IMG/VR virus record: IMGVR_UViG_3300045996_002343
Location: 1 to 53,993 of that record
DNA: 53,993 nucleotides
From: a virus
Direction: 5' to 3' (one strand)
Below the pieces are notes generated by a model that did no database searches, was not told the origin of the DNA, and was given only the letters and a program-made list of their open reading frames with translations. A program made the position numbers and the translations under genes. Positions 1 through 53,993 of the stretch are shown in pieces. Every line of letters starts with the position of its first letter. The first letter of the stretch is position 1.

Positions 1-127
1 CCTAAAATCACTCTATATTATTATTTGACGTGACACAACTGATGAACAGAAGTTATGTAGACGGCGAATAATAATATACGAGCTGATTTTACGGTATTAA
101 CTGAGGGTGGGAGAGACTGTACCCGGC
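1..127. repeat. Terminal direct repeat (circular-assembly overlap)
   Basis: Bases 1-127 are identical to 53867-53993. An exact repeat of 127 bases at both contig ends is typical of an assembler closing a circle with its largest k-mer, so the true unit is 53,866 bp and the G-poor right end runs straight into base 1. A genuine short terminal repeat of the virion DNA is possible but less likely. Confidence 0.9.
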
Positions 128-376
128 GTTCTTCGTCTCTCCGTTTCAAAGAAGCACAGAACCTGCTGATAGCTTCATTACTCTACGCTGTCAACAGAAC
201 CCGCGCGAGGATCTCGATTCTACGATTTGCTCAGACCCCCCGGGCCCTTCAAAATTTCAGCGGCTTCCAAAAATTTGCCCCCTTTTCCATAGCCCCCACC
301 CGCCTTTGCAGCAGCATCTCTCTGGAGGAATCAATCTCTCATCAGCCCCCTTGAAGTAATATCAAGAATAAATATC

Positions 377-535
377 TATAAGGTGGTAGGGGGGTGGGGG
401 GAGATTTTTTATTTATATATATACTAGTACTAGGCCTCATTTGTACCACTTCAGTACCACAACTGGTACTATCGAGGCCTGGTACAACTGTATATATAAC
501 ATAAGCTCCTCCCCTATCACCCTATCACCCTAGTT
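377..535. promoter_or_regulatory. Operator/promoter module, copy 1
   Basis: The order is a G-rich arm (379-406), alternating TATA (about 414-424), AGGCCT at 432 and 475, GTAC at 427, 443, 454, 466 and 482, a second TATATATA (491-498) and a C-rich arm with tandem CCCTATCAC (about 506-531). The AGGCCT/GTAC part is an imperfect palindrome flanked symmetrically by TATA, which fits divergent promoters under one dimeric regulator. The same arrangement recurs at 23672-23808. The role is inferred from symmetry and duplication only. Confidence 0.55.
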
Positions 536-651
536 ATATTTATTACAGAGTTTATTCTAATAGAGTCCTTATAAATGCTCTGGGGATTCAATGTAGTTTT
601 CTGGTTTTTGGCTAAAGATACCCTTAAGGGGCTACAAAGTAGCAGCTCTAA

Positions 652-712
652 GGAGGTAAGGGGATCAGATTTTGAAACACCCCCTCTAGCACAGCTGATC
701 CCCCTAACTTCC
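652..712. terminator. Long inverted repeat
   Basis: A left arm at 652-668 pairs with 695-712 over about 16 bp with three interruptions (core GGGGATCAG / CTGATCCCC), enclosing a loop of 26 bases. No clean T-run follows on either strand, so it may be a factor-dependent stop, a cruciform or a binding site and not a simple intrinsic terminator. Confidence 0.4.
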
Positions 713-743
713 TATCAATATTTATTCTTGCAGCTCTTTTGAT

Positions 744-764
744 GGAGCCCACCTGGGATGAGAG
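744..764 (+). repeat. 21-bp direct repeat, copy 1
   Basis: This 21-mer recurs at 836-856 with one mismatch (T/A at the eleventh base). Each copy contains CCCACC(T/A)GGG, which can fold as a 3-bp stem, and each is followed 7 bases (copy 1) or 6 bases (copy 2) later by ATTGGTT. Function unknown; it could be an RNA leader element or a protein site ahead of the late genes. Confidence 0.6.
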
Positions 765-835
765 CCTGATGATTGGTTCTCTCCGATAACCGCCTGGCAA
801 GGTGGTAATAACACGCTTTGATTTCGCTCATGAAC

Positions 836-856
836 GGAGCCCACCAGGGATGAGAG
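836..856 (+). repeat. 21-bp direct repeat, copy 2
   Basis: Second copy of the element at 744-764, 92 bp downstream, 20 of 21 bases identical. It lies about 110 bp before the first rightward gene. Confidence 0.6.
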
Positions 857-937
857 AGAGCCATTGGTTTCCTGCGAAAAAGCCGCATGTGGTACTTTCT
901 CTAAAGTTGGCCGTGGCTTTTTATGTGGTCCATGGCT

Positions 938-943
938 TATAAT
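938..943 (+). promoter_or_regulatory. Possible -10 element for the late operon
   Basis: A perfect TATAAT lies 20 bases ahead of the first start codon, but no good -35 hexamer sits 16-18 bases upstream. It could belong to an activator-dependent late promoter or be chance in an AT-rich stretch. Confidence 0.3.
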
Positions 944-963
944 ATTATTGGAGAGATCTGATC

Positions 964-1287
964 GTGATTGCTACTATCGACATCGGAGCAAAACCTATGT
1001 TACTAACAGCATCACGGCCTACATCTCAAGGGACCTCCTACAAGCTCACTGGAGTAGTTAGGGCTTCCAATATTTTCTTCTGGGCTGGGGAGCCTCTCAG
1101 GCTTGATCTCTCCAGGGCCACGAAGATCCTGGGAGAAGCTGCAGATGAGATCCTTAGGGCAGCTAATTCGGTGGTGGTTGAAATCATCGCGCAGGAAGGC
1201 TCTACTGGCGAGTCAGCTCTGCAGCTAACAGCTGTTTGGCCTTACCTCCGCAAATCGGCCGCAGGTGTTTACGAGGTGATCATCTAA
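964..1287 (+). CDS. Conserved-position protein ahead of terminase, unknown function
   Basis: A 107-residue protein starting at GTG with GGAG ten bases upstream. No family recognised. It opens with a beta-rich segment (ATIDIGAKPMLLTAS) and has alternating strand-like and helical parts without membrane segments or cysteines. Its stop overlaps the start of the small terminase gene (TAATG), so the two are probably translationally coupled. The position as first gene of the packaging/structural operon suggests a virion or packaging role, but that is inference only. Confidence 0.7.
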   Translation: MIATIDIGAKPMLLTASRPTSQGTSYKLTGVVRASNIFFWAGEPLRLDLSRATKILGEAADEILRAANSVVVEIIAQEGSTGESALQLTAVWPYLRKSAAGVYEVII

Positions 1288-1961
1288 TGGACACCGTGCA
1301 GATGCCTCCTCGGCCTCAGAGGAAACCTCGATCTACAGTCACCCGCACCGCTGATGGGCAGCATATCGAAACGGCTGCCCATCTCCAAGCCTTCAAGATC
1401 TGGGTCGACAACGATTTCAACATCATCAAGACCGCCAATGATGTCGGAGTCGCCCATATGGCGATTCGACGTTGGATTCGTTGGTTTAAGTGGGAAGAGA
1501 GAGCTCAGCAACGCAACGAGGCGGTAGCTCAAGAGATCACGACCAATAACGTAGAAGAAGTCACCGAAATGCTCAAGGGGCATTTCGAAGCCGGCTCCCT
1601 CCTGATTGATCGTGGTGCTCGCTACCTTATCGAGAATGGAATCGATAATCCCAAGGATGCTATTCGAGCTATTGAAGTCGGCGTCCGCATGCAGCGACAG
1701 GTCCAAGAACTTCCAGACTGGCTGCAAAAGACTCAAGGGGCCGACACCTCAACACTTCTCAGGGAAGCTTCAAGCCTTCTGGAAGAGTTAGAAAGAATCA
1801 GATCCAATGGTGGAGCAATCGACGTACCAGCCAGCACCTCCTCGCTCAGCGACGACGGGGGAGCAGTTATTGCTGGAGAGATTGTGGGCCATCAAGAAGG
1901 AACTGAATTCACGTGGGATGGAGCTGGACGCGGAGACGCTGCTATCGTCCGAGCAAGTTGA
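1287..1961 (+). CDS. terS: Terminase small subunit
   Basis: A 224-residue protein placed directly before the large terminase. Residues about 30-75 carry a helix-turn-helix-like stretch (WVDNDFNIIKTANDVGV, then AIRRWIRWFKW) typical of DNA-recognising small terminases, followed by an acidic helical middle suited to ring assembly and a low-complexity C-terminus. Small terminases bind the packaging site and hand the DNA to the large subunit. The start at 1287 overlaps the previous stop. The last 155 bases overlap the large-subunit gene in another frame, which is long even for a phage. Identified by position and fold pattern, so the call is good but not certain. Confidence 0.75.
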   Translation: MDTVQMPPRPQRKPRSTVTRTADGQHIETAAHLQAFKIWVDNDFNIIKTANDVGVAHMAIRRWIRWFKWEERAQQRNEAVAQEITTNNVEEVTEMLKGHFEAGSLLIDRGARYLIENGIDNPKDAIRAIEVGVRMQRQVQELPDWLQKTQGADTSTLLREASSLLEELERIRSNGGAIDVPASTSSLSDDGGAVIAGEIVGHQEGTEFTWDGAGRGDAAIVRAS

Positions 1962-3399
1962 GGACATCGAAGAGAGCGCCTATTCTATTTATAAGGATCG
2001 CCCTCGAGAGTTCATCGAAGAAGTTCTACACGGATCACCATGGTCGAAACAAGTCGAAGTACTGGACAAGCTGAACCGGAAGAACAAGGTTTCCGTGAGG
2101 AGCTGCCACGGAGTGGGGAAGACCTACATCGCTTCGGCAGCGGCAATGTGGTTCCTCTACACCAGACCGAATTCTATAGTCATTACCACAGCTCCAACCG
2201 CCCGACAGGTCAGCGACCTGATTTGGAGACAAATTCGTGAGCACCATTCAGCGAACAGGCTGGCTGGCCGATGCCTTACGACGCGACTCGAACTCGGGAA
2301 TCAATGGTTCGCACAAGGATTCTCTACCGATGATCCCGACAAGTTTCAAGGTTTCCATGCCCCAGACCTTTTGTTATTGGTTGACGAAGCGGCTGGCGTC
2401 GCGCAGGAAATCTTCACTGCTTCGGAGGGCATTCTTACGGCAGCAGGTGCGAAAGTACTTCTTATCGGGAATCCTACTTCTACCTCGGGGAAATTCTTCG
2501 ACTCTCATCACACTTTACGGGGAATCTGGAACCCAGTCCATATATCAGCATTTGATTCGCCAAACCTTACGGGGGAGCGGGTTAGCGATAAGGCCCGGGC
2601 CGCACTTATCACTGCAGAGTGGGTCGAAGAGCGGCGACAGGAATGGGGAGAGGATTCGCCGCTTTATCAAGTTAGAGTCCTAGGAAATTTCCCGGATCAG
2701 GGCGAGAAATCACTGATCGCGCTCTCTTGGTTGGAGGCGGCCAGAGATCGATTCTTTGGGATAGACTTCAAGCATTTGGGGCCGACGCATTGGCGAATGA
2801 TGCAGAAGCATCATGATGCGGGTTGGGCGGTTTCAGGATTCGATATTGCAAGAGGGGGCAACTGCGAGAACGTCATCTATGCCAGGCGGGGGCCCGTGAT
2901 TCTTGGGATGGATGCATGGAGATCTGCGGATCTCATGTATACCGTTGGAAGAGCCCGAGACTTCAACAAACGCTTTGGAGTCAAGGAATGCCGAATCGAC
3001 GAGAACGGAATGGGTGGTGGCGTCCACGATCGAATGAAGGAGCTCGGAGATAACGTTGTCGGGATCCTAACCGGAAAGCCATCATCCTCTCCTGAACTCT
3101 TCGGAATGCTCCGCGACGAGATGTTCTGGAACCTGAAAGAGAGATTCCGAGAAGGAAATATCGGTTGCTTGAGAGATGCAAAAACAGTCGCTCAATTAGC
3201 AACGATTGAATTGGATTACGATTCGAAGTCGCGAGTGCATGTGAGTTCTAAGGAAGACTTCGAGAAAAAAGGGATTCCATCACCAGACCGAGCCGACGCT
3301 TTGTGTCTAGCATTCGCCCCCACAATGGCCTCGAGGGGGAGAGCAGTTGCAGGTGGATATAGGGAACGCGAGAAGTTCCTGAAGTGGAAGCCTCGATAG
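1807..3399 (+). CDS. terL: Terminase large subunit
   Basis: A 530-residue packaging motor and nuclease. The ATPase half has Walker A HGVGKT (residues 101-106), Walker B LLLLVDEAAG (about 188-197) and the coupling motif LIGNPTS. The nuclease half has the RNase-H-like aspartates in GFDIARGG, DENGMGGG and SPDRADAL. The length and both active sites are complete. It drives DNA into the prohead and cuts the concatemer. The start at 1807 lies inside the small-subunit gene and has only a weak ribosome site, so coupling is likely. A later start at 1918 would still keep every motif. Confidence 0.95.
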   Translation: MVEQSTYQPAPPRSATTGEQLLLERLWAIKKELNSRGMELDAETLLSSEQVEDIEESAYSIYKDRPREFIEEVLHGSPWSKQVEVLDKLNRKNKVSVRSCHGVGKTYIASAAAMWFLYTRPNSIVITTAPTARQVSDLIWRQIREHHSANRLAGRCLTTRLELGNQWFAQGFSTDDPDKFQGFHAPDLLLLVDEAAGVAQEIFTASEGILTAAGAKVLLIGNPTSTSGKFFDSHHTLRGIWNPVHISAFDSPNLTGERVSDKARAALITAEWVEERRQEWGEDSPLYQVRVLGNFPDQGEKSLIALSWLEAARDRFFGIDFKHLGPTHWRMMQKHHDAGWAVSGFDIARGGNCENVIYARRGPVILGMDAWRSADLMYTVGRARDFNKRFGVKECRIDENGMGGGVHDRMKELGDNVVGILTGKPSSSPELFGMLRDEMFWNLKERFREGNIGCLRDAKTVAQLATIELDYDSKSRVHVSSKEDFEKKGIPSPDRADALCLAFAPTMASRGRAVAGGYREREKFLKWKPR

Positions 3400-3401
3400 A
3401 T

Positions 3402-3770
3402 ATGGATTTGCACTGGACAGGCACCATCGATATTGGGGCGATACTCACAGTTATAGCAAATGCGGTTGTGGCCCCTGTTCTGGTGCTGATCTGGCGTGGT
3501 ATTGTCTACCTGGTTCGAGAAGTCAAGTGGTGTGTGGGAGAGATTAAAGAAATTCGGGAGTGGCAGGAGCAACATCGAGACTTTGCCGACGAGACGCATT
3601 CCAACGAATTGAGATTGACCCGAATAGAGACAGTCCTGGATTTCATCATTCCCGAGAGTGTTCAGGATGCGCGAATTGCTCAGGTATTCCGAGATTCTAT
3701 TAAGAAGCCGGTGAGTAAAGAAGATGCAGCTAAAGCAGCCAAGCTTACTAGAGAGCAACGACTCTCCTGA
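3402..3770 (+). CDS. Membrane-anchored coiled-coil protein of the lysis region
   Basis: A 122-residue protein with one long hydrophobic stretch near the N-terminus (IGAILTVIANAVVAPVLVLI, extending a few residues further) followed by a charged helical region rich in Glu, Arg and Lys. Just before a holin-like gene and an endolysin, this resembles accessory holins or spanin-like proteins. ATG 3402 directly follows the terminase stop, with GGAAG 12 bases upstream. No exact family recognised. Confidence 0.65.
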   Translation: MDLHWTGTIDIGAILTVIANAVVAPVLVLIWRGIVYLVREVKWCVGEIKEIREWQEQHRDFADETHSNELRLTRIETVLDFIIPESVQDARIAQVFRDSIKKPVSKEDAAKAAKLTREQRLS

Positions 3771-4080
3771 ATTGGAAGAATCTGGGGTCCCTTTTTGGGC
3801 CCAGAAGTCTACAGTCAAGAGCATAAAAGCCATTATCATTGGTGCATCAACCATGGTTGCTGGACTTCAAATCGTCCCCAAAGACAAATTCTGGTGGGGT
3901 TTGGCGACTGGAATACTCGGTTTTATCTACATCTGTTACTCTGAAGGAGCGACAATAGCCTCGAGCAAGGCTGCAAAGGTAGCAAGAGTGGAGGCAGCTC
4001 CCGCATTGGCTGCAGTGGTAGTAGCGCAGGAGCAAGGCATCCTTCCCAGCGATGCAGAAGTGAAGAAGGCCACAGAATGA
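3724..4080 (+). CDS. Holin-like membrane protein
   Basis: A 118-residue protein with two hydrophobic helices (about residues 34-51, AIIIGASTMVAGLQIV, and 57-74, FWWGLATGILGFIYICYS) and a long Ala-rich charged tail. Two-helix proteins directly before an endolysin are normally holins, which open the inner membrane at lysis. It overlaps the previous gene by 47 bases, and its last codon overlaps the endolysin start (ATGA). Assigned by topology and context. Confidence 0.7.
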   Translation: MQLKQPSLLESNDSPELEESGVPFWAQKSTVKSIKAIIIGASTMVAGLQIVPKDKFWWGLATGILGFIYICYSEGATIASSKAAKVARVEAAPALAAVVVAQEQGILPSDAEVKKATE

Positions 4081-4550
4081 GCTACACGCCACTACAGCAG
4101 CGAACCCTGCAAGTAGCCAAGCGCTGGGTAGGGGAAAGAGAGACCGGAGTCAACCGAGGCAAGAAGGGCGGGATCATCCAAACTGCCCAGCTTTGGTTTG
4201 GCAACTGGATGGTAGGCCAGCCGTGGTGTGCAGCTTTTGCTACCTATTGCATCTTCAAAGCGGCCAAAGAGTTAGGGGTCAAGAATCCCTTCATCAAATC
4301 AGCCTCTTCTTCCGCAATCTATGCCTGGGCTAAGAAGACCGGTCGCCTCCTCAATGGGCCAGAACCTGGATGCATCGGTTTGGTGGTAGCCGGTCGAAAC
4401 GCAGCTAAGGGTAAAAGCCACGAGCATACCTTCCTCGTCCACAACATCGACGGAGATGAGGTGGTAACGATTGAGGGGAACTGGTCGAACAAAGTTCGAT
4501 GGAATCGCCGCAAGAAGGCAGCGGCCAATCTTGATTGGGTAAGGATCTAA
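4077..4550 (+). CDS. Endolysin, CHAP/NlpC-type peptidase
   Basis: A 157-residue protein with a papain-like peptidase pattern: catalytic Cys51 in QPWCAAF, His115/His117 in KSHEHTF, and a late EGN motif. Enzymes of this group cut peptide bonds of peptidoglycan. There is no separate wall-binding domain and no signal peptide, so release through the preceding holin is expected. It starts on ATGA over the holin stop and ends on TAATG over the next start. Confidence 0.85.
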   Translation: MSYTPLQQRTLQVAKRWVGERETGVNRGKKGGIIQTAQLWFGNWMVGQPWCAAFATYCIFKAAKELGVKNPFIKSASSSAIYAWAKKTGRLLNGPEPGCIGLVVAGRNAAKGKSHEHTFLVHNIDGDEVVTIEGNWSNKVRWNRRKKAAANLDWVRI

Positions 4551-5032
4551 TGGCCGATCAAAACTTCCCCCTATCTCCTACCGGTCAGCCGGCCATGGGA
4601 GCTCTCAATGCCGCTGGCGAGACCACTCCAGTTTCTCCTACTGACCCGATGCCCATTCCCGGGCTCGACACTGAGAATGACCATGTAGCAATCGGAGCGG
4701 ATGCACTGGTCAACGGATTGGCAGTAGATAGGGAAGCTGCTCTGGGATTGACCGTCAACATCGTCAAAGCATCGGAAGGCCGTCTCTACGGCCTCGATGT
4801 GTTCAACGCTGGAGGAGCGGTAGCCTATCTGCAGGTGTTCGATGCACCTTCTGGAGTGGTATTGGGAACTACCATTCCTATGTTGACCATTCCTATTCCA
4901 GCAGGTGCGCCCCTCAACAGGACCTATAACCCACCAATCGAGTGCTTAACCGGAATATCGATGGCCTCAACCGCTGCAGCTGATGGCAGTGGAGCCGCAG
5001 CCGCCGTATTGTGTAACGCTTTGTATCGGTAG
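4550..5032 (+). CDS. Small beta-rich virion protein
   Basis: A 160-residue protein, Ala/Gly/Pro rich, with the pattern GRLYGLDVFNAGG ... YLQVFDA ... LGTTIP ... IPAG. This is common in phage structural proteins of jelly-roll type (capsid or tail decoration). The start overlaps the endolysin stop. The first 40 residues look disordered. Assigned as structural from composition and position; the exact location on the virion is unknown. Confidence 0.6.
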   Translation: MADQNFPLSPTGQPAMGALNAAGETTPVSPTDPMPIPGLDTENDHVAIGADALVNGLAVDREAALGLTVNIVKASEGRLYGLDVFNAGGAVAYLQVFDAPSGVVLGTTIPMLTIPIPAGAPLNRTYNPPIECLTGISMASTAAADGSGAAAAVLCNALYR

Positions 5033-5040
5033 GAACTGAA

Positions 5041-6810
5041 ATGCCAGTAACCAAAGCTCTGAAAACTCCACAATACGTAGCTCCAAGGGTCGCGGCTTCC
5101 TACAGTGCTATTCCCTGCGTTACAGAGTGGTGGCGTCCGAATGTTTCCAACTTCACCGATACCGGTGGAACCACTGTGGCTGGGGACACTGAAGAGATAG
5201 CAAGAGTCAATGGGCAAAAGGGAGCTGGCAACCTTACCCAGGCAAATGCAGGGACTGCTAGGCCGACTTTGAGCCTCGACGCCTTGAATGGTCGAGCAGC
5301 TTGGAAGATGCAGGGAGCTGTAGGGGTTGGAGCTAGCTACCTGATATTCGACTCCTTAATGCCTCTCATCAAGGCTCGCAAACCCTTTGCTTTGTTCATG
5401 ACGGTCAAGATAGCCGTTCTGGGAACTCAGCAAACCTTTGCAAGCTTCGGTAAGCCGAATGCACCAGCCAACGGTACCCCCTATTGGCAGTGGCATGCCA
5501 ATGCATCGGCAGCAGCTGTTCTGACCGCTTTGTGGCGTAACGATGCTAACGTAACGAACACCAAATCAGGTGCCTGGGTCCCTACTCGGATCTGCACAAT
5601 TGGTTACGTCTACGATGGCAGAACCTGCCGCCAGATAATCGACGGAGCCGAGTTTACTGTCCAGCATCTAGACATCGGAGACACCACACTCAACGGTGGC
5701 ACGTTGTTTGCTTGGAGACGGACTGGAGCTCCCGCTGCATTCCTGGGGCAGAACTCACTGGTGGGAGATGTGGTGTTTTGCGCAGGACCGGTAAGTAGGC
5801 AGGACCAGAACCAGATCCTGACCCTGATGGCGGACTATTACAACCTGCCGAGAGTTCAGAATTACCGCAAAACCTACGAAAGCGCTCAGGGTCATCACGC
5901 TTTTCCAGACATAGCCAATTTCCAAGGCTACAGTTACTTCTGCTTCCGGGAATCTGAGGTACACGACGACTATATCGGTCCGACTTCTGGGATCAGGGTG
6001 TTGCGTCGACGATTCGGAGCCAGGCTGTGGGACTCCTTCGCCTTCTTTCCTGCTGATGAATCTTGTGACTACAGAGATCCGCACTGGTTGGAGAGTACAG
6101 ACGATTCCTGGTTGCAGATGCATTCAGTTCTGCGACAGGAAGGACAACCCCACAAGAGCTGCAGCTGGGAGTTGACTGAAGAGGGATGGACAGCTCGAAG
6201 ACTTGAGGGAGAGGATTACCGCTGGATCTTCCGACGGGCCTACAACCCTTACGATCTTCACTACTACGCTGCCTCCTACCGAGTGGGGGGAACCGGAGCT
6301 CTGCAGAGGCTATACAAGGGAGCTACTGCCGGGGATCGGTCGAACTGGGTTACCCATGTTGATGATTTCTTCCCTGATGTGGTCAATCCAACCGAGACTG
6401 GACTGATCTTTCAGGCAGATGGCCGAGCGGTATGCATTGTCAGGAACGAGGTTCCGGGAAACAGCATCGCCACTGCTTATCCTCCTTACCAGGCAGCTGA
6501 TTGGAACTATGTGGAGTGTTCCGCAAGAATGGATGCCCCCTATCTGCTGGATGAGGTCGGCCCAGAGCCCAATCAGCTACTGGTCGCCGGCCGAATGCCC
6601 GCCTCTCCTATGAAGGCCACCTTTGCTTGGATTGATACCGAAACCGGGGTGTTTACGCCGATCGCCGAAGTTCCTAACGCCACAGATGGAGCGTACTTCG
6701 GGATGCGCAAGGTCACTACAGATCCTCGAGCGTATCTGTTCGCCAACTACTCTGCCCACAGTGGGGCTATTCGGACTTATTCCGGAGAGTTGATCCTACC
6801 AAAATCATGA
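5041..6810 (+). CDS. Receptor-binding/fibre-like protein with lectin and propeller parts
   Basis: A 589-residue protein. Residues about 20-260 look like a concanavalin-type jelly roll (repeated strand pattern, LSLDALNGRAAWKMQG, then GDVVFCAG). Residues about 285-589 contain regularly spaced aromatic and acidic motifs like a glycosidase-type beta-propeller (SYFCFRESEVHDDYIG, SYRVGGTGALQRLYKG). Such proteins bind or trim surface glycans. There are no signal or membrane segments. Encoded between lysis and portal genes, an unusual place for a tail fibre. The fold assignment is tentative. Confidence 0.55.
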   Translation: MPVTKALKTPQYVAPRVAASYSAIPCVTEWWRPNVSNFTDTGGTTVAGDTEEIARVNGQKGAGNLTQANAGTARPTLSLDALNGRAAWKMQGAVGVGASYLIFDSLMPLIKARKPFALFMTVKIAVLGTQQTFASFGKPNAPANGTPYWQWHANASAAAVLTALWRNDANVTNTKSGAWVPTRICTIGYVYDGRTCRQIIDGAEFTVQHLDIGDTTLNGGTLFAWRRTGAPAAFLGQNSLVGDVVFCAGPVSRQDQNQILTLMADYYNLPRVQNYRKTYESAQGHHAFPDIANFQGYSYFCFRESEVHDDYIGPTSGIRVLRRRFGARLWDSFAFFPADESCDYRDPHWLESTDDSWLQMHSVLRQEGQPHKSCSWELTEEGWTARRLEGEDYRWIFRRAYNPYDLHYYAASYRVGGTGALQRLYKGATAGDRSNWVTHVDDFFPDVVNPTETGLIFQADGRAVCIVRNEVPGNSIATAYPPYQAADWNYVECSARMDAPYLLDEVGPEPNQLLVAGRMPASPMKATFAWIDTETGVFTPIAEVPNATDGAYFGMRKVTTDPRAYLFANYSAHSGAIRTYSGELILPKS

Positions 6811-7886
6811 TAGCAGCAGTAGCTCCACAAGCTCCCAGATCGACACGGATCAGTGAGATCTGGGACTTCACAACGGCTCGGCATACAGTCAAGATGGCCA
6901 GGCAAATGGTGGCCGACTCGACAAAGCTGCCCCAGATCCCTACCACCGGAGCAGCTAGATGTCTCTTTATAGTCGAGAGGACTGGCGACCTCAGCGAGGT
7001 GTCTCTGGTTGTTGAGGATACACTTGCAGTCAGCCCTACTGACTATGTTACACTGACTTTGACCAATAAGGGAGCTACTGCAACCAGTGTGGTAATGTTG
7101 ACTGCTACAGCTGTCAACTCGACCAACTCAGTTGGGGGCTCCTCACTTACTGGGAAAGTCCGACGCACCTTTTCCATAAGTGCAGGAAACACCACAAGGG
7201 TCTGTGAAGGAGATGTACTGGAAGGGGTACTGACTGTTACAGGCACCTTGGGTGCTGTGATTGACCTTCCCGTGCTGGAAGTCAAGATAGACACCATTGA
7301 CAGGCGCTGCTATCCAAGGGTCGAGAGGGTAGCGGCATTTCCTGCTGTATCGGTAGCTGCTGCAGCGGCCAACGGACAGGCCACGATTGCTCTGTCGAAC
7401 GCCACCGAGGCCATGATGGCTGGAATAGACCTCGGAGATCAGGTGATGGTTCCTGCCAACTCAGGATGGACCTTCAGAGCACGTGGAAGGTTTGCAACCT
7501 TGCCTGGAGCAGCTACAACCTGGTTCCTGGGAATAATCTCTGCCTACACAAACCCAGTTGACTCAGCTACTATCCTGGCCGGATTCAAAATAACCGGAGC
7601 GGGAGGGGTCCTGCAGATCCAAAGCGACGACAACGTTACTCCAAGAGGGCCGACTAACGTTGCTGGTGTGGTAACTGCCGGAACTACTCTGACCGAGTGG
7701 TATATCGACGGCACTGATCCCTCAGCGGTCGCCTTCTACTACGAGGGAGTGCTGCAAGGGACCTTGGATATGTCGGGGCTGGGAAATCAGCGAGTTCAGT
7801 GGGCCGACTACCTCTTCAAGAGTAGCTCCTCTGACGCTCCCAATCATCCGCTGGATTACGTCGAGATGGAGTGGAATAGGGTATAA
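6807..7886 (+). CDS. Beta-rich virion protein
   Basis: A 359-residue protein, Thr/Val/Ala rich and nearly all strand in character. The N-terminal half (to about 165) has an Ig-like alternation (VTLTLTNKGATATSVVML). The C-terminal half (about 180-359) resembles a lectin/glucanase jelly roll ending in YVEMEWNRV. It starts on ATGA over the previous stop and ends on TAATG over the next gene. Probably a surface or decoration protein; no exact family recognised. Confidence 0.5.
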   Translation: MIAAVAPQAPRSTRISEIWDFTTARHTVKMARQMVADSTKLPQIPTTGAARCLFIVERTGDLSEVSLVVEDTLAVSPTDYVTLTLTNKGATATSVVMLTATAVNSTNSVGGSSLTGKVRRTFSISAGNTTRVCEGDVLEGVLTVTGTLGAVIDLPVLEVKIDTIDRRCYPRVERVAAFPAVSVAAAAANGQATIALSNATEAMMAGIDLGDQVMVPANSGWTFRARGRFATLPGAATTWFLGIISAYTNPVDSATILAGFKITGAGGVLQIQSDDNVTPRGPTNVAGVVTAGTTLTEWYIDGTDPSAVAFYYEGVLQGTLDMSGLGNQRVQWADYLFKSSSSDAPNHPLDYVEMEWNRV

Positions 7887-8482
7887 TGCCAACCTATCAA
7901 GCATCGATAATCATTCCACTCAGTATCGACAAGGCTGCGTGGACACTTCAGGGACAGTTCGTCGATCCTGCAACTGACGACGATGTGGGTGATCCGGTAA
8001 CAACTGGATTCTCCAACAGGGGTGGAGGCTTCCACCGTTGGTATGGAACAGTCCCTCAAACTGGCCTCCTGGACTTTGAAATCTTCCGTGAAGGTGTACT
8101 GACGGCTCCTGTAGCCATCATGCCGATGCCGGCGACTATCGACAACTATCTCGGAGCGTTGCATGGAACTGGTGTGTGGGGGACCACTGCACCTTCAAGT
8201 GCTGATGTCTGTAAGGTCGAGGGCTACCTTTACGACGGTTCGGGCAATCCAGCAGCCAACAAGGTAATCAAAGCGTCTCTGCTGAACCCTCCTCAACAAA
8301 CAGGAGATGGAGTCCTCACCACCGAGTATATCAAGGCAGCTACAGGACCTGATGGTTACTTCTTCCTGAACATGGCTCGAGAGAAGCTGTACCGGCTCGA
8401 GGTGTTGGAGGCTGGAATCAACCAAATCATTACAGTCCCCAACTCTGCATCTGTTGATTGGCGCACCCTGCTCACTAGCTAA
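7886..8482 (+). CDS. Two-domain beta-sandwich virion protein
   Basis: A 198-residue protein. Residues 1-90 form one strand-rich unit. Residues about 108-185 look like a carboxypeptidase-regulatory-type fold (VCKVEGYLYDGSGNPAANK ... GPDGYFFLNM ... YRLEVLEAG), a module often seen in phage surface proteins. It is translationally coupled to the gene before it and precedes the portal gene. Exact role unknown. Confidence 0.5.
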   Translation: MPTYQASIIIPLSIDKAAWTLQGQFVDPATDDDVGDPVTTGFSNRGGGFHRWYGTVPQTGLLDFEIFREGVLTAPVAIMPMPATIDNYLGALHGTGVWGTTAPSSADVCKVEGYLYDGSGNPAANKVIKASLLNPPQQTGDGVLTTEYIKAATGPDGYFFLNMAREKLYRLEVLEAGINQIITVPNSASVDWRTLLTS

Positions 8483-8484
8483 TT

Positions 8485-10002
8485 ATGGCAGCACCATCAG
8501 TCCTAGAACAAGAAAATCCGACAGCGGTAGCTACCAAAGTCGGTGGTGATGGGAAGCCTCAAGCGGATCTGAGGAAGGAGTACGTAGCTGGCGGTGCCTA
8601 CATGGTTACCGCCCCCTACCAAACTCTGAACTGGTCGGTCGACGAGCTGGAGCAGGACTTCGGAGATGACATCTACGACCGGATGCGCAACGATCCTCAG
8701 GTCGAGTCGGTCATCGAAATTCTCCGCCTGGCTGTTATTGCGCAAGGCATCTATCTGGTCCCCGCCGCCAAAACGACCGATACGGATTCGGGTGAGAACG
8801 CTGATGGAACGCCGGTCCAAACTGAAGAATCCAGGAAGGCCAAGGAGATCACTACCTTCTGTCGGATTGTTCTGGAAAACCTGGACACCGACTTTATCGC
8901 CAATACAATCTATGATCTCCTGGATGGGGTCATCTACGGCTCGAGGGTGGCAGAGCTGGTCTATCACATCCCAGAGCATGGCCCTTTGAAGGGAAAGATG
9001 GCTCTGAAGGATGTAAAGATCAAGCCCCGCAAGGCAGTAGCGTTTGTGGTGGATCGGTTCATGAACGTGGTTGGGATTCTTGGACGACTTCCAAGCCAAC
9101 CTGCTACCTTCACATTAGGATCAATCGACAAGCTGGACAAGATTCCCAACCTGCTGCCAAGAGAGAAGTTCATCGTCTTCACCTTCAGGCCAGTCAACGA
9201 AGATCCGCGAGGCACCTCGGTAGCCCGCCCTGCATACACTCCTTGGTGGATCAAGATGCAGACGTGGCCAGAATATCTGAAGTTCATTACCCAGTTCGCT
9301 GGCCCATCAATCATCGGCACAACTGCAGAGAATGCAGAGAACACCCCACTCATCGATCCCAGCACGGGTGAGCCGATGGTGGATATCGCTGGAAACATCA
9401 TCTTCACCGAGCCCGAAGATGCCATGAAGGATGCTCTGGAGAACTTCAGGAATGGATCCGTTATCGCGCTTCCTTTCGGGGCCACTGTCAAAACCCTCGA
9501 CGTTCAGCACATTGGATCACCTTTCACCGATGCAATTGAACTCTGCGACAGGCAAATTGCAAAGGCAATCCTTTCCCAGACCCTCGCAACAGAAGAAGGA
9601 CGATATCAAGCAAGGGCGGCTGCACAAACTCATCAAGACGTCCTCGGATTAGTAGTTCAGAACCTGAAGGCAATTATTGCAGCGGTCATCAAAAGCGACT
9701 TGCTGAGAGCTTTGGTCAGCTACAACTTCGGGGCAGATATGATTCATCTGACTCCTGATGTCTCACTCACCCAAACCGAGCAGCACGACTTTGCAGTGAA
9801 CGCTCAAGCGATTGCCGGCCTCTACAAATCGGGATACATCCACTCCAGCCAGATGCCGCAGATCGATTCGATGATCGGACTACCTCCTAGAGATCCAGAT
9901 GCAAAGCCGGATGAGCCAGCTCAAGCACCTGCTGCTCCTCCGAATTCGCAACAACAGAAAGCACCTCCTAATGAGCCAGCAAAAACCGCTCCGACTAATT
10001 GA
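8485..10002 (+). CDS. Portal protein
   Basis: A 505-residue protein with the hallmarks of DUF935/Mu-gp29-like portals: RNDPQVESVIEILR near residue 70, a long central alpha/beta part (KPRKAVAFVVDRF, PREKFIVFTFRP), a helical wing (CDRQIAKAILSQTLATEEG) and a Pro/Gln-rich tail. Twelve copies form the DNA channel at the capsid vertex. It is followed directly by the head protease, decoration and capsid genes, the usual head-module order. Confidence 0.85.
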   Translation: MAAPSVLEQENPTAVATKVGGDGKPQADLRKEYVAGGAYMVTAPYQTLNWSVDELEQDFGDDIYDRMRNDPQVESVIEILRLAVIAQGIYLVPAAKTTDTDSGENADGTPVQTEESRKAKEITTFCRIVLENLDTDFIANTIYDLLDGVIYGSRVAELVYHIPEHGPLKGKMALKDVKIKPRKAVAFVVDRFMNVVGILGRLPSQPATFTLGSIDKLDKIPNLLPREKFIVFTFRPVNEDPRGTSVARPAYTPWWIKMQTWPEYLKFITQFAGPSIIGTTAENAENTPLIDPSTGEPMVDIAGNIIFTEPEDAMKDALENFRNGSVIALPFGATVKTLDVQHIGSPFTDAIELCDRQIAKAILSQTLATEEGRYQARAAAQTHQDVLGLVVQNLKAIIAAVIKSDLLRALVSYNFGADMIHLTPDVSLTQTEQHDFAVNAQAIAGLYKSGYIHSSQMPQIDSMIGLPPRDPDAKPDEPAQAPAAPPNSQQQKAPPNEPAKTAPTN

Positions 10003-10006
10003 GTGG

Positions 10007-11434
10007 ATGTCCAACCAGATCTGGGCAATCACTCCCGATATGCTGGGAGTAATGCAGGAGATTGCTCATCGGGAGGGTAATCTTGAAGCTGTGATGGCCA
10101 TGAGAGGCCAGCCTCTAGAGCATTCCAGCTACACCACGATGCGTGGCTCAACCGCGGTCATTGATGTAATCGGTCCCATCTCTCGTTATGGATCTTTCTT
10201 CAGCATGATCTCCGGCGGTTGCAACGTCGAGACGCTTGCAAAGGATTTCACCGGAGCTATCAACTCCGGAGGGGTCCAGAGGATCGTTCTGAACATTGAT
10301 TCTCCAGGAGGGGCTGCAAGCGGGGTCCAGGAACTGGCATCGATGATCCGCAACCTCTCCATGGAAAGCGGCAAGGAAGTAATTGGTTACGTCAGCGACC
10401 GAGCAGCTAGCGGGGGCTACTGGATTGCGGCGGCTTGCAGCAAGATCATTTGTTCTCCATCCGCAATGCTGGGATGCATCGGAGTTGTCGCAACATTCCG
10501 ATCCACTCAAGAACGTGATGAGAAGAACGGCGTGGTCTACAAAGAGATTGTGAGCTCGCTCACTCCCTTCAAAAGACCTGATCCCTTCAAGTCAGAAGGA
10601 GAGGCTCAGTATCTGAAGCTGATTGATTCGGTGGCTCAACAGTTCATCGAGTCGGTAGCTGACTTCAGAGGCTTCACCGGGTCGTTGGAAGAGAAAGCAA
10701 AATTGTGCGGCGAAGGGTTGATGTTCGTCGGACAAGAAGCGGTAGAGGCAGGACTCGCCGATGCCGTGGGTTCGTTAGAGTCCATTCTGAAAGAGCCGGC
10801 CGCGCATAAGCCGATGCCGGGGAGATCACTACAAATGAGTACCGCCAATCAAGAGGGGCCTACTGCCGGAGAACGCCTTGCGGCTTTCTTCACAGGGCTC
10901 ATCAACGGGAACTCTGAACCTCCCAAGGTGGAGGCAGCCGCAGAGACCCAAGTGCAACGATTCGAAGATACTCCTGCTTACAAGGAAGGGCTCAAGAAGC
11001 TCCAGGTACAGGCTAAGGGAGTCTTCGAGACTGCCACTGCTGACTTCATCGCTCAGCAGAAGAACTCTCTCAGGGTGATGCCTGCAGAGGAGCATCTGAT
11101 CTCCTTCCTGATGAACCAGCTCTACGAGGACGACCTTCGGGCAGCCTTCGAATCGCCCCAGCTGGTAGGTGAGGGAGCAGTGGGAGTTCAAGTAGGCAGC
11201 CGGGTCGAAGCCTTTAAGGCTCTGATTCAGAAGAGGACTCCCCACTCTCTGACGGGTGAGCGTCTGGCCGCAGTCCTTCCGGATGACGCCGCCGTGCTCG
11301 ACACCAAGGACAAAACGCCAAACTCTGGATTGGCTGAAGGAACTCCCTCTGCGGAGAGACTCGCGCGACTCAAGAGCTTGACCCCTCTGGGGTTGGAGGT
11401 CCTCAAGGACCAGAACGGGAACGGAAAGCACTAA
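10007..11434 (+). CDS. Head maturation protease, S49 (SppA/ClpP-like) with scaffold-like tail
   Basis: A 475-residue protein. Residues about 45-265 form an S49 peptidase: NIDSPGGAASG (97-107) and the nucleophile Ser135 in RAASGGYW, then SPSAMLGCIGV. The C-terminal 200 residues are helical and charged, as in lambda C, where the tail acts as scaffold and is lost on maturation. An in-frame ATG exists at 9899, but it lies deep in the portal gene. ATG 10007 keeps the complete domain and follows the portal stop. Confidence 0.88.
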   Translation: MSNQIWAITPDMLGVMQEIAHREGNLEAVMAMRGQPLEHSSYTTMRGSTAVIDVIGPISRYGSFFSMISGGCNVETLAKDFTGAINSGGVQRIVLNIDSPGGAASGVQELASMIRNLSMESGKEVIGYVSDRAASGGYWIAAACSKIICSPSAMLGCIGVVATFRSTQERDEKNGVVYKEIVSSLTPFKRPDPFKSEGEAQYLKLIDSVAQQFIESVADFRGFTGSLEEKAKLCGEGLMFVGQEAVEAGLADAVGSLESILKEPAAHKPMPGRSLQMSTANQEGPTAGERLAAFFTGLINGNSEPPKVEAAAETQVQRFEDTPAYKEGLKKLQVQAKGVFETATADFIAQQKNSLRVMPAEEHLISFLMNQLYEDDLRAAFESPQLVGEGAVGVQVGSRVEAFKALIQKRTPHSLTGERLAAVLPDDAAVLDTKDKTPNSGLAEGTPSAERLARLKSLTPLGLEVLKDQNGNGKH

Positions 11435-11435
11435 G

Positions 11436-11861
11436 ATGCCTACTTCAGCAACCCACGTCTACACAAACGCAGGACTGCTTCCGTACATGGATCCGGACGA
11501 TGCCGTTGAAATCAGCGTCAAGCTGGTTGCATCCACTGACTACGCTGCAGGTCAAGTTCTCGGTGAAGTCGCAGCCACTCCAGGTGTCTTCGGCGTCTAC
11601 GGAGACGCAGGGGCTGGTGGTCTGGATACAGCCCGTTGCCTCCTGCACTACGACTGCCAGACGGATGCCGATGGCAAGGTCACACTTTCTCCTACTGCCT
11701 CTCAGGGAGGCGGTGAGCATCTGGAGAAGCTTGAAGGGGCACCTGCTTACTTCAAGGGAACGTTCCGGTGCCAGGATCTCACTGGACTGACTGCCGATGC
11801 AGTCGCTGATCTCGGCCGACTCATTCAGGGGACGTTCTCGGACGGCATCCTGGTAATGTAA
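11436..11861 (+). CDS. Head decoration protein (lambda D-like)
   Basis: A 141-residue protein of the size and pattern of D-type cement proteins (small, Gly/Ala rich; ILVM at the end; AGQVLGEV in the middle). Placed between protease and capsid genes, as in lambda. These trimers clamp the expanded shell. The start lies just after the protease stop. Confidence 0.8.
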   Translation: MPTSATHVYTNAGLLPYMDPDDAVEISVKLVASTDYAAGQVLGEVAATPGVFGVYGDAGAGGLDTARCLLHYDCQTDADGKVTLSPTASQGGGEHLEKLEGAPAYFKGTFRCQDLTGLTADAVADLGRLIQGTFSDGILVM

Positions 11862-11876
11862 GGAAACCCCACTAAA

Positions 11877-12896
11877 ATGGCAACATTCGTTTACCCAACC
11901 AGCCAGGAGCTTTCCCTGATTGCTCAGGAAAAGGCCCCTCGATTGATGGCCGACAGGCCGATCTTCGACATCATGCCTGTGCGTGATGTCGATGCGTTCC
12001 TAGTTAGCTGGGAACAGATGGACAACTACACAGGGCTGCAGAACCTCCGTGGGCTGAACGGCGAACCCACGAGAGTCAAGCACCTGGGTTCCAAGCGCTA
12101 CGATATGCGCCCCGGGACCTACGGCGAGTTCACGACCATCGATGAGATGGAACTGACTGCTCGCCGTCAACTGGGAACGCACGGGACGGTGATCGACGTC
12201 AGCGACCTGGTGATGATGCGTCAGGATCATCTGTTAGGCCGCCGACTGGATCGCATCGAGTGGATCGGCTGGAAGCTTCTGACGGCTGGAATCTTCTCCG
12301 TAGCACTGCCATACGGAACTGGAGTCCTGCACACAGATGCATACACCTTCCAGACGTTTACTGCTTCCCCTCTGTGGACCGTCCCAGCAACTGCTACCCC
12401 GCTGCTGAACCTTCGGGCAATCAAGCTGCTGGGTCGTGGCAAGGGGGTCAACTTCGGCAACGGTGCTAAGCTCTACATGAACCAGACGATGGTGAATGCA
12501 CTGTTGAACAACTCCAATGCGAATGACCTCTACGGTCGACGCCACACCGGCCTGCAGACCCTCAACAACCTGGCCGACTTCAATGCACTCTTCATGGGCG
12601 ATGACCTTCCTCAGGTCGTTGTCTATGATGAGGGGTATCTGGACGAGAACGGGACCTTCCAGCTGTTCATTCCAGATGGCAAGGCAGTCCTGGTTGGTCG
12701 TCGAGCAGGTGGAGAGCGGATCGCTGAATACCAGATGACCCGCAACGTCAACAATCCGGATATGGCTCCGGGCGCCTACATGAAGGTCTTCGATCGAGGG
12801 GAAACTCACGTGCCCCGCTCCCTCGAGATCCATGATGGTCACAACGGCGGCCCGGCCATCTACTACCCAGGCTCGATCGTTGTCCTGACGATCTAA
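11877..12896 (+). CDS. Major capsid protein (lambda E-like)
   Basis: A 339-residue HK97-fold capsid protein of the E family: RPIFDIMPVRDVDAF near the N-terminus, a long spine-like segment with DVSDLVMMRQD, KLYMNQTMVNALL in the central A-domain region, and ending in YYPGSIVVLTI. It follows the decoration gene as in lambda. The gene uses a narrow, GC-rich codon set compared with its neighbours, consistent with high expression. Confidence 0.9.
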   Translation: MATFVYPTSQELSLIAQEKAPRLMADRPIFDIMPVRDVDAFLVSWEQMDNYTGLQNLRGLNGEPTRVKHLGSKRYDMRPGTYGEFTTIDEMELTARRQLGTHGTVIDVSDLVMMRQDHLLGRRLDRIEWIGWKLLTAGIFSVALPYGTGVLHTDAYTFQTFTASPLWTVPATATPLLNLRAIKLLGRGKGVNFGNGAKLYMNQTMVNALLNNSNANDLYGRRHTGLQTLNNLADFNALFMGDDLPQVVVYDEGYLDENGTFQLFIPDGKAVLVGRRAGGERIAEYQMTRNVNNPDMAPGAYMKVFDRGETHVPRSLEIHDGHNGGPAIYYPGSIVVLTI

Positions 12897-12914
12897 CAGG
12901 CCAGGAGCAATCGA

Positions 12915-13277
12915 ATGCCAAAGATTACCGAATACACAACCGACATCACCGAGGAAGCTAAATCAGCCCTCGAGGTAGCCACCAACGACGGAGAGGGATC
13001 TCCAGCTCCTGGTCAGCCAAGCGTTCAGGCCGAAGGGGGCCCATTGGAGGGCGTATCGACGACGACTGAGATCATTGCCGAAGCCGAGAAGGAACTCTCG
13101 ACGGGGGCGGCTCAGAAGTTTGAGATCGTCCACAACCTCGTAGGGACTCGCTACAAAGGAGAGCAGTTCACCTTCAAGGAGTTCTGCAAATCTCTCAACA
13201 TGGATCGAGAAGCTGGTCGAGCCGAGCTCTTCCGGCTGATCGATGCCGGAGCCGTCAAGCGAGTAGAGAAGGAATAG
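12915..13277 (+). CDS. Head-associated protein, unknown
   Basis: A 120-residue acidic protein. The first 60 residues are low-complexity and probably disordered. Residues 68-120 form a compact part (FTFKEFCKSLNMDREAGRAELFRLIDAGAVKRV) that looks like a small winged-helix. Lambda has FI in this position, a helper of DNA packaging. Function here not established. Confidence 0.7.
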   Translation: MPKITEYTTDITEEAKSALEVATNDGEGSPAPGQPSVQAEGGPLEGVSTTTEIIAEAEKELSTGAAQKFEIVHNLVGTRYKGEQFTFKEFCKSLNMDREAGRAELFRLIDAGAVKRVEKE

Positions 13278-13304
13278 CGAGAGCTAGAAGGGCCCACTTC
13301 AATC

Positions 13305-13748
13305 ATGGCACTAAGCACTGCACAACTACAGCAAAAGATCCGGAGAGAAGTGGGCCTTCCTGACAATGAAGAATTGAAGCTTCAAGTCGAGGAAGCCTGG
13401 GAGCAATACGAGGATCGAGGGCTTCTGGGAAGGAGCCTTCGATACCTCTACGCGAAGCGGGACGCTCTGAACTGGATCCTAGGCCAGAACTGGAAACTCT
13501 TCAACTGGGTTGATCAAGGAGTAGTCCAGTCAGATTCGGACCGCTTCAAGCACCTGACTGAGATGCTTGACCGACTCGAAGAGGAGCTTGTCAGGATCGA
13601 GACCAGCGGAAGGAACAACCGAGTAATCGCCGTAGGGACAATTACCGCTCAGAACCCCTTGGACAATCCTTACGGATTGCCGGATCCTAACTCCAGGATC
13701 TACCGAGGAGATGCAGTCCTGAGGCGCGGAAAGATTAACCGGAGGTAA
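13305..13748 (+). CDS. Probable head-tail connector protein
   Basis: A 147-residue, mostly helical protein (LQQKIRREVGLPDNEELK; LRYLYAKRDALNWILG) with a basic C-terminal tail. Its place right after the capsid genes and the helical bundle character fit a connector/adaptor that joins the portal to the tail. No specific family recognised. Confidence 0.6.
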   Translation: MALSTAQLQQKIRREVGLPDNEELKLQVEEAWEQYEDRGLLGRSLRYLYAKRDALNWILGQNWKLFNWVDQGVVQSDSDRFKHLTEMLDRLEEELVRIETSGRNNRVIAVGTITAQNPLDNPYGLPDPNSRIYRGDAVLRRGKINRR

Positions 13749-13753
13749 CTACC

Positions 13754-14167
13754 ATGGGGCTATCACCCCGCCAAGAAATCCTTTTTACCTCCGTGGTCGA
13801 TTTGTTCGAACCAGTAATGGAAGTCCAAGGAAAACTTGACTCCGATCCTGGCAAGGCCAAGAAGCGCTACCGGATCAAGCATCGAGATGTCCGTTGCTTT
13901 TGGCGTCAGTCCGTTTCGCAAACGGTCCCGCTACAGGTAGGGACTCTAGAAGCCGCAGGGCATCATACCTTTTCATTTGCAGAGGATCAAGAGATTCAGG
14001 ACGACTGGTATATCATCGATAGGACGCCTGGAACGACCGAGAACCATTCATGGCAGGTTGTGAGCAAACCCCAAAGAATTCAGAAGCGCGGCGATCGAGA
14101 CGCGGGTCAAGTCATTGTCCAAGCAATTCTGGTCGACACACCACATCAAGATATTCCAAGCTCATAA
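13754..14167 (+). CDS. Probable head-closure or neck protein
   Basis: A 137-residue protein, beta-rich in the middle (GHHTFSFAEDQEIQDDWYIID), located between connector and tail-terminator candidates. Size and order match head-closure (stopper) proteins. SD GGAGG lies upstream of ATG 13754. The stop overlaps the next ATG (TAATG). Called from synteny. Confidence 0.55.
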   Translation: MGLSPRQEILFTSVVDLFEPVMEVQGKLDSDPGKAKKRYRIKHRDVRCFWRQSVSQTVPLQVGTLEAAGHHTFSFAEDQEIQDDWYIIDRTPGTTENHSWQVVSKPQRIQKRGDRDAGQVIVQAILVDTPHQDIPSS

Positions 14168-14256
14168 TGGGACCAAAACCTTCCGGAAACATCGCGGGCG
14201 CCCTCTCTACCACCGGCGCCTGTAAGCAAGTAAGACTGATTGGGAGCTCCCGATAA
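14167..14256 (+). CDS. 29-residue coupled mini-gene
   Basis: A short frame of 29 codons, MGPKPSGNIAGALSTTG onward, basic and Gly/Ser rich. Both ends are TAATG overlaps, with the preceding neck gene and with the following gene, so a ribosome could pass through it by reinitiation. It may encode a tiny virion peptide or only couple translation of its neighbours. Confidence 0.4.
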   Translation: MGPKPSGNIAGALSTTGACKQVRLIGSSR

Positions 14257-14774
14257 TGCCGGTGATAGAAAGCCGATCTCTCATAAGCGACTTCTTCAAG
14301 GTCATGCGTCGAAGGATTTCCGACGTTTGGCCTGAAGTCATTGAGGAAGCCGAGGATGCTTCCGAGGGTAAAGTTCGGGGGATTTTTTCTCTAGATGAGA
14401 TGGGCGATACCCCTTTCGCAATGTTCGAAGCTCCCTTTTGCATTATCTATGTGAGTTCCTTCGACCGATCGAATTCAGCTGCAATGGATTCTCAGGAGTG
14501 GAGATGCCTCCTGGAGATTATCTATGTACGCTCTCCTGAACAAACTTCTGAAGAGTTAATGGAGAGGATGGTACAGCTACAGATCTACCTAGAGACCTAT
14601 CCCAACGACGTACTGGATGGGGTAGGTCAAATTGCCAGAGTCCACGGGATGCAGAATGCCCGTGGAGGTGCCAATGCTGCTTTCATCGAAAGGCACTTAC
14701 CTTCTAGAGCAGCTGCCATGCAAGTAGAGGCATGGATATCGAACGATCCTCTTCCCTTGGGAGATAGCAGCTAA
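14256..14774 (+). CDS. Probable tail terminator/completion protein
   Basis: A 172-residue alpha/beta protein (CLLEIIYVRSPEQ; MVQLQIYLETYP) immediately before the major tail protein. This size, order and strand pattern fit the terminator that caps the tail tube. The start overlaps the previous stop. The stop overlaps the start of the tail-tube gene. Assigned by position. Confidence 0.6.
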   Translation: MPVIESRSLISDFFKVMRRRISDVWPEVIEEAEDASEGKVRGIFSLDEMGDTPFAMFEAPFCIIYVSSFDRSNSAAMDSQEWRCLLEIIYVRSPEQTSEELMERMVQLQIYLETYPNDVLDGVGQIARVHGMQNARGGANAAFIERHLPSRAAAMQVEAWISNDPLPLGDSS

Positions 14775-15226
14775 TGGCTACAAAACCGGTTCATCTGATC
14801 GGGAGACATACTAACATCCAGATCACTCCAGCAACGATTGTTGACACGACTGGTGTACTGACAGAGGTTACTGCCAGCAACAAGAACTTTGCAGGCCGCG
14901 CAGATCGCTTCGAGATGCGGAACAATCCTGTATCGGACGAAATCTCGGCGATGGACGACGTCCAGACCAACGAGGTTGTCCTCAAGGATAACTGGTCGCT
15001 GACCCTCAACGAGATCGAGCGATACTCGGAAGTGCATCTGGCCGATCTCCTTATGGGGTGGTCGCATTTCAAGATCACTGCCATCATGGGTGGCAAAACC
15101 TGGGTCCTGTGGTGCACTTATGGACCTTCAACCTTCCCTGCTGAAATGGGGAAGAGCATCGCGTCGGTAGAGTTCCGCATCATCGCGATCGGTGCTGATA
15201 ACCCGACATACCTCCCAACTGCTTAA
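14774..15226 (+). CDS. Major tail tube protein
   Basis: A 150-residue beta-rich protein (WSLTLNEIERYSEVHLADLL; SIASVEFRIIAIGADNPTY) placed before the G/GT chaperone pair and tape measure, exactly where siphoviruses encode the tube subunit. The fold pattern is consistent with tube/Hcp-like barrels. No cysteine-rich or Ig domain is attached. Confidence 0.75.
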   Translation: MATKPVHLIGRHTNIQITPATIVDTTGVLTEVTASNKNFAGRADRFEMRNNPVSDEISAMDDVQTNEVVLKDNWSLTLNEIERYSEVHLADLLMGWSHFKITAIMGGKTWVLWCTYGPSTFPAEMGKSIASVEFRIIAIGADNPTYLPTA

Positions 15227-15247
15227 GGCTAGAGCAAGGAGTGATCA

Positions 15248-15715
15248 ATGCCTAAAGTGAATCCGTTCGCTAACCGGAGGCCAGGTGCGCCTCCGGTTAC
15301 CCAAATCTTTACCCATCCGGACTTTCCAGACACAGAAGTAGAGATGACACTTTCACAGATCAACTCGGTGGAAGTCTCTGTCTCGCTTGAAAAGGCACGA
15401 AACCTCTATACCCAGCATGGAGGCGAGGACGAAGATGGTAACCCTCGATACTGCATGCTGGCCGGACCCCCCTTCAAGGTGTCGCTGGAGTATCTCTCCT
15501 ACTGTACAGCTTTAGAGGCCATGCAGAAGGATAGCGACGATCCCTATGACTGGCTGGAGCTTATGGGCATGGCTCTCTACATGGAGCCTATCTTCGATCA
15601 GGTCAAGGACTTTTCAGGAAAGTTTCTACCTGATATGAAAGACCCTTTCCGGCCGGCCCGCACCTCGGATTCGTCGAAGATTGCCTCGAGCTTGGACAGC
15701 CCCACCCAGAGCTGA
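15248..15715 (+). CDS. Tail assembly chaperone, short form (G)
   Basis: A 155-residue protein starting at ATG 15248 after a GGAG site. It has the typical split of tail chaperones: a folded N-terminal domain and a shorter C-terminal end. Tail chaperones bind the tape measure and recruit tube subunits, and are absent from the mature virion. A -1 slippery heptamer lies in the last quarter of the gene and yields a longer GT form. Confidence 0.8.
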   Translation: MPKVNPFANRRPGAPPVTQIFTHPDFPDTEVEMTLSQINSVEVSVSLEKARNLYTQHGGEDEDGNPRYCMLAGPPFKVSLEYLSYCTALEAMQKDSDDPYDWLELMGMALYMEPIFDQVKDFSGKFLPDMKDPFRPARTSDSSKIASSLDSPTQS

Positions 15716-15903
15716 GCGAGAGGCATGACTTCCTGTTGAGGGGGATCTACGATCTACTTCGCCAGATCGCTGGGCAACAGGGAGTGGATGTTAGCCGATT
15801 CCCAGAAGTCACTCCACTGGGAGTTGGCTACATTCAGGATCTGACGACCATCCGGATGGAACGGGCCAAGGAATACAAGAAGGCTAAAGATGCGCAAGAG
15901 TGA
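15248..15903 (+). CDS. Tail assembly chaperone, frameshifted long form (GT)
   Basis: The -1 frame stays open from 15634 to the stop at 15901-15903 and encodes 84 residues after the shift (through LLRGIYDLLRQIAG to KDAQE), giving about 218 residues. No start or ribosome site explains this frame otherwise, and it fills the gap between G and the tape measure. This is the conserved G/GT arrangement of long-tailed phages. Confidence 0.8.
15643..15649 (+). promoter_or_regulatory. -1 ribosomal frameshift site (CCCTTTC)
   Basis: In the G frame the codons read gaC CCT TTC, a canonical X XXY YYZ heptamer. Slipping back one base re-pairs Pro and Phe tRNAs on CCC TTT. It lies after the last -1-frame stop (15631) and before the G stop (15713), the only region where the shift can work. 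A GC-rich stretch follows, but no clear pseudoknot was seen. Confidence 0.75.
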
Positions 15904-17551
15904 TCAAGGCGACTGGATCGATCCGCCTCCTCCTCCTGAGGACGATGGGCATCAAATAAAGAAGCCCCAGTATACCGGTCCAGCTGAAAGGTTGGGCCGT
16001 GCAAACTGGATAGAGTTGTGGGCACAGGACCGGGGAGATGAGGACGAGAAGTTCGATGCCGCCTACCTGAGGCATCAAGCGACCAAAGCCTACATTGCAG
16101 CTGATCAGGCGTTGGGCATTGAATCGGGTCGATACGCTCCCCAATTCTCTGGCCCTAATCAGGAAGTCAGTAAGTGGCAGCAGATTGTTGATGCAGTCAA
16201 GAATGCAGAGGTAGTCGCCCCAGGGCAGCTAGAGGATGCAGAATACAAGCTAGCCCAGGCCATGGATCGGCTGACCGAATCGCAGAAGCAAATGTTGATG
16301 AGGGGAAGAGTCGGGGATTTTTCAGGACCTTATCAAGACGTCCAGAAGTGGCAGAATATGCTCAATGAACTCCTCAGCAAGGGAGGAACAGCAGAGCAGA
16401 TTGCCGATGCTAACTACAAGCTCAAGCAGGCCAAGACGAAACTGGATGAAATAGAGCAGAAGCCTGATGAGGGATTCTGGAAGAATCTTGCCGATACCCT
16501 GATACCCCGCAGGTATCGTCAGATTATGCAAGTTCCCCTGCCCCCTAAGTTCACTGACTTTATGAGCCGCTTCTCTTTCATGGGAGGCTCTGGAGGGGCT
16601 GGAGGCGGAGGTCCTTGGAGTAGAGTTCTGGCTGGTAATGGAGGTTCGGGAACGTTGGGAGCTCTTCTGGCTCCGATTATGGGCAGGATAACCATCCCCG
16701 CCATCGCAACCGCAGCAGCTCTCTATCTGGTGGTCCAGGCAGGTAAGAAGCTAGTCGACCATATTGTTGACTCTGCCAGAGCCCAGGAGGAATATCGCAA
16801 GGCCATAACAGCTTCAGGATCCACGGCAGAGCAGATGGGCTTCTTCATGGCTGCTGGCTTCAGCCCCTCCCAGGCTGCCCAACAGGCAGCTGGGTTGAGG
16901 GGGCGGCTGTTTGAGGACCCCTTTGCCATTATGGCATCACTGCAAATAGGCGGCAGTGGGATGGCCGCTCCTAGATTCTCTAGAAGGGATATCAACGAAG
17001 GGGCAATTCTCCAACAGCACATTGAACTTCTCAGGCAGATCACCGATGCTGAAGAGCAACTCTATCAGGCAAGACAACTGGGCCTGGAAGGATCGCTGGA
17101 TGTAGTCAAAGCATCCGATCGGCAGTGGGAAAGGATCAAAACCGCCGGCGAGCAGACAGGCCAGGCTGGCCACACAGGCGTCCAACGGAATCTTCGAGAT
17201 GCCAGTCTCCAATGGGATGCCTTCAATCAATCTTTGCAGAACTTCAAGAACTCTACTGCCTCTATGGTAGCTCCCGCCTTCAATGAGATCCTGGGCTTCT
17301 TCACCTATCTAACCAATGCCGCTGCTGTCGGAGCTGGCAGGTTTACTCCTGGAGGTAGCGGGATAGATCCTGCAACTCAGGCCATCAAGGATAACACCAG
17401 AGAGCTTCAGCGCAACACTGGGGCAATTGCTGGCCAGGGAATCTACGGAGGTGGTGAGAGGGTTCGAGGAGCTATTCCTGCTCACATGCGCGGTGAGATG
17501 TATCGTCAGGCAATGAACGGAGCATCTTATCGCTGGGGAGCATTTGGATAG
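15890..17551 (+). CDS. Tail tape measure protein (short)
   Basis: A 553-residue protein directly after the GT chaperone, starting inside its end with AAGAAGG six bases upstream. Two similar helical repeats are visible (FSGPNQEVSKWQQIVDAVKN and FSGPYQDVQKWQNMLNELLS), then a Gly-rich hinge and a hydrophobic helix near residues 268-285 (IPAIATAAALYLVVQAG). Tape measures set tail length and pass into the host envelope. At about 1.5 Angstrom per residue the tail would be near 80 nm, an inference from known phages. Confidence 0.8.
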   Translation: MRKSDQGDWIDPPPPPEDDGHQIKKPQYTGPAERLGRANWIELWAQDRGDEDEKFDAAYLRHQATKAYIAADQALGIESGRYAPQFSGPNQEVSKWQQIVDAVKNAEVVAPGQLEDAEYKLAQAMDRLTESQKQMLMRGRVGDFSGPYQDVQKWQNMLNELLSKGGTAEQIADANYKLKQAKTKLDEIEQKPDEGFWKNLADTLIPRRYRQIMQVPLPPKFTDFMSRFSFMGGSGGAGGGGPWSRVLAGNGGSGTLGALLAPIMGRITIPAIATAAALYLVVQAGKKLVDHIVDSARAQEEYRKAITASGSTAEQMGFFMAAGFSPSQAAQQAAGLRGRLFEDPFAIMASLQIGGSGMAAPRFSRRDINEGAILQQHIELLRQITDAEEQLYQARQLGLEGSLDVVKASDRQWERIKTAGEQTGQAGHTGVQRNLRDASLQWDAFNQSLQNFKNSTASMVAPAFNEILGFFTYLTNAAAVGAGRFTPGGSGIDPATQAIKDNTRELQRNTGAIAGQGIYGGGERVRGAIPAHMRGEMYRQAMNGASYRWGAFG

Positions 17552-17554
17552 GCC

Positions 17555-20164
17555 ATGGCAGATGTAAGAACTCTCTATCCTACCAATAACCGCCGCACAG
17601 TAGTCAACTTCGATGTCGGAGGAGTGACTGTCCAGATTCCGGCTCATCGGATAACCAGAGAAGGGAAGAATATCATCAATGGTATTCTTCCCGGTATGCC
17701 TCTGCCCCAGGAGGTAGGACTCTTCACATCCGGATGGTGGACCTCTGCCAATAACGGCATGTTCAAATGGATGAAGAACACCATCACTTGGGAGACCCAT
17801 ACCCTCCGAGAAGCCGATGTGGAGGCCGGTCCCTGGATAAAGGAGAACCCTCAATACAGACATCCCTCTTCTGACTTAGATGGTGTAGTGCTTCCTGGTG
17901 GGATTCAGGCAGAAGGTCAATATGCCTTTGAAAAGGAAGTTCCAGCTGGGGAGGACTGGACTTCGGAGCTGACCGTCGATGAACCGGAACCCCCTGCAGG
18001 TGAACAAACAACCACCCAGGTAGAGGACGTCTCGACAAGGCGGGCGCTGCAAGCAATTGAGAGCTTCAGAGCCAATCAGGGATTCCTTCTTGGATTCTCA
18101 CTACCAGAAGGGGTGAGCACTCGGCAGACGCTCTTTGTCTTCTATTTCGGAGGCCAGACTCCTGTCATGCCTCTCTCAGAGAGTGGGGGAAGGTTCTGCC
18201 TTCGGGTCAAGGGAGATGGGGTTGCAATCCTCTACGAGTTCCGAACATCTACTGCGGGGTTTGTGGAGCGGCACAGATTTAAGTGGGCCGAGACGGTCGG
18301 AGGCACTGGTGGCTACCACGAAATTGGTATCATGCCGCATGAACGGGACTACATAGAGTTCATCACGAAGGAAGCCGATTACGATGCCGGCCCTGCTACT
18401 TATCTCGACTTCATTATAGCCTCTATGGAGGCCCAGAAGAAACCCTGGGGAAGATCGCTATACGAAGAGACCATTGATGTAGTCGGCCATAAGCATGCCT
18501 ATTCGATGACTGGAGCAGGCAACTGTCTTCTGGACCTAGCAGAGGACTTCAACCATCCCTTCTCTATTACCAAGGTGTTCTATCCTGAAGATGGGAAGAT
18601 AGTTACTGGGATGTTCCAGGTCCCTGATATGCCCCAGGATACTCCTCTCTCACTTACCTGGAGATGGTATGGCCACGACGATACTTCCATCACTGCCCAG
18701 ATGTTTGACGGGACTACCCACGCCGCTCTGGGTGTAGACATTGATGGATACTTCCTGAGCAATCTGGGCCAGCGCAACTACTATGCCATCCTAACCCTAC
18801 ACGCCTCTCCAGATCAATACGCTTCTCCGATTCTTCAATCAGTTACCTTGAAGTCGCCGAGTTTCTCACACACCGAGCCTGCCGATATCAAGACAGGTGG
18901 GATCGTCCGAGAAGTTAACGTAACCGGTCCTGATCTCTTTCCGGATCACGATTCAGCTTCTCTGACCATCAAGGATGTCCGCAACGAGATCGGTGAGCTG
19001 CTGACCAAGCGCGGAAGAATAACCACTCAGATCGACATCGTGGAGGCAGATGACCCTGAGGAGATTGTCACCAGACTCTTTGAAGGTGAGACTGGAAAGA
19101 TTCGGGGACGCCGTAAAGTTAACGCTTCTGGACGTGGCTTCTCCAATCTCTGGATGGATTTCGATAATGCCCCCTTCGTCGGGGTGTGGGCTAGACTGGC
19201 TGATCAGGTCAATCTGGGAATTATGGACTTCTCAAAGTCCGATGAACTAGACGCCTTCAGAAAACAACTACCCTATCGAGTGACTGTCCTCGTAAGGGAG
19301 TTGCTGAATGCTGCCGGCTTCAACGATTCGCAGATCATCATTCCCACCTACCTGGATCCCATTAGGCTCTACCCATCTGCCACTGCCGGAAAAGATTATT
19401 ACACTCTACTACCAGGCAAGAGCTATATCAATGTCCTGCACCGCCTCATCCGGGAAACTTTAGGCCACTACATGGTGTGGGATCCTAACTCTGGGGTATT
19501 GCCACTGAATCCAGGAGGGGGTGCTTGGAGAATCCTTCCTAACCCCACAGCTAACTCTCTGGAGGTGTGGAACTTCGTAACAGCGAAGCCAGAAAGCTGG
19601 GGATCTTCTCCCAAGCTGACCTACGTCTCGGAAAGCTATGGAGTCAATACCTCTCCAATCTACCAGAACACCTATTTCGAGGAATGTGAGCCCCCAGAGT
19701 TCAACTACATTTCTGTAAGCGCAGCAGGATTTATCTCACCCAACAAGAACGGGAACTGGTTTCGCTACTCGAATGCTTTACAGAATCGGCCCTCGATCTT
19801 CGGATCTAGAGATCCAGAAGTGAATCCAGACTACCTCGGAAGGTATGTCCCAGTACACATCGTGGATGCAGCTATCGGGGGAGGCTCCAACGATCCTGCA
19901 GAGATTCAACGGCTGGTGAACATCGCTACCTATAGGTACTTCTTCTACGGAGCTTTTGCCAGACATCGGAAGTGCTTCTCTGCTCCTCTAATGCCAGTGT
20001 GGGGAGATGGAGACAACTATCAACTGCGCAAGCGTCCTATTCGGGTGAATGATATCATCAAGGTGGATGGCGTGAAACATATTGTTCGGTCGGCAGAGAT
20101 TGCCTACAACGATGACAAGCACCAGCAAATCCACATTGACTGCTACAAGGCAAGGTTCGGTTAA
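17555..20164 (+). CDS. Distal tail/baseplate hub protein
   Basis: An 869-residue protein after the tape measure. The N-terminal part (to about 130) resembles a tail-tube-derived distal protein. A central region (about 200-430) is beta-rich. Residues about 430-869 have hub-like character (VREVNVTGPDLFPDHDSAS; DIIKVDGVKHIVRSAEIAY). It probably forms the tail-tip ring and docks the receptor-binding proteins. Identified by order and size; the fused domains could correspond to separate Dit and Tal proteins in other phages. Confidence 0.6.
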   Translation: MADVRTLYPTNNRRTVVNFDVGGVTVQIPAHRITREGKNIINGILPGMPLPQEVGLFTSGWWTSANNGMFKWMKNTITWETHTLREADVEAGPWIKENPQYRHPSSDLDGVVLPGGIQAEGQYAFEKEVPAGEDWTSELTVDEPEPPAGEQTTTQVEDVSTRRALQAIESFRANQGFLLGFSLPEGVSTRQTLFVFYFGGQTPVMPLSESGGRFCLRVKGDGVAILYEFRTSTAGFVERHRFKWAETVGGTGGYHEIGIMPHERDYIEFITKEADYDAGPATYLDFIIASMEAQKKPWGRSLYEETIDVVGHKHAYSMTGAGNCLLDLAEDFNHPFSITKVFYPEDGKIVTGMFQVPDMPQDTPLSLTWRWYGHDDTSITAQMFDGTTHAALGVDIDGYFLSNLGQRNYYAILTLHASPDQYASPILQSVTLKSPSFSHTEPADIKTGGIVREVNVTGPDLFPDHDSASLTIKDVRNEIGELLTKRGRITTQIDIVEADDPEEIVTRLFEGETGKIRGRRKVNASGRGFSNLWMDFDNAPFVGVWARLADQVNLGIMDFSKSDELDAFRKQLPYRVTVLVRELLNAAGFNDSQIIIPTYLDPIRLYPSATAGKDYYTLLPGKSYINVLHRLIRETLGHYMVWDPNSGVLPLNPGGGAWRILPNPTANSLEVWNFVTAKPESWGSSPKLTYVSESYGVNTSPIYQNTYFEECEPPEFNYISVSAAGFISPNKNGNWFRYSNALQNRPSIFGSRDPEVNPDYLGRYVPVHIVDAAIGGGSNDPAEIQRLVNIATYRYFFYGAFARHRKCFSAPLMPVWGDGDNYQLRKRPIRVNDIIKVDGVKHIVRSAEIAYNDDKHQQIHIDCYKARFG

Positions 20165-20167
20165 TTT

Positions 20168-20413
20168 ATGAAAGAACTGGCTGAAGAAAGAGAATGGGCC
20201 AGACGTAAGGCTACAGAACGAATCGGCACTGAAACCCGAATCGATCGGATCTTCAACGGCGAGCTGCAGATGGATAAGATGGAAGCATTCATCAAGAGCC
20301 TTCCCGTCGACAACCGCTATTGGTTTCCTCTGCAGGAAGTCGATGGCACTTTGATCTTCATGTATGGAGTGAGTGGATATGGAACAGCCCCTTACGGCGG
20401 AAGCGCCCCTTAA
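20168..20413 (+). CDS. Small tail-module protein, unknown
   Basis: An 81-residue protein, charged and helical for the first 50 residues, with a Gly/Tyr-rich C-terminus (YGVSGYGTAPYGGSAP). It lies between hub and CHAP-like genes and overlaps the latter in another frame. Likely a tail-tip component; no family recognised. Confidence 0.55.
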   Translation: MKELAEEREWARRKATERIGTETRIDRIFNGELQMDKMEAFIKSLPVDNRYWFPLQEVDGTLIFMYGVSGYGTAPYGGSAP

Positions 20414-20876
20414 GATTCCTGCAGAGGGCCCATCCACTCTGCAGATGCTACATGCCGCCGCTCTCTGCCCTGATCTGGTGGGCCAGGTAAAGATTTGGGC
20501 TGCAGGGGCTGAGAAGGTCCACCACGATGCTGCAGTGAGTGCCCCAGCGTTTATCTGGAGACTATTCTGGGCTTGCGGTATTGAGGTCCCCTATGCACAT
20601 ACGGTAAGCAACCTCGAGCTAGGCTTCAAAAGAGCTGGATGGAGAATGCTGTCGGCAGCTGCTCCTATAGAGCCCTGCGACATATATCTGCAGGCCAATG
20701 AAGAGGGAATCCTGATCAACATTGGATTGGTAGTAAAAGTCGGAAAGGACTTCTTTACAGGGCTTGACGGATCTGTGGTAGAGCCTTACTATCCGAAGAG
20801 GATTACCAGATCCGAAGTGGTGTACTTCATGCGTTGTGGGTGTAAATACCGTAATGCCATCTCCAGTCACTCCTGA
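20379..20876 (+). CDS. Tail-tip protein resembling an NlpC/CHAP domain that has lost its active site
   Basis: A 165-residue protein in the slot where siphoviruses often encode a tail-associated peptidoglycan peptidase. The layout of NlpC/CHAP folds is visible (AVSAPAFIWRLFWACGIEVP, then CDIYLQ and INIGLVV). The usual nucleophile position reads Ser/Ala and the usual His before the Gly-(Ile/Leu)-Val motif reads Asn. It may be structural and not catalytic. ATG 20379 or ATG 20373 are both possible starts. Confidence 0.5.
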   Translation: MEQPLTAEAPLKIPAEGPSTLQMLHAAALCPDLVGQVKIWAAGAEKVHHDAAVSAPAFIWRLFWACGIEVPYAHTVSNLELGFKRAGWRMLSAAAPIEPCDIYLQANEEGILINIGLVVKVGKDFFTGLDGSVVEPYYPKRITRSEVVYFMRCGCKYRNAISSHS

Positions 20877-22521
20877 ATGTACCGTAGGATACACCTGGAA
20901 TCCAACCAGGAAGTGCTGCGAGTATGATGATATCTCTGAGAGCTGCAGAGACGGCCAGGGCTTCTGGAACTTTACAGAAGGCCGTTGCGACAACGAGGGA
21001 TATCCACCAGGGGCTTTCTCGGATGTAAGGCTCCACTCTACCTACTTCGCTGACAATTCAGGGACATGGGATGATCCAATTACCCCTGTATACTATACCG
21101 ATGAAGTAGACGTCGACTATACTAACTGGCCCTCTAGTCGATTCTGGGAAGGAGTCCCGAGTGGTGATACTGTTCGATCGCTGTCACAGGAATGTGGAGA
21201 CCTCATCAGCGGAGCAGGTGTAGCTACAGGCTTCCCTCCAGAATCTGGAGAACCTCCGTACTGTCGTGATGCCTCCGGAAATATAGTCACTTGTGATGAG
21301 CCCAACCCAGTTGATCCCTTCTTTCCTCCCTGCACTAATCCTATAGCAGTATGGGAGTGTTGGACCTATTGGGATCGATTCACCGGGCAATGCCATGAGG
21401 CTATAGTACCTATAGGCAACAGGAACACCGGAATAGGCTGCAATACACTACCAAACTCAGACAAGGGAATCCAATACGAAGTTGCATGGAGTGATGCTAC
21501 TCCCTATGCAGATTGCACAGCTCCTAACGGGTATCGAGGGGCTATTGTTAATCTGGACTGTCCGGGAGATCTCATTCCAATTGTCCGAACCACTACCTAC
21601 GACTATGGTGGGGATCCAGAACTCCCGACTACCAGACCCTACCCTACCACAGTAAACGAGGGGACTCTAGACACCTGCCGAGTAGCAGTGAATCCCACCT
21701 ACTTGGAAGGATCTCCAGATAATCCAACTACTGACTGGGTTAAAGCATCCCTGACTCTTGACAAATCGACAACCGGATCTTGCTACGAGCCCCAGGCTGC
21801 ATGGTGTCCGGCTCATTATGATGGATCACCTCCAAGTTGCGAACCTGAATGTCTCGATGGAGAGTGTCCGCCTAACTTTACCTATGACCCTCTTACTGGG
21901 ATGTGTATTCCAGATGTGGGGGATCACTCTAATGCTGCCTGCCTACATATTACCTCTCATGGCCGCCGCTACATAGTCTATGACGATGCCGGAACAATCA
22001 GAATCAAGGTTGCTTTGTTTGTTCAGGCTCCTTCGATTGCAGATCATGAAGTGGCTGCGGGCGAAGACAACTTTAGGCCCTACGTCACTTCTGAGAAGGC
22101 AGATCGATTGGTTGTTCTGTATGATCGGGAAGATAAAATCTACCTGTCATACTCCGCGGATAAGGGAGCTACATGGCTGCCAGAGGAAGAATTCATGGAT
22201 GGAATCGAAGGGGCCATTCTTTACGAGCCACCCGCCGGCGGACTCTTTGTTATTGCTCTGAGGCCGACTTTAGGAGATCCGGATATCTATTCTCTCTTCG
22301 CTAGGTGGAAGGGACCTGGAGAAGCCTCCTGGGGCTTAGAGTTTGAACCTCAACTTGACGGAGTCGGAGACTTCGCGCTGGAGAAGAGTAATATCGATCT
22401 GGCCATTTCTCCCAGCGACGCATCCAGACGGTGGATGATGACAGCCACCAAGGACGACGGATCTCTTTCCCTGTTCACCTCAAACGATAAGGGACATACC
22501 TGGACAGAGGTAACCATTTAG
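20854..22521 (+). CDS. Cys-rich receptor-binding protein with Asp-box (BNR) repeats
   Basis: A 555-residue protein from ATG 20854. Residues 1-360 hold many cysteines in short motifs like those of extracellular carbohydrate-binding modules (WNPTRKCCEY; YDPLTGMCIP). Residues about 365-555 look like a sialidase-type propeller with two clear Asp-boxes (SADKGATW and SNDKGHTW). Such proteins bind or cut surface sugars. The cysteine load is unusual for a phage protein that folds in the bacterial cytoplasm. A tail spike or adhesin is the best guess. Confidence 0.6.
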   Translation: MPSPVTPECTVGYTWNPTRKCCEYDDISESCRDGQGFWNFTEGRCDNEGYPPGAFSDVRLHSTYFADNSGTWDDPITPVYYTDEVDVDYTNWPSSRFWEGVPSGDTVRSLSQECGDLISGAGVATGFPPESGEPPYCRDASGNIVTCDEPNPVDPFFPPCTNPIAVWECWTYWDRFTGQCHEAIVPIGNRNTGIGCNTLPNSDKGIQYEVAWSDATPYADCTAPNGYRGAIVNLDCPGDLIPIVRTTTYDYGGDPELPTTRPYPTTVNEGTLDTCRVAVNPTYLEGSPDNPTTDWVKASLTLDKSTTGSCYEPQAAWCPAHYDGSPPSCEPECLDGECPPNFTYDPLTGMCIPDVGDHSNAACLHITSHGRRYIVYDDAGTIRIKVALFVQAPSIADHEVAAGEDNFRPYVTSEKADRLVVLYDREDKIYLSYSADKGATWLPEEEFMDGIEGAILYEPPAGGLFVIALRPTLGDPDIYSLFARWKGPGEASWGLEFEPQLDGVGDFALEKSNIDLAISPSDASRRWMMTATKDDGSLSLFTSNDKGHTWTEVTI

Positions 22522-22526
22522 CAGCC

Positions 22527-23672
22527 ATGCCAGCCATCAGCTACAACTATACGGCCGTCAACTGCCCTATTCCGCAGGCTCCAAGCTCTCTCATCAATCC
22601 TGGGAGCATCACACCCGACTCGGAAATGACGGTCCATGAATACATCAACCTGGGAGAGGTCCTAGAGGGACTCAACAAGCACAACCGCAACACGATCCGC
22701 CAGGAAGCTTCCTCCCGCTTTGGAGGGGGTGGCTACGCAACTGCTTGGGGATTAGATCTGGAAGAGGTAGGGGGGCTAACCGGAAACATCTCGGATGGGA
22801 TTGCCCTTCTAGACGGCCCAGTAATCCATCCAGCGGATGAAAGCATCACGATTCCCAACTCCACAGCGCGATACTGTGTCTACTTCGACCAGACCGGTGG
22901 ATATCAGGGGATCTCTGGACTAGGAGCTCCAACAGGAGTCGCAACCTATCTCGGTTCCTATACAACCTCTGCTGGAGCAATCACCGAGCGAGATTACTCC
23001 GGCCGCATGATGAAACTACCTGGTGGTATGCTCTACCGAAGGACAGCCGACTTGGGAATGCCTGCCGACGGAGGATCACTTCCTGCGGGCATTCAATTCC
23101 TGAATCGCGGAGGTGATGGTAGCCTCTACCTCTGGGATGGAACCAAATACTGGCCTCTCAGCCCCCAGCCCAATCCTGCTGGATTCGATCACATCGATAC
23201 CTTGGGAGGTCAAAGGACTTTCTTGGGGGCTATGGGCAACCTTACTTGGGCCACGGCCAACAGGGCTATCCTCTGCCCAGTACGCCCCAGAATCGATACT
23301 CTGGTCACCAAATTAGTCTGGCGATCAGGAACAACAATGGCTGGGAACTATGATGTGGGGATCTATACCCAATCAGGAACTCGGCTATGGTCGAAAGGAT
23401 CCACTGCAGCTCCAGCTACGGCGACCAACACCATTGAAGTGGTAAGCCCATCGGTACAGCTAACAGGTGGAGAACTCTACTACCTGGCAATGGCCTGGGA
23501 CGGGACCACTCCGGTAGTTGTGGGGTTGGCACCTACCACTTCACAGCAACAGGTCAACATCGATAACCAGAACGACATCCTATCGGTGTTGAGTGCCTTT
23601 CCACTGCCCAACCCAATAGCTCCAGGAGCCACCGCATCCTCGTTGATCCCGTGGATGAATCTGCGAAAGTGA
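22527..23672 (+). CDS. Tail fibre/baseplate protein
   Basis: A 381-residue protein ending the late operon. The N-terminal third contains a likely attachment and helical region (EYINLGEVLEGLNKHNRNT). The middle has fibre-like short motifs (GGDGSLYLWDGTKYWPL). The last 150 residues form a beta-sandwich typical of receptor-binding tips (YDVGIYTQSGTRLWSKG). No chaperone gene follows. Assigned from order and composition. Confidence 0.6.
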   Translation: MPAISYNYTAVNCPIPQAPSSLINPGSITPDSEMTVHEYINLGEVLEGLNKHNRNTIRQEASSRFGGGGYATAWGLDLEEVGGLTGNISDGIALLDGPVIHPADESITIPNSTARYCVYFDQTGGYQGISGLGAPTGVATYLGSYTTSAGAITERDYSGRMMKLPGGMLYRRTADLGMPADGGSLPAGIQFLNRGGDGSLYLWDGTKYWPLSPQPNPAGFDHIDTLGGQRTFLGAMGNLTWATANRAILCPVRPRIDTLVTKLVWRSGTTMAGNYDVGIYTQSGTRLWSKGSTAAPATATNTIEVVSPSVQLTGGELYYLAMAWDGTTPVVVGLAPTTSQQQVNIDNQNDILSVLSAFPLPNPIAPGATASSLIPWMNLRK

Positions 23673-23808
23673 TAAGGTGATATGGTGGTGGGGGTGATTT
23701 CTAAATCTATAATAGATTTCTACCAGGCCTCGTTGTACTAGTCTATCACAGGCCTGGTACAATTATCTATAGCTTTTAAGCACCACCCCCATCTCCCTAT
23801 CACCTTAT
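23672..23808. promoter_or_regulatory. Operator/terminator module, copy 2
   Basis: A G-rich arm (23672-23698) pairs well with a C-rich arm (23781-23808). Between them lie AGGCCT at 23725 and 23750 and GTAC at 23735 and 23757. The layout repeats that of 377-535. It follows the last tail gene, so it could both stop late transcription (large hairpin) and bind a regulator of the replication operon promoter just downstream. Confidence 0.55.
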
Positions 23809-23829
23809 CAATTGTTATTGAGGTAAGCT

Positions 23830-23888
23830 TGGTAAAGACTATCAAAGTACCACTTGATTGTTCCCTATGCAATGCTATATAATTATAA
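23830..23888 (+). promoter_or_regulatory. Promoter of the replication operon
   Basis: TTGATT at 23854-23859, 18-bp spacer, TATAAT at 23878-23883. The block from TGGTAAAGACTATC through GTACCACTTGATT to TATAATTATAACAG is almost the same at 30056-30115, so the promoter and its upstream box are a duplicated control element. GTAC lies four bases upstream of the -35. Confidence 0.85.
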
Positions 23889-23918
23889 CAGCAGCAGCAC
23901 CTCGAGAAACCTCTTGAT

Positions 23919-26309
23919 ATGACCCCGCGCGAAGACCTGCAAAACTCCGGACTCTCCGATTCCACGATCGCTCTGATGAGAGTCGCCTCTATTTCGGCAG
24001 AGGACCTCCACAACCGAGGAATCGTAGCCGAAGGTGGCTATACGATTCCTTACTTCGACTTTCAAGGGAATCCCATCCCCGATGCCTATCGAATCAAACT
24101 TCTCCCAGCCATCATTGGCTCGAAGGGGAATCAGGTCAAGTATCTTTCCCCGAAGGGAGGATCGAACCATGCTTATCTCCCGCCAGGAATCGATGAAGAT
24201 TCTTGGCTGGATCCTGGAGTGCCCCTTGTTATCACCGAGGGCGAGAAGAAGGCGGCTGCGGCTGCTCAGGCGGGGTTATGTTGCATGGGTCTGGCGGGAG
24301 TTGACAGTTGGCGAACTCGCACGGTCCGAGTTGGTGCGGCCCAACTCTCTAAAAAGGGCGATGAGTATAGTATTCAGGTCCGCTCCGACGAGACGATTGA
24401 GGTTCTCCAGGAAAAGGTAATTGAAGAGCTCCGGATCCTGCCTTTGGAAGAGCGGCAGGTATTCATCTGCTTCGATAGCCCCGATAGCCTCACGAATCCG
24501 AATGTCCAGAGGGCGGCCTTCGAATTGGCAGTCTGGTTACAGGATTCAGGGGCAGATGTGGTTCAGGTGGTACTGCCACTAGCAGCCGATGGCTCAAAGG
24601 TAGGATTGGATGACTATTTCCTTACGCATACGGAAGAAGACTTCTGGCAACTCCCAACGACGTTTCCTTCTCATCCGAGAATCAAAGTCTGGCTTCGGCG
24701 GACGCTCGATGATAAGTTCCTTAAACGCTCTGGAATGGTCCGTTGTGCACGTGCAATACTTAACGTCCTGGACACCAGAGGGCAGCGATACGTCGATCCT
24801 GATACCGGGTACTTCTATTACTACGATACGGAGACGTCCATACTACACGAGTTCGGTTGGGGGTCTCAGGATATCAAACAGGCACGGCTTTCGTCATTTG
24901 GTATTCTGCTCCAGGACGTATTCGGCGTGGGAGCGACAGATACGACACTCATGGGTCGCATCGCCGATCTCTATACCTCAGGGAAAAAGATACGTTCGAT
25001 CAAACCGCGCCGAGTGAGTTGGTGTAGCGACGATGCTCTCTACTATCAACTATCAGATTCGTTCATGGCGAAGGTAACTGCGGGCGCGATTGAAGTTCTC
25101 GACAATGGGACGGATGGGGTGCTCTTTCTATCGGGTCAGGTTGAGCCCTTACCGATCACTCCCTTCATGTCCCTATCAAGCACCGGAGCAAGCAAGCCTG
25201 TTGAGGGAGCACCCGATAAACACGGAGGTGGGCAATGGATGGAAATATTCCAGCAGGTAAACCTGCAACCGATAGCCGACATGACGATGGAAGAGACCAG
25301 GATCTTTCTGGCGGGGCTCTACTATTTGAATCCCTGGTTCCGGAGATGGAGGGGATTGATGCTCCCGATGGAGCTGATCATCTCCGAGCCAAACTCCGGG
25401 AAAACTTTTCTCTGCAACCTGCGGAGCTCGATCTACAAAGGCCAGCCCTCGCTGAACAATGCCCCTTCGAATCTGAGGGATTGGTATGCCCAGATTTCGA
25501 ATAGCGGAGGGATGTGGATCTGCGATAACGTAGGAGACCTCTCCCGAGAGATGCGGGAGCAGATGTCGGATGAAATTGCCAGGTTGGTGACCGATCCTGC
25601 ACCAAGAGTGGAGATGCGGAAGCTCTTCACGACTTCCGACTCTGCAAAGATGGCAATCGATCCTACATTCGTGATGACCGCTATCAGGAATCCGTTCTGG
25701 AAGCCAGACATCCTGCAACGCTCGATAGTGGTGCAGATGAGAGCCATTCCGAAGGGGCAGAGAGATTCCGGATGGTATCAACGGCAGATGGCTAATGGGG
25801 GAAGAGTCGAGAGAGTGAAGGATCACCTTTTGACAGCTCAAGCCTTTCTGCGAGCAGTAAGTGAGGAATGGAATGACCGATATCTCTCGAACCACAGACT
25901 CGTTCACTTCGAACAAGCGCTCCTCTGTATGGGAAAAGCTCTTGGCTCACCGGAGCTCATGGAAGGTGCTGTCTCCAAACTCTTCGGAGCTGTCCAACTT
26001 CAGATTGCAGAGTATGATCCCATTCTCGAAGCGCTCAGAGCCTTCGCCGACGAGTGGAGAGCGCTTCCTCGACATCCTGGATACATTAGGGCCGCCGACA
26101 TCGTGAACTGGGTCAGCTCGGATTTGGATTCGCGCTATGGCCATCTGAGGGTGTTGGGGAATCCCATATCTCTTGGGAAGTATATCTCCACTCACGCTTA
26201 TGACATTCAAGAGGTGGTAGGCCTCATAAGCGTCGAGAAGCAGAACCAAAAGGTCTACTACCTCAAAGACAAGGAGCCACAAAGCGATGACAGTGGGAAG
26301 ACCGATTAA
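23919..26309 (+). CDS. Primase-helicase with DUF3854/TOPRIM-like N-terminus
   Basis: A 796-residue protein. Residues 1-235 look like a TOPRIM-type primase domain (PLVITEGEKKAAAAAQAG; VFICFDSP; VGLDDYF). Residues about 440-650 carry a P-loop ATPase (LIISEPNSGKTFLCNL, Walker A GKT; MWICDNVGD as Walker B). The C-terminus resembles a winged-helix (IVNWVSSDLDSRYG). It should unwind DNA and lay primers at the replication fork. It is the first gene of the replication operon, directly after a strong promoter. Confidence 0.75.
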   Translation: MTPREDLQNSGLSDSTIALMRVASISAEDLHNRGIVAEGGYTIPYFDFQGNPIPDAYRIKLLPAIIGSKGNQVKYLSPKGGSNHAYLPPGIDEDSWLDPGVPLVITEGEKKAAAAAQAGLCCMGLAGVDSWRTRTVRVGAAQLSKKGDEYSIQVRSDETIEVLQEKVIEELRILPLEERQVFICFDSPDSLTNPNVQRAAFELAVWLQDSGADVVQVVLPLAADGSKVGLDDYFLTHTEEDFWQLPTTFPSHPRIKVWLRRTLDDKFLKRSGMVRCARAILNVLDTRGQRYVDPDTGYFYYYDTETSILHEFGWGSQDIKQARLSSFGILLQDVFGVGATDTTLMGRIADLYTSGKKIRSIKPRRVSWCSDDALYYQLSDSFMAKVTAGAIEVLDNGTDGVLFLSGQVEPLPITPFMSLSSTGASKPVEGAPDKHGGGQWMEIFQQVNLQPIADMTMEETRIFLAGLYYLNPWFRRWRGLMLPMELIISEPNSGKTFLCNLRSSIYKGQPSLNNAPSNLRDWYAQISNSGGMWICDNVGDLSREMREQMSDEIARLVTDPAPRVEMRKLFTTSDSAKMAIDPTFVMTAIRNPFWKPDILQRSIVVQMRAIPKGQRDSGWYQRQMANGGRVERVKDHLLTAQAFLRAVSEEWNDRYLSNHRLVHFEQALLCMGKALGSPELMEGAVSKLFGAVQLQIAEYDPILEALRAFADEWRALPRHPGYIRAADIVNWVSSDLDSRYGHLRVLGNPISLGKYISTHAYDIQEVVGLISVEKQNQKVYYLKDKEPQSDDSGKTD

Positions 26310-26550
26310 CTACAACTACAAACCGTTCGCAACGTTTCAACAGGCTGAACTTACACTGCAAAGGGGGGAAGATGTCATCAAGTTTGAAGGGGCCCGTGCG
26401 TTCGGTCTTCATACGCAGATCGCCCTACAGCCCGATGATGGACGTCGAGATGAAGCTCTCAGTATCATCTGGGGACAAAACTCTCCCAGGACCGATGCAG
26501 TTTCAGGGCCTGCTGAGATTTCCCCCGCCGGGCTCCCCTTCGGGACCTAA
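26287..26550 (+). CDS. Small protein overlapping the HNH gene, unknown
   Basis: An 87-residue frame starting within the end of the helicase gene. Residues 1-60 are plausible coding sequence (PFATFQQAELTLQRGED; LSIIWGQNSP). The last 60 codons overlap the HNH gene in a different frame. One of the two frames may be non-coding there, or a frameshift may join them. No family recognised. Confidence 0.4.
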   Translation: MTVGRPINYNYKPFATFQQAELTLQRGEDVIKFEGARAFGLHTQIALQPDDGRRDEALSIIWGQNSPRTDAVSGPAEISPAGLPFGT

Positions 26551-27001
26551 ACCCAAGAGAGGCCGCGGAAGGCCAAGCAAAGGCCACGGAGGAATGGGCA
26601 ATGCTACAACCGAGACAGCCCAATCATCGGCAGAATCCCAGGAGAAGATCGTCAAGAGATTCTGGAAGTTTGTTGATACTGGTGGTGAGGATCCTAACAG
26701 CGATTATCCTGTTCCGCCAGGAGTGGTCGCTGGGTCAGTGGATCATCGCTGCTGGACGTGGACAGGTACACGTAACGGAGATGGTTACGGACAGCTCACT
26801 GTTGACTGTCAGCAGCGTCTGGCTCATCGCGTTAGCGTTGCACTTCATCAAGGCTCGATAGACTACAACCAAGTAGTCCTACATGCCTGCGACAACCCTT
26901 CCTGCGTCCGGCCGTCACACTTAACTCCTGGGACACAATCCGAGAACATGCAAGATATGGTCGCTAAAGGTCGCGACCGCTGGAGGCATCAACGACAATG
27001 A
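26372..27001 (+). CDS. HNH endonuclease with AT-hook
   Basis: A protein of up to 209 residues. The C-terminal 110 residues form an HNH_3 domain: HRCWTWTGTRNGDGYGQ, then HACDNPSCVRPSHL with the two Cys and His of the metal site, then a SENMQDMVAKGR helix. Before it lies an AT-hook (KRGRGRPSK), a minor-groove binder. ATG 26372 follows an AAGGGGGG box. Starts at 26432 or later also keep the nuclease. Free-standing HNH proteins can be homing enzymes or help packaging or recombination. There is no intron nearby. Confidence 0.8.
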   Translation: MSSSLKGPVRSVFIRRSPYSPMMDVEMKLSVSSGDKTLPGPMQFQGLLRFPPPGSPSGPKPKRGRGRPSKGHGGMGNATTETAQSSAESQEKIVKRFWKFVDTGGEDPNSDYPVPPGVVAGSVDHRCWTWTGTRNGDGYGQLTVDCQQRLAHRVSVALHQGSIDYNQVVLHACDNPSCVRPSHLTPGTQSENMQDMVAKGRDRWRHQRQ

Positions 27002-27285
27002 TACATGCACGAGAAGACTACAACAGGATCCAGGATCCGGCTCTGGAGGATTCCTCTCTCCTGGGGCCAGGATCAACTCCTATCGGTAAGGACGAGCCTG
27101 TGATTCTCTTCCGAGCCCAAGACAAGCACTTCGTTCAGATTTTGAACTTCTACTACGAGACACTGGAGAAGTTCGGAGAGGCCGAGGCAGACGTCTTCGA
27201 GTGCTTAGAGAATCATATGGTTCTGGCCGAGGAGTGGCAGGACAACCATCCAACCAAGGTTCCTGACCTGCCAAAAACCCAGTAA
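26998..27285 (+). CDS. Small acidic protein, unknown
   Basis: A 95-residue acidic protein starting on ATGA over the HNH stop. Residues 35-80 form a likely helix pair (FVQILNFYYETLEKFGE; VFECLENHMVLAEEWQ). No known motif. It ends the transcription unit before a new promoter. Confidence 0.65.
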   Translation: MIHAREDYNRIQDPALEDSSLLGPGSTPIGKDEPVILFRAQDKHFVQILNFYYETLEKFGEAEADVFECLENHMVLAEEWQDNHPTKVPDLPKTQ

Positions 27286-27318
27286 GAATGTACCTGGGAC
27301 ATCAATTCAAAAATCCAC

Positions 27319-27347
27319 TTGCATTTGCAATCAAATTGTCGTATAAT
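27319..27347 (+). promoter_or_regulatory. Promoter for the tandem-HTH gene
   Basis: TTGCAT at 27319-27324, 17-bp spacer, perfect TATAAT at 27342-27347. It lacks the GGTAAAGACTATC/GTACC box of the two sister promoters, so it may escape their control. It lies 67 bases ahead of a gene with a good AGGAG ribosome site. Confidence 0.75.
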
Positions 27348-27413
27348 TTAATTGTGAATGCAGCAGAGCAGATTCAATAGTGATTCTGCCCTCGATCAAG
27401 GAGTGCAACGAAA

Positions 27414-28076
27414 ATGTCCGCAGTAGATGCAACCCCCGCAGCGGCTCCGGCAGCTGAAGTAGCCAAGGCTGTTATCGGGATCCAGTTGAATGATCCCCGT
27501 GAAGGTAAAGAGGGGCAGTCGATTGCCCGCCGACAACTCTGCCGTGAGCTGTTCCAAGGTGTCGGCGTTGAGAAGCCGATGAGCCGTGGCCTGATCGTCA
27601 AGTATCTGGCCGAGAAGTGCAACCACACGACTTCTCACCAGGTAGTGTTTCAGGCAACTCAAGGCCTGGAGCAGAACGGTGAAGTAGCTGCCAATCCCCG
27701 ATCCGGTGGCGGAGGTGGTGGTGGTACTCAGAAGACGATCAACGTCCCAGTTCTCGACGAGAAGGGTCAGCCCACCGAGACTCGTCAGGATGTCGGCCAG
27801 CGCGACTACATCTACGAGCTCTTCAAGTCGGGTCGCTCTCGCCGAGCCGTTCAGGACTTCCTGAAGCAGTACGGGATCGAGCTGAGCTACGGTGCCATCT
27901 TCCAGTATTCCAAGAAGTACAAGGAAGCTGGCGGCAACGTGACCGTCGATGCTAAGGGGGGCGGTAAAGGGGCGGCTGCAGCAGCAGCGATTAGCCCGGA
28001 TCAGGCACAGGCAGCCCTTGCCGGCGATCCCGACCTGGATGAAGAAGATGACGATGGCGGCGACGACATCATTTAA
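27414..28076 (+). CDS. Tandem helix-turn-helix DNA-binding protein
   Basis: A 220-residue protein with two copies of one HTH-like domain, residues about 25-85 and 122-165 (second: RDYIYELFKSGRSRRAV, FLKQYGIELSYGAIFQY), joined by a glycine-rich linker and ending in an acidic tail (DLDEEDDDGGDD). Acidic C-termini are common in phage ssDNA-binding or chromosome-organising proteins. The pattern (ELF.xG, then SY.xx.F/VY) recurs in the leftward proteins at 44948, 49855 and 53297. It has its own promoter and a strong ribosome site, so expression should be high. A repressor or nucleoid-like role is plausible but unproven. Confidence 0.65.
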   Translation: MSAVDATPAAAPAAEVAKAVIGIQLNDPREGKEGQSIARRQLCRELFQGVGVEKPMSRGLIVKYLAEKCNHTTSHQVVFQATQGLEQNGEVAANPRSGGGGGGGTQKTINVPVLDEKGQPTETRQDVGQRDYIYELFKSGRSRRAVQDFLKQYGIELSYGAIFQYSKKYKEAGGNVTVDAKGGGKGAAAAAAISPDQAQAALAGDPDLDEEDDDGGDDII

Positions 28077-28605
28077 GTCACTCATCGATGCAAGGATTAA
28101 GCGGGAGCCTCTCTGGAGGCCTCCCGCTACCTTGCTTGCCCTGGATCCTGGTGGCACAACTGGATGGTCACACTTCAATAATGGGGAGCTTGCTGCCTTC
28201 GGGCAGATAGCTCATCCAAACAACGATGAAGCCATATACGATCTGATCCTTCACGTGAAGCCCGATCAGCTAGTGATGGAGGAATATGTCCTCTATCCCT
28301 GGAAGATGAAGCAACAGGAATGGTCGGATTTTCCAGAACCCCGCCTCATAGGGGCCATTCAGTTCATGTGCAAGAGGCGGAAGATTCCCTGCATGATGCA
28401 GGGAGCGAACCTGGCTAAAGGGTTCTGCACGGACGACAAGCTCAAGAGCTGGGGATACTTTCCAGCATCGGCGAAACACGCGAGGGATTCTATTCGACAT
28501 GGCTGTTACTTTCTCCTCTTCAACAACGGAAAAACGGGAGTACCTAGCCGAGCGAATAGAGGCTCACGGGGTGGCGGATCTTCGAGCCTTGTCGAGTCTC
28601 CGTGA
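28054..28605 (+). CDS. RuvC-like Holliday-junction nuclease
   Basis: A protein of about 183 residues. The RNase-H-fold motifs are visible: LLALDPGGTTGW (first Asp), LVMEEYV (Glu) and KHARDSIRHG (last acidic site). Phage RuvC homologues resolve branched DNA before packaging. The start is unclear: ATG 28039, 28048 and 28054 all overlap the preceding gene's acidic tail. Its end overlaps the helicase gene by 107 bases in another frame, and the last 30 residues are low-complexity. Confidence 0.75.
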   Translation: MAATTSFKSLIDARIKREPLWRPPATLLALDPGGTTGWSHFNNGELAAFGQIAHPNNDEAIYDLILHVKPDQLVMEEYVLYPWKMKQQEWSDFPEPRLIGAIQFMCKRRKIPCMMQGANLAKGFCTDDKLKSWGYFPASAKHARDSIRHGCYFLLFNNGKTGVPSRANRGSRGGGSSSLVESP

Positions 28606-29899
28606 CTATCAAGTAGAGGGAGCATTCGAGCTCGAGCAAAAGCGGCGGTTTCTCCTTCTCGATACCATGGGCCTGGGTAAGACAATCCAAACGATTGTTG
28701 CGCTTCAGGCCCTTGGTTCTTTCAACACGCTGATTACCTCTCGCCGCTCTACCTTGAGTGTGTGGCAGGATGAAATGGAAAAGTGGTGGCCAGCATGCCA
28801 ACTGGTTTCGTGGGAAGGATCTCCAAAGAAGAGGGAGAATATCTGGACCAACTACCAGTCGCTTACGTGCACACGTGCACTCCTAGTGACTATGGACACA
28901 CTGGCGTCCCTGCCGTCGAAGCATTTCATATCGACAATCGTGGACGAGTGCCACAAAGCGAAGGGACGCAACACGAAGAGGTTCAAGAACCTCCAGCAGA
29001 TCAGGTCGGAAAACTTATTTCAATTAACGGGTACACCTACATCGCATTCCGGGGCGGACCTGTTTACTTACTTGAATCTGATTGACCCAAAAAACTTCGG
29101 TTCATTCTGGAACTTCGTTACTAAATATTTCGCCTGCGAACAGGGTGAGTGGGGGGAACTCAAAGTTCTAGCTGTCAAGAAGCCGGAAGAGTTCCGAGAG
29201 CTAATGCAGCGATATGCCCTTCGGAGAGAAAAAGATGTGGCAGGACTACCACCAAAGACCCTTCAAGCTATCCGAGTTGATCTCCCTCCGGCAACACGCC
29301 GACTCTACGACGAGTTTCGCAAGACCAGGCTGATAGAATATGAGGATACCGTCCTCATGGCCTCCACACCACTAGTCAGAACAACTAGGGAGAGGCAGCT
29401 CTTGGTCAGTCCTAGAATTCTGGGTTTCGATCTGCCGTCGCCAGCAATTGATGCAACTACCGAGATCACTTGCGACGCGCTTGATGGAGGTGAATCGGTT
29501 GGAATCTTCACTCCGTTCAGAGGAGCCATTCCATTTATCCAAGAGGCTCTTATCAGAGGAGGCGTTAGAGAGGATCAAATTTTTGTTGTCGAAGCCGGGG
29601 GAAGTGATACCGTTGCCAGTTTTCAAAGAGCTCCCAAAGAAGGAGTTATCATCTCTACGCAAGCGATGGCGGAAAGCTGGACAGCGACTAAGGCGTCTGT
29701 AGGGATAGCCTGCGGATACGACTGGTCACCTGTTACCAATCAACAAGCAGAGGATCGCCTACACCGCATCGGTCAGAAGCGTGGAGTGATCTTCTACTAC
29801 ATCCTCAACAGGAACACACTAGACGATCACGTCATGGACGTGCTTAACGGGAAGACAACGTGGCATAACCTAGTAACAAGGGCGGCTCAAGATGTTTGA
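28499..29899 (+). CDS. SNF2-family DNA translocase/helicase
   Basis: A 466-residue SF2 ATPase of SNF2 type: RDYQVEGA (Q-like motif), Walker A DTMGLGKT, DECH box in VDECHKAKG, motif III QLTGTPTS, and the C-terminal motif VI in DRLHRIGQKRG. The domain is complete and short, like phage UvsW/SNF2 proteins that move branches or remodel forks. It sits between RuvC-like and Cas4-like nucleases, which supports a recombination role. Confidence 0.9.
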   Translation: MAVTFSSSTTEKREYLAERIEAHGVADLRALSSLRDYQVEGAFELEQKRRFLLLDTMGLGKTIQTIVALQALGSFNTLITSRRSTLSVWQDEMEKWWPACQLVSWEGSPKKRENIWTNYQSLTCTRALLVTMDTLASLPSKHFISTIVDECHKAKGRNTKRFKNLQQIRSENLFQLTGTPTSHSGADLFTYLNLIDPKNFGSFWNFVTKYFACEQGEWGELKVLAVKKPEEFRELMQRYALRREKDVAGLPPKTLQAIRVDLPPATRRLYDEFRKTRLIEYEDTVLMASTPLVRTTRERQLLVSPRILGFDLPSPAIDATTEITCDALDGGESVGIFTPFRGAIPFIQEALIRGGVREDQIFVVEAGGSDTVASFQRAPKEGVIISTQAMAESWTATKASVGIACGYDWSPVTNQQAEDRLHRIGQKRGVIFYYILNRNTLDDHVMDVLNGKTTWHNLVTRAAQDV

Positions 29900-30041
29900 C
29901 GATCTGTTAGGAATCATCGGCCAGTCGATGGGAATGGTACTGGCTATGGGCATGTTTGCCTTCATCATCCTGTTGGTAGTGGTAGGGATCCTGGCCCTGA
30001 TTTTCATGATCAAGGGCCTGTGGCGGATGTTCGGCCTCTAA
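29892..30041 (+). CDS. 49-residue single-span membrane protein
   Basis: A small frame overlapping the end of the SNF2 gene. After ten residues it is almost purely hydrophobic (MFAFIILLVVVGILALIFMI) and closes with a basic patch (KGLWRMFGL). This positive-inside end suggests one membrane span. The function is not known; it could be an early inner-membrane effector or a superinfection factor. Confidence 0.55.
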   Translation: MFDDLLGIIGQSMGMVLAMGMFAFIILLVVVGILALIFMIKGLWRMFGL

Positions 30042-30055
30042 TCAAGAGGGTTATC

Positions 30056-30115
30056 TGGTAAAGACTATCGATGTACCACTTGATTTTACCTATCGAAATG
30101 CCGTATAATTATAAC
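30056..30115 (+). promoter_or_regulatory. Promoter of the recombination/modification operon
   Basis: TTGATT at 30080-30085, 18-bp spacer, TATAAT at 30104-30109. The whole 60-bp block matches 23830-23888 closely, including the upstream GGTAAAGACTATC and GTACCA directly before the -35. The shared box probably binds the same regulator in both operons. Confidence 0.85.
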
Positions 30116-30128
30116 AGAGAAAAAGCAA

Positions 30129-31397
30129 ATGAGCAGCGATAGATACGACCTTCCAGCAGTTATTGACCTCTCTATGGAGTGGGATGCAGCTCGCCCTCCA
30201 ACTGAGCTATTCCCCTCTGCCCTCACTGATTCGACCTTTCGACTTTCCACTTCTGAAAGAAACCTCTATCGACGCTGTCGTAGGAAATGGCTCTTCTCCT
30301 CTCCGAATATGATGGCCCGCTCGGCCTCTTCGGGGAATGTGAGCTCCCCTCTCTGGTTTGGAACAGGCATCCACTTTGCTCTAGAAGATTGGCATGGTCA
30401 GAGAATTTACGGAGATGCGGTCAAAGCCTTCTATGCCTACGTCAGAGCCTGCAGGCATATGCTTCCAGATGACGTGGCTGAACTGTGCGAACTAGCAGAA
30501 GGTCTTCTTCCAGCATTTTTGCAGTGGGAATATCAACGAGGGGAATGGGAAACTCTTTGGCATAACGGGAAGCCACTAGTGGAAGTGGGCTGGCAAGTAG
30601 ACCTATCCCATTACCTCCAGAGGCCGCAGGGGAGTGTTGTGTATACAGGGATCATCGACCGAGTGGTAAGAGAGATCTCGACAGGCTACAACTACATCCT
30701 GGATTACAAAACCTGCAAGAGCCTGGACATGCCGAAAGCTCTCGACATGGATCCACAAATCTCCGCATACCTAGGATTCGGTGGTCCACTTCTGGAATCA
30801 ATAGGCATTCCGATAGAGGGGTTGCTTTATGTTCAGATCCGAAAGGATGTTCCTAAAGAACCGGTTGAACTCTCTGATGGGTCGCTTAGTGTCAATGCTA
30901 ACCAGAAGACTACCTACGAACTCTACAAGGCAGCAGTCATTGAGAGGCATGGACGGAAGGTATCCCAGATTCCAGAGAAGTACAAACAATTCCTCGCTTT
31001 CCTCCGAACTAAGGAGGGTCCTGATGGAAATGGATTCTTCCAACGAACCATAGTGAGGAGGACTCAGCAACAGCTCCTGAGCGAAACTTCGAAGGTATTG
31101 GCGGAAGCTCGTGAGATGCTGAATCCGATGCTTCAGATTTATCCGAATCCCACACGAGATTGTTCGTGGGATTGCCCGTACGTCGGGGCATGCCTTGCTA
31201 CAGATGATGATGCCGACTGGCAAGGAATACTAGACGAGCAAACGCTCATTCAACACGAGCGACATCCGTGGAAGTACCACCTTCCACATCCTGAGGAACA
31301 TGATCAATGGCTGAACCTACAGCTCCACCTACCCAAGCAGCAAGCGGTGGTAACGGAGGAGTCGTCACTGCCCCAGCTAAGCCCCTTTTCAACGTAA
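30129..31397 (+). CDS. PD-(D/E)XK nuclease, Cas4/RecB-like
   Basis: A 422-residue protein. YRRCRRKWLFS and FGTGIHFALEDW (about residues 57-88) start the fold. GIIDRVV and ILDYKTCK form the D...DxK active core. QISAYLGFG is the following helix. Cysteines in DCSWDCPYVGAC near residue 350, together with the early RRC, would bind the iron-sulphur cluster of Cas4-like exonucleases. It probably trims DNA ends for the neighbouring Sak4-like recombinase. The last 90 bases overlap that gene. Confidence 0.85.
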   Translation: MSSDRYDLPAVIDLSMEWDAARPPTELFPSALTDSTFRLSTSERNLYRRCRRKWLFSSPNMMARSASSGNVSSPLWFGTGIHFALEDWHGQRIYGDAVKAFYAYVRACRHMLPDDVAELCELAEGLLPAFLQWEYQRGEWETLWHNGKPLVEVGWQVDLSHYLQRPQGSVVYTGIIDRVVREISTGYNYILDYKTCKSLDMPKALDMDPQISAYLGFGGPLLESIGIPIEGLLYVQIRKDVPKEPVELSDGSLSVNANQKTTYELYKAAVIERHGRKVSQIPEKYKQFLAFLRTKEGPDGNGFFQRTIVRRTQQQLLSETSKVLAEAREMLNPMLQIYPNPTRDCSWDCPYVGACLATDDDADWQGILDEQTLIQHERHPWKYHLPHPEEHDQWLNLQLHLPKQQAVVTEESSLPQLSPFST

Positions 31398-32215
31398 GAC
31401 ACCCACGACGCACCGAGAGATGGCTACGTGCTCTGATCTACGGAGAATATGGAGCCGGAAAGACCCACCTCGTGGGAACAGCCTCGGAACACGAGCCGAT
31501 GGGTAAGGTTCTCTTCATCGATGTAGAAAGCGGCGATCTGACCCTACACAGGTGGCCTGAAATGCACGTCGTTGGTATCGATAAGTACAGCGACATCAAC
31601 ACTATCTACGCCTGGTTGAAGCATCACGTGCAGCATCGAGACATCTACCTTTTCAGTGAGCAGCCCGAAGCTAAAGCTAAGGCTCGTGAAATACTGGTTC
31701 AGTTGCAGCAGAAACTCTTCCCGACTTATGATGGGAAGGAGGAGCCTTTTCTCTACAGGACTGTAATTCTGGACTCACTGTCGGAACTGCAACGATACAG
31801 CATGTATCAATTAACCGGCACCATCATCGGCATGGCGTCGCTTGCTGTGGAGCCTGGCAAGGCTGGATGGGATGAATGGGGCAAATCCACGGACATGATC
31901 CGACTGCTGATCCGTTCATTCCGGGATCTGAACATCCACACCATCATGGTCTGCTCTGAGACCATGTCGGCTAACGCCGAGAAGAAGAAATCACCTATTA
32001 CAGTCAACCTCCCCAAGAAGTTGGCTGAAGACGTGCCGGGGTTTTTCGACATCGTCGGATACCTCGCCGCGAACGTCCACGCGCAAACCGGGACAACCGA
32101 AAGAAGGCTCTACCTCAATCCGGGGCAGAACTTCATGGCCAAAAACCGCTTCGGGTTTGACAAGCAGTTCATCGAATCGCCAACCATGGCGAAGGTGATG
32201 GCTCTCGTCAAGTAG
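31307..32215 (+). CDS. Sak4-like RecA-fold ATPase
   Basis: A 302-residue protein with Walker A GEYGAGKTHL (about residue 46), Walker B TVILDSLSEL and a RecA-like core, preceded by a disordered Ala/Pro stretch. This is the phage AAA/RecA type (AAA_24, Sak4) that anneals or exchanges strands together with a phage SSB. Here the next gene is a likely SSB and the previous one a Cas4-like nuclease, a typical triad. Confidence 0.85.
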   Translation: MAEPTAPPTQAASGGNGGVVTAPAKPLFNVRHPRRTERWLRALIYGEYGAGKTHLVGTASEHEPMGKVLFIDVESGDLTLHRWPEMHVVGIDKYSDINTIYAWLKHHVQHRDIYLFSEQPEAKAKAREILVQLQQKLFPTYDGKEEPFLYRTVILDSLSELQRYSMYQLTGTIIGMASLAVEPGKAGWDEWGKSTDMIRLLIRSFRDLNIHTIMVCSETMSANAEKKKSPITVNLPKKLAEDVPGFFDIVGYLAANVHAQTGTTERRLYLNPGQNFMAKNRFGFDKQFIESPTMAKVMALVK

Positions 32216-32265
32216 GCTGCGCAATCAACCGAGGCTGATGCCTCATCTGTGAAAGGTCAAAGACA

Positions 32266-32742
32266 ATGAGTTGGGATACAAGCGCTGTTATGGATCTGTC
32301 GAGTCTGGACGAGACAAAGCTCTTCACGCCCTTGCCTCCGGCCGACTATCCGATCGTTGGTGTGGCAGAGGGATCTGGTCCCGGAACGTCGAAGGAAGGC
32401 AATCCGAAGATCACCTTGGTCTGGAAGATCCAGGACGATGGTACGCTGGAGGATATCCTCGCCGCGAACGGATCCGAGGTCAGCTACGACGAGGCGAAGA
32501 ATCGGAAGTTCTATCAGCACTTCCCGATGCACACCGACGTGGGCAAGAAGCGTTTCAAGGCTACTGTCAAGGCAGTCAATCCGAATGCAGATTTCTCGGC
32601 AGTCCGACCGGATGATGTCGGCGAATTGATCGCCGGCTACACTGGCGTCGCTCGGATCGCTGTCGGTGCATATCAGGGCAAGCCTACCAACGAGCTGAAG
32701 GAAATCAAGCCCGCCGGTATTGAAGGCTTCCTGAGCCGATAA
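32266..32742 (+). CDS. Probable single-stranded DNA-binding protein
   Basis: A 158-residue beta-rich protein (ITLVWKIQDDGTLEDIL; RFKATVKAVNPNADF; GYTGVARIAVGAYQGKPTNEL). The pattern resembles DUF669-like phage proteins with an OB fold that follow Sak4 genes and coat single strands. The C-terminus (EGFLSR) lacks the usual acidic tip of cellular SSBs. An intrinsic terminator follows. Confidence 0.65.
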   Translation: MSWDTSAVMDLSSLDETKLFTPLPPADYPIVGVAEGSGPGTSKEGNPKITLVWKIQDDGTLEDILAANGSEVSYDEAKNRKFYQHFPMHTDVGKKRFKATVKAVNPNADFSAVRPDDVGELIAGYTGVARIAVGAYQGKPTNELKEIKPAGIEGFLSR

Positions 32743-32787
32743 CCTCCATCTTGCTCGCAAGGCAAGGAAGCTCATCGCTTCTTCTCT

Positions 32788-32819
32788 GGGATCCCTCCTA
32801 ACCGGGGGATCCCCTTTTT
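32788..32819 (+). terminator. Intrinsic terminator after the SSB gene
   Basis: GGGATCCC at 32788-32795 pairs with a second GGGATCCC at 32806-32813, followed by CTTTTTA. A standard stem and T-run, closing the recombination genes before the deazaguanine cassette. No promoter was recognised between it and queC, so some read-through is likely. Confidence 0.8.
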
Positions 32820-32840
32820 AGATCTCCACGGAGTGCCCTC

Positions 32841-33551
32841 ATGATTCGTGCAGTTAACCTGCTATCGGGAGGGATCGATTCCCTCACCTGCCTCGCCATC
32901 GCCAACTCGAAATACCACCGCGAAGAAATCTTTGCTCTTTCTCTTCACTACGGCCAGAAACATTCTCGTGAGCTGGGAGCAGCCGCAAGAATCGCCGCCC
33001 ACTACGATGTCTCGCATCAGATAATGAGTCTCAACCAGGACCTCTTCAAAGGAGCAGGATCTACCCTCATCGATCCAGGAGCTGAAACTCCTTCCGAGAC
33101 CTATGCATCGATGGATGCAAAGACCGAAGGAATCTCACCCACATACATTCCATTCAGGAATGGAAATCTCCTCTCGGCCGCAACTGCTCTGGCTTTGACT
33201 CTCCACGAGGAAGGTCAAGAGCCCATCGAGCTCTACTACGGAGCCCATGCAGAGGATAGCGCTAACTGGGCTTATCCCGACTGCACACCAGAATTCAACG
33301 GAGCTATGGCGAATGCCATCTACATCGGCTCCCATCGAAGAGTAAGGCTGGTCACTCCCCTCCAGTGGATGGAGAAGTCGGTTGTGGTAGAGATGGCTTC
33401 CCTTCTATCGGCTCCTCTGCATTTGAGCTACTCCTGCTATCGGGGAGGAGAGAATCATTGCGGAACTTGCCCGACTTGCATCGCTAGGAGCGCTGCGTTC
33501 CACTTCGCCGGTTTGAGCGATCCTACCACCTATGATCAGGAGCCTGGATAA
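32841..33551 (+). CDS. queC: 7-cyano-7-deazaguanine (preQ0) synthase QueC
   Basis: A 236-residue enzyme that turns 7-carboxy-7-deazaguanine plus ammonia and ATP into preQ0. The PP-loop SGGIDS sits at residues 9-14. The zinc site is Cys199, Cys207, Cys210 and Cys213 (SCYRGGENHCGTCPTC). Length and motifs are complete. It is the last step of the preQ0 pathway, whose other enzymes follow at once. In phages this pathway feeds DNA modification and not only tRNA. Confidence 0.95.
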   Translation: MIRAVNLLSGGIDSLTCLAIANSKYHREEIFALSLHYGQKHSRELGAAARIAAHYDVSHQIMSLNQDLFKGAGSTLIDPGAETPSETYASMDAKTEGISPTYIPFRNGNLLSAATALALTLHEEGQEPIELYYGAHAEDSANWAYPDCTPEFNGAMANAIYIGSHRRVRLVTPLQWMEKSVVVEMASLLSAPLHLSYSCYRGGENHCGTCPTCIARSAAFHFAGLSDPTTYDQEPG

Positions 33552-33986
33552 ATGGTCTACACAGCCATTGGGAAGATCTTTCGATTCGAGGCAGCTCACC
33601 AACTGCCCAACCACAACGGAAAGTGCCGAAATCTCCACGGCCACTCCTACAAGCTGGAGGTGGAGGTCACCGGACCAATCAAGGAAGCTAACGGCGATTC
33701 GGACGAGGGGATGATCATGGACTTCGGCGATCTGAAGAAGATCGTTCAGGAAGAGATCATTGATCTGGTTGATCACCAGTTCCTCAACGAAGTCGTCCCA
33801 CCAGAACATCAACCCACCACAGCGGAGAACATGGTCAACTGGATGTCTCATCTTATCTGGGACAGGTTGTGGGAAGACATCATCGAACTACGAGTCAGAC
33901 TGTGGGAAACGGAGACCAGCTATGCAGAACTTGTCATTGTTGTCGACACCGAAGATGCCGGAGAAGACATCCCAGTCCGAACGTAG
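33552..33986 (+). CDS. queD: 6-carboxy-5,6,7,8-tetrahydropterin synthase QueD
   Basis: A 144-residue enzyme that converts dihydroneopterin triphosphate to 6-carboxytetrahydropterin. Zinc ligands are His16, His29 and His31 and the catalytic cysteine is Cys25 (CRNLHGH). DHQFLN and PTTAENMV complete the active site. It starts directly after the queC stop. Its end overlaps queE by 65 bases. Confidence 0.95.
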   Translation: MVYTAIGKIFRFEAAHQLPNHNGKCRNLHGHSYKLEVEVTGPIKEANGDSDEGMIMDFGDLKKIVQEEIIDLVDHQFLNEVVPPEHQPTTAENMVNWMSHLIWDRLWEDIIELRVRLWETETSYAELVIVVDTEDAGEDIPVRT

Positions 33987-34686
33987 ATTCTCGGTCAACG
34001 AGATCTTCGGACCGACAATGCAAGGGGAAGGGGCTCTTATCGGAGCCCTGACTCACTTTGTGAGGTTTAACGGATGCGACTACCGATGCGCATGGTGCGA
34101 CAGCCCAGAGGCGGTCTTGCCGGAGCTCATCAAGAACCACCACACTCCAATGACTGCAAAGGAGATCAGTGATAAGCTCCTCACCTTCTCAAAGGCCTGT
34201 TGGGTGACCCTCTCTGGAGGCAATCCTGGAATGCATGAGCACCTCAGAGAACTAATCGGGCGCTTAAGATGCAATTGGAAGGTTGCCTGTGAGACACAAG
34301 GGACAATCTATCAGGATTGGTTCGAGGAGCTAGATCATCTGGTAGTCTCACCGAAGCCTCCCAGTGCCAATCAGGGAGCTCCCAACTACCACACATTGGC
34401 GAAAATCTTTACAGGGGCACTGTCTAAGAAGACCAGTGTGAAGATAGTCGTCTTCGATGCTGTAGACTTGGGCTGGGCATTGGAACAGGGGCACATTCTC
34501 TGCGGAGACGTTCGGCCTCTCTATCTTCAAGTCGGAACAGATCCAACCGACAGCAACGAAGAAATCCTGAATAGTTACCGAGAGCTGGTTGAACAGGTTC
34601 ATCACCATCCAGCAGCTATTCACCTGGACGTGAGAGTGCTGCCGCAGACCCACAAACTGCTATACGGTCATGGAAGGGGAGTTTAA
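33922..34686 (+). CDS. queE: 7-carboxy-7-deazaguanine synthase QueE
   Basis: A 254-residue radical-SAM enzyme that contracts 6-carboxytetrahydropterin to 7-carboxy-7-deazaguanine. The iron-sulphur cysteines are Cys52, Cys56 and Cys59 (GCDYRCAWC). FGPTMQGEG precedes them, and VTLSGGNPGMH is the SAM-binding GGxP motif. ATG 33922 has GGAG seven bases upstream. ATG 33955 would also keep the domain. The stop overlaps folE (TAATG). Confidence 0.93.
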   Translation: MQNLSLLSTPKMPEKTSQSERRFSVNEIFGPTMQGEGALIGALTHFVRFNGCDYRCAWCDSPEAVLPELIKNHHTPMTAKEISDKLLTFSKACWVTLSGGNPGMHEHLRELIGRLRCNWKVACETQGTIYQDWFEELDHLVVSPKPPSANQGAPNYHTLAKIFTGALSKKTSVKIVVFDAVDLGWALEQGHILCGDVRPLYLQVGTDPTDSNEEILNSYRELVEQVHHHPAAIHLDVRVLPQTHKLLYGHGRGV

Positions 34687-35273
34687 TGAGTGAGGTGCCA
34701 GAAGGAAAGCCTGGGCTGCTTCCGAGGGTTCGAAGAGCTGAGATGGCTGCTCAAGCCCTCTTGGCTTGCTATGGAGATGAAGTTCCCGGGACAGCCAACC
34801 GGATCGCCCGATTTCTCGAGGAGTTCCACCAAGAAGTGGATCTCCAGGAGTTGATGAAGACATTCGACTATGAAGAACCTAAAAACGGTGGGCAGCCTAT
34901 GGTTGCTATCTCTCGGATTCCTCTTGGGGGGCTGTGCGAGCACCACCACTGCCCCTTCTTCGGAACCGCCGATATCGGCTACATTCCCTCCAGGAAAGTC
35001 CTGGGACTATCGAAGTTTGCTCGCCTCACGAAGGCCGCGGGACACTCGAAGCCCACGATACAAGAAAGGCTCACGAATGAGATCGCCGATGCGATCAACA
35101 AGGCCCTCGACCCGAAAGGGGTCATCGTCGTTTTGAGGGCTCAACACACCTGCATGACTGTGCGTGGGATCGCAGCTCCAGGAGTCGTAACCGTAACCTC
35201 TGCAGTGCGAGGAAACTTCGTCCATGTACCTGCTGCGAGGCAGGAATTCTTCTCCCTCTTGAAGGAAGGATAA
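34686..35273 (+). CDS. folE: GTP cyclohydrolase I
   Basis: A 195-residue enzyme making dihydroneopterin triphosphate from GTP, the first step toward preQ0. The zinc ligands are expected at Cys84, His87 and Cys156 (GLCEHHHCPFFG; QHTCMTVRG). GLSKFARL is the family signature. With queD, queE and queC it gives a complete preQ0 pathway inside the phage. Confidence 0.95.
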   Translation: MSEVPEGKPGLLPRVRRAEMAAQALLACYGDEVPGTANRIARFLEEFHQEVDLQELMKTFDYEEPKNGGQPMVAISRIPLGGLCEHHHCPFFGTADIGYIPSRKVLGLSKFARLTKAAGHSKPTIQERLTNEIADAINKALDPKGVIVVLRAQHTCMTVRGIAAPGVVTVTSAVRGNFVHVPAARQEFFSLLKEG

Positions 35274-35279
35274 CCGGCT

Positions 35280-35612
35280 GTGTTGATGACTACTCTGGAG
35301 GTCCTGAAGCTAACAGGGTTCATCAACCTAGGAAGAGAAACTCTAGAAGTTTGGACTCCCTGGATGGATGGAGATGATGATCCTTCATATACTCCAGAAG
35401 AGTGGGAAGTATTCAAGAGATCTGTCAAGGAAGAGGGAGTCCTGCGGCCTCTATATCTTCACGCAGATGGGGAGTTAGAAGACGGATTTCACAGACTGAT
35501 GGCAGCATATCAGTTGAGAATAGAAAGTATTCCTGTAGAAAGAGAACTCAGTTATGATCAAGACGGACGCCAAGATCAACGAGGACCTGGAGAAATTCAG
35601 GAGCTTCGCTAA
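35280..35612 (+). CDS. ParB-like domain protein
   Basis: A 110-residue protein with the ParB/sulfiredoxin-like core: a helix (EEWEVFKRSVKEEGVLRPL), a strand (YLHADGELEDG) and FHRLMAAYQLRIESIPV, comparable to the G(E/F)xRLxAA motif. Such domains occur in nucleotide-modifying or DNA-binding enzymes. GTG 35280 lies nine bases after AAGGAAGGA; ATG 35286 is an alternative. Its place within the deazaguanine cassette hints at a role in modification. Confidence 0.6.
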   Translation: MLMTTLEVLKLTGFINLGRETLEVWTPWMDGDDDPSYTPEEWEVFKRSVKEEGVLRPLYLHADGELEDGFHRLMAAYQLRIESIPVERELSYDQDGRQDQRGPGEIQELR

Positions 35613-36048
35613 ATCACACCCAGACCGATTCGCCCTCATGACCAAGATGGTCGAGATCCAAGTAGCGAAGGGCCACGACTATTCGGGCCAACAGGTTGAC
35701 GATCTCCAGAACCTCCGCGAATCTGAGAAGCTAGGAATTCCGGGATGGTTAGGAATTTTCCTGCGCATGGGCGACAAATGGGCTCGCCTGAGCAACTTCG
35801 CCAAATCTCGGGAGCTCAAGGTCAAGGACGAGAACGTCGAGGACACGCTCTTGGATCTTTCCATCTATGCCCTGCTGGGCATCATCCTCTGGCGCGAATC
35901 TAAGGGAGCATCCATCGATCCAACTATTGGGCTCCCAATGCGCGGAACACCGCTGGGACTGCAGAGAGATGAGGTTTCGCGCGAAAACACCGAAGAGAAT
36001 TCACCGAGGCGAGATGCAATATTGAGGTCAACACCGGGAGGTATCTAG
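35554..36048 (+). CDS. DUF1599 (nucleotide modification associated domain 1) protein
   Basis: A 164-residue protein. Residues 25-115 match the DUF1599 pattern: KGHDYSG, then LGIFLRMGDKWARLSNF, then ENVEDTLLDLSIYALLG. This all-helical family is found next to phage base-modification genes and was named for that link. The C-terminal 45 residues look disordered. It overlaps the ParB-like gene by 59 bases. Confidence 0.75.
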   Translation: MIKTDAKINEDLEKFRSFAKSHPDRFALMTKMVEIQVAKGHDYSGQQVDDLQNLRESEKLGIPGWLGIFLRMGDKWARLSNFAKSRELKVKDENVEDTLLDLSIYALLGIILWRESKGASIDPTIGLPMRGTPLGLQRDEVSRENTEENSPRRDAILRSTPGGI

Positions 36049-36050
36049 AG

Positions 36051-36329
36051 ATGTTGAAGATAATCAATCCGCTCAACAACAAGACTCGAGAACTCTCCAG
36101 AGCAGATCTGGAGAAGGCCTTCAAGAAAATGAAGTTTATCATCTCCGAGCGGAAGCATGAGATGGGGAACTTTCTCTGCTCAATCTCCTGCCCTCAGGGA
36201 ATGCTTCTTGGGCAGGCAGAGAGTAAAGAGCTAGATGGTGCTTTCTTTGCTGCAGCTGGGGGAGTTCTGAGAAGGATCTCTGCGGAAGATCGGGATCGGC
36301 TCTGGAAGGAGTGGTTTCTAAGTGGCTAA
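36051..36329 (+). CDS. Small protein in the deazaguanine cassette, unknown
   Basis: A 92-residue protein with no recognised family. It starts with KIINPLNNKTRELSRADLEKAF and contains one Cys pair (FLCSISCPQG), too few for a classical zinc finger. It lies between the DUF1599 and DpdA-like genes and overlaps the latter's start, so the products may work together. Confidence 0.65.
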   Translation: MLKIINPLNNKTRELSRADLEKAFKKMKFIISERKHEMGNFLCSISCPQGMLLGQAESKELDGAFFAAAGGVLRRISAEDRDRLWKEWFLSG

Positions 36330-37101
36330 ATTCGCCCCAGTGTGCGGCATCAACATGATGTGGGAGCTCCTCAACAAGGATCCTCAATACATCGGGGACT
36401 ACCATCTCTGGTTGGCTCATGATGTGTTGAAGGATCCAGAACAGTGGAGGAGGCTCTCACAAGCCATCAGGATGTACTATCCAGAGGCGACTATCATCAT
36501 GGATAATTCCCTGATAGAGCTCGGCGCTCCGATTAGCGGAGAGAACCTAAAGCTCTCTTCGCTTGCAGTGGGCGCGGACTATTTAGTGTTGCCCGACGTC
36601 CTTACGGACATGGACGCCACATTAGATGGATCCCGAGACTTCCTGGCGCGCATGGGTTCTGACCTGGATATCAAAACTCTTGGAGTGATCCAAGGGAAAT
36701 CCATCGGAGAACTCCACCGCTGTGCTTCGGCATTGGTGGGGATGGGATGCTCTGCATTATCGATTCCGAGGATTGTACAGAAGCAGTTCGGGGATCGCAA
36801 AGGAATCGTTCGGGAGATTGCTGGTGCCTTTCCACACATCAAGATCCATCTACTTGGCTTCAGTGACAACCTAGAAGCCGATCGGGAAGCCTGCCGAACC
36901 TCTAGGCATTTCCCGAACGTGATGGGGATCGATTCAGCGGTCCCTATCCGAGTAGGCCAGAAGAACGAGCTCCTCTATGGCTACACAGCCATGAAGGTAG
37001 GATCTCGCGCGGAGGATTACCTTGAGCGCAGCGATCCACCAACCCCCTACACGTTGGTCAATCTCAGAGAGTTCAGGAGATCCATTCAATGCGATGCGTG
37101 A
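36322..37101 (+). CDS. dpdA: DpdA-like DNA-guanine transglycosylase
   Basis: A 259-residue TIM-barrel protein related to tRNA-guanine transglycosylases. Barrel-strand motifs include IIMDNSLIELG, LVLPDVLTD, LGVIQGKS, ALSIPRIV and IHLLGFSDN. MGIDSAVPIR near residue 205 matches the position of the catalytic FDxxxPTR loop with its nucleophile Asp. The zinc cysteines of tRNA enzymes are missing, as in short phage DpdA proteins. It should exchange guanine in DNA for a 7-deazaguanine supplied by the queC-queD-queE-folE genes. The start is GTG at 36322. Confidence 0.8.
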   Translation: MAKFAPVCGINMMWELLNKDPQYIGDYHLWLAHDVLKDPEQWRRLSQAIRMYYPEATIIMDNSLIELGAPISGENLKLSSLAVGADYLVLPDVLTDMDATLDGSRDFLARMGSDLDIKTLGVIQGKSIGELHRCASALVGMGCSALSIPRIVQKQFGDRKGIVREIAGAFPHIKIHLLGFSDNLEADREACRTSRHFPNVMGIDSAVPIRVGQKNELLYGYTAMKVGSRAEDYLERSDPPTPYTLVNLREFRRSIQCDA

Positions 37102-39521
37102 AGCCCTGCGAATTCTGCCCCTTCCAAAAGGAGGGGCGACCTCCTAAGTTTGTCCCTTCGACGCTCCCCTTTCCTGGGGAGCGTTATGACTTGATGGTGG
37201 TAGGGGAAGCTCCAGGAGAAAACGAGGTTAGGCTCGGAGCTCCTTTCGTGGGGGAATCGGGAGAGTGGATTCGCTCTGCATTCCGAGAGTTCGGTTTGGA
37301 TCGAGAAGCTAAGGTAGGGTTTAGCAACGCATTAGGATGCCCTACTCCGATGGGACAGAAGATCACGAACTCCATTGCCCAGATATGCCGTCAGAGGATG
37401 TTGGATGAGATTTCCGGGGCGCGTCCGAGGGTGGTTCTGGCGTTGGGGAATTGGGCCCTTCGAGGAATCACAGGGGACTACTCACTCAAGATCACCGCGG
37501 AGAACGCAGTGGTGCGGGATTGGGGGGATTCGAAGTTGGTCCCTTGCCTGCATCCAGCAGGTGTAATGAGGAATCCCGGCTCGATTACCCAATTCCGGCA
37601 TGCGATCAAGTTGGCAGTCGATCTCGTGAAGGGTATAGAACGAGAAGGGACCGGCGAGGTTTCCTACTTCGTTGCAAAGGACCATCCCACAGCCCAGAAA
37701 GCATTCCATCATCTCTGGAACCTTCCGTGGGGTCATCTGCTCGGGGCTGACATCGAGACTACTGGATTCTCTCCTTTCCGCGATCGAATAATGTGTATGG
37801 GGATTGCCTACGAGAAGAACAAGGTAATTGTTCTGCCTCCGGAGTTCTTTCGGAACATCCAATTCCGCAAGTGGTTAGAGCTTCTCATGCGCTCCAGGAA
37901 GTTTAGATGGGGGTGGCATGGTGGAAAATTCGATGTTAAATTCCTCCGACATCTCGGAATCCCGGCGAGGATCGACGAAGACTCGATGCTACAGCACTAT
38001 ACGCTTGAAGAACAAAGCGGAACACACGGTCTTGAACAGCTTTCCTCGACTATTCTGGGGGCTCCACCTTATAAAGGCCAAGTCGAGGAGGGTCGCAAAA
38101 ATGGATGGGTTGGGGCCAGTCGCAAAGACCTCTTCAGATATCAGGCAGAAGATGCTGACTATACCAGGCAACTTATTCTGGCTCTGCGAGAACCGATGCA
38201 CGCTGTGGACGGGCTCAAGGAGCTCTACAACGGGATCTTGATTCCGGTGGCTAACTTCTTGGCTAATGTAGAGCTCAGGGGAATGCCCTTCAACATCGAG
38301 AGAGCCAAGGAAGCTGCTGCAGAGATAGGACCTCAATGGGAAGCGGAGAAGGCTCGGCTCAACACTCTCATTGCCGAGAGATGGCCCTCTACCTTGGAAT
38401 TCAAGCGGACAGGCAGTGCTCCGCCATTGATCAATCCCAACTCTCCGCAACAGGTAGAGCAACTAGTATATGACTGGCTGGGCTTTCAGGTTCCGAAGGG
38501 TTTTCAGAAGGATACCCAAAAAGGGACCTTGACCGCTATGGGCCATGATCCTATTCTGGAATCTCTGTTGGAGTGCAAGAAGCTGTCCAAGAAGCTTTCC
38601 ACCTACTCGGGACACCTACTGCCTTCGGGGCAGCTAGTTAAGGGGCTACAGAGAAGGGTTGAGCCTTCAACCGGTCGCATCCATACTACTTTCCAGGAGC
38701 ACGTAACCACAACCGGACGTCTCTCATCGGTGCAGCCGAATTTGCAGAATGTCTCGCGAGGGCCGGTCCTCCGCGGGATGTTCGAGATGCCAGAAGGGAG
38801 ATGGTTCCTCGAGGCCGATCTGAAGAGTGCCGAGTTGGTGGTGTTGGCTAATCTCTCCAAGGATCCGGTGTTGTGCGGAATTCTGAACTCCGGCCGGAAT
38901 CTCCATCATGAGGTCTCGGTGGATCTCTATGGAGAAGGCTACAACGAGGATCAATACTTCCGAGCGAAGGCGTTGAACTTCGGGATCATGTATGGACGGA
39001 TGCCTTCCTCTCTCGTGAAGGAATATGGGCATCAGGGGATCAAGCCCGAAGATAGGCTGACCCTACCAGAAGCTCAGAGGCTGTGGGATGGTTGGACGCA
39101 GAAGTTTAAGGTTGCTTACGACTACATCCTCTATCTCCGAGCAGCTCCCGAGAATGGAGTGAACCTCCGAGCACCTACTGGGAGAAGGAGGCGATTTGGT
39201 GCAGTTACTCAACGGAAGCTCAACGATGCTCAGAACGAAGCGGCAAACTTTCCCATTCAAGGACCCGCCTCCGATATTGTCCTTGTGGGAGGCCAGAGGA
39301 ATGAGGAGTTTGCAGCGAAGCGTGATGCCTGGGCGGTCAATCTCATCCACGATGCCATCTACTACGATGTTCCATCCCAGGAGGTAGCAGCGGAAGTAGG
39401 CCGGGAGATAGCTCGGCTGTTTAGAGAGGTGGGGGCGGAAATCTGTGGAGATCTGGTTCCATTCACTGCCGAGTTCAAGTTCGGCAATCGATGGGGACAT
39501 CTCCAGAAAGTAGAGTTCTAA
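37089..39521 (+). CDS. Uracil-DNA-glycosylase/DNA polymerase I fusion
   Basis: An 810-residue protein. Residues 1-190 are a family-4-type UDG: Cys cluster near the N-terminus (CEFCPF), GEAPGENEVRLGAPFVG, ALGCPTP, ICRQRM and the active loop CLHPAGV. Residues about 215-370 are a 3'-5' exonuclease (ADIETTG, WHGGKFD, YQAEDAD). Residues about 385-810 are a family A polymerase: motif A EADLKSAELVVLANL, motif B RAKALNFGIMYG, motif C LIHDAIYYDV. Motif C has HDA in place of the usual HDE. The main replicase is expected here. SPO1-like phages carry a similar fusion. Confidence 0.9.
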   Translation: MRCVKPCEFCPFQKEGRPPKFVPSTLPFPGERYDLMVVGEAPGENEVRLGAPFVGESGEWIRSAFREFGLDREAKVGFSNALGCPTPMGQKITNSIAQICRQRMLDEISGARPRVVLALGNWALRGITGDYSLKITAENAVVRDWGDSKLVPCLHPAGVMRNPGSITQFRHAIKLAVDLVKGIEREGTGEVSYFVAKDHPTAQKAFHHLWNLPWGHLLGADIETTGFSPFRDRIMCMGIAYEKNKVIVLPPEFFRNIQFRKWLELLMRSRKFRWGWHGGKFDVKFLRHLGIPARIDEDSMLQHYTLEEQSGTHGLEQLSSTILGAPPYKGQVEEGRKNGWVGASRKDLFRYQAEDADYTRQLILALREPMHAVDGLKELYNGILIPVANFLANVELRGMPFNIERAKEAAAEIGPQWEAEKARLNTLIAERWPSTLEFKRTGSAPPLINPNSPQQVEQLVYDWLGFQVPKGFQKDTQKGTLTAMGHDPILESLLECKKLSKKLSTYSGHLLPSGQLVKGLQRRVEPSTGRIHTTFQEHVTTTGRLSSVQPNLQNVSRGPVLRGMFEMPEGRWFLEADLKSAELVVLANLSKDPVLCGILNSGRNLHHEVSVDLYGEGYNEDQYFRAKALNFGIMYGRMPSSLVKEYGHQGIKPEDRLTLPEAQRLWDGWTQKFKVAYDYILYLRAAPENGVNLRAPTGRRRRFGAVTQRKLNDAQNEAANFPIQGPASDIVLVGGQRNEEFAAKRDAWAVNLIHDAIYYDVPSQEVAAEVGREIARLFREVGAEICGDLVPFTAEFKFGNRWGHLQKVEF

Positions 39522-39530
39522 GGCGAAGTA

Positions 39531-39740
39531 ATGCAACTACGACTACTGATCCAGAAGATCAACAACGAACGGAAGGAGATCAAACAGGGAGTGGTTAAAG
39601 GAACAGCCGAAGGGTCCGAGAAGACAGAAGTGAGCATCCAATACCATGACGGGAGGATGGAGTTCTGGGAAGGCAAGCTACAATCAGGAGTGGACAAGTG
39701 GCACACCGAGATGACACTCCGAGGAGAGCTTCATGGTTAG
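39531..39740 (+). CDS. Small protein, unknown
   Basis: A 69-residue protein, mostly one charged helix and a hairpin (VSIQYHDGRMEFWEGKLQ). No family recognised. Located just after the polymerase and overlapping the next small gene by 8 bases, so part of the same operon. Confidence 0.6.
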   Translation: MQLRLLIQKINNERKEIKQGVVKGTAEGSEKTEVSIQYHDGRMEFWEGKLQSGVDKWHTEMTLRGELHG

Positions 39741-39975
39741 GAAGTGGCAAGTAGTCGACTGGATAAAGGATGCCCTCCATCTCATGGAGGGACCGGCTGA
39801 AGAAGGTCATGAAGTGTCTAGGAGCAACGACAATGGATTCGATCTGAAACTGCAGGACCAAACGTTTGAGGTCCGTGTTGAGGAAGTTGTAAAACCTCCA
39901 CAAGCTCACCGCCAGAAGATCGGGGAGCTCCGCAAGAGCCTCCTCGACGATAACCTAGAACAGGAGATGATTTGA
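39733..39975 (+). CDS. Small protein, unknown
   Basis: An 80-residue protein with a helical start (WQVVDWIKDALHLMEG), a strand pair (GFDLKLQDQTFEVRVEEV) and a basic-acidic tail. No known motif. Overlaps both neighbours by a few bases. Confidence 0.6.
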   Translation: MVRKWQVVDWIKDALHLMEGPAEEGHEVSRSNDNGFDLKLQDQTFEVRVEEVVKPPQAHRQKIGELRKSLLDDNLEQEMI

Positions 39976-40370
39976 TGCTGAATCTACCAGCACTGCCCAA
40001 CATAGCAGAGAGGGTCCTGGAAGCACTGGATCGAACTCGAGGCTTCGGCAATACTACTTGCGTGGTTCGGGGAGCCCGTGAGCATGGTGGGATGATCGTG
40101 GTTATGACTCATCACGAGGCTGATAACGTCGCTGTGCAGTTTGGTAAGGGATACGTTCCCTACTGCACAGCGATCGATCTCCCCACCCGGCAGCTGGGAC
40201 ATCAGAAACCTCTGGTGTTCGACAACACAGTCGTTCGAGCTCTGGCTCTGGAGGCAGTTCAATACCGAGCCAATCTCCAACAGGCCATGAACGAGGTCGA
40301 TCGGCTCAGCTCAGAGCTTCGCAAGAGCGAGCTCATGATCGACATGGTAAGGAGTCAACTAAATGTATGA
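39975..40370 (+). CDS. Small protein with C-terminal coiled coil, unknown
   Basis: A 131-residue protein from ATG 39975. Residues 1-85 form an alpha/beta part (RGAREHGGMIVVMTHHEA; CTAIDLPTRQLG). Residues 90-131 are a coiled coil (VDRLSSELRKSELMIDMV). The function is unknown. It overlaps the thyX start. Confidence 0.6.
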   Translation: MLNLPALPNIAERVLEALDRTRGFGNTTCVVRGAREHGGMIVVMTHHEADNVAVQFGKGYVPYCTAIDLPTRQLGHQKPLVFDNTVVRALALEAVQYRANLQQAMNEVDRLSSELRKSELMIDMVRSQLNV

Positions 40371-41286
40371 AGCGAAGGTCGTGGCAGATTCCGTTAGTCC
40401 ATGGGGAGCTCGCATCACCTCGATGCAACTCCGCTATCCACTGATTATTCATGCAGAGATGTGCAGGCATCGTTGCTTCTCGAGAAGCGTGGCCTCGAAC
40501 CGAGCCATCCCAACAGCCAAGCAGCTCACGACTGTCAAGGACACTCCTTACATCCCAGAACAGTGGGGAACTAACATTCCTGGAATGTCTGCAGGGCCTC
40601 CTTTGGAGGGGGCCTACCACAATGCAGCAGATACTTTCTGGCTGGATGCCCGCGATGCTGCCTTGGAAAGAGTTCGGTGTCTGCTCAATCTCGAGGTACA
40701 CAAGCAGTGGACGAACAGACTGCTTTCACCCTTCCAGTGGGTTACGGAGATTATTACCGGAACCGACTGGGCGAACTTCTTTGCCTTGCGGGTCCATCCG
40801 GCAGCTCAACCCGAGATGCAAAAGATCGCCGGGATGATGAAGGGAGCCTACGATTCCTCTGAGCCTGAAGAGATGCACGTAGGAGGCTGGCATCTTCCCT
40901 ACATCAAAGAGGTCGACTTCGAGTGGTCCTATAATCGAGTCGAGGATCTATCTGTTGGAGCAGCTCAGAGAGATTTGGCAAGGATCTCGGCAATGAGATG
41001 CGCTCGAGTGAGCTACCTCACTCACGATCGAGAGGATCCCGATCCTCGAAAGGATCTCTCGGACTTCGAGGAGAAGCTCAATAAGCAGGTCCCCAAGCAT
41101 GCCGCGCCGATGGAGCATCAAGCGATGTGTATGCCCCACTCCCTCAATGAAATCTCGATGCCTTCCTTCTCGGATAGTGGAGAGGTAAATGGAATGTTTA
41201 GAGTTCGGCAAGAAGCCCGGTGGGGGAATCTTCGCGGATGGTATCCGTTCAGGATGATGCTGCCGGGACATGTTGTGGAGGGTTAG
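40363..41286 (+). CDS. thyX: FAD-dependent thymidylate synthase
   Basis: A 307-residue enzyme methylating dUMP to dTMP with methylenetetrahydrofolate and FAD. The ThyX motif is at residues 35-47 (RHRCFSRSVASNR: RHR, Ser40, Ser45, Arg47). A second conserved block is near 145-165 (NFFALRVHPAAQPEMQKIA). It raises the thymidine supply for replication and complements the UDG domain in keeping uracil out of DNA. Confidence 0.92.
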   Translation: MYEAKVVADSVSPWGARITSMQLRYPLIIHAEMCRHRCFSRSVASNRAIPTAKQLTTVKDTPYIPEQWGTNIPGMSAGPPLEGAYHNAADTFWLDARDAALERVRCLLNLEVHKQWTNRLLSPFQWVTEIITGTDWANFFALRVHPAAQPEMQKIAGMMKGAYDSSEPEEMHVGGWHLPYIKEVDFEWSYNRVEDLSVGAAQRDLARISAMRCARVSYLTHDREDPDPRKDLSDFEEKLNKQVPKHAAPMEHQAMCMPHSLNEISMPSFSDSGEVNGMFRVRQEARWGNLRGWYPFRMMLPGHVVEG

Positions 41287-41341
41287 CCACGGGCCTCCGG
41301 CAGCCACCCGACCAAGCACCGAGGCGAGAAAGGAGCCTGGA

Positions 41342-41617
41342 GTGATAGACGTTAAGAAGCAACGAGGAGGAAGAGTTAAAGAAGGAGCCCTGCAGAGTAT
41401 CACCAGAGTCCCTCACTGGAGGCCGGGCCAATGGATCATCGTGCCTGGGGGAAAGGTCAAGAAGATCCGGACCATCAGCACTCACATTGGTGAGGGACAC
41501 GTGGGGGCTTGTGTCTGGTATGCCAACTGCGAGGATGGTACCAGGCTGGAGGTGAAGAAGATCGTTCGGGAGGCTACTGAACACGAAGTCAATGCTTGGC
41601 TTTTCAAGCTTCAGTAG
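41342..41617 (+). CDS. Last rightward gene, small basic protein, unknown
   Basis: A 91-residue protein from GTG 41342, chosen because AGGAG lies six bases upstream. An ATG further upstream (41270) lacks such a site and lies within thyX. The product is basic at the N-terminus with a small beta fold (WIIVPGGKVKKIRTI; EGHVGACVWYANC). No family recognised. It ends just before the convergent terminator. Confidence 0.6.
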   Translation: MIDVKKQRGGRVKEGALQSITRVPHWRPGQWIIVPGGKVKKIRTISTHIGEGHVGACVWYANCEDGTRLEVKKIVREATEHEVNAWLFKLQ

Positions 41618-41623
41618 CAGGGG

Positions 41624-41659
41624 AAGAAAGCCTACCTCCGGATGGGGGTAGGCTTTCTT
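41624..41659. terminator. Bidirectional terminator between converging operons
   Basis: GAAAGCCTACC (41626-41636) pairs perfectly with GGTAGGCTTTC (41647-41657) around a ten-base loop, and flanking A and T runs extend the stem. TTT follows on the + strand and TTCC on the other. It separates the rightward thyX operon from the leftward small-gene block. Confidence 0.85.
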
Positions 41660-41663
41660 TGGG

Positions 41664-41948
41664 CTAAAGACCTTTAGCTTCTACAGCTAACATGACCTGG
41701 TTTTCGAAGTAGGCATCTTCCTTTGCTCTTAAGCGCTCGGCTTCGTAAGGGGCCCCTTCTGGTGTTTGGTCGAAGGCTCCGTCGAGCATGAAGAAGTCTT
41801 CTGCACAGGTGGCAGAAGTGACCACCAGATCTTCCTGATCTTCATCGATGTCGATTGTCATCCCATACTCAAGGCCGAGTCGGATGACTGCATCTAGGAA
41901 TTGCCTGACTCTTGGTGATTGAGTTGATCTCAACATCAGAACACCCAT
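41664..41948 (-). CDS. Last gene of the leftward block, small acidic protein
   Basis: A 94-residue acidic protein, helix (RVRQFLDAVIRLGLEYGM) then acidic strand region (DIDEDQEDLVVTSATC). No family recognised. It overlaps the preceding gene by 13 bases and ends directly before the shared terminator. Confidence 0.7.
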   Translation of the reverse strand: MGVLMLRSTQSPRVRQFLDAVIRLGLEYGMTIDIDEDQEDLVVTSATCAEDFFMLDGAFDQTPEGAPYEAERLRAKEDAYFENQVMLAVEAKGL

Positions 41949-42484
41949 TCTCCTTCATCTGGTTGGGGTTGCGGAGGAGGTTCTGGGATTGGCCTTTCGA
42001 CCTTCGGCCCCTTGATCGTTGCGCTATCATTCTCCAGAGCATCTGATCGGATGCGACAGTTGATAGCCGATATGCAGAACACCTCCGTTTTGTTATCGTA
42101 TGTGACGAACGTTGCGATGTCTCGTGAGGTTCCTTCCCTCTTGCACCTCTGACAGGTTCTCGGACGATTCAGGATCGATGCATACTTCTCACTGGATTCC
42201 AAGGTGGGTTCTGGAAGGATCTGATCGTTGCCGATCCTCTGCAGAACCAACTTGTAGTTCCTTACACAGGCATGCACCGAGGCTTCTAGTCCTAGATTCT
42301 GAATCGCCTTGACGAAGCCACCTCTCTGAGGATACTCACCTTCCTCGACGTAGCCCTCTACTACTACTGCATCCTTACCAGATTCGTAGAAGGCCCTTAC
42401 CAATTCCTGAACCGGCCGTCGAGGCATCCGGGATTTCATCCCCTCGAGGTCGATCTCAGTCTGTGTTGGATCCCTCATCCTCAT
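41936..42484 (-). CDS. Possible zinc-binding protein, unknown
   Basis: A 182-residue protein. The N-terminal half has VQELVRAFYESGKDAVVVEG. The middle has CQRCKREG and later FCISAINCR, four cysteines that could bind one zinc ion. The C-terminus is proline-rich. No family recognised. It overlaps the upstream gene by 29 bases. Confidence 0.65.
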   Translation of the reverse strand: MRMRDPTQTEIDLEGMKSRMPRRPVQELVRAFYESGKDAVVVEGYVEEGEYPQRGGFVKAIQNLGLEASVHACVRNYKLVLQRIGNDQILPEPTLESSEKYASILNRPRTCQRCKREGTSRDIATFVTYDNKTEVFCISAINCRIRSDALENDSATIKGPKVERPIPEPPPQPQPDEGEWVF

Positions 42485-42752
42485 CTGTTTGGATTCTCCT
42501 GATGTAACGGCGTAGAGGGTTGATCTTGGATCCTACTGATGTCCGGGCAGTGACCCATAGCTTGTGGTCGTCTACCCAGAACTTGTCTCCCTCTTGGATC
42601 TCCCCTTCGTAGACCCTCTGATATCCTTCCGGAATCTCGGGAGAGTCTTTCTTGTAGTGCCGATCAGCTCCCTGGGGAAAGCTTGCAGCCCTGATAGCTG
42701 CAGCAATCGCTGGAGGGATTTGCTCTTTGGGCGGCTGTTGCTTCTTACTCAT
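42456..42752 (-). CDS. Small protein, paralogue of the upstream gene
   Basis: A 98-residue protein. The C-terminal half has the pattern PEGYQRVYEGEIQEGDKFW ... RRYIRR, which is also seen in the product of 42745-43152 (PPGYEHIQGG ... GDLFW ... LIRKKK). This small barrel-like unit occurs in many phage genomes without a known function. The start overlaps the upstream gene's stop (ATGA). Confidence 0.65.
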   Translation of the reverse strand: MSKKQQPPKEQIPPAIAAAIRAASFPQGADRHYKKDSPEIPEGYQRVYEGEIQEGDKFWVDDHKLWVTARTSVGSKINPLRRYIRRIQTDEDEGSNTD

Positions 42753-43152
42753 CTTTGTGCTCCCAGGATACCTTGATATCCAGCTGGACTCCGTCTCTGG
42801 TGAGAGTGGTTTCGGTTTCGGATACGAGATGCAGTTGACTTGCATCGACAATAGTTCCGCGGTCTTTCCACCCCTTCCCCTTGAGATTGTCGATGATCTC
42901 CTCGAAGGTTTGCCAGACCCTGCTGGGTTCTTTCTTCTTGCGGATCAGGCAGACAAACGTGTTCAAGTGTCCAGGACTTTGAACCCGCTTCCAGCATGTT
43001 CCTGCTGGATACCAGAAGAGATCCCCCATCTCTACGGTTCCTCCCTGGATGTGCTCGTAACCGGGAGGAAGGGTAAGCCAGAGTGGTTTGCTCACCGAGG
43101 TCTTTGGGATCTCTACGACTGCGCACTCTGCCCCTTCGATTGGATCGCTCAT
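42745..43152 (-). CDS. Small protein, paralogue of the downstream gene
   Basis: A 135-residue protein with the same GY..G..GD.FW unit as its downstream neighbour at residues about 25-70, followed by a second segment (WQTFEEIIDNLKGKGW; LHLVSETETTLTRDG). ATG 43152 overlaps the upstream stop (ATGA). Likely arisen by tandem duplication. Function unknown. Confidence 0.65.
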   Translation of the reverse strand: MSDPIEGAECAVVEIPKTSVSKPLWLTLPPGYEHIQGGTVEMGDLFWYPAGTCWKRVQSPGHLNTFVCLIRKKKEPSRVWQTFEEIIDNLKGKGWKDRGTIVDASQLHLVSETETTLTRDGVQLDIKVSWEHKDE

Positions 43153-43445
43153 TGCTTGACTGCCTTTCTGAAGATAGTTACCTTCACTTTGCGGACACCC
43201 CACTTGATGGCTCGGTTGTAGGGCATCCTAGCATCGAACTTCCACTTGGGATGGCCGGCCCCCATCAGATCATTGATGGGAGCCTTGCCATAACCAGGGA
43301 TTAGGATCCATTTCCCGATGAGATGCTTCTGGTGCCTGTTGACTGCTACACCCCATAGCCTCCTCGAGCCTGTGTAGCTCTTGTGGCCTTTGAGGCAATA
43401 GGCCGTCACCGTTGCTTGGTGTGTAACTATGGCACTGTTCTCCAT
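43149..43445 (-). CDS. 3D/RlpA-like double-psi barrel protein
   Basis: A 98-residue protein resembling 3D (Asp-Asp-Asp) domains: TAYCLKGHKSYTG, then VAVNRHQKHLIGKWILIPGYG, then DARMPYNRAIKWGVRKVKV. These domains occur in peptidoglycan-active enzymes such as lytic transglycosylases. There is no signal peptide, and it lies far from the lysis genes, so a regulatory or early role cannot be excluded. ATG 43445 is the most likely start. Confidence 0.6.
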   Translation of the reverse strand: MENSAIVTHQATVTAYCLKGHKSYTGSRRLWGVAVNRHQKHLIGKWILIPGYGKAPINDLMGAGHPKWKFDARMPYNRAIKWGVRKVKVTIFRKAVKQ

Positions 43446-43675
43446 TCTTCTCCTACTAACTCCTGGATCAACACAGGAGGTGCCTGACTCCATCTCCTAA
43501 CCGGTAGGTCGTCGACGTAGAGAGTGATATGCTGAATGTTGGCCCATCCGTTGACTGTCAGGATATTTACTATCCGATCGTAGTCAGGATAGCCCAGGTT
43601 CTCCGAGAAGCCTCCGAAGTCTACCGACTTGGACTTCTCATCCCGATCGACGAACAACAGGTATGTCTCTTTCAT
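43427..43675 (-). CDS. Small protein, unknown
   Basis: An 82-residue protein (YLLFVDRDEKSKSVDFGG; WANIQHITLYVDDLPV), alpha/beta in character. No family recognised. It overlaps the 3D-like gene by 19 bases. Confidence 0.6.
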   Translation of the reverse strand: MKETYLLFVDRDEKSKSVDFGGFSENLGYPDYDRIVNILTVNGWANIQHITLYVDDLPVRRWSQAPPVLIQELVGEEWRTVP

Positions 43676-43679
43676 CTAA

Positions 43680-44090
43680 CTATCCTTGTTGTGCGACTGA
43701 TCGATCCTCAAGGACCAACTTGACGTTTCGGAGAGCGGGGCACTTGGTGCATCTCTGCCGATCTCCCAGAGAATTGCTGACCCAGTTGTGTTCGCAGGTC
43801 TCCTCACTGTGGTTGTCATCCCATGTTGGAGCGCCCGTTGACTCCTCGGCACCCTCATCTGCAGCCCTTGGCACCTCGACTGTCAACACCTGCTCCATCT
43901 CGATCCTTCTCCGATCCACTGCATGTAAGAGATCGTTGAATTGCTCCAGCGAGAGCCAGATCCCTACTGCACACTCTCCGCTTGAGACCTGAAGGAACGT
44001 TCTATTCTTCTCATGGTCTGAAGGATCTCCTTCGACCTTGATCCTGGCTTTATCATCTTGCCACGGATGGCAGTATATTGTGTTGATCAT
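43680..44090 (-). CDS. Small protein with a C-terminal zinc-ribbon-like motif
   Basis: A 136-residue protein from ATG 44090, which overlaps the upstream stop. The N-terminal half is beta-rich (FLQVSSGECAVGIWLSLEQF). The C-terminus holds CEHNW ... CTKCPALRN, compatible with a Cys/His zinc knuckle. Function unknown. Confidence 0.65.
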   Translation of the reverse strand: MINTIYCHPWQDDKARIKVEGDPSDHEKNRTFLQVSSGECAVGIWLSLEQFNDLLHAVDRRRIEMEQVLTVEVPRAADEGAEESTGAPTWDDNHSEETCEHNWVSNSLGDRQRCTKCPALRNVKLVLEDRSVAQQG

Positions 44091-44398
44091 TCTGGATCCT
44101 TTTCTCCCGACGGTTCGGGAAGATCGTTGAGATCGACGGACTCCCCCTCTTTCGAAGGGGAGCCGAAGATTGAATCTACATCCCAGCCACGAGGAGTGAG
44201 GACTTCCATTCCACATTCCCCCTCTGCTGCTACCAGCTCGTCAGCCTTTTCGGTGGCCTCTACCTCTGAGGCTGCTTGGACGTAGCGAGTCCGCTTTGAT
44301 CGTGGGTGTAAGGTGTAGAGTCGAAAGGGCTTGTCGCTGTTCCCTCTCTTTGCCTGCTGCAACTCGAAGTGTTTGTTACCATGTTCCTGTTTCGACAT
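44087..44398 (-). CDS. Small acidic protein, unknown
   Basis: A 103-residue protein. FRLYTLHPRSKRTRYVQA followed by SEVEATEKADELVAAEG suggests a short strand-helix unit, then a disordered acidic tail (DLNDLPEPSGEKDPE). No family recognised. Confidence 0.6.
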   Translation of the reverse strand: MSKQEHGNKHFELQQAKRGNSDKPFRLYTLHPRSKRTRYVQAASEVEATEKADELVAAEGECGMEVLTPRGWDVDSIFGSPSKEGESVDLNDLPEPSGEKDPE

Positions 44399-44504
44399 AA
44401 TCCTCCATAATGCCATCCACGATGTCGACCATGAAGTTCGCGAACCACCACAGCGCTACCAGGCCCAGGAAGCTAAAGCACGCGGCCGAAAGAAGTTGGT
44501 TCAT
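44376..44504 (-). CDS. 42-residue single-span membrane peptide
   Basis: A short frame, hydrophobic from residue 4 to 27 (LLSAACFSFLGLVALWWFAN), then acidic (DIVDGIMEDYVETG). It overlaps both neighbours by about 20-30 bases, as usual in this block. Too small for family assignment. Confidence 0.45.
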   Translation of the reverse strand: MNQLLSAACFSFLGLVALWWFANFMVDIVDGIMEDYVETGTW

Positions 44505-44958
44505 CTTCGGTAGATTCCTTCTCGAGAGATGCGACATAGTTGGGGGCATCGGCGATGAGGTAGTCGAGCAGTTCGATGAGATCGTCTCGCCGCTCGCGCA
44601 TGACCGACGTCATTGAATCGTCAGTGATATTGCGGAGTCCTGGCAGACTCCAGTGCTCCTGATTCGGCCTCATGACCCGATGCGAGTTTGCAGCCATTGC
44701 GTATTGACCTGCAAGCATCGCTACCGGCTCTACGTATTCGTATCCTCCCTGACGCATGAGATCGACTGCATTCATGATGGTATGGAGGCATCCTTTAATG
44801 GATTTGGCCTCCTCTTCAGATTCTTTAAACTTCCGCTCGATGTGGTCGGTCTCGTCCTTGATCGTTTGCAGCACCTTCACGATCCCATCGACTGATTGGC
44901 AGGCCTTTCGAGCCGTCAGCATCAGCAGTACCTCGGTCATCATGTTCTCAAAGCTCAT
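44473..44958 (-). CDS. Helical protein, unknown
   Basis: A 161-residue protein, nearly all helix (VLQTIKDETDHIERKFKES; RRDDLIELLDYLIADAP). ATG 44958 lies inside the last codons of the HTH gene with AGGA nine bases upstream. A longer N-terminus is possible but would overlap more. Function unknown. Confidence 0.65.
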   Translation of the reverse strand: MSFENMMTEVLLMLTARKACQSVDGIVKVLQTIKDETDHIERKFKESEEEAKSIKGCLHTIMNAVDLMRQGGYEYVEPVAMLAGQYAMAANSHRVMRPNQEHWSLPGLRNITDDSMTSVMRERRDDLIELLDYLIADAPNYVASLEKESTEDEPTSFGRVL

Positions 44959-45229
44959 CTTCATCTTCCTCGAGTTCACCTTCTTGGAACTCCTGAATCG
45001 TGTCTGTTTGGTGTTTGGGAGCTCGGTGTTCGATTCTTGCTCCCTTTGCTTTCTCCGCTTCAACATCGTTGCGGAGACCTATTGAATAGCGCAGGACGTT
45101 ATAAACTTGTTGGTATCGGCACTTCCCTCCGTATTCCTTTTCGATCTGTTCTGCAATGGCAGAGATGCTCATCTTTTCGGCCGCTAGCTCCCGCATCCTA
45201 GCGGCTTTGCTTCCTTGCTCCGAAGCCAC
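44948..45229 (-). CDS. Small HTH protein (paralogue family, one domain)
   Basis: A 93-residue protein with one HTH unit in residues about 8-50 (MRELAAEKMSISAIAEQIE, then YQQVYNVLRYSIGL) and an acidic tail ending in GELEEDEDEL. The unit aligns by eye with those of 49855-50223 and 53297-53500 (xxISxIxxxI ... YxxVYNxL). A DNA-binding regulator is likely. Confidence 0.65.
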   Translation of the reverse strand: MASEQGSKAARMRELAAEKMSISAIAEQIEKEYGGKCRYQQVYNVLRYSIGLRNDVEAEKAKGARIEHRAPKHQTDTIQEFQEGELEEDEDEL

Positions 45230-45725
45230 GTTTGACCTCCTCCATCATCCGAAGGTAGTTTTCCAGCTCCGGTCTTGAGCTATCTATTTTGGCTTTCTGC
45301 ATCCGCTTCTCGAGATCCAACTTGATTGCTCGGAAGGCAGCAGGATCGTCGTTCCAGCCTTTCTGCAGATCCGCCAGTTGCTTCTCATCTGTAGGCCAGA
45401 TGTAGTTGTCGATAGATGGCATCTCAGCCACGTCACACTTGAAGACATCGACATGCTGGATCATCTTACGGATCTGAAAGCACCTCAGAGTGTTATCGCA
45501 CTTCTTCAGTTGACCGTTGAGCCCCATCTTTGTGGCTGCGAGCATGTTGGTGACTCGATAGATCCGATTCCGATTGGAGTCCCCCTCTCCTGGATCCTCG
45601 CAGAGATATTGCTTCAATCTCTCCAGAGCATCCTTGCAGCTCTTTTCATCTTGGAAGCTCAATCCGATCCGGAGGCATTGCCAGTTGTAGTCGTAGATCA
45701 ACTTCCTCACGACTTGAACCTCCAA
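45198..45725 (-). CDS. Helical protein, unknown
   Basis: A 175-residue, mainly helical protein (SCKDALERLKQYLCEDP; FRAIKLDLEKRMQKAK) with six cysteines spread over the chain. No family recognised. It overlaps the HTH gene by 32 bases. Confidence 0.65.
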   Translation of the reverse strand: MEVQVVRKLIYDYNWQCLRIGLSFQDEKSCKDALERLKQYLCEDPGEGDSNRNRIYRVTNMLAATKMGLNGQLKKCDNTLRCFQIRKMIQHVDVFKCDVAEMPSIDNYIWPTDEKQLADLQKGWNDDPAAFRAIKLDLEKRMQKAKIDSSRPELENYLRMMEEVKRGFGARKQSR

Positions 45726-45799
45726 CTGCAGTAGAGCGCAGTGATCACAGATCCTATCAGAGATCCGATAAAGCCTGCCAGAATGAATTCACTGATCAT
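45707..45799 (-). CDS. 30-residue membrane peptide
   Basis: A tiny frame encoding one hydrophobic helix (FILAGFIGSLIGSVITALY) and a short basic end (SWRFKS). GGGGAG lies seven bases before ATG 45799, a better ribosome site than many neighbours have. It overlaps genes on both sides slightly. Possibly a membrane toxin-like or anchoring peptide; function unknown. Confidence 0.5.
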   Translation of the reverse strand: MISEFILAGFIGSLIGSVITALYCSWRFKS

Positions 45800-46106
45800 T
45801 GATCTTCTCCCCAGCTGCTGGAACTTCCAGTGTAGCTAGTGATCGTTTGTCGACCCAGAAGACAAACTTCTCATCTTCGTGGCGGACAGACACTCCCCAT
45901 CCAGCATTCCTGAAATGAATAGCCACGAAGTTGAGTGTCCTTGCACGTGTTCCAGAAGGGAAGATGATCTCCAGTGTCTTCCCTTCGTAGGCTTGCTGCA
46001 AGGTGTTGTTCAATGCATTGATCATCTCGGTTGCATTAAGAACATCCCCTTCCGCAAGATCCATTACCTCTTGAGGCGTTACCGCTCTTGGATAGGTCTT
46101 ACCCAT
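45789..46106 (-). CDS. Small protein, unknown
   Basis: A 105-residue protein with a helix (TEMINALNNTLQQAYEGK) and a beta unit (LNFVAIHFRNAGWGVSVRH; FVFWVDKR). No family recognised. Coupled to its upstream neighbour by an 8-base overlap. Confidence 0.65.
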   Translation of the reverse strand: MGKTYPRAVTPQEVMDLAEGDVLNATEMINALNNTLQQAYEGKTLEIIFPSGTRARTLNFVAIHFRNAGWGVSVRHEDEKFVFWVDKRSLATLEVPAAGEKINDQ

Positions 46107-46365
46107 TTTCTTCAGCTTCCTCCTTGAACTTGATCAGGTAGAGGTTCAGGCGACGGCGCTTTACCGTCATCTTCTCGGCCAACCCCATCCGATCGATTGC
46201 GTTGCGGAATGCAACGTTGGCCTTGTTGGCTTCAGCAGAATCGTCGAACTCGTAAGCTACCTGCTGCTTATCCGAATCCGCAAACTGCTGAACGTATTCT
46301 ACCCAGAAGCCCATTGGCTTTCGGGCAGTTTCATTTTCCAGCTTCTTATCAGTTTCCTTCAACAT
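46099..46365 (-). CDS. Small protein, unknown
   Basis: An 88-residue protein (FWVEYVQQFADSDKQQVA; NKANVAFRNAIDRMG; RRRLNLYLIKF). Alpha/beta in character, no motif recognised. Second gene after the 46.9-kb promoter. Confidence 0.65.
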   Translation of the reverse strand: MLKETDKKLENETARKPMGFWVEYVQQFADSDKQQVAYEFDDSAEANKANVAFRNAIDRMGLAEKMTVKRRRLNLYLIKFKEEAEENG

Positions 46366-46819
46366 TGGATCTCCTCAACTTGCTAGGTCTCCCGACCTTG
46401 CGTCGCATCTCATTCTCTAACCGTTCTTCAGGCTCTGTATCTTCTGAGCCTTCCAGCCTCTCGACGCTGTGTTCGATCAGCCGGATCGCTGCCACCAGAT
46501 CGTTGTTCCAGTTAGTAACTCTCGACCATCTCTTCTCCCTTTTCCCTGTAGGATTCCGAACTTCAATCCAGAACGCTCGTTCCTCTACTGACATGTTATC
46601 GAGGATGCTCAGAAGTTTCATGAGGTATGCAGAATTGAAAGTCCGTTGGACCGTGAACTTCTTGGTTCGCAGATTGTACGTCTCGACTCCGTGATCCGTA
46701 AGGAACTCGTACAGGATCGGATAGGTATCCTCCAGAGCTTCATACTTCAGAGGTTCGTGAGAACCTGCTTCGAAGACATACAGCCGGTAGTGCTTATAGC
46801 GGTTCCTGTTACGTCTCAT
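46349..46819 (-). CDS. Small protein with AT-hook-like end
   Basis: A 156-residue basic protein, first gene after the promoter at 46874-46903. It begins RRNRNRYKHYRLYVFEAG and ends with KVGRPSKLRRS, which fits a short AT-hook (GRP core). A DNA-associated role is possible. No family recognised. Confidence 0.65.
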   Translation of the reverse strand: MRRNRNRYKHYRLYVFEAGSHEPLKYEALEDTYPILYEFLTDHGVETYNLRTKKFTVQRTFNSAYLMKLLSILDNMSVEERAFWIEVRNPTGKREKRWSRVTNWNNDLVAAIRLIEHSVERLEGSEDTEPEERLENEMRRKVGRPSKLRRSNVEGN

Positions 46820-46873
46820 CGCATCTTTCTTTCAGGTTCGAATGTTACTTTCTTTTCGATCTATCTATATAAT

Positions 46874-46903
46874 TATATATCAAAACGTGAGGTAAAATCA
46901 AGT
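46874..46903 (-). promoter_or_regulatory. Leftward promoter PL4
   Basis: On the - strand: TTGATT (46898-46903), 18-bp spacer, TATAAT (46874-46879), followed by TATATAGATAG. The -35 region CTTGATTTTACC equals that of the rightward promoter at 30080. GTAC lies at 46915-46918. Confidence 0.85.
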
Positions 46904-46955
46904 TCTTACCCGGTACATTTTTTAAGTTATTTTTGATCATTGGCTCCCTGGCATA

Positions 46956-46988
46956 GGCTTCCAGATCCTGGTGGGGAATCTGGAAGCC
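46956..46988 (-). terminator. Hairpin between leftward blocks
   Basis: GGCTTCCAGAT (46956-46966) and its perfect complement (46978-46988) form an 11-bp stem with an 11-base loop, placed between the stop of the 47.0-kb gene and promoter PL4. No T-run follows at once, so it may pause, process or terminate with help. Confidence 0.55.
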
Positions 46989-47001
46989 CTGCGCCACCCG
47001 G

Positions 47002-47232
47002 CTACGCAGCCTTGTTGCTGGGGAAGTTCTCTTCATCCCAAATGAGAGACCTCCAAAGTCCCCTTCTTATCTGCTCGACCTCTCCTCTCTTCTTCGCATT
47101 AGTGATAGCAGGACCGCTAGAAGATGGATGAGCATCTACTAGTTCAGTCCTCATAGCCTCGTCGAACTGTGCTCTGGTGAATTCAGGATTCGCCACACAG
47201 AAGTGGTAGAGTAGCTCCTTGACCGTCTTCAT
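47002..47232 (-). CDS. Small protein, unknown
   Basis: A 76-residue protein (KTVKELLYHFCVANPEFT; AMRTELVDAHPSSSGPAI; GEVEQIRRGLWRSL). The order of a helix pair and a strand looks like a small winged-helix. It could bind DNA; function unknown. Confidence 0.6.
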   Translation of the reverse strand: MKTVKELLYHFCVANPEFTRAQFDEAMRTELVDAHPSSSGPAITNAKKRGEVEQIRRGLWRSLIWDEENFPSNKAA

Positions 47233-47616
47233 CTAAGCAGCCTGGGATTCCTGCTTGCTGGCGTACTGCTTATGCTTGGCGTCCATCACTTCATGATCGC
47301 TCGTGGTCAGCTTTCGTGGGTAGACCTGAGCTCCTCCCTTGTGGGTCTTGTTGACCCTGTTAGCTTCCTGTTGCGCGATTGTAATGCTGTTCAGAGCGTT
47401 GTAGTTCCAATGGCGTTCGATCCCTCCCGGCAAGCGGTAGAAGAGGCCATACGCTCGTCCGATTCGGTCGTTGTTGTTCCTATTCATCTTACCCTCCTCG
47501 TTCCTAACCATTGCACACGCAGTTTGCAGGTCGAGCATCACAGTCCCACCTGCTTCATCGACGAGCTGACGCACACGGGCAATCTGCTCCTTGGTGAGAG
47601 GCTGCCTATTCATCAC
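47233..47616 (-). CDS. Basic protein, unknown
   Basis: A 127-residue protein rich in Asn, Arg and Gln (LTKEQIARVRQLVDEAGG; GRAYGLFYRLPGGIERHW). It abuts the downstream gene with no gap. No family recognised. Confidence 0.6.
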   Translation of the reverse strand: MMNRQPLTKEQIARVRQLVDEAGGTVMLDLQTACAMVRNEEGKMNRNNNDRIGRAYGLFYRLPGGIERHWNYNALNSITIAQQEANRVNKTHKGGAQVYPRKLTTSDHEVMDAKHKQYASKQESQAA

Positions 47617-47902
47617 CTTCCTCGCTGAGATCCATCACTCCGTAGAGATGATAGACCAACCAGCCAAGTTGTGCTGTTCCGAAGTAGAACTCCTCATCTG
47701 TCGGTTCGAAAGGCTGTCCTGTGAACCTCAAGAACCAACTCGAGATTTCTCCCTCTCCCTCCAGATCATGTTCGATCCAGAGAACCAGTTGATTCCCCTG
47801 GGCAGCGAACGCTCTTGCCAATCCGAATCCTGGATACTTGATCTCCTGGACCTCATCGATCTTGTCGGGATCCAGAACGTATTTGTAGATGACGCGCTTC
47901 AT
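47606..47902 (-). CDS. DUF7352-like small protein
   Basis: A 98-residue protein starting KRVIYKYVLDPDKIDEVQ, with FAAQGNQLVLWIEHD and FLRFTGQPFEP. This pattern (a start near VIYKYxL and a later QxxxLW) is common in small phage proteins of unknown function annotated as DUF7352. ATG 47902 chosen for that match. Confidence 0.65.
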   Translation of the reverse strand: MKRVIYKYVLDPDKIDEVQEIKYPGFGLARAFAAQGNQLVLWIEHDLEGEGEISSWFLRFTGQPFEPTDEEFYFGTAQLGWLVYHLYGVMDLSEEGDE

Positions 47903-47903
47903 G

Positions 47904-48149
47904 TTAACGGCTTCCTCTCGGCTCCCCTTGCTCTTCAATGATCTCGACCTTGGCTATGTGGCAGTACCACATCAGTTGAAATTCGTAGAGGCTCTTCTTA
48001 ACCTCACGAGCCTGTTCTAGGGTCTCCCTCTCGATAAGGTACTCCAGATCATTGATCTGCACCCCTTTCCTCTGTTGAATGTACCACTCCAGTGCACTGC
48101 TCGGAGTGTTCATTGGACTGAACACCAGCATGTAGGTAACTTTAGGCAT
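47904..48149 (-). CDS. Small protein, unknown
   Basis: An 81-residue protein with a strand start (KVTYMLVFSP) and a helical middle (TLEQAREVKKSLYEFQL), ending basic. No family recognised. It lies just upstream of the DUF7352-like gene. Confidence 0.6.
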   Translation of the reverse strand: MPKVTYMLVFSPMNTPSSALEWYIQQRKGVQINDLEYLIERETLEQAREVKKSLYEFQLMWYCHIAKVEIIEEQGEPRGSR

Positions 48150-48155
48150 CTGCTC

Positions 48156-48419
48156 CTACTCCCCTTTCAATTGCATCCGGATCTCGTAGATCTCCTCTTC
48201 AGAGATCACGACCCCTTCGCACAGCATAGCTGAACTCACCAGTTCAGCTATGGCGTCGGCTATCGATAGGGCTGTTTCGTCTTCCCATCCGAACCGTTGT
48301 GCCACTCCGAAGCGTGCCTGCTCCATCAGCCGAATGGCTTCCAGAACCGCTTCCTTCTGGCGTGCTGGTGACTGATCGTCGCTTGGCTTCACATAGAGCT
48401 CGTCGTTCTGCTCGCTCAT
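48156..48419 (-). CDS. Small helical protein, first gene of block
   Basis: An 87-residue acidic, helical protein (EAVLEAIRLMEQARFGVAQ; SIADAIAELVSSAML). AGGAG lies upstream of ATG 48419. It is the first gene behind promoter PL3. Function unknown. Confidence 0.65.
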   Translation of the reverse strand: MSEQNDELYVKPSDDQSPARQKEAVLEAIRLMEQARFGVAQRFGWEDETALSIADAIAELVSSAMLCEGVVISEEEIYEIRMQLKGE

Positions 48420-48474
48420 CGTTCATGTTGCTCCTGTCGTATATAGATGAAGCGCCTTTCGCTCTATCTATATA

Positions 48475-48503
48475 ATTATATAACAAATCTCAAGGCCCGA
48501 CAA
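48475..48503 (-). promoter_or_regulatory. Leftward promoter PL3
   Basis: On the - strand: TTGTCG (48498-48503), 17-bp spacer, TATAAT (48475-48480), then TATATAGATAG. CCAAAGAGTT sits directly upstream of the -35, preceded by an A-rich stretch, as in PL1 and PL2. Confidence 0.8.
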
Positions 48504-48534
48504 ACTCTTTGGCCCTAAGTATTTTTTACCTCCC

Positions 48535-48984
48535 CTACTGGATCCCATGAATGTCCTGGTACGCTGAGATTGCATAGTCGCGCAACTCCAGAGGATCCAG
48601 TAAGTCGAGATCACCATCATACCATTCACACGCGATGAGATACTGGTACATAAGACGTTGAGTCTCTTCGTCGTAGGGATCCATCGTTCCATTGTTGAAC
48701 TGGTCGTATGCGACCTCCATCGCCCCTTCGACGAATTGGTTCAGGGCATCCCACATCTGCTGCTCGTCGAAGTATCCACCAGGGATCATGAACATCCTGC
48801 CCACGACTTCGTGCATCTCCTCAGGCGTTGGAACCAAATGGAATCCGAACTCCTTCTCTCCCATGAAGTTGATGCCCAAACTGAGTACAGGTTGATCAGT
48901 CACTTCGTCATCCATCTTCCGGTAGAAATTGTGCACGAAGTAAGAATCTACGAACAACGCCTGAATTGGCTTCACATCTTCCAT
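48535..48984 (-). CDS. Small protein, MxMxPGG family copy 1
   Basis: A 149-residue acidic protein. A central stretch (GFHLVPTPEEMHEVVGRM, FMIPGGYFDE) resembles that of 50372-50803 (YAPLNDQELEDICSAML, MVPGG), so the two are probably paralogues. AAGGA lies nine bases before ATG 48984. Function unknown. Confidence 0.65.
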   Translation of the reverse strand: MEDVKPIQALFVDSYFVHNFYRKMDDEVTDQPVLSLGINFMGEKEFGFHLVPTPEEMHEVVGRMFMIPGGYFDEQQMWDALNQFVEGAMEVAYDQFNNGTMDPYDEETQRLMYQYLIACEWYDGDLDLLDPLELRDYAISAYQDIHGIQ

Positions 48985-49010
48985 GACTTCCCATCCTTTC
49001 AGGGGGCAGA

Positions 49011-49040
49011 GGGAACCCGCATCTCGACGTACGGGCTCCC
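49011..49040 (-). other. Intergenic hairpin copy 1
   Basis: GGGAACCCG (49011-49019) pairs with CGGGCTCCC (49032-49040) with one A-C mismatch. The sequence next to it (GGCTCCCTTGATTGCTCTAC) recurs beside the hairpin at 49548. It separates two genes of one block and may set mRNA ends. Confidence 0.45.
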
Positions 49041-49049
49041 TTGATTGCT

Positions 49050-49520
49050 CTACTGGCTGAACTCCCAATCTTCCTTGAACTGCTCTCGTCCTGTGATCCC
49101 CATGATCACCTCTCGTAGGTATCGCGCCCCGATCTGTTGGATCCAGAAGCATGCACTCTCGCGAGCTTCCTTCTCATCTGTCATGTTGTCTTCTTCTTCG
49201 TCGAAGACTTCCTTCATAGACTGGACGATGTCGAGATCCCATCCCTCTAACTCATTGGGGTACCTGACTTGTGCCAGCTCCCGTGCATCCTTGTAGATCT
49301 CGGCGATCCTGGTATCTTCGAGTTCCTCCAGTTCGAAGAGAATCACTTGGTACAGGTGATCCTGAATTTGATCGGCTGTGGCGTCTGTGTAGAAGTGGTG
49401 AGGACTCGGGATGTTAGCCTCTCTCGAAGCAAAGTCCAGCGTCTGCTCGTGCGCCAGCGGTTGAACCCTCAACGCGGCCTGAAGAAATGTGTAGATCAAA
49501 GTTCCCGGTGTTGTGCTCAT
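49050..49520 (-). CDS. Acidic helical protein, unknown
   Basis: A 156-residue acidic protein (VILFELEELEDTRIAEIYK; MKEVFDEEEDNMTDEKEA). All-helical in appearance, with a strong negative charge that could mimic DNA or bind a basic partner. No family recognised. Confidence 0.65.
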   Translation of the reverse strand: MSTTPGTLIYTFLQAALRVQPLAHEQTLDFASREANIPSPHHFYTDATADQIQDHLYQVILFELEELEDTRIAEIYKDARELAQVRYPNELEGWDLDIVQSMKEVFDEEEDNMTDEKEARESACFWIQQIGARYLREVIMGITGREQFKEDWEFSQ

Positions 49521-49547
49521 AACGGTTCTCGTTCTTCCTGTTGTGTG

Positions 49548-49573
49548 GGGAGCCTAGATCTCTCCAGGCTCCC
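49548..49573 (-). other. Intergenic hairpin copy 2
   Basis: GGGAGCCT (49548-49555) and AGGCTCCC (49566-49573) form an 8-bp stem with a ten-base loop, followed on the + strand by TTGATGCC and TTGCTCTAC, like copy 1. Found between two leftward genes. Confidence 0.5.
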
Positions 49574-49586
49574 TTGATGCCTTGCT

Positions 49587-49850
49587 CTACTTGTTGCGCA
49601 GAGCGTTGATCTCTTTCATGAGCTCTTCTGTTTCCAGAACTCCGTAGGTATCCGGATCGGTCCTGAAGCAGAAGGGATCTTCTTCGTGGGAGTTGATCAT
49701 CTCAACGAAGATAGCTTCCCGCTCATCGGAAGTCAGATCTTCACTAAGAATGATCTCTAGTTCTCCCTTCTCGCTGATGTAGTACGTTCCCACTTTACGG
49801 CCACCCATCTTGATGGCTCCCATTGTCAGGTCGTGGAATGTCACTCGCAT
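49587..49850 (-). CDS. Small acidic protein, unknown
   Basis: An 87-residue protein (VGTYYISEKGELEIILSE; TSDEREAIFVEMINSHEED). GGAG lies seven bases upstream of ATG 49850, inside the end of the tandem-HTH gene. No family recognised. Confidence 0.65.
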   Translation of the reverse strand: MRVTFHDLTMGAIKMGGRKVGTYYISEKGELEIILSEDLTSDEREAIFVEMINSHEEDPFCFRTDPDTYGVLETEELMKEINALRNK

Positions 49851-49854
49851 CCAA

Positions 49855-50223
49855 TTACTCCTTGCTCTCAGAGGCCACCTTATCGAAGACGCCCTTGCGC
49901 TTCAGTGTGTTGTAGACCATCTGATACTTGACGTCCCAGCCATAGAGCTCCTTGAGCTTCTTGGGGATCTCGTTAACTGGGATGTCTTCGTTCCACAGCT
50001 CCATGATCGCCGAGCTCTTGCTTTTCTCACCGTCAGGAGTCGCTTTGTTGATCGTGGCTCCTTTCGCCTTCAACGTAGAGTAGACTGCCTGATATGAGGT
50101 TCCTGTCGCTTCGGCAATCTGGGCGACTGTCTTCCCCTCGGCATTGAGCTCCAGGTATCGTGAGGTGTTCGTTACGCCCTCGGCGTTTCGTGCTGCTCGC
50201 TCGGACAGATTGGACCTTCTCAT
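49855..50223 (-). CDS. Tandem HTH protein, leftward regulator candidate
   Basis: A 122-residue protein with two HTH units: residues about 20-55 (LELNAEGKTVAQIAEATG, SYQAVYSTLKAKG) and about 72-115 (AIMELWNEDIPVNEIPKKL, YQMVYNTLKRKG). The second unit is the closest relative of the cytosine-free gene at 53297. It is the first gene after promoter PL2, the usual place for a regulator. ATG 50223 is preferred, with a GA-rich upstream stretch. ATG 50250 would add nine residues. Confidence 0.7.
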   Translation of the reverse strand: MRRSNLSERAARNAEGVTNTSRYLELNAEGKTVAQIAEATGTSYQAVYSTLKAKGATINKATPDGEKSKSSAIMELWNEDIPVNEIPKKLKELYGWDVKYQMVYNTLKRKGVFDKVASESKE

Positions 50224-50287
50224 CGTTCTTCTCTTCTTTCCAGGCTTCATGAGCCTTATGCTAGAGAGCATTTGTGCTCTCTATATA

Positions 50288-50317
50288 ATTATATTTCAGA
50301 TCTCTTCGCCCAACTAA
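50288..50317 (-). promoter_or_regulatory. Leftward promoter PL2
   Basis: On the - strand: TTAGTT (50312-50317), 18-bp spacer, TATAAT (50288-50293), then TATATAGAG. The 15-mer CCAAAGAGTTAGTTG around the -35 is identical in PL1. An A-rich stretch further upstream looks like an UP element. Confidence 0.8.
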
Positions 50318-50371
50318 CTCTTTGGCCCTTATTTATTTTTATTTCTTTATCAGGGCCTCCGAGCTTGTAAA

Positions 50372-50803
50372 CTACCCCTTCTTGTAGAGCATCTCTGCCT
50401 GCTGAACTACTTCCTCTTCCGAGAGGCTATCCAGATGACGCGTCCATCCCACCTTGGAGATGATGTACTGCTTCGCCCATGCGCTCAGATGTTTCACCTG
50501 GATCTGGTTCCCGTAGACATCTTTGACCCTCCCGACATGAATGGCGATCGGCTCTGCTGCCCATCCGTTCATTTCAGACAGGATGTAGGATGGATCCTGG
50601 CAGCCTCCAGGGACCATCAGCATGGCGCTGCAGATATCCTCCAGCTCCTGATCGTTGAGAGGGGCATACCAGTCGTAGTAGCAGTCGCCTGATGCGCAGA
50701 GGGTTATTGTCAGGAGTTCTTCTCGGCCGCTCGCTGGTTCCTCTCCTTCATAAGCCTTCCAGAACGTAAAGCTACTGCGGGCATCGAATCCTACTGAGTT
50801 CAT
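50372..50803 (-). CDS. Small protein, MxMxPGG family copy 2
   Basis: A 143-residue protein (FWKAYEGEEPASGREELL; DWYAPLNDQELEDICSAM, then MVPGG). Similar by eye to 48535-48984 in the middle region. AAGGA lies ten bases before ATG 50803. Function unknown. Confidence 0.65.
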   Translation of the reverse strand: MNSVGFDARSSFTFWKAYEGEEPASGREELLTITLCASGDCYYDWYAPLNDQELEDICSAMLMVPGGCQDPSYILSEMNGWAAEPIAIHVGRVKDVYGNQIQVKHLSAWAKQYIISKVGWTRHLDSLSEEEVVQQAEMLYKKG

Positions 50804-50895
50804 CTTATTCTCATCCTTCCTGTTGTCATTGGGATGCGTTGCGACTACATCGCTTCATTGCTTCTTTACTTAGGGCTCTTAATTAACTCGCGCGA

Positions 50896-51294
50896 CTACC
50901 AGGTTTCGTAGTTGTCCATGTTGCGCTTATCTCCCAAAGCGTGCGCGAGGATCCACTTCGCGACACTGCAATGTGTATGGGAGATCCGATCCTTCTCGTC
51001 CGCACCTTCCTCTTCGGGAGCATCTTCCTCCTCTGCTCGTTTACGCGCCCACGTCTCGATTGTCCAGATATTCACCTCTCTCGGTTCGCTCATGTACCAC
51101 AGCGCAGCCAGATGGTACGCGATTGATGTGGCCTCGTAGTCACTCTCAGGACCTTCAACTCCGACGTCGCTCGACATCGTCATGTATGTGTCCGCCTGCT
51201 GAAGTTCGACGTAGTCTTCTGTGAACCCATTAGCGACTGGATCGATCGAACGTGCTGTGTTGACCATCTCTTCGAAGGTTTCTGGTGCTTTCAT
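50896..51294 (-). CDS. Small acidic protein, unknown
   Basis: A 132-residue protein with a helical start (FEEMVNTARSIDPVANG), an aromatic middle (IAYHLAALWYMSEPREVNIW) and an acidic stretch (RAEEEDAPEEEGADEK). No family recognised. Confidence 0.65.
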   Translation of the reverse strand: MKAPETFEEMVNTARSIDPVANGFTEDYVELQQADTYMTMSSDVGVEGPESDYEATSIAYHLAALWYMSEPREVNIWTIETWARKRAEEEDAPEEEGADEKDRISHTHCSVAKWILAHALGDKRNMDNYETW

Positions 51295-51295
51295 G

Positions 51296-51640
51296 TTACT
51301 TACCTTTCAGGAATTCGGAGGAGATCTGGATCCCCTCGAAGTTATTCGCCACGAGCCTCAGATCGTGTTTGTACTCATCCATGATCTTGACCAACTCGTT
51401 GTCCTCTCCGAACTGTCGGACTAGGATGTCTCGCGCGTTCTGGAGCCTACACAGTACTTCCATTACTGCGTTCTCGTCACTCACCTCCTCCTTGGTGACC
51501 GTTACTTCTCGACCCTTTCGAAGTTCTTCCTGCTCGAGGTACTCTGCCTCCTCCTTGTTATCGGTGTTCGTGGTCTTTGACAACCAATCCACCTTCTCGT
51601 GAGGTCGTGGTTTCGCTGTTACGCTGTAGATGTAGTTCAT
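51296..51640 (-). CDS. First gene of the leftward block, small protein
   Basis: A 114-residue acidic, helical protein (EEAEYLEQEELRKGREVTV; VMEVLCRLQNARDILVRQ). AGAGGA lies a few bases before ATG 51640. It directly follows promoter PL1, so it is probably among the earliest products. Such genes often encode host-takeover factors, but nothing in the sequence proves it. Confidence 0.7.
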   Translation of the reverse strand: MNYIYSVTAKPRPHEKVDWLSKTTNTDNKEEAEYLEQEELRKGREVTVTKEEVSDENAVMEVLCRLQNARDILVRQFGEDNELVKIMDEYKHDLRLVANNFEGIQISSEFLKGK

Positions 51641-51696
51641 GTGTTCCTCTAGGCTCCTGTAGTAATATAAAAGTTTTTTGTTCCTTTTATATAATA

Positions 51697-51726
51697 AATT
51701 ATACTACAGATCAAAGAGCTCAACTA
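51697..51726 (-). promoter_or_regulatory. Leftward promoter PL1
   Basis: On the - strand: TTAGTT (51721-51726), 18-bp spacer, TATAAT (51697-51702). Shares CCAAAGAGTTAGTTG with PL2. GTAC lies at 51734-51737, just upstream, followed by an A/T-rich UP-like stretch. Confidence 0.8.
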
Positions 51727-51739
51727 ACTCTTTGGTACG

Positions 51740-52640
51740 TTAAAATTTTTTAACACAACAGCTCGCCAAATCTCTGGCTCTTGCTCCCGGTTTTTCGCGC
51801 AGAACCAATCTCATCAGACATCACTGGAGATAGCTTGCGGGGCTTCCGTACAAGGAATGGGAAGCTACTTCATAGAGGTGGATTAGGAAGGCTAGGCTCG
51901 TCCACATTGACTGGGAAGCCTAATCCCCATTTTGCTATGAGGGCAGGTATGCCGGAACTCCGAGAGGGTACGAAGGTACGGATCTTCCCTATAGCGCTAA
52001 TAGAAATCGTTACTAATACTATTAAGGCTCGCTAGAGGGGCTGGGCTGATGGCTATAGAGAACCGTTATTGTTAGTGGAGGCCCTTTAGCTACAGCAACA
52101 CACACCGAAGATCACTTTGCGCCTGCCGGAGATACTGTAGGTTTGGTGTGCCTAGAAGTACGGATATCACCCTTGGGAGGGGAGAAACAGACCGACCGCG
52201 GCCTCAAAGGCGCCATTGCGTTCTATACGTACCCCACCCGCCTCACTTCCGCTAGTGGTGGGCTCCTCTACTGAAAGGGCGGCCCGAAAGCCCTCTGGCC
52301 CCTTCGCCCTCTAGGCTGCCGGCGCCAATTCCCGATTTACCCGCGCGCCTAAGCGCCCGTGGTCGCCGGAAAGGCCGATTTACCCGTGGACGCAGTGGGT
52401 GGTAAGCTCATGGCGTCTGAGGGTGGGGCCCTGAATCCGTTGAAAATCTGAAAATAGGGGCCTGGCAACATTTGGCGGCCTCTCCGGATTGCCTGAGGAG
52501 AGGCTGAAGTGGAGATATGGAGTTCTGATGGAGTTTTGACTCCCTGGAGTTAGAGAGGCGTCGACACCTCCTATTGTAGCGTGGCGTCACATCTCCAGCC
52601 GCGCACCCGGCCGCGAATAACACGGCTTTTATCCGTGACC
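51740..52640. other. Non-coding stretch upstream of the leftward operon
   Basis: No frame here has a ribosome site or recognisable product. Visible elements are an 8-bp inverted repeat (GGATTAGG 51880-51887 with CCTAATCC 51919-51926) and a 12-bp direct repeat (CCGATTTACCCG at 52332 and 52375). Base use turns GC-rich between about 52180 and 52640. Confidence 0.6.
52332..52386 (+). repeat. 12-bp direct repeat pair
   Basis: CCGATTTACCCG occurs at 52332-52343 and 52375-52386, 43 bp apart, in a GC-rich non-coding stretch. It could be a pair of initiator or regulator sites. Two copies are too few to call iterons. Confidence 0.5.
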
Positions 52641-52647
52641 TGAAATC

Positions 52648-52999
52648 CGCGAAGCGATTCCCGCGTGAGCGACCTTGTTCGGACTACTCCACAGGAGACC
52701 TTGTTTGGAGGGGGTGGGGGATGATGGGGGTTGGGGGCAACTGGGGGAGGGGGAAAATACCCGCGGAGCGATAACGTGCGAAGCACACCAATGCACGAAG
52801 TGCAGCCGTCGGCACGACATGGAGCACGGCGCAGCGAAACGAAGTGGAGAGTGTCTGCGAAGCCGAATAACGGGGCGATGCGAACCCCGACAAAAATCCG
52901 CGAAGCGAAAATCGATAACCGCGTAGCGACAGCAGCCGATCAAATAACGCCGAAGGCGACATACAGGAACGAAGTGACTGCCACCAGGCCCGCGGAGCG
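52648..52999 (+). repeat. Array of GNA-loop mini-hairpins
   Basis: At least ten short hairpins share a triloop of the form GNA closed by C-G, but differ in stem: CGCGAAGCG (52648, 52899), CGCGGAGCG (52762, 52991), GTGCGAAGCAC (52776), TGCACGAAGTGCA (52792), GCGAAGC (52857), CGCGTAGCG (52920), CGCCGAAGGCG (52948), ACGAAGT (52969). A GTGA-loop version lies at 52662. Stem changes keep pairing. d(GCGNAGC) is a known ultra-stable DNA mini-hairpin. The last five are spaced 21-28 bp apart. Confidence 0.8.
52710..52753 (+). other. G-quadruplex-forming sequence
   Basis: Six runs of exactly five G within 44 bases, separated by loops of 1, 5, 2, 5 and 1 bases. This far exceeds the four runs of three G needed for a quadruplex. 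It lies inside the mini-hairpin array, on the same strand as the GNA loops. Confidence 0.8.
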
Positions 53000-53098
53000 A
53001 AAAACCTACAGCCTATCACCCTCTACAGCGTGGTAGCCGACAAAAATGTAAGCAGACCGACAATGTCAGCCTACCTACATTCTATCACACCCTACCTT

Positions 53099-53224
53099 TC
53101 ATCCTCCCTTCCATTTATCAAACCTCTTACCCCTCTCACCAATCCACCACACTTTCACCTTTACCACTTTCTTAACCACCACTTCACTTCCCCACCACTT
53201 CACACTCTTAATCTTCACACTCAT
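53099..53224 (-). CDS. Candidate 41-residue basic protein in the cytosine-free tract
   Basis: A frame without any C in its coding strand, MSVKIKSVKWWGSEVVVKK onward, rich in Val, Lys and Trp and free of Ala, Pro, Thr, His and Gln. AGGA lies a few bases before the ATG. It follows the HTH gene by 72 bases in the same direction. In a C-free strand short open frames are common, so this is only a candidate. Confidence 0.3.
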   Translation of the reverse strand: MSVKIKSVKWWGSEVVVKKVVKVKVWWIGERGKRFDKWKGG

Positions 53225-53296
53225 ACTATCCTAACCTTTCTCCCACCCACCACCCATAAACACTACCTACCTTACAAACCAACCCTCACCTCTATC

Positions 53297-53500
53297 CTAT
53301 TTCTCCTTTCTCTTAATCTCCCCTATCCTCACCAAATTATTATACACCATATTATAACTCACCTCTAACCCTCTCTTATTCATCTCATCCCTTATCTCAC
53401 TAATACTCATATCCTTATCCCACAACTCCTTCATCACACTCACCTTACTAACACCCTTTACCACCTTACCATCCACCAACTCACTTTTTCTCACACTCAT
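53297..53500 (-). CDS. Cytosine-free HTH gene
   Basis: A 67-residue protein from ATG 53500, with AAGGAG exactly seven bases upstream. A GTG at 53548 opens the same frame but lacks a ribosome site. VMKELWDKDMSISEIRDEM and SYNMVYNNLVRIG align with the second HTH unit of 49855-50223 (IMELWNEDIPVNEI, YQMVYNTLKRKG). The coding strand contains no C at all, so Ala, Pro, Thr, His and Gln are absent, all serines are AGT, all arginines AGA or AGG. Probably a DNA-binding regulator adapted to a strict base constraint. Confidence 0.75.
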   Translation of the reverse strand: MSVRKSELVDGKVVKGVSKVSVMKELWDKDMSISEIRDEMNKRGLEVSYNMVYNNLVRIGEIKRKEK

Positions 53501-53507
53501 CTCATAT

Positions 53508-53513
53508 CTCCTT
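53508..53513 (-). promoter_or_regulatory. Ribosome binding site of the cytosine-free gene
   Basis: AAGGAG on the - strand, seven bases before ATG 53500. This fixes the start and is strong evidence for real translation. Confidence 0.8.
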
Positions 53514-53538
53514 AACTTCAACACTACCCTACACTCAT

Positions 53539-53567
53539 ATAATACCACAACCTATACACCTATACAA
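53539..53567 (-). promoter_or_regulatory. Promoter of the cytosine-free gene
   Basis: On the - strand: TTGTAT (53562-53567), 17-bp spacer, TATTAT (53539-53544). Both hexamers are fair sigma-70 matches with ideal spacing. It starts transcription about 30 bases ahead of the AAGGAG site. Confidence 0.6.
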
Positions 53568-53685
53568 CCTTTTCAAATAAAAACTTCCCTAATTCTTTTC
53601 TTCATATTTCCAAATGCCATTCTGCAATACACCCGACTACTAACAATCCCATACACCTAACACTCCACCTCATACTAACCTCTCC

Positions 53686-53785
53686 GCATATCATACCCTC
53701 TCCACCGCATACTACCTCTTCACACTCTATCCTCTGCATATCATACTCTACCTACCGCATACTACCTCTACATAATCTCTACAAT
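53686..53785 (+). repeat. 50-bp tandem repeat, two diverged copies
   Basis: 53686-53735 and 53736-53785 share GCATATCATAC, then CCGCATACTACCTCT at the same offset. Most of the tract's rare G bases are in these GCAT motifs, so they may be protected by function. Confidence 0.65.
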
Positions 53786-53831
53786 AACTCAACATCTCTT
53801 CTCCCCATAATCTCTACAATATCTCAACATC
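53771..53831 (+). repeat. 35-bp-spaced repeat of a 26-mer
   Basis: The 26-mer beginning CATAATCTCTACAATA occurs at 53771-53796 and 53806-53831 with one difference. No G in either copy. Adjacent to the 50-bp tandem repeats and the end of the unique sequence. Confidence 0.7.
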
Positions 53832-53866
53832 CTATCGCCAACTCTCAACATTCACGCAACATAATA

Positions 53867-53993
53867 CCTAAAATCACTCTATATTATTATTTGACGTGAC
53901 ACAACTGATGAACAGAAGTTATGTAGACGGCGAATAATAATATACGAGCTGATTTTACGGTATTAACTGAGGGTGGGAGAGACTGTACCCGGC
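53867..53993. repeat. Terminal direct repeat, second copy
   Basis: Exact copy of bases 1-127. See the first copy for interpretation. Confidence 0.9.

Follow-up and report, generated by a model that had tools for sequence, protein, structure and literature searches.

Cytosine is excluded from the early-sense strand over several hundred nucleotides at the start of the early side of this phage genome, including a small regulatory gene, and this exclusion has been kept in one syntenic relative at least, and probably in another. We put the probability that C is selected against in an early transcript, and that this selection is conserved, at about 0.9. The window, meaning the whole stretch of 53,993 nucleotides that was analysed, carries a 127-bp direct repeat at its two ends and so represents a circular genome of 53,866 bp, in which the tract is internal. 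The two nested intervals discussed below are:

53070..53615, minus strand: strictly C-free stretch (G-free on the plus strand), comprising part of the 5' leader, the Shine-Dalgarno sequence, the helix-turn-helix (HTH) gene and a 227-nt 3' part
53070..53892, minus strand: entire C-poor domain on the early-sense strand (823 nt containing 9 C), supported by the maximum-scoring segment and by binned C content

The base content described in an earlier note on this DNA was confirmed. On the plus strand there is no G in the 546 nt from 53070 to 53615, nine G occur in the next 251 bases (53616-53866), and the edge is sharp, with a G at 53069; RNA read leftward from 53070-53615 would contain no C, as the note had stated. 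Other 546-nt stretches of the window contain a mean of 144 G and a minimum of 100. Outside the region, G-free runs reach no more than 32-36 nt, and the chance expectation for such a 546-nt run is 4e-68. No tandem repeat or short tandem unit was found in the tract, and its interpretation as a tandem repeat was rejected. When 400 whole genomes drawn from the phylum of a TerL-bearing Chloroflexi genome were scanned, eight contained G-free runs of at least 188 nt, and the places listed for those eight all resembled short-unit repeats when inspected by eye. Among the best genome relatives of TerL (40-43%), many lie in Chloroflexota (Dehalococcoidia/SAR202) contigs, a hint at the host phylum. Folding tests of the plus strand of the tract gave an MFE of approximately 0 and no structure, for which composition alone accounts. 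Searches for Rfam families and tRNA gave no match, a promoter scan gave weak sigma-70-like sites and nothing more, and DNA similarity searches against phages and plasmids gave nothing beyond 35 bp shared with Priestia in low-complexity sequence, which was judged to be chance.

The C-free stretch contains a real gene, predicted to encode a small HTH DNA-binding protein with the sequence MSVRKSELVDGKVVKGVSKVSVMKELWDKDMSISEIRDEMNKRGLEVSYNMVYNNLVRIGEIKRKEK. The gene, its ribosome-binding site and its two paralogs in the same genome are:

53297..53500, minus strand: C-free gene for a 67-aa HTH protein
53508..53513, minus strand: Shine-Dalgarno AAGGAG of the C-free gene, sequence TTAAGGAGATATGAGATG, 7 nt before the ATG
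49855..50271, minus strand: paralog of normal composition, 138 aa with two HTH domains, 43% identity over 44 aa (pairwise E=7e-10)
44948..45229, minus strand: second paralog of normal composition, GTG start

The coding assignment is based on a perfect Shine-Dalgarno sequence, strong codon periodicity, the predicted fold and the paralogs. The 3-base periodicity was significant within the 204-nt gene (P=3e-6) and not in the C-free flanks (P=0.33 and 0.81). AlphaFold2, given the C-free protein and the two paralogs as input, predicted a three-helix fold with a block pLDDT of 90-94 over residues 21-60. The view that the tract is purely non-coding was rejected given the Shine-Dalgarno sequence, periodicity and predicted fold. 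The protein is one of the three-helix HTH proteins of the early operon that make up the YQxVYN family of these phages; a survey with a profile built by us from members seen in this analysis found proteins of this family in most related phages examined. A peptide scan of IMG/VR and GTDB gave no homologs of the C-free protein, and a structure search gave weak HTH matches, none with E <0.001.

Because Ala, Pro, Thr, His and Gln have no C-free codon, none of these five residues occurs in the protein, an absence with P=1.7e-9 given the amino acid usage of the genome. The avoidable C codons number 0 of 44, against an expected 58% (P=4e-17). The effect on protein sequence is visible in the motif YQxVYN(S), where Q is present in all nine of the other domains compared (from the window and the relatives G443 and G446, described below) and is replaced by N in the C-free protein alone. 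At the third codon positions of this gene and of the C-poor HTH gene L214:7179-7499, A is lowered (0.13-0.16) and G is raised (0.50-0.54); C avoidance alone does not explain this pattern.

Queries with TerL, QueC and the MCP returned few close kin, and alignment of DpdA gave two phages with the same feature. The nearer of these, G443 (IMGVR_UViG_3300045256_000036, 55.1 kb), is 66% identical to the window in the MCP, 51% in the primase, 49% in TerL, 49% in the portal and 41% in DpdA. The more distant relative, G446 (IMGVR_UViG_3300045912_000261, 112.5 kb, 59% GC), is 40% identical in the primase and 42% in DpdA. In all three phages terS and terL lie on one side of the locus and point away from it (the terS of G446 being terS-like by position), the early operon lies on the other side, and the strand lacking C is the early-sense strand. 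The corresponding segment of G443 is:

26902-27780 of G443: C-poor segment at the same locus and in the same orientation, 879 nt with 37 C

This segment includes strictly C-free runs of 119, 90 and 69 nt, and its gene product is an HTH protein with two domains that belongs to the same family as that of the window. The gene uses only 2 of 64 avoidable C codons (57% expected, P=1.5e-20). Eight C remain in it, six of them in Ala, Gln and Thr codons, where C is unavoidable. G443 has retained C at positions that its protein requires and the window has not, a pattern that looks like a balance between selection against C and the needs of the protein. In G446 there are 308 C-free nt with sharp edges at the corresponding locus; this tract may contain a 38-aa ORF, and the HTH-family genes come after it. 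The earlier note had regarded relatives of normal composition at this locus as a finding that would overturn it, and instead the nearest locus-keeping relative found, G443, shows the same depletion, as does the distant G446. The tract it described is real; the gene inside it and its conservation had been overlooked. The same-locus feature in the relatives and the paralogs of the gene in the window genome rule out an assembly fault or chimera, and conservation in G443 and G446 excludes chance.

A similar tract was not found in many other DpdA or primase relatives, in some of them because the contig is fragmentary, so the element belongs to a subset of these phages. One phage with a 68% identical capsid, G514, lacks both the replication/DpdA module and the tract; with a GC content of 65%, it also illustrates strong mosaicism of the structural genes. 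Two further candidates, with weaker C-poor stretches, were not counted. The stretch G491:49663-50088 has 32 C and 132 G in 426 nt, is partly a GT repeat and runs opposite to the early strand, and the stretch in G031 is AT-rich.

The sites on either side of the gene, listed in the leftward direction, are:

53862..53965, unstranded: AT-rich imperfect palindrome at the upstream edge (z -8.5), the C-poor domain beginning in its downstream arm
53766..53831, minus strand: two 31-nt direct repeats with GATGTTGAG, which is also repeated in the G443 leader
53684..53766, minus strand: four GCATA boxes, with G at 53686, 53707, 53736 and 53757 (spacing 21, 29, 21)
52648..52999, plus strand only: nine mini-hairpins with GNA loops, flanking the C-rich element on both sides and adjoining the C-free tract
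52707..52758, minus strand: C-rich, G-poor, rut-like element (a G-quadruplex motif on the plus strand), approximately 1.1 kb from where the C-poor domain begins

At the place of the palindrome G443 has a 32-nt inverted repeat with 94% complementarity (26912-27013), which overlaps its C-poor segment, and the palindrome-leader junctions of the two phages gave a weak alignment of 69% over 64 nt (E=0.008). The C-poor domains start in the palindrome in both and are alike in length (823 nt in the window, 879 nt in G443), with C reappearing about 800 nt in. The GCATA array consists of two 50-nt copies that are 74% identical and contains four of the nine residual G of the plus strand; it is a possible operator. 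The leaders of both phages also share a repeated GATGTTGA(G). Elsewhere in the window, at 363-730 upstream of terS, long inverted repeats are nested within one another, their arms being G-rich and C-rich.

The C-rich element was the only conserved block when the 3.5-kb control regions of the window and G443 were compared (BLAST, E 1e-3). It is non-coding, lies at +1109 in the window and +1091 in G443, and comprises CCCCCAACCCCCATYATCCCCCACCCCC and its flanks, together 87% identical over 53 columns (E=1.5e-10). It ranks first among C>G stretches on the early strand in both phages, with 42 C and 9 G per 80 nt in the window, and it was absent from 36 other related records. A region void of C followed at a fixed distance by a conserved C island suggests a C-reading factor acting on the early RNA.

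The best explanation at present, which we offer tentatively, is that a C-binding factor, most probably the host Rho, reads how C is distributed along the early RNA. Rho loads on C-rich, G-poor, unstructured RNA and is the established C-reading factor. Transcription would begin at the palindrome and proceed leftward, the region without C would leave the leader and regulator mRNA free of Rho, and Rho would load 1.1 kb after the start, at the conserved C island. The short regulator transcript would always be finished, while entry into the remaining early operon (51640 and on) would be gated by termination, perhaps relieved by phage proteins. Known rut sites are C-rich, G-poor and unstructured (PMC9160355), and a C-rich, G-poor stretch is present at 52707-52758 and equally in G443, with the locus and its orientation kept between terS/terL and the early operon. 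Several observations fit less well. Ribosomes should shield a translated ORF from Rho, yet C is avoided inside the ORF too, and isolated C should not load Rho, so that the complete lack of C over 546 nt exceeds what the model needs. A rut-like site downstream of the C-free region is not found in every member, as the C-rich run of G446 (C10) is located just upstream of its C-free tract. Termination could also depend on the mini-hairpins.

It is possible, if doubtful, that C has been removed letter by letter from leader, ORF and trailer in order that the regulator be made when other transcripts stop, with the amino-acid alphabet of the regulator cut to fit. The stop would be imposed either by a C-directed host defence (ddhCTP, a C-specific RNase) or by a C-reading factor. 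The narrower proposal that C-free RNA resists C-directed attack or shortage, in the form of ddhCTP, C-dependent interferases or CTP starvation, appears rather unlikely. Prokaryotic viperins make ddhCTP, which leads to chain termination, and MazF-type (ACA) toxins are C-dependent mRNA interferases; under such attack the regulator alone would be expressed and the other phage mRNAs would be blocked. Every single C is apparently penalised, in the leader, the ORF and the 3' part alike. The window sacrifices protein sequence, and the residual C of G443 are mostly unavoidable. In the window the remaining C are situated well upstream of the ORF, at positions where cleavage would spare the message. This strictness is explained better by C-directed attack than by Rho. 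The C island is not explained, nor is the start of the C-poor domain within the palindrome, and the other early genes all have normal C contents of 21-25%.

The earlier note had suggested an R-loop-primed origin. A leftward G-rich RNA would then pair with the unstructured, G-free plus strand and prime replication as an R-loop or single-strand origin, with the hairpins and G-quadruplexes as flanks. We consider this unlikely. The only R-loop-forming sequence predicted by a scan of the window genome is located here, and the cumulative GC-skew minimum also falls here. The window contains only two three-tetrad G-quadruplex motifs, at 52710-52737 (plus) and 52283-52309 (minus), and both are in this same intergenic region. 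The palindrome, the near-zero MFE of the plus strand and the GNA hairpins on that strand would also suit an origin. One 500-bp bin contains nine of the mini-hairpins (for example CGCGAAGCG and GTGCGAAGCAC), where the mean is 0.39, and they are reminiscent of N4-type hairpin promoters or ssDNA priming sites. The composition of the RNA argues against an R-loop, since GGG runs are fewer than in random sequence (15 vs 20.8), the G443 leader is merely 22% G, and R-loops do not require that C be absent. In addition, the conserved G-quadruplex motif is on the template strand and not on the displaced strand.

The same note had connected the tract with guanine modification. In one such reading a G-free template strand would avoid 7-deazaguanine (preQ0), so that this transcription unit could be read from modified virion DNA. 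The modification genes it had reported were present, the window genome encoding QueC, QueD, QueE, FolE and a DpdA-like protein (DpdA E=7e-6, below the NCBIfam cut-off), and DpdA occurs in all three phages with the tract. The link between these genes and the tract proved weak and such avoidance is improbable: StAshley, Youna2, BSP7 and approximately 48 other DpdA contigs, about 50 phages or fragments, lack the tract, and there is plenty of template G in other early genes. Only about 28-32% of G is modified in preQ0 phages (PMC6884629), so that zero G is more than would be needed. Neutral strand-specific hypermutation, with cytosine lost from an exposed strand, would affect flanks and gene alike on one strand as observed, but it is very improbable and simple C-to-T change is disfavoured, because T should approach 0.5 on the C-free strand and instead is 0.30 in the non-coding parts (G 0.41), 0.32 at third codon positions (G 0.50-0.54) and 0.26 in G446.

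When compared with known systems, the selected C-free domain resembles several of them in part. The conserved C-rich, G-poor element downstream of a small regulator gene is like a Rho-dependent terminator or rut site, such as lambda tR1 after cro. The difference is the 800-nt C-purged region upstream and the altered protein sequence, and we know of no rut system with either property. The small HTH gene placed first in the early operon and divergent from the late side, with a palindrome and repeated boxes upstream, is like a lambda-type immunity or early control region, in which a domain of base exclusion has no counterpart. Extreme strand asymmetry, G-rich RNA, nearby hairpins and an intergenic control region are shared with the R-loop-primed origins of ColE1 RNAII and mitochondrial CSB II, whereas here one base is wholly missing, the tract encloses a gene and clusters of G are not favoured. 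In messenger RNAs without ACA or GCU, which lack toxin cleavage sites, avoidance at the RNA level has likewise shaped the coding sequence; these avoid a short motif, while the phage tract avoids a whole base and does so in its non-coding parts as well. Synthetic G-less or C-less transcription cassettes also have hundreds of nucleotides without one base on one strand, but these are made in the laboratory, whereas the phage tract occurs in nature, contains a gene and is conserved. According to a methods paper (PMC6526412), long stretches (20-200 bp) lacking one base are mostly absent from natural DNA and RNA. In full-text searches of open-access literature no natural counterpart emerged, and such an element seems to be undescribed.

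Selection on a single base over several hundred nucleotides has here altered the amino-acid alphabet of a protein, and has been kept between phages that are about 50% identical in their structural proteins. Such selection implies a hitherto unrecognised constraint that acts on the strand or on the RNA and penalises each C. The tract also provides a supply of natural C-free genes for transcription work. Identifying the constraint would reveal either a new host defence and how it is evaded, or a new means of steering Rho.
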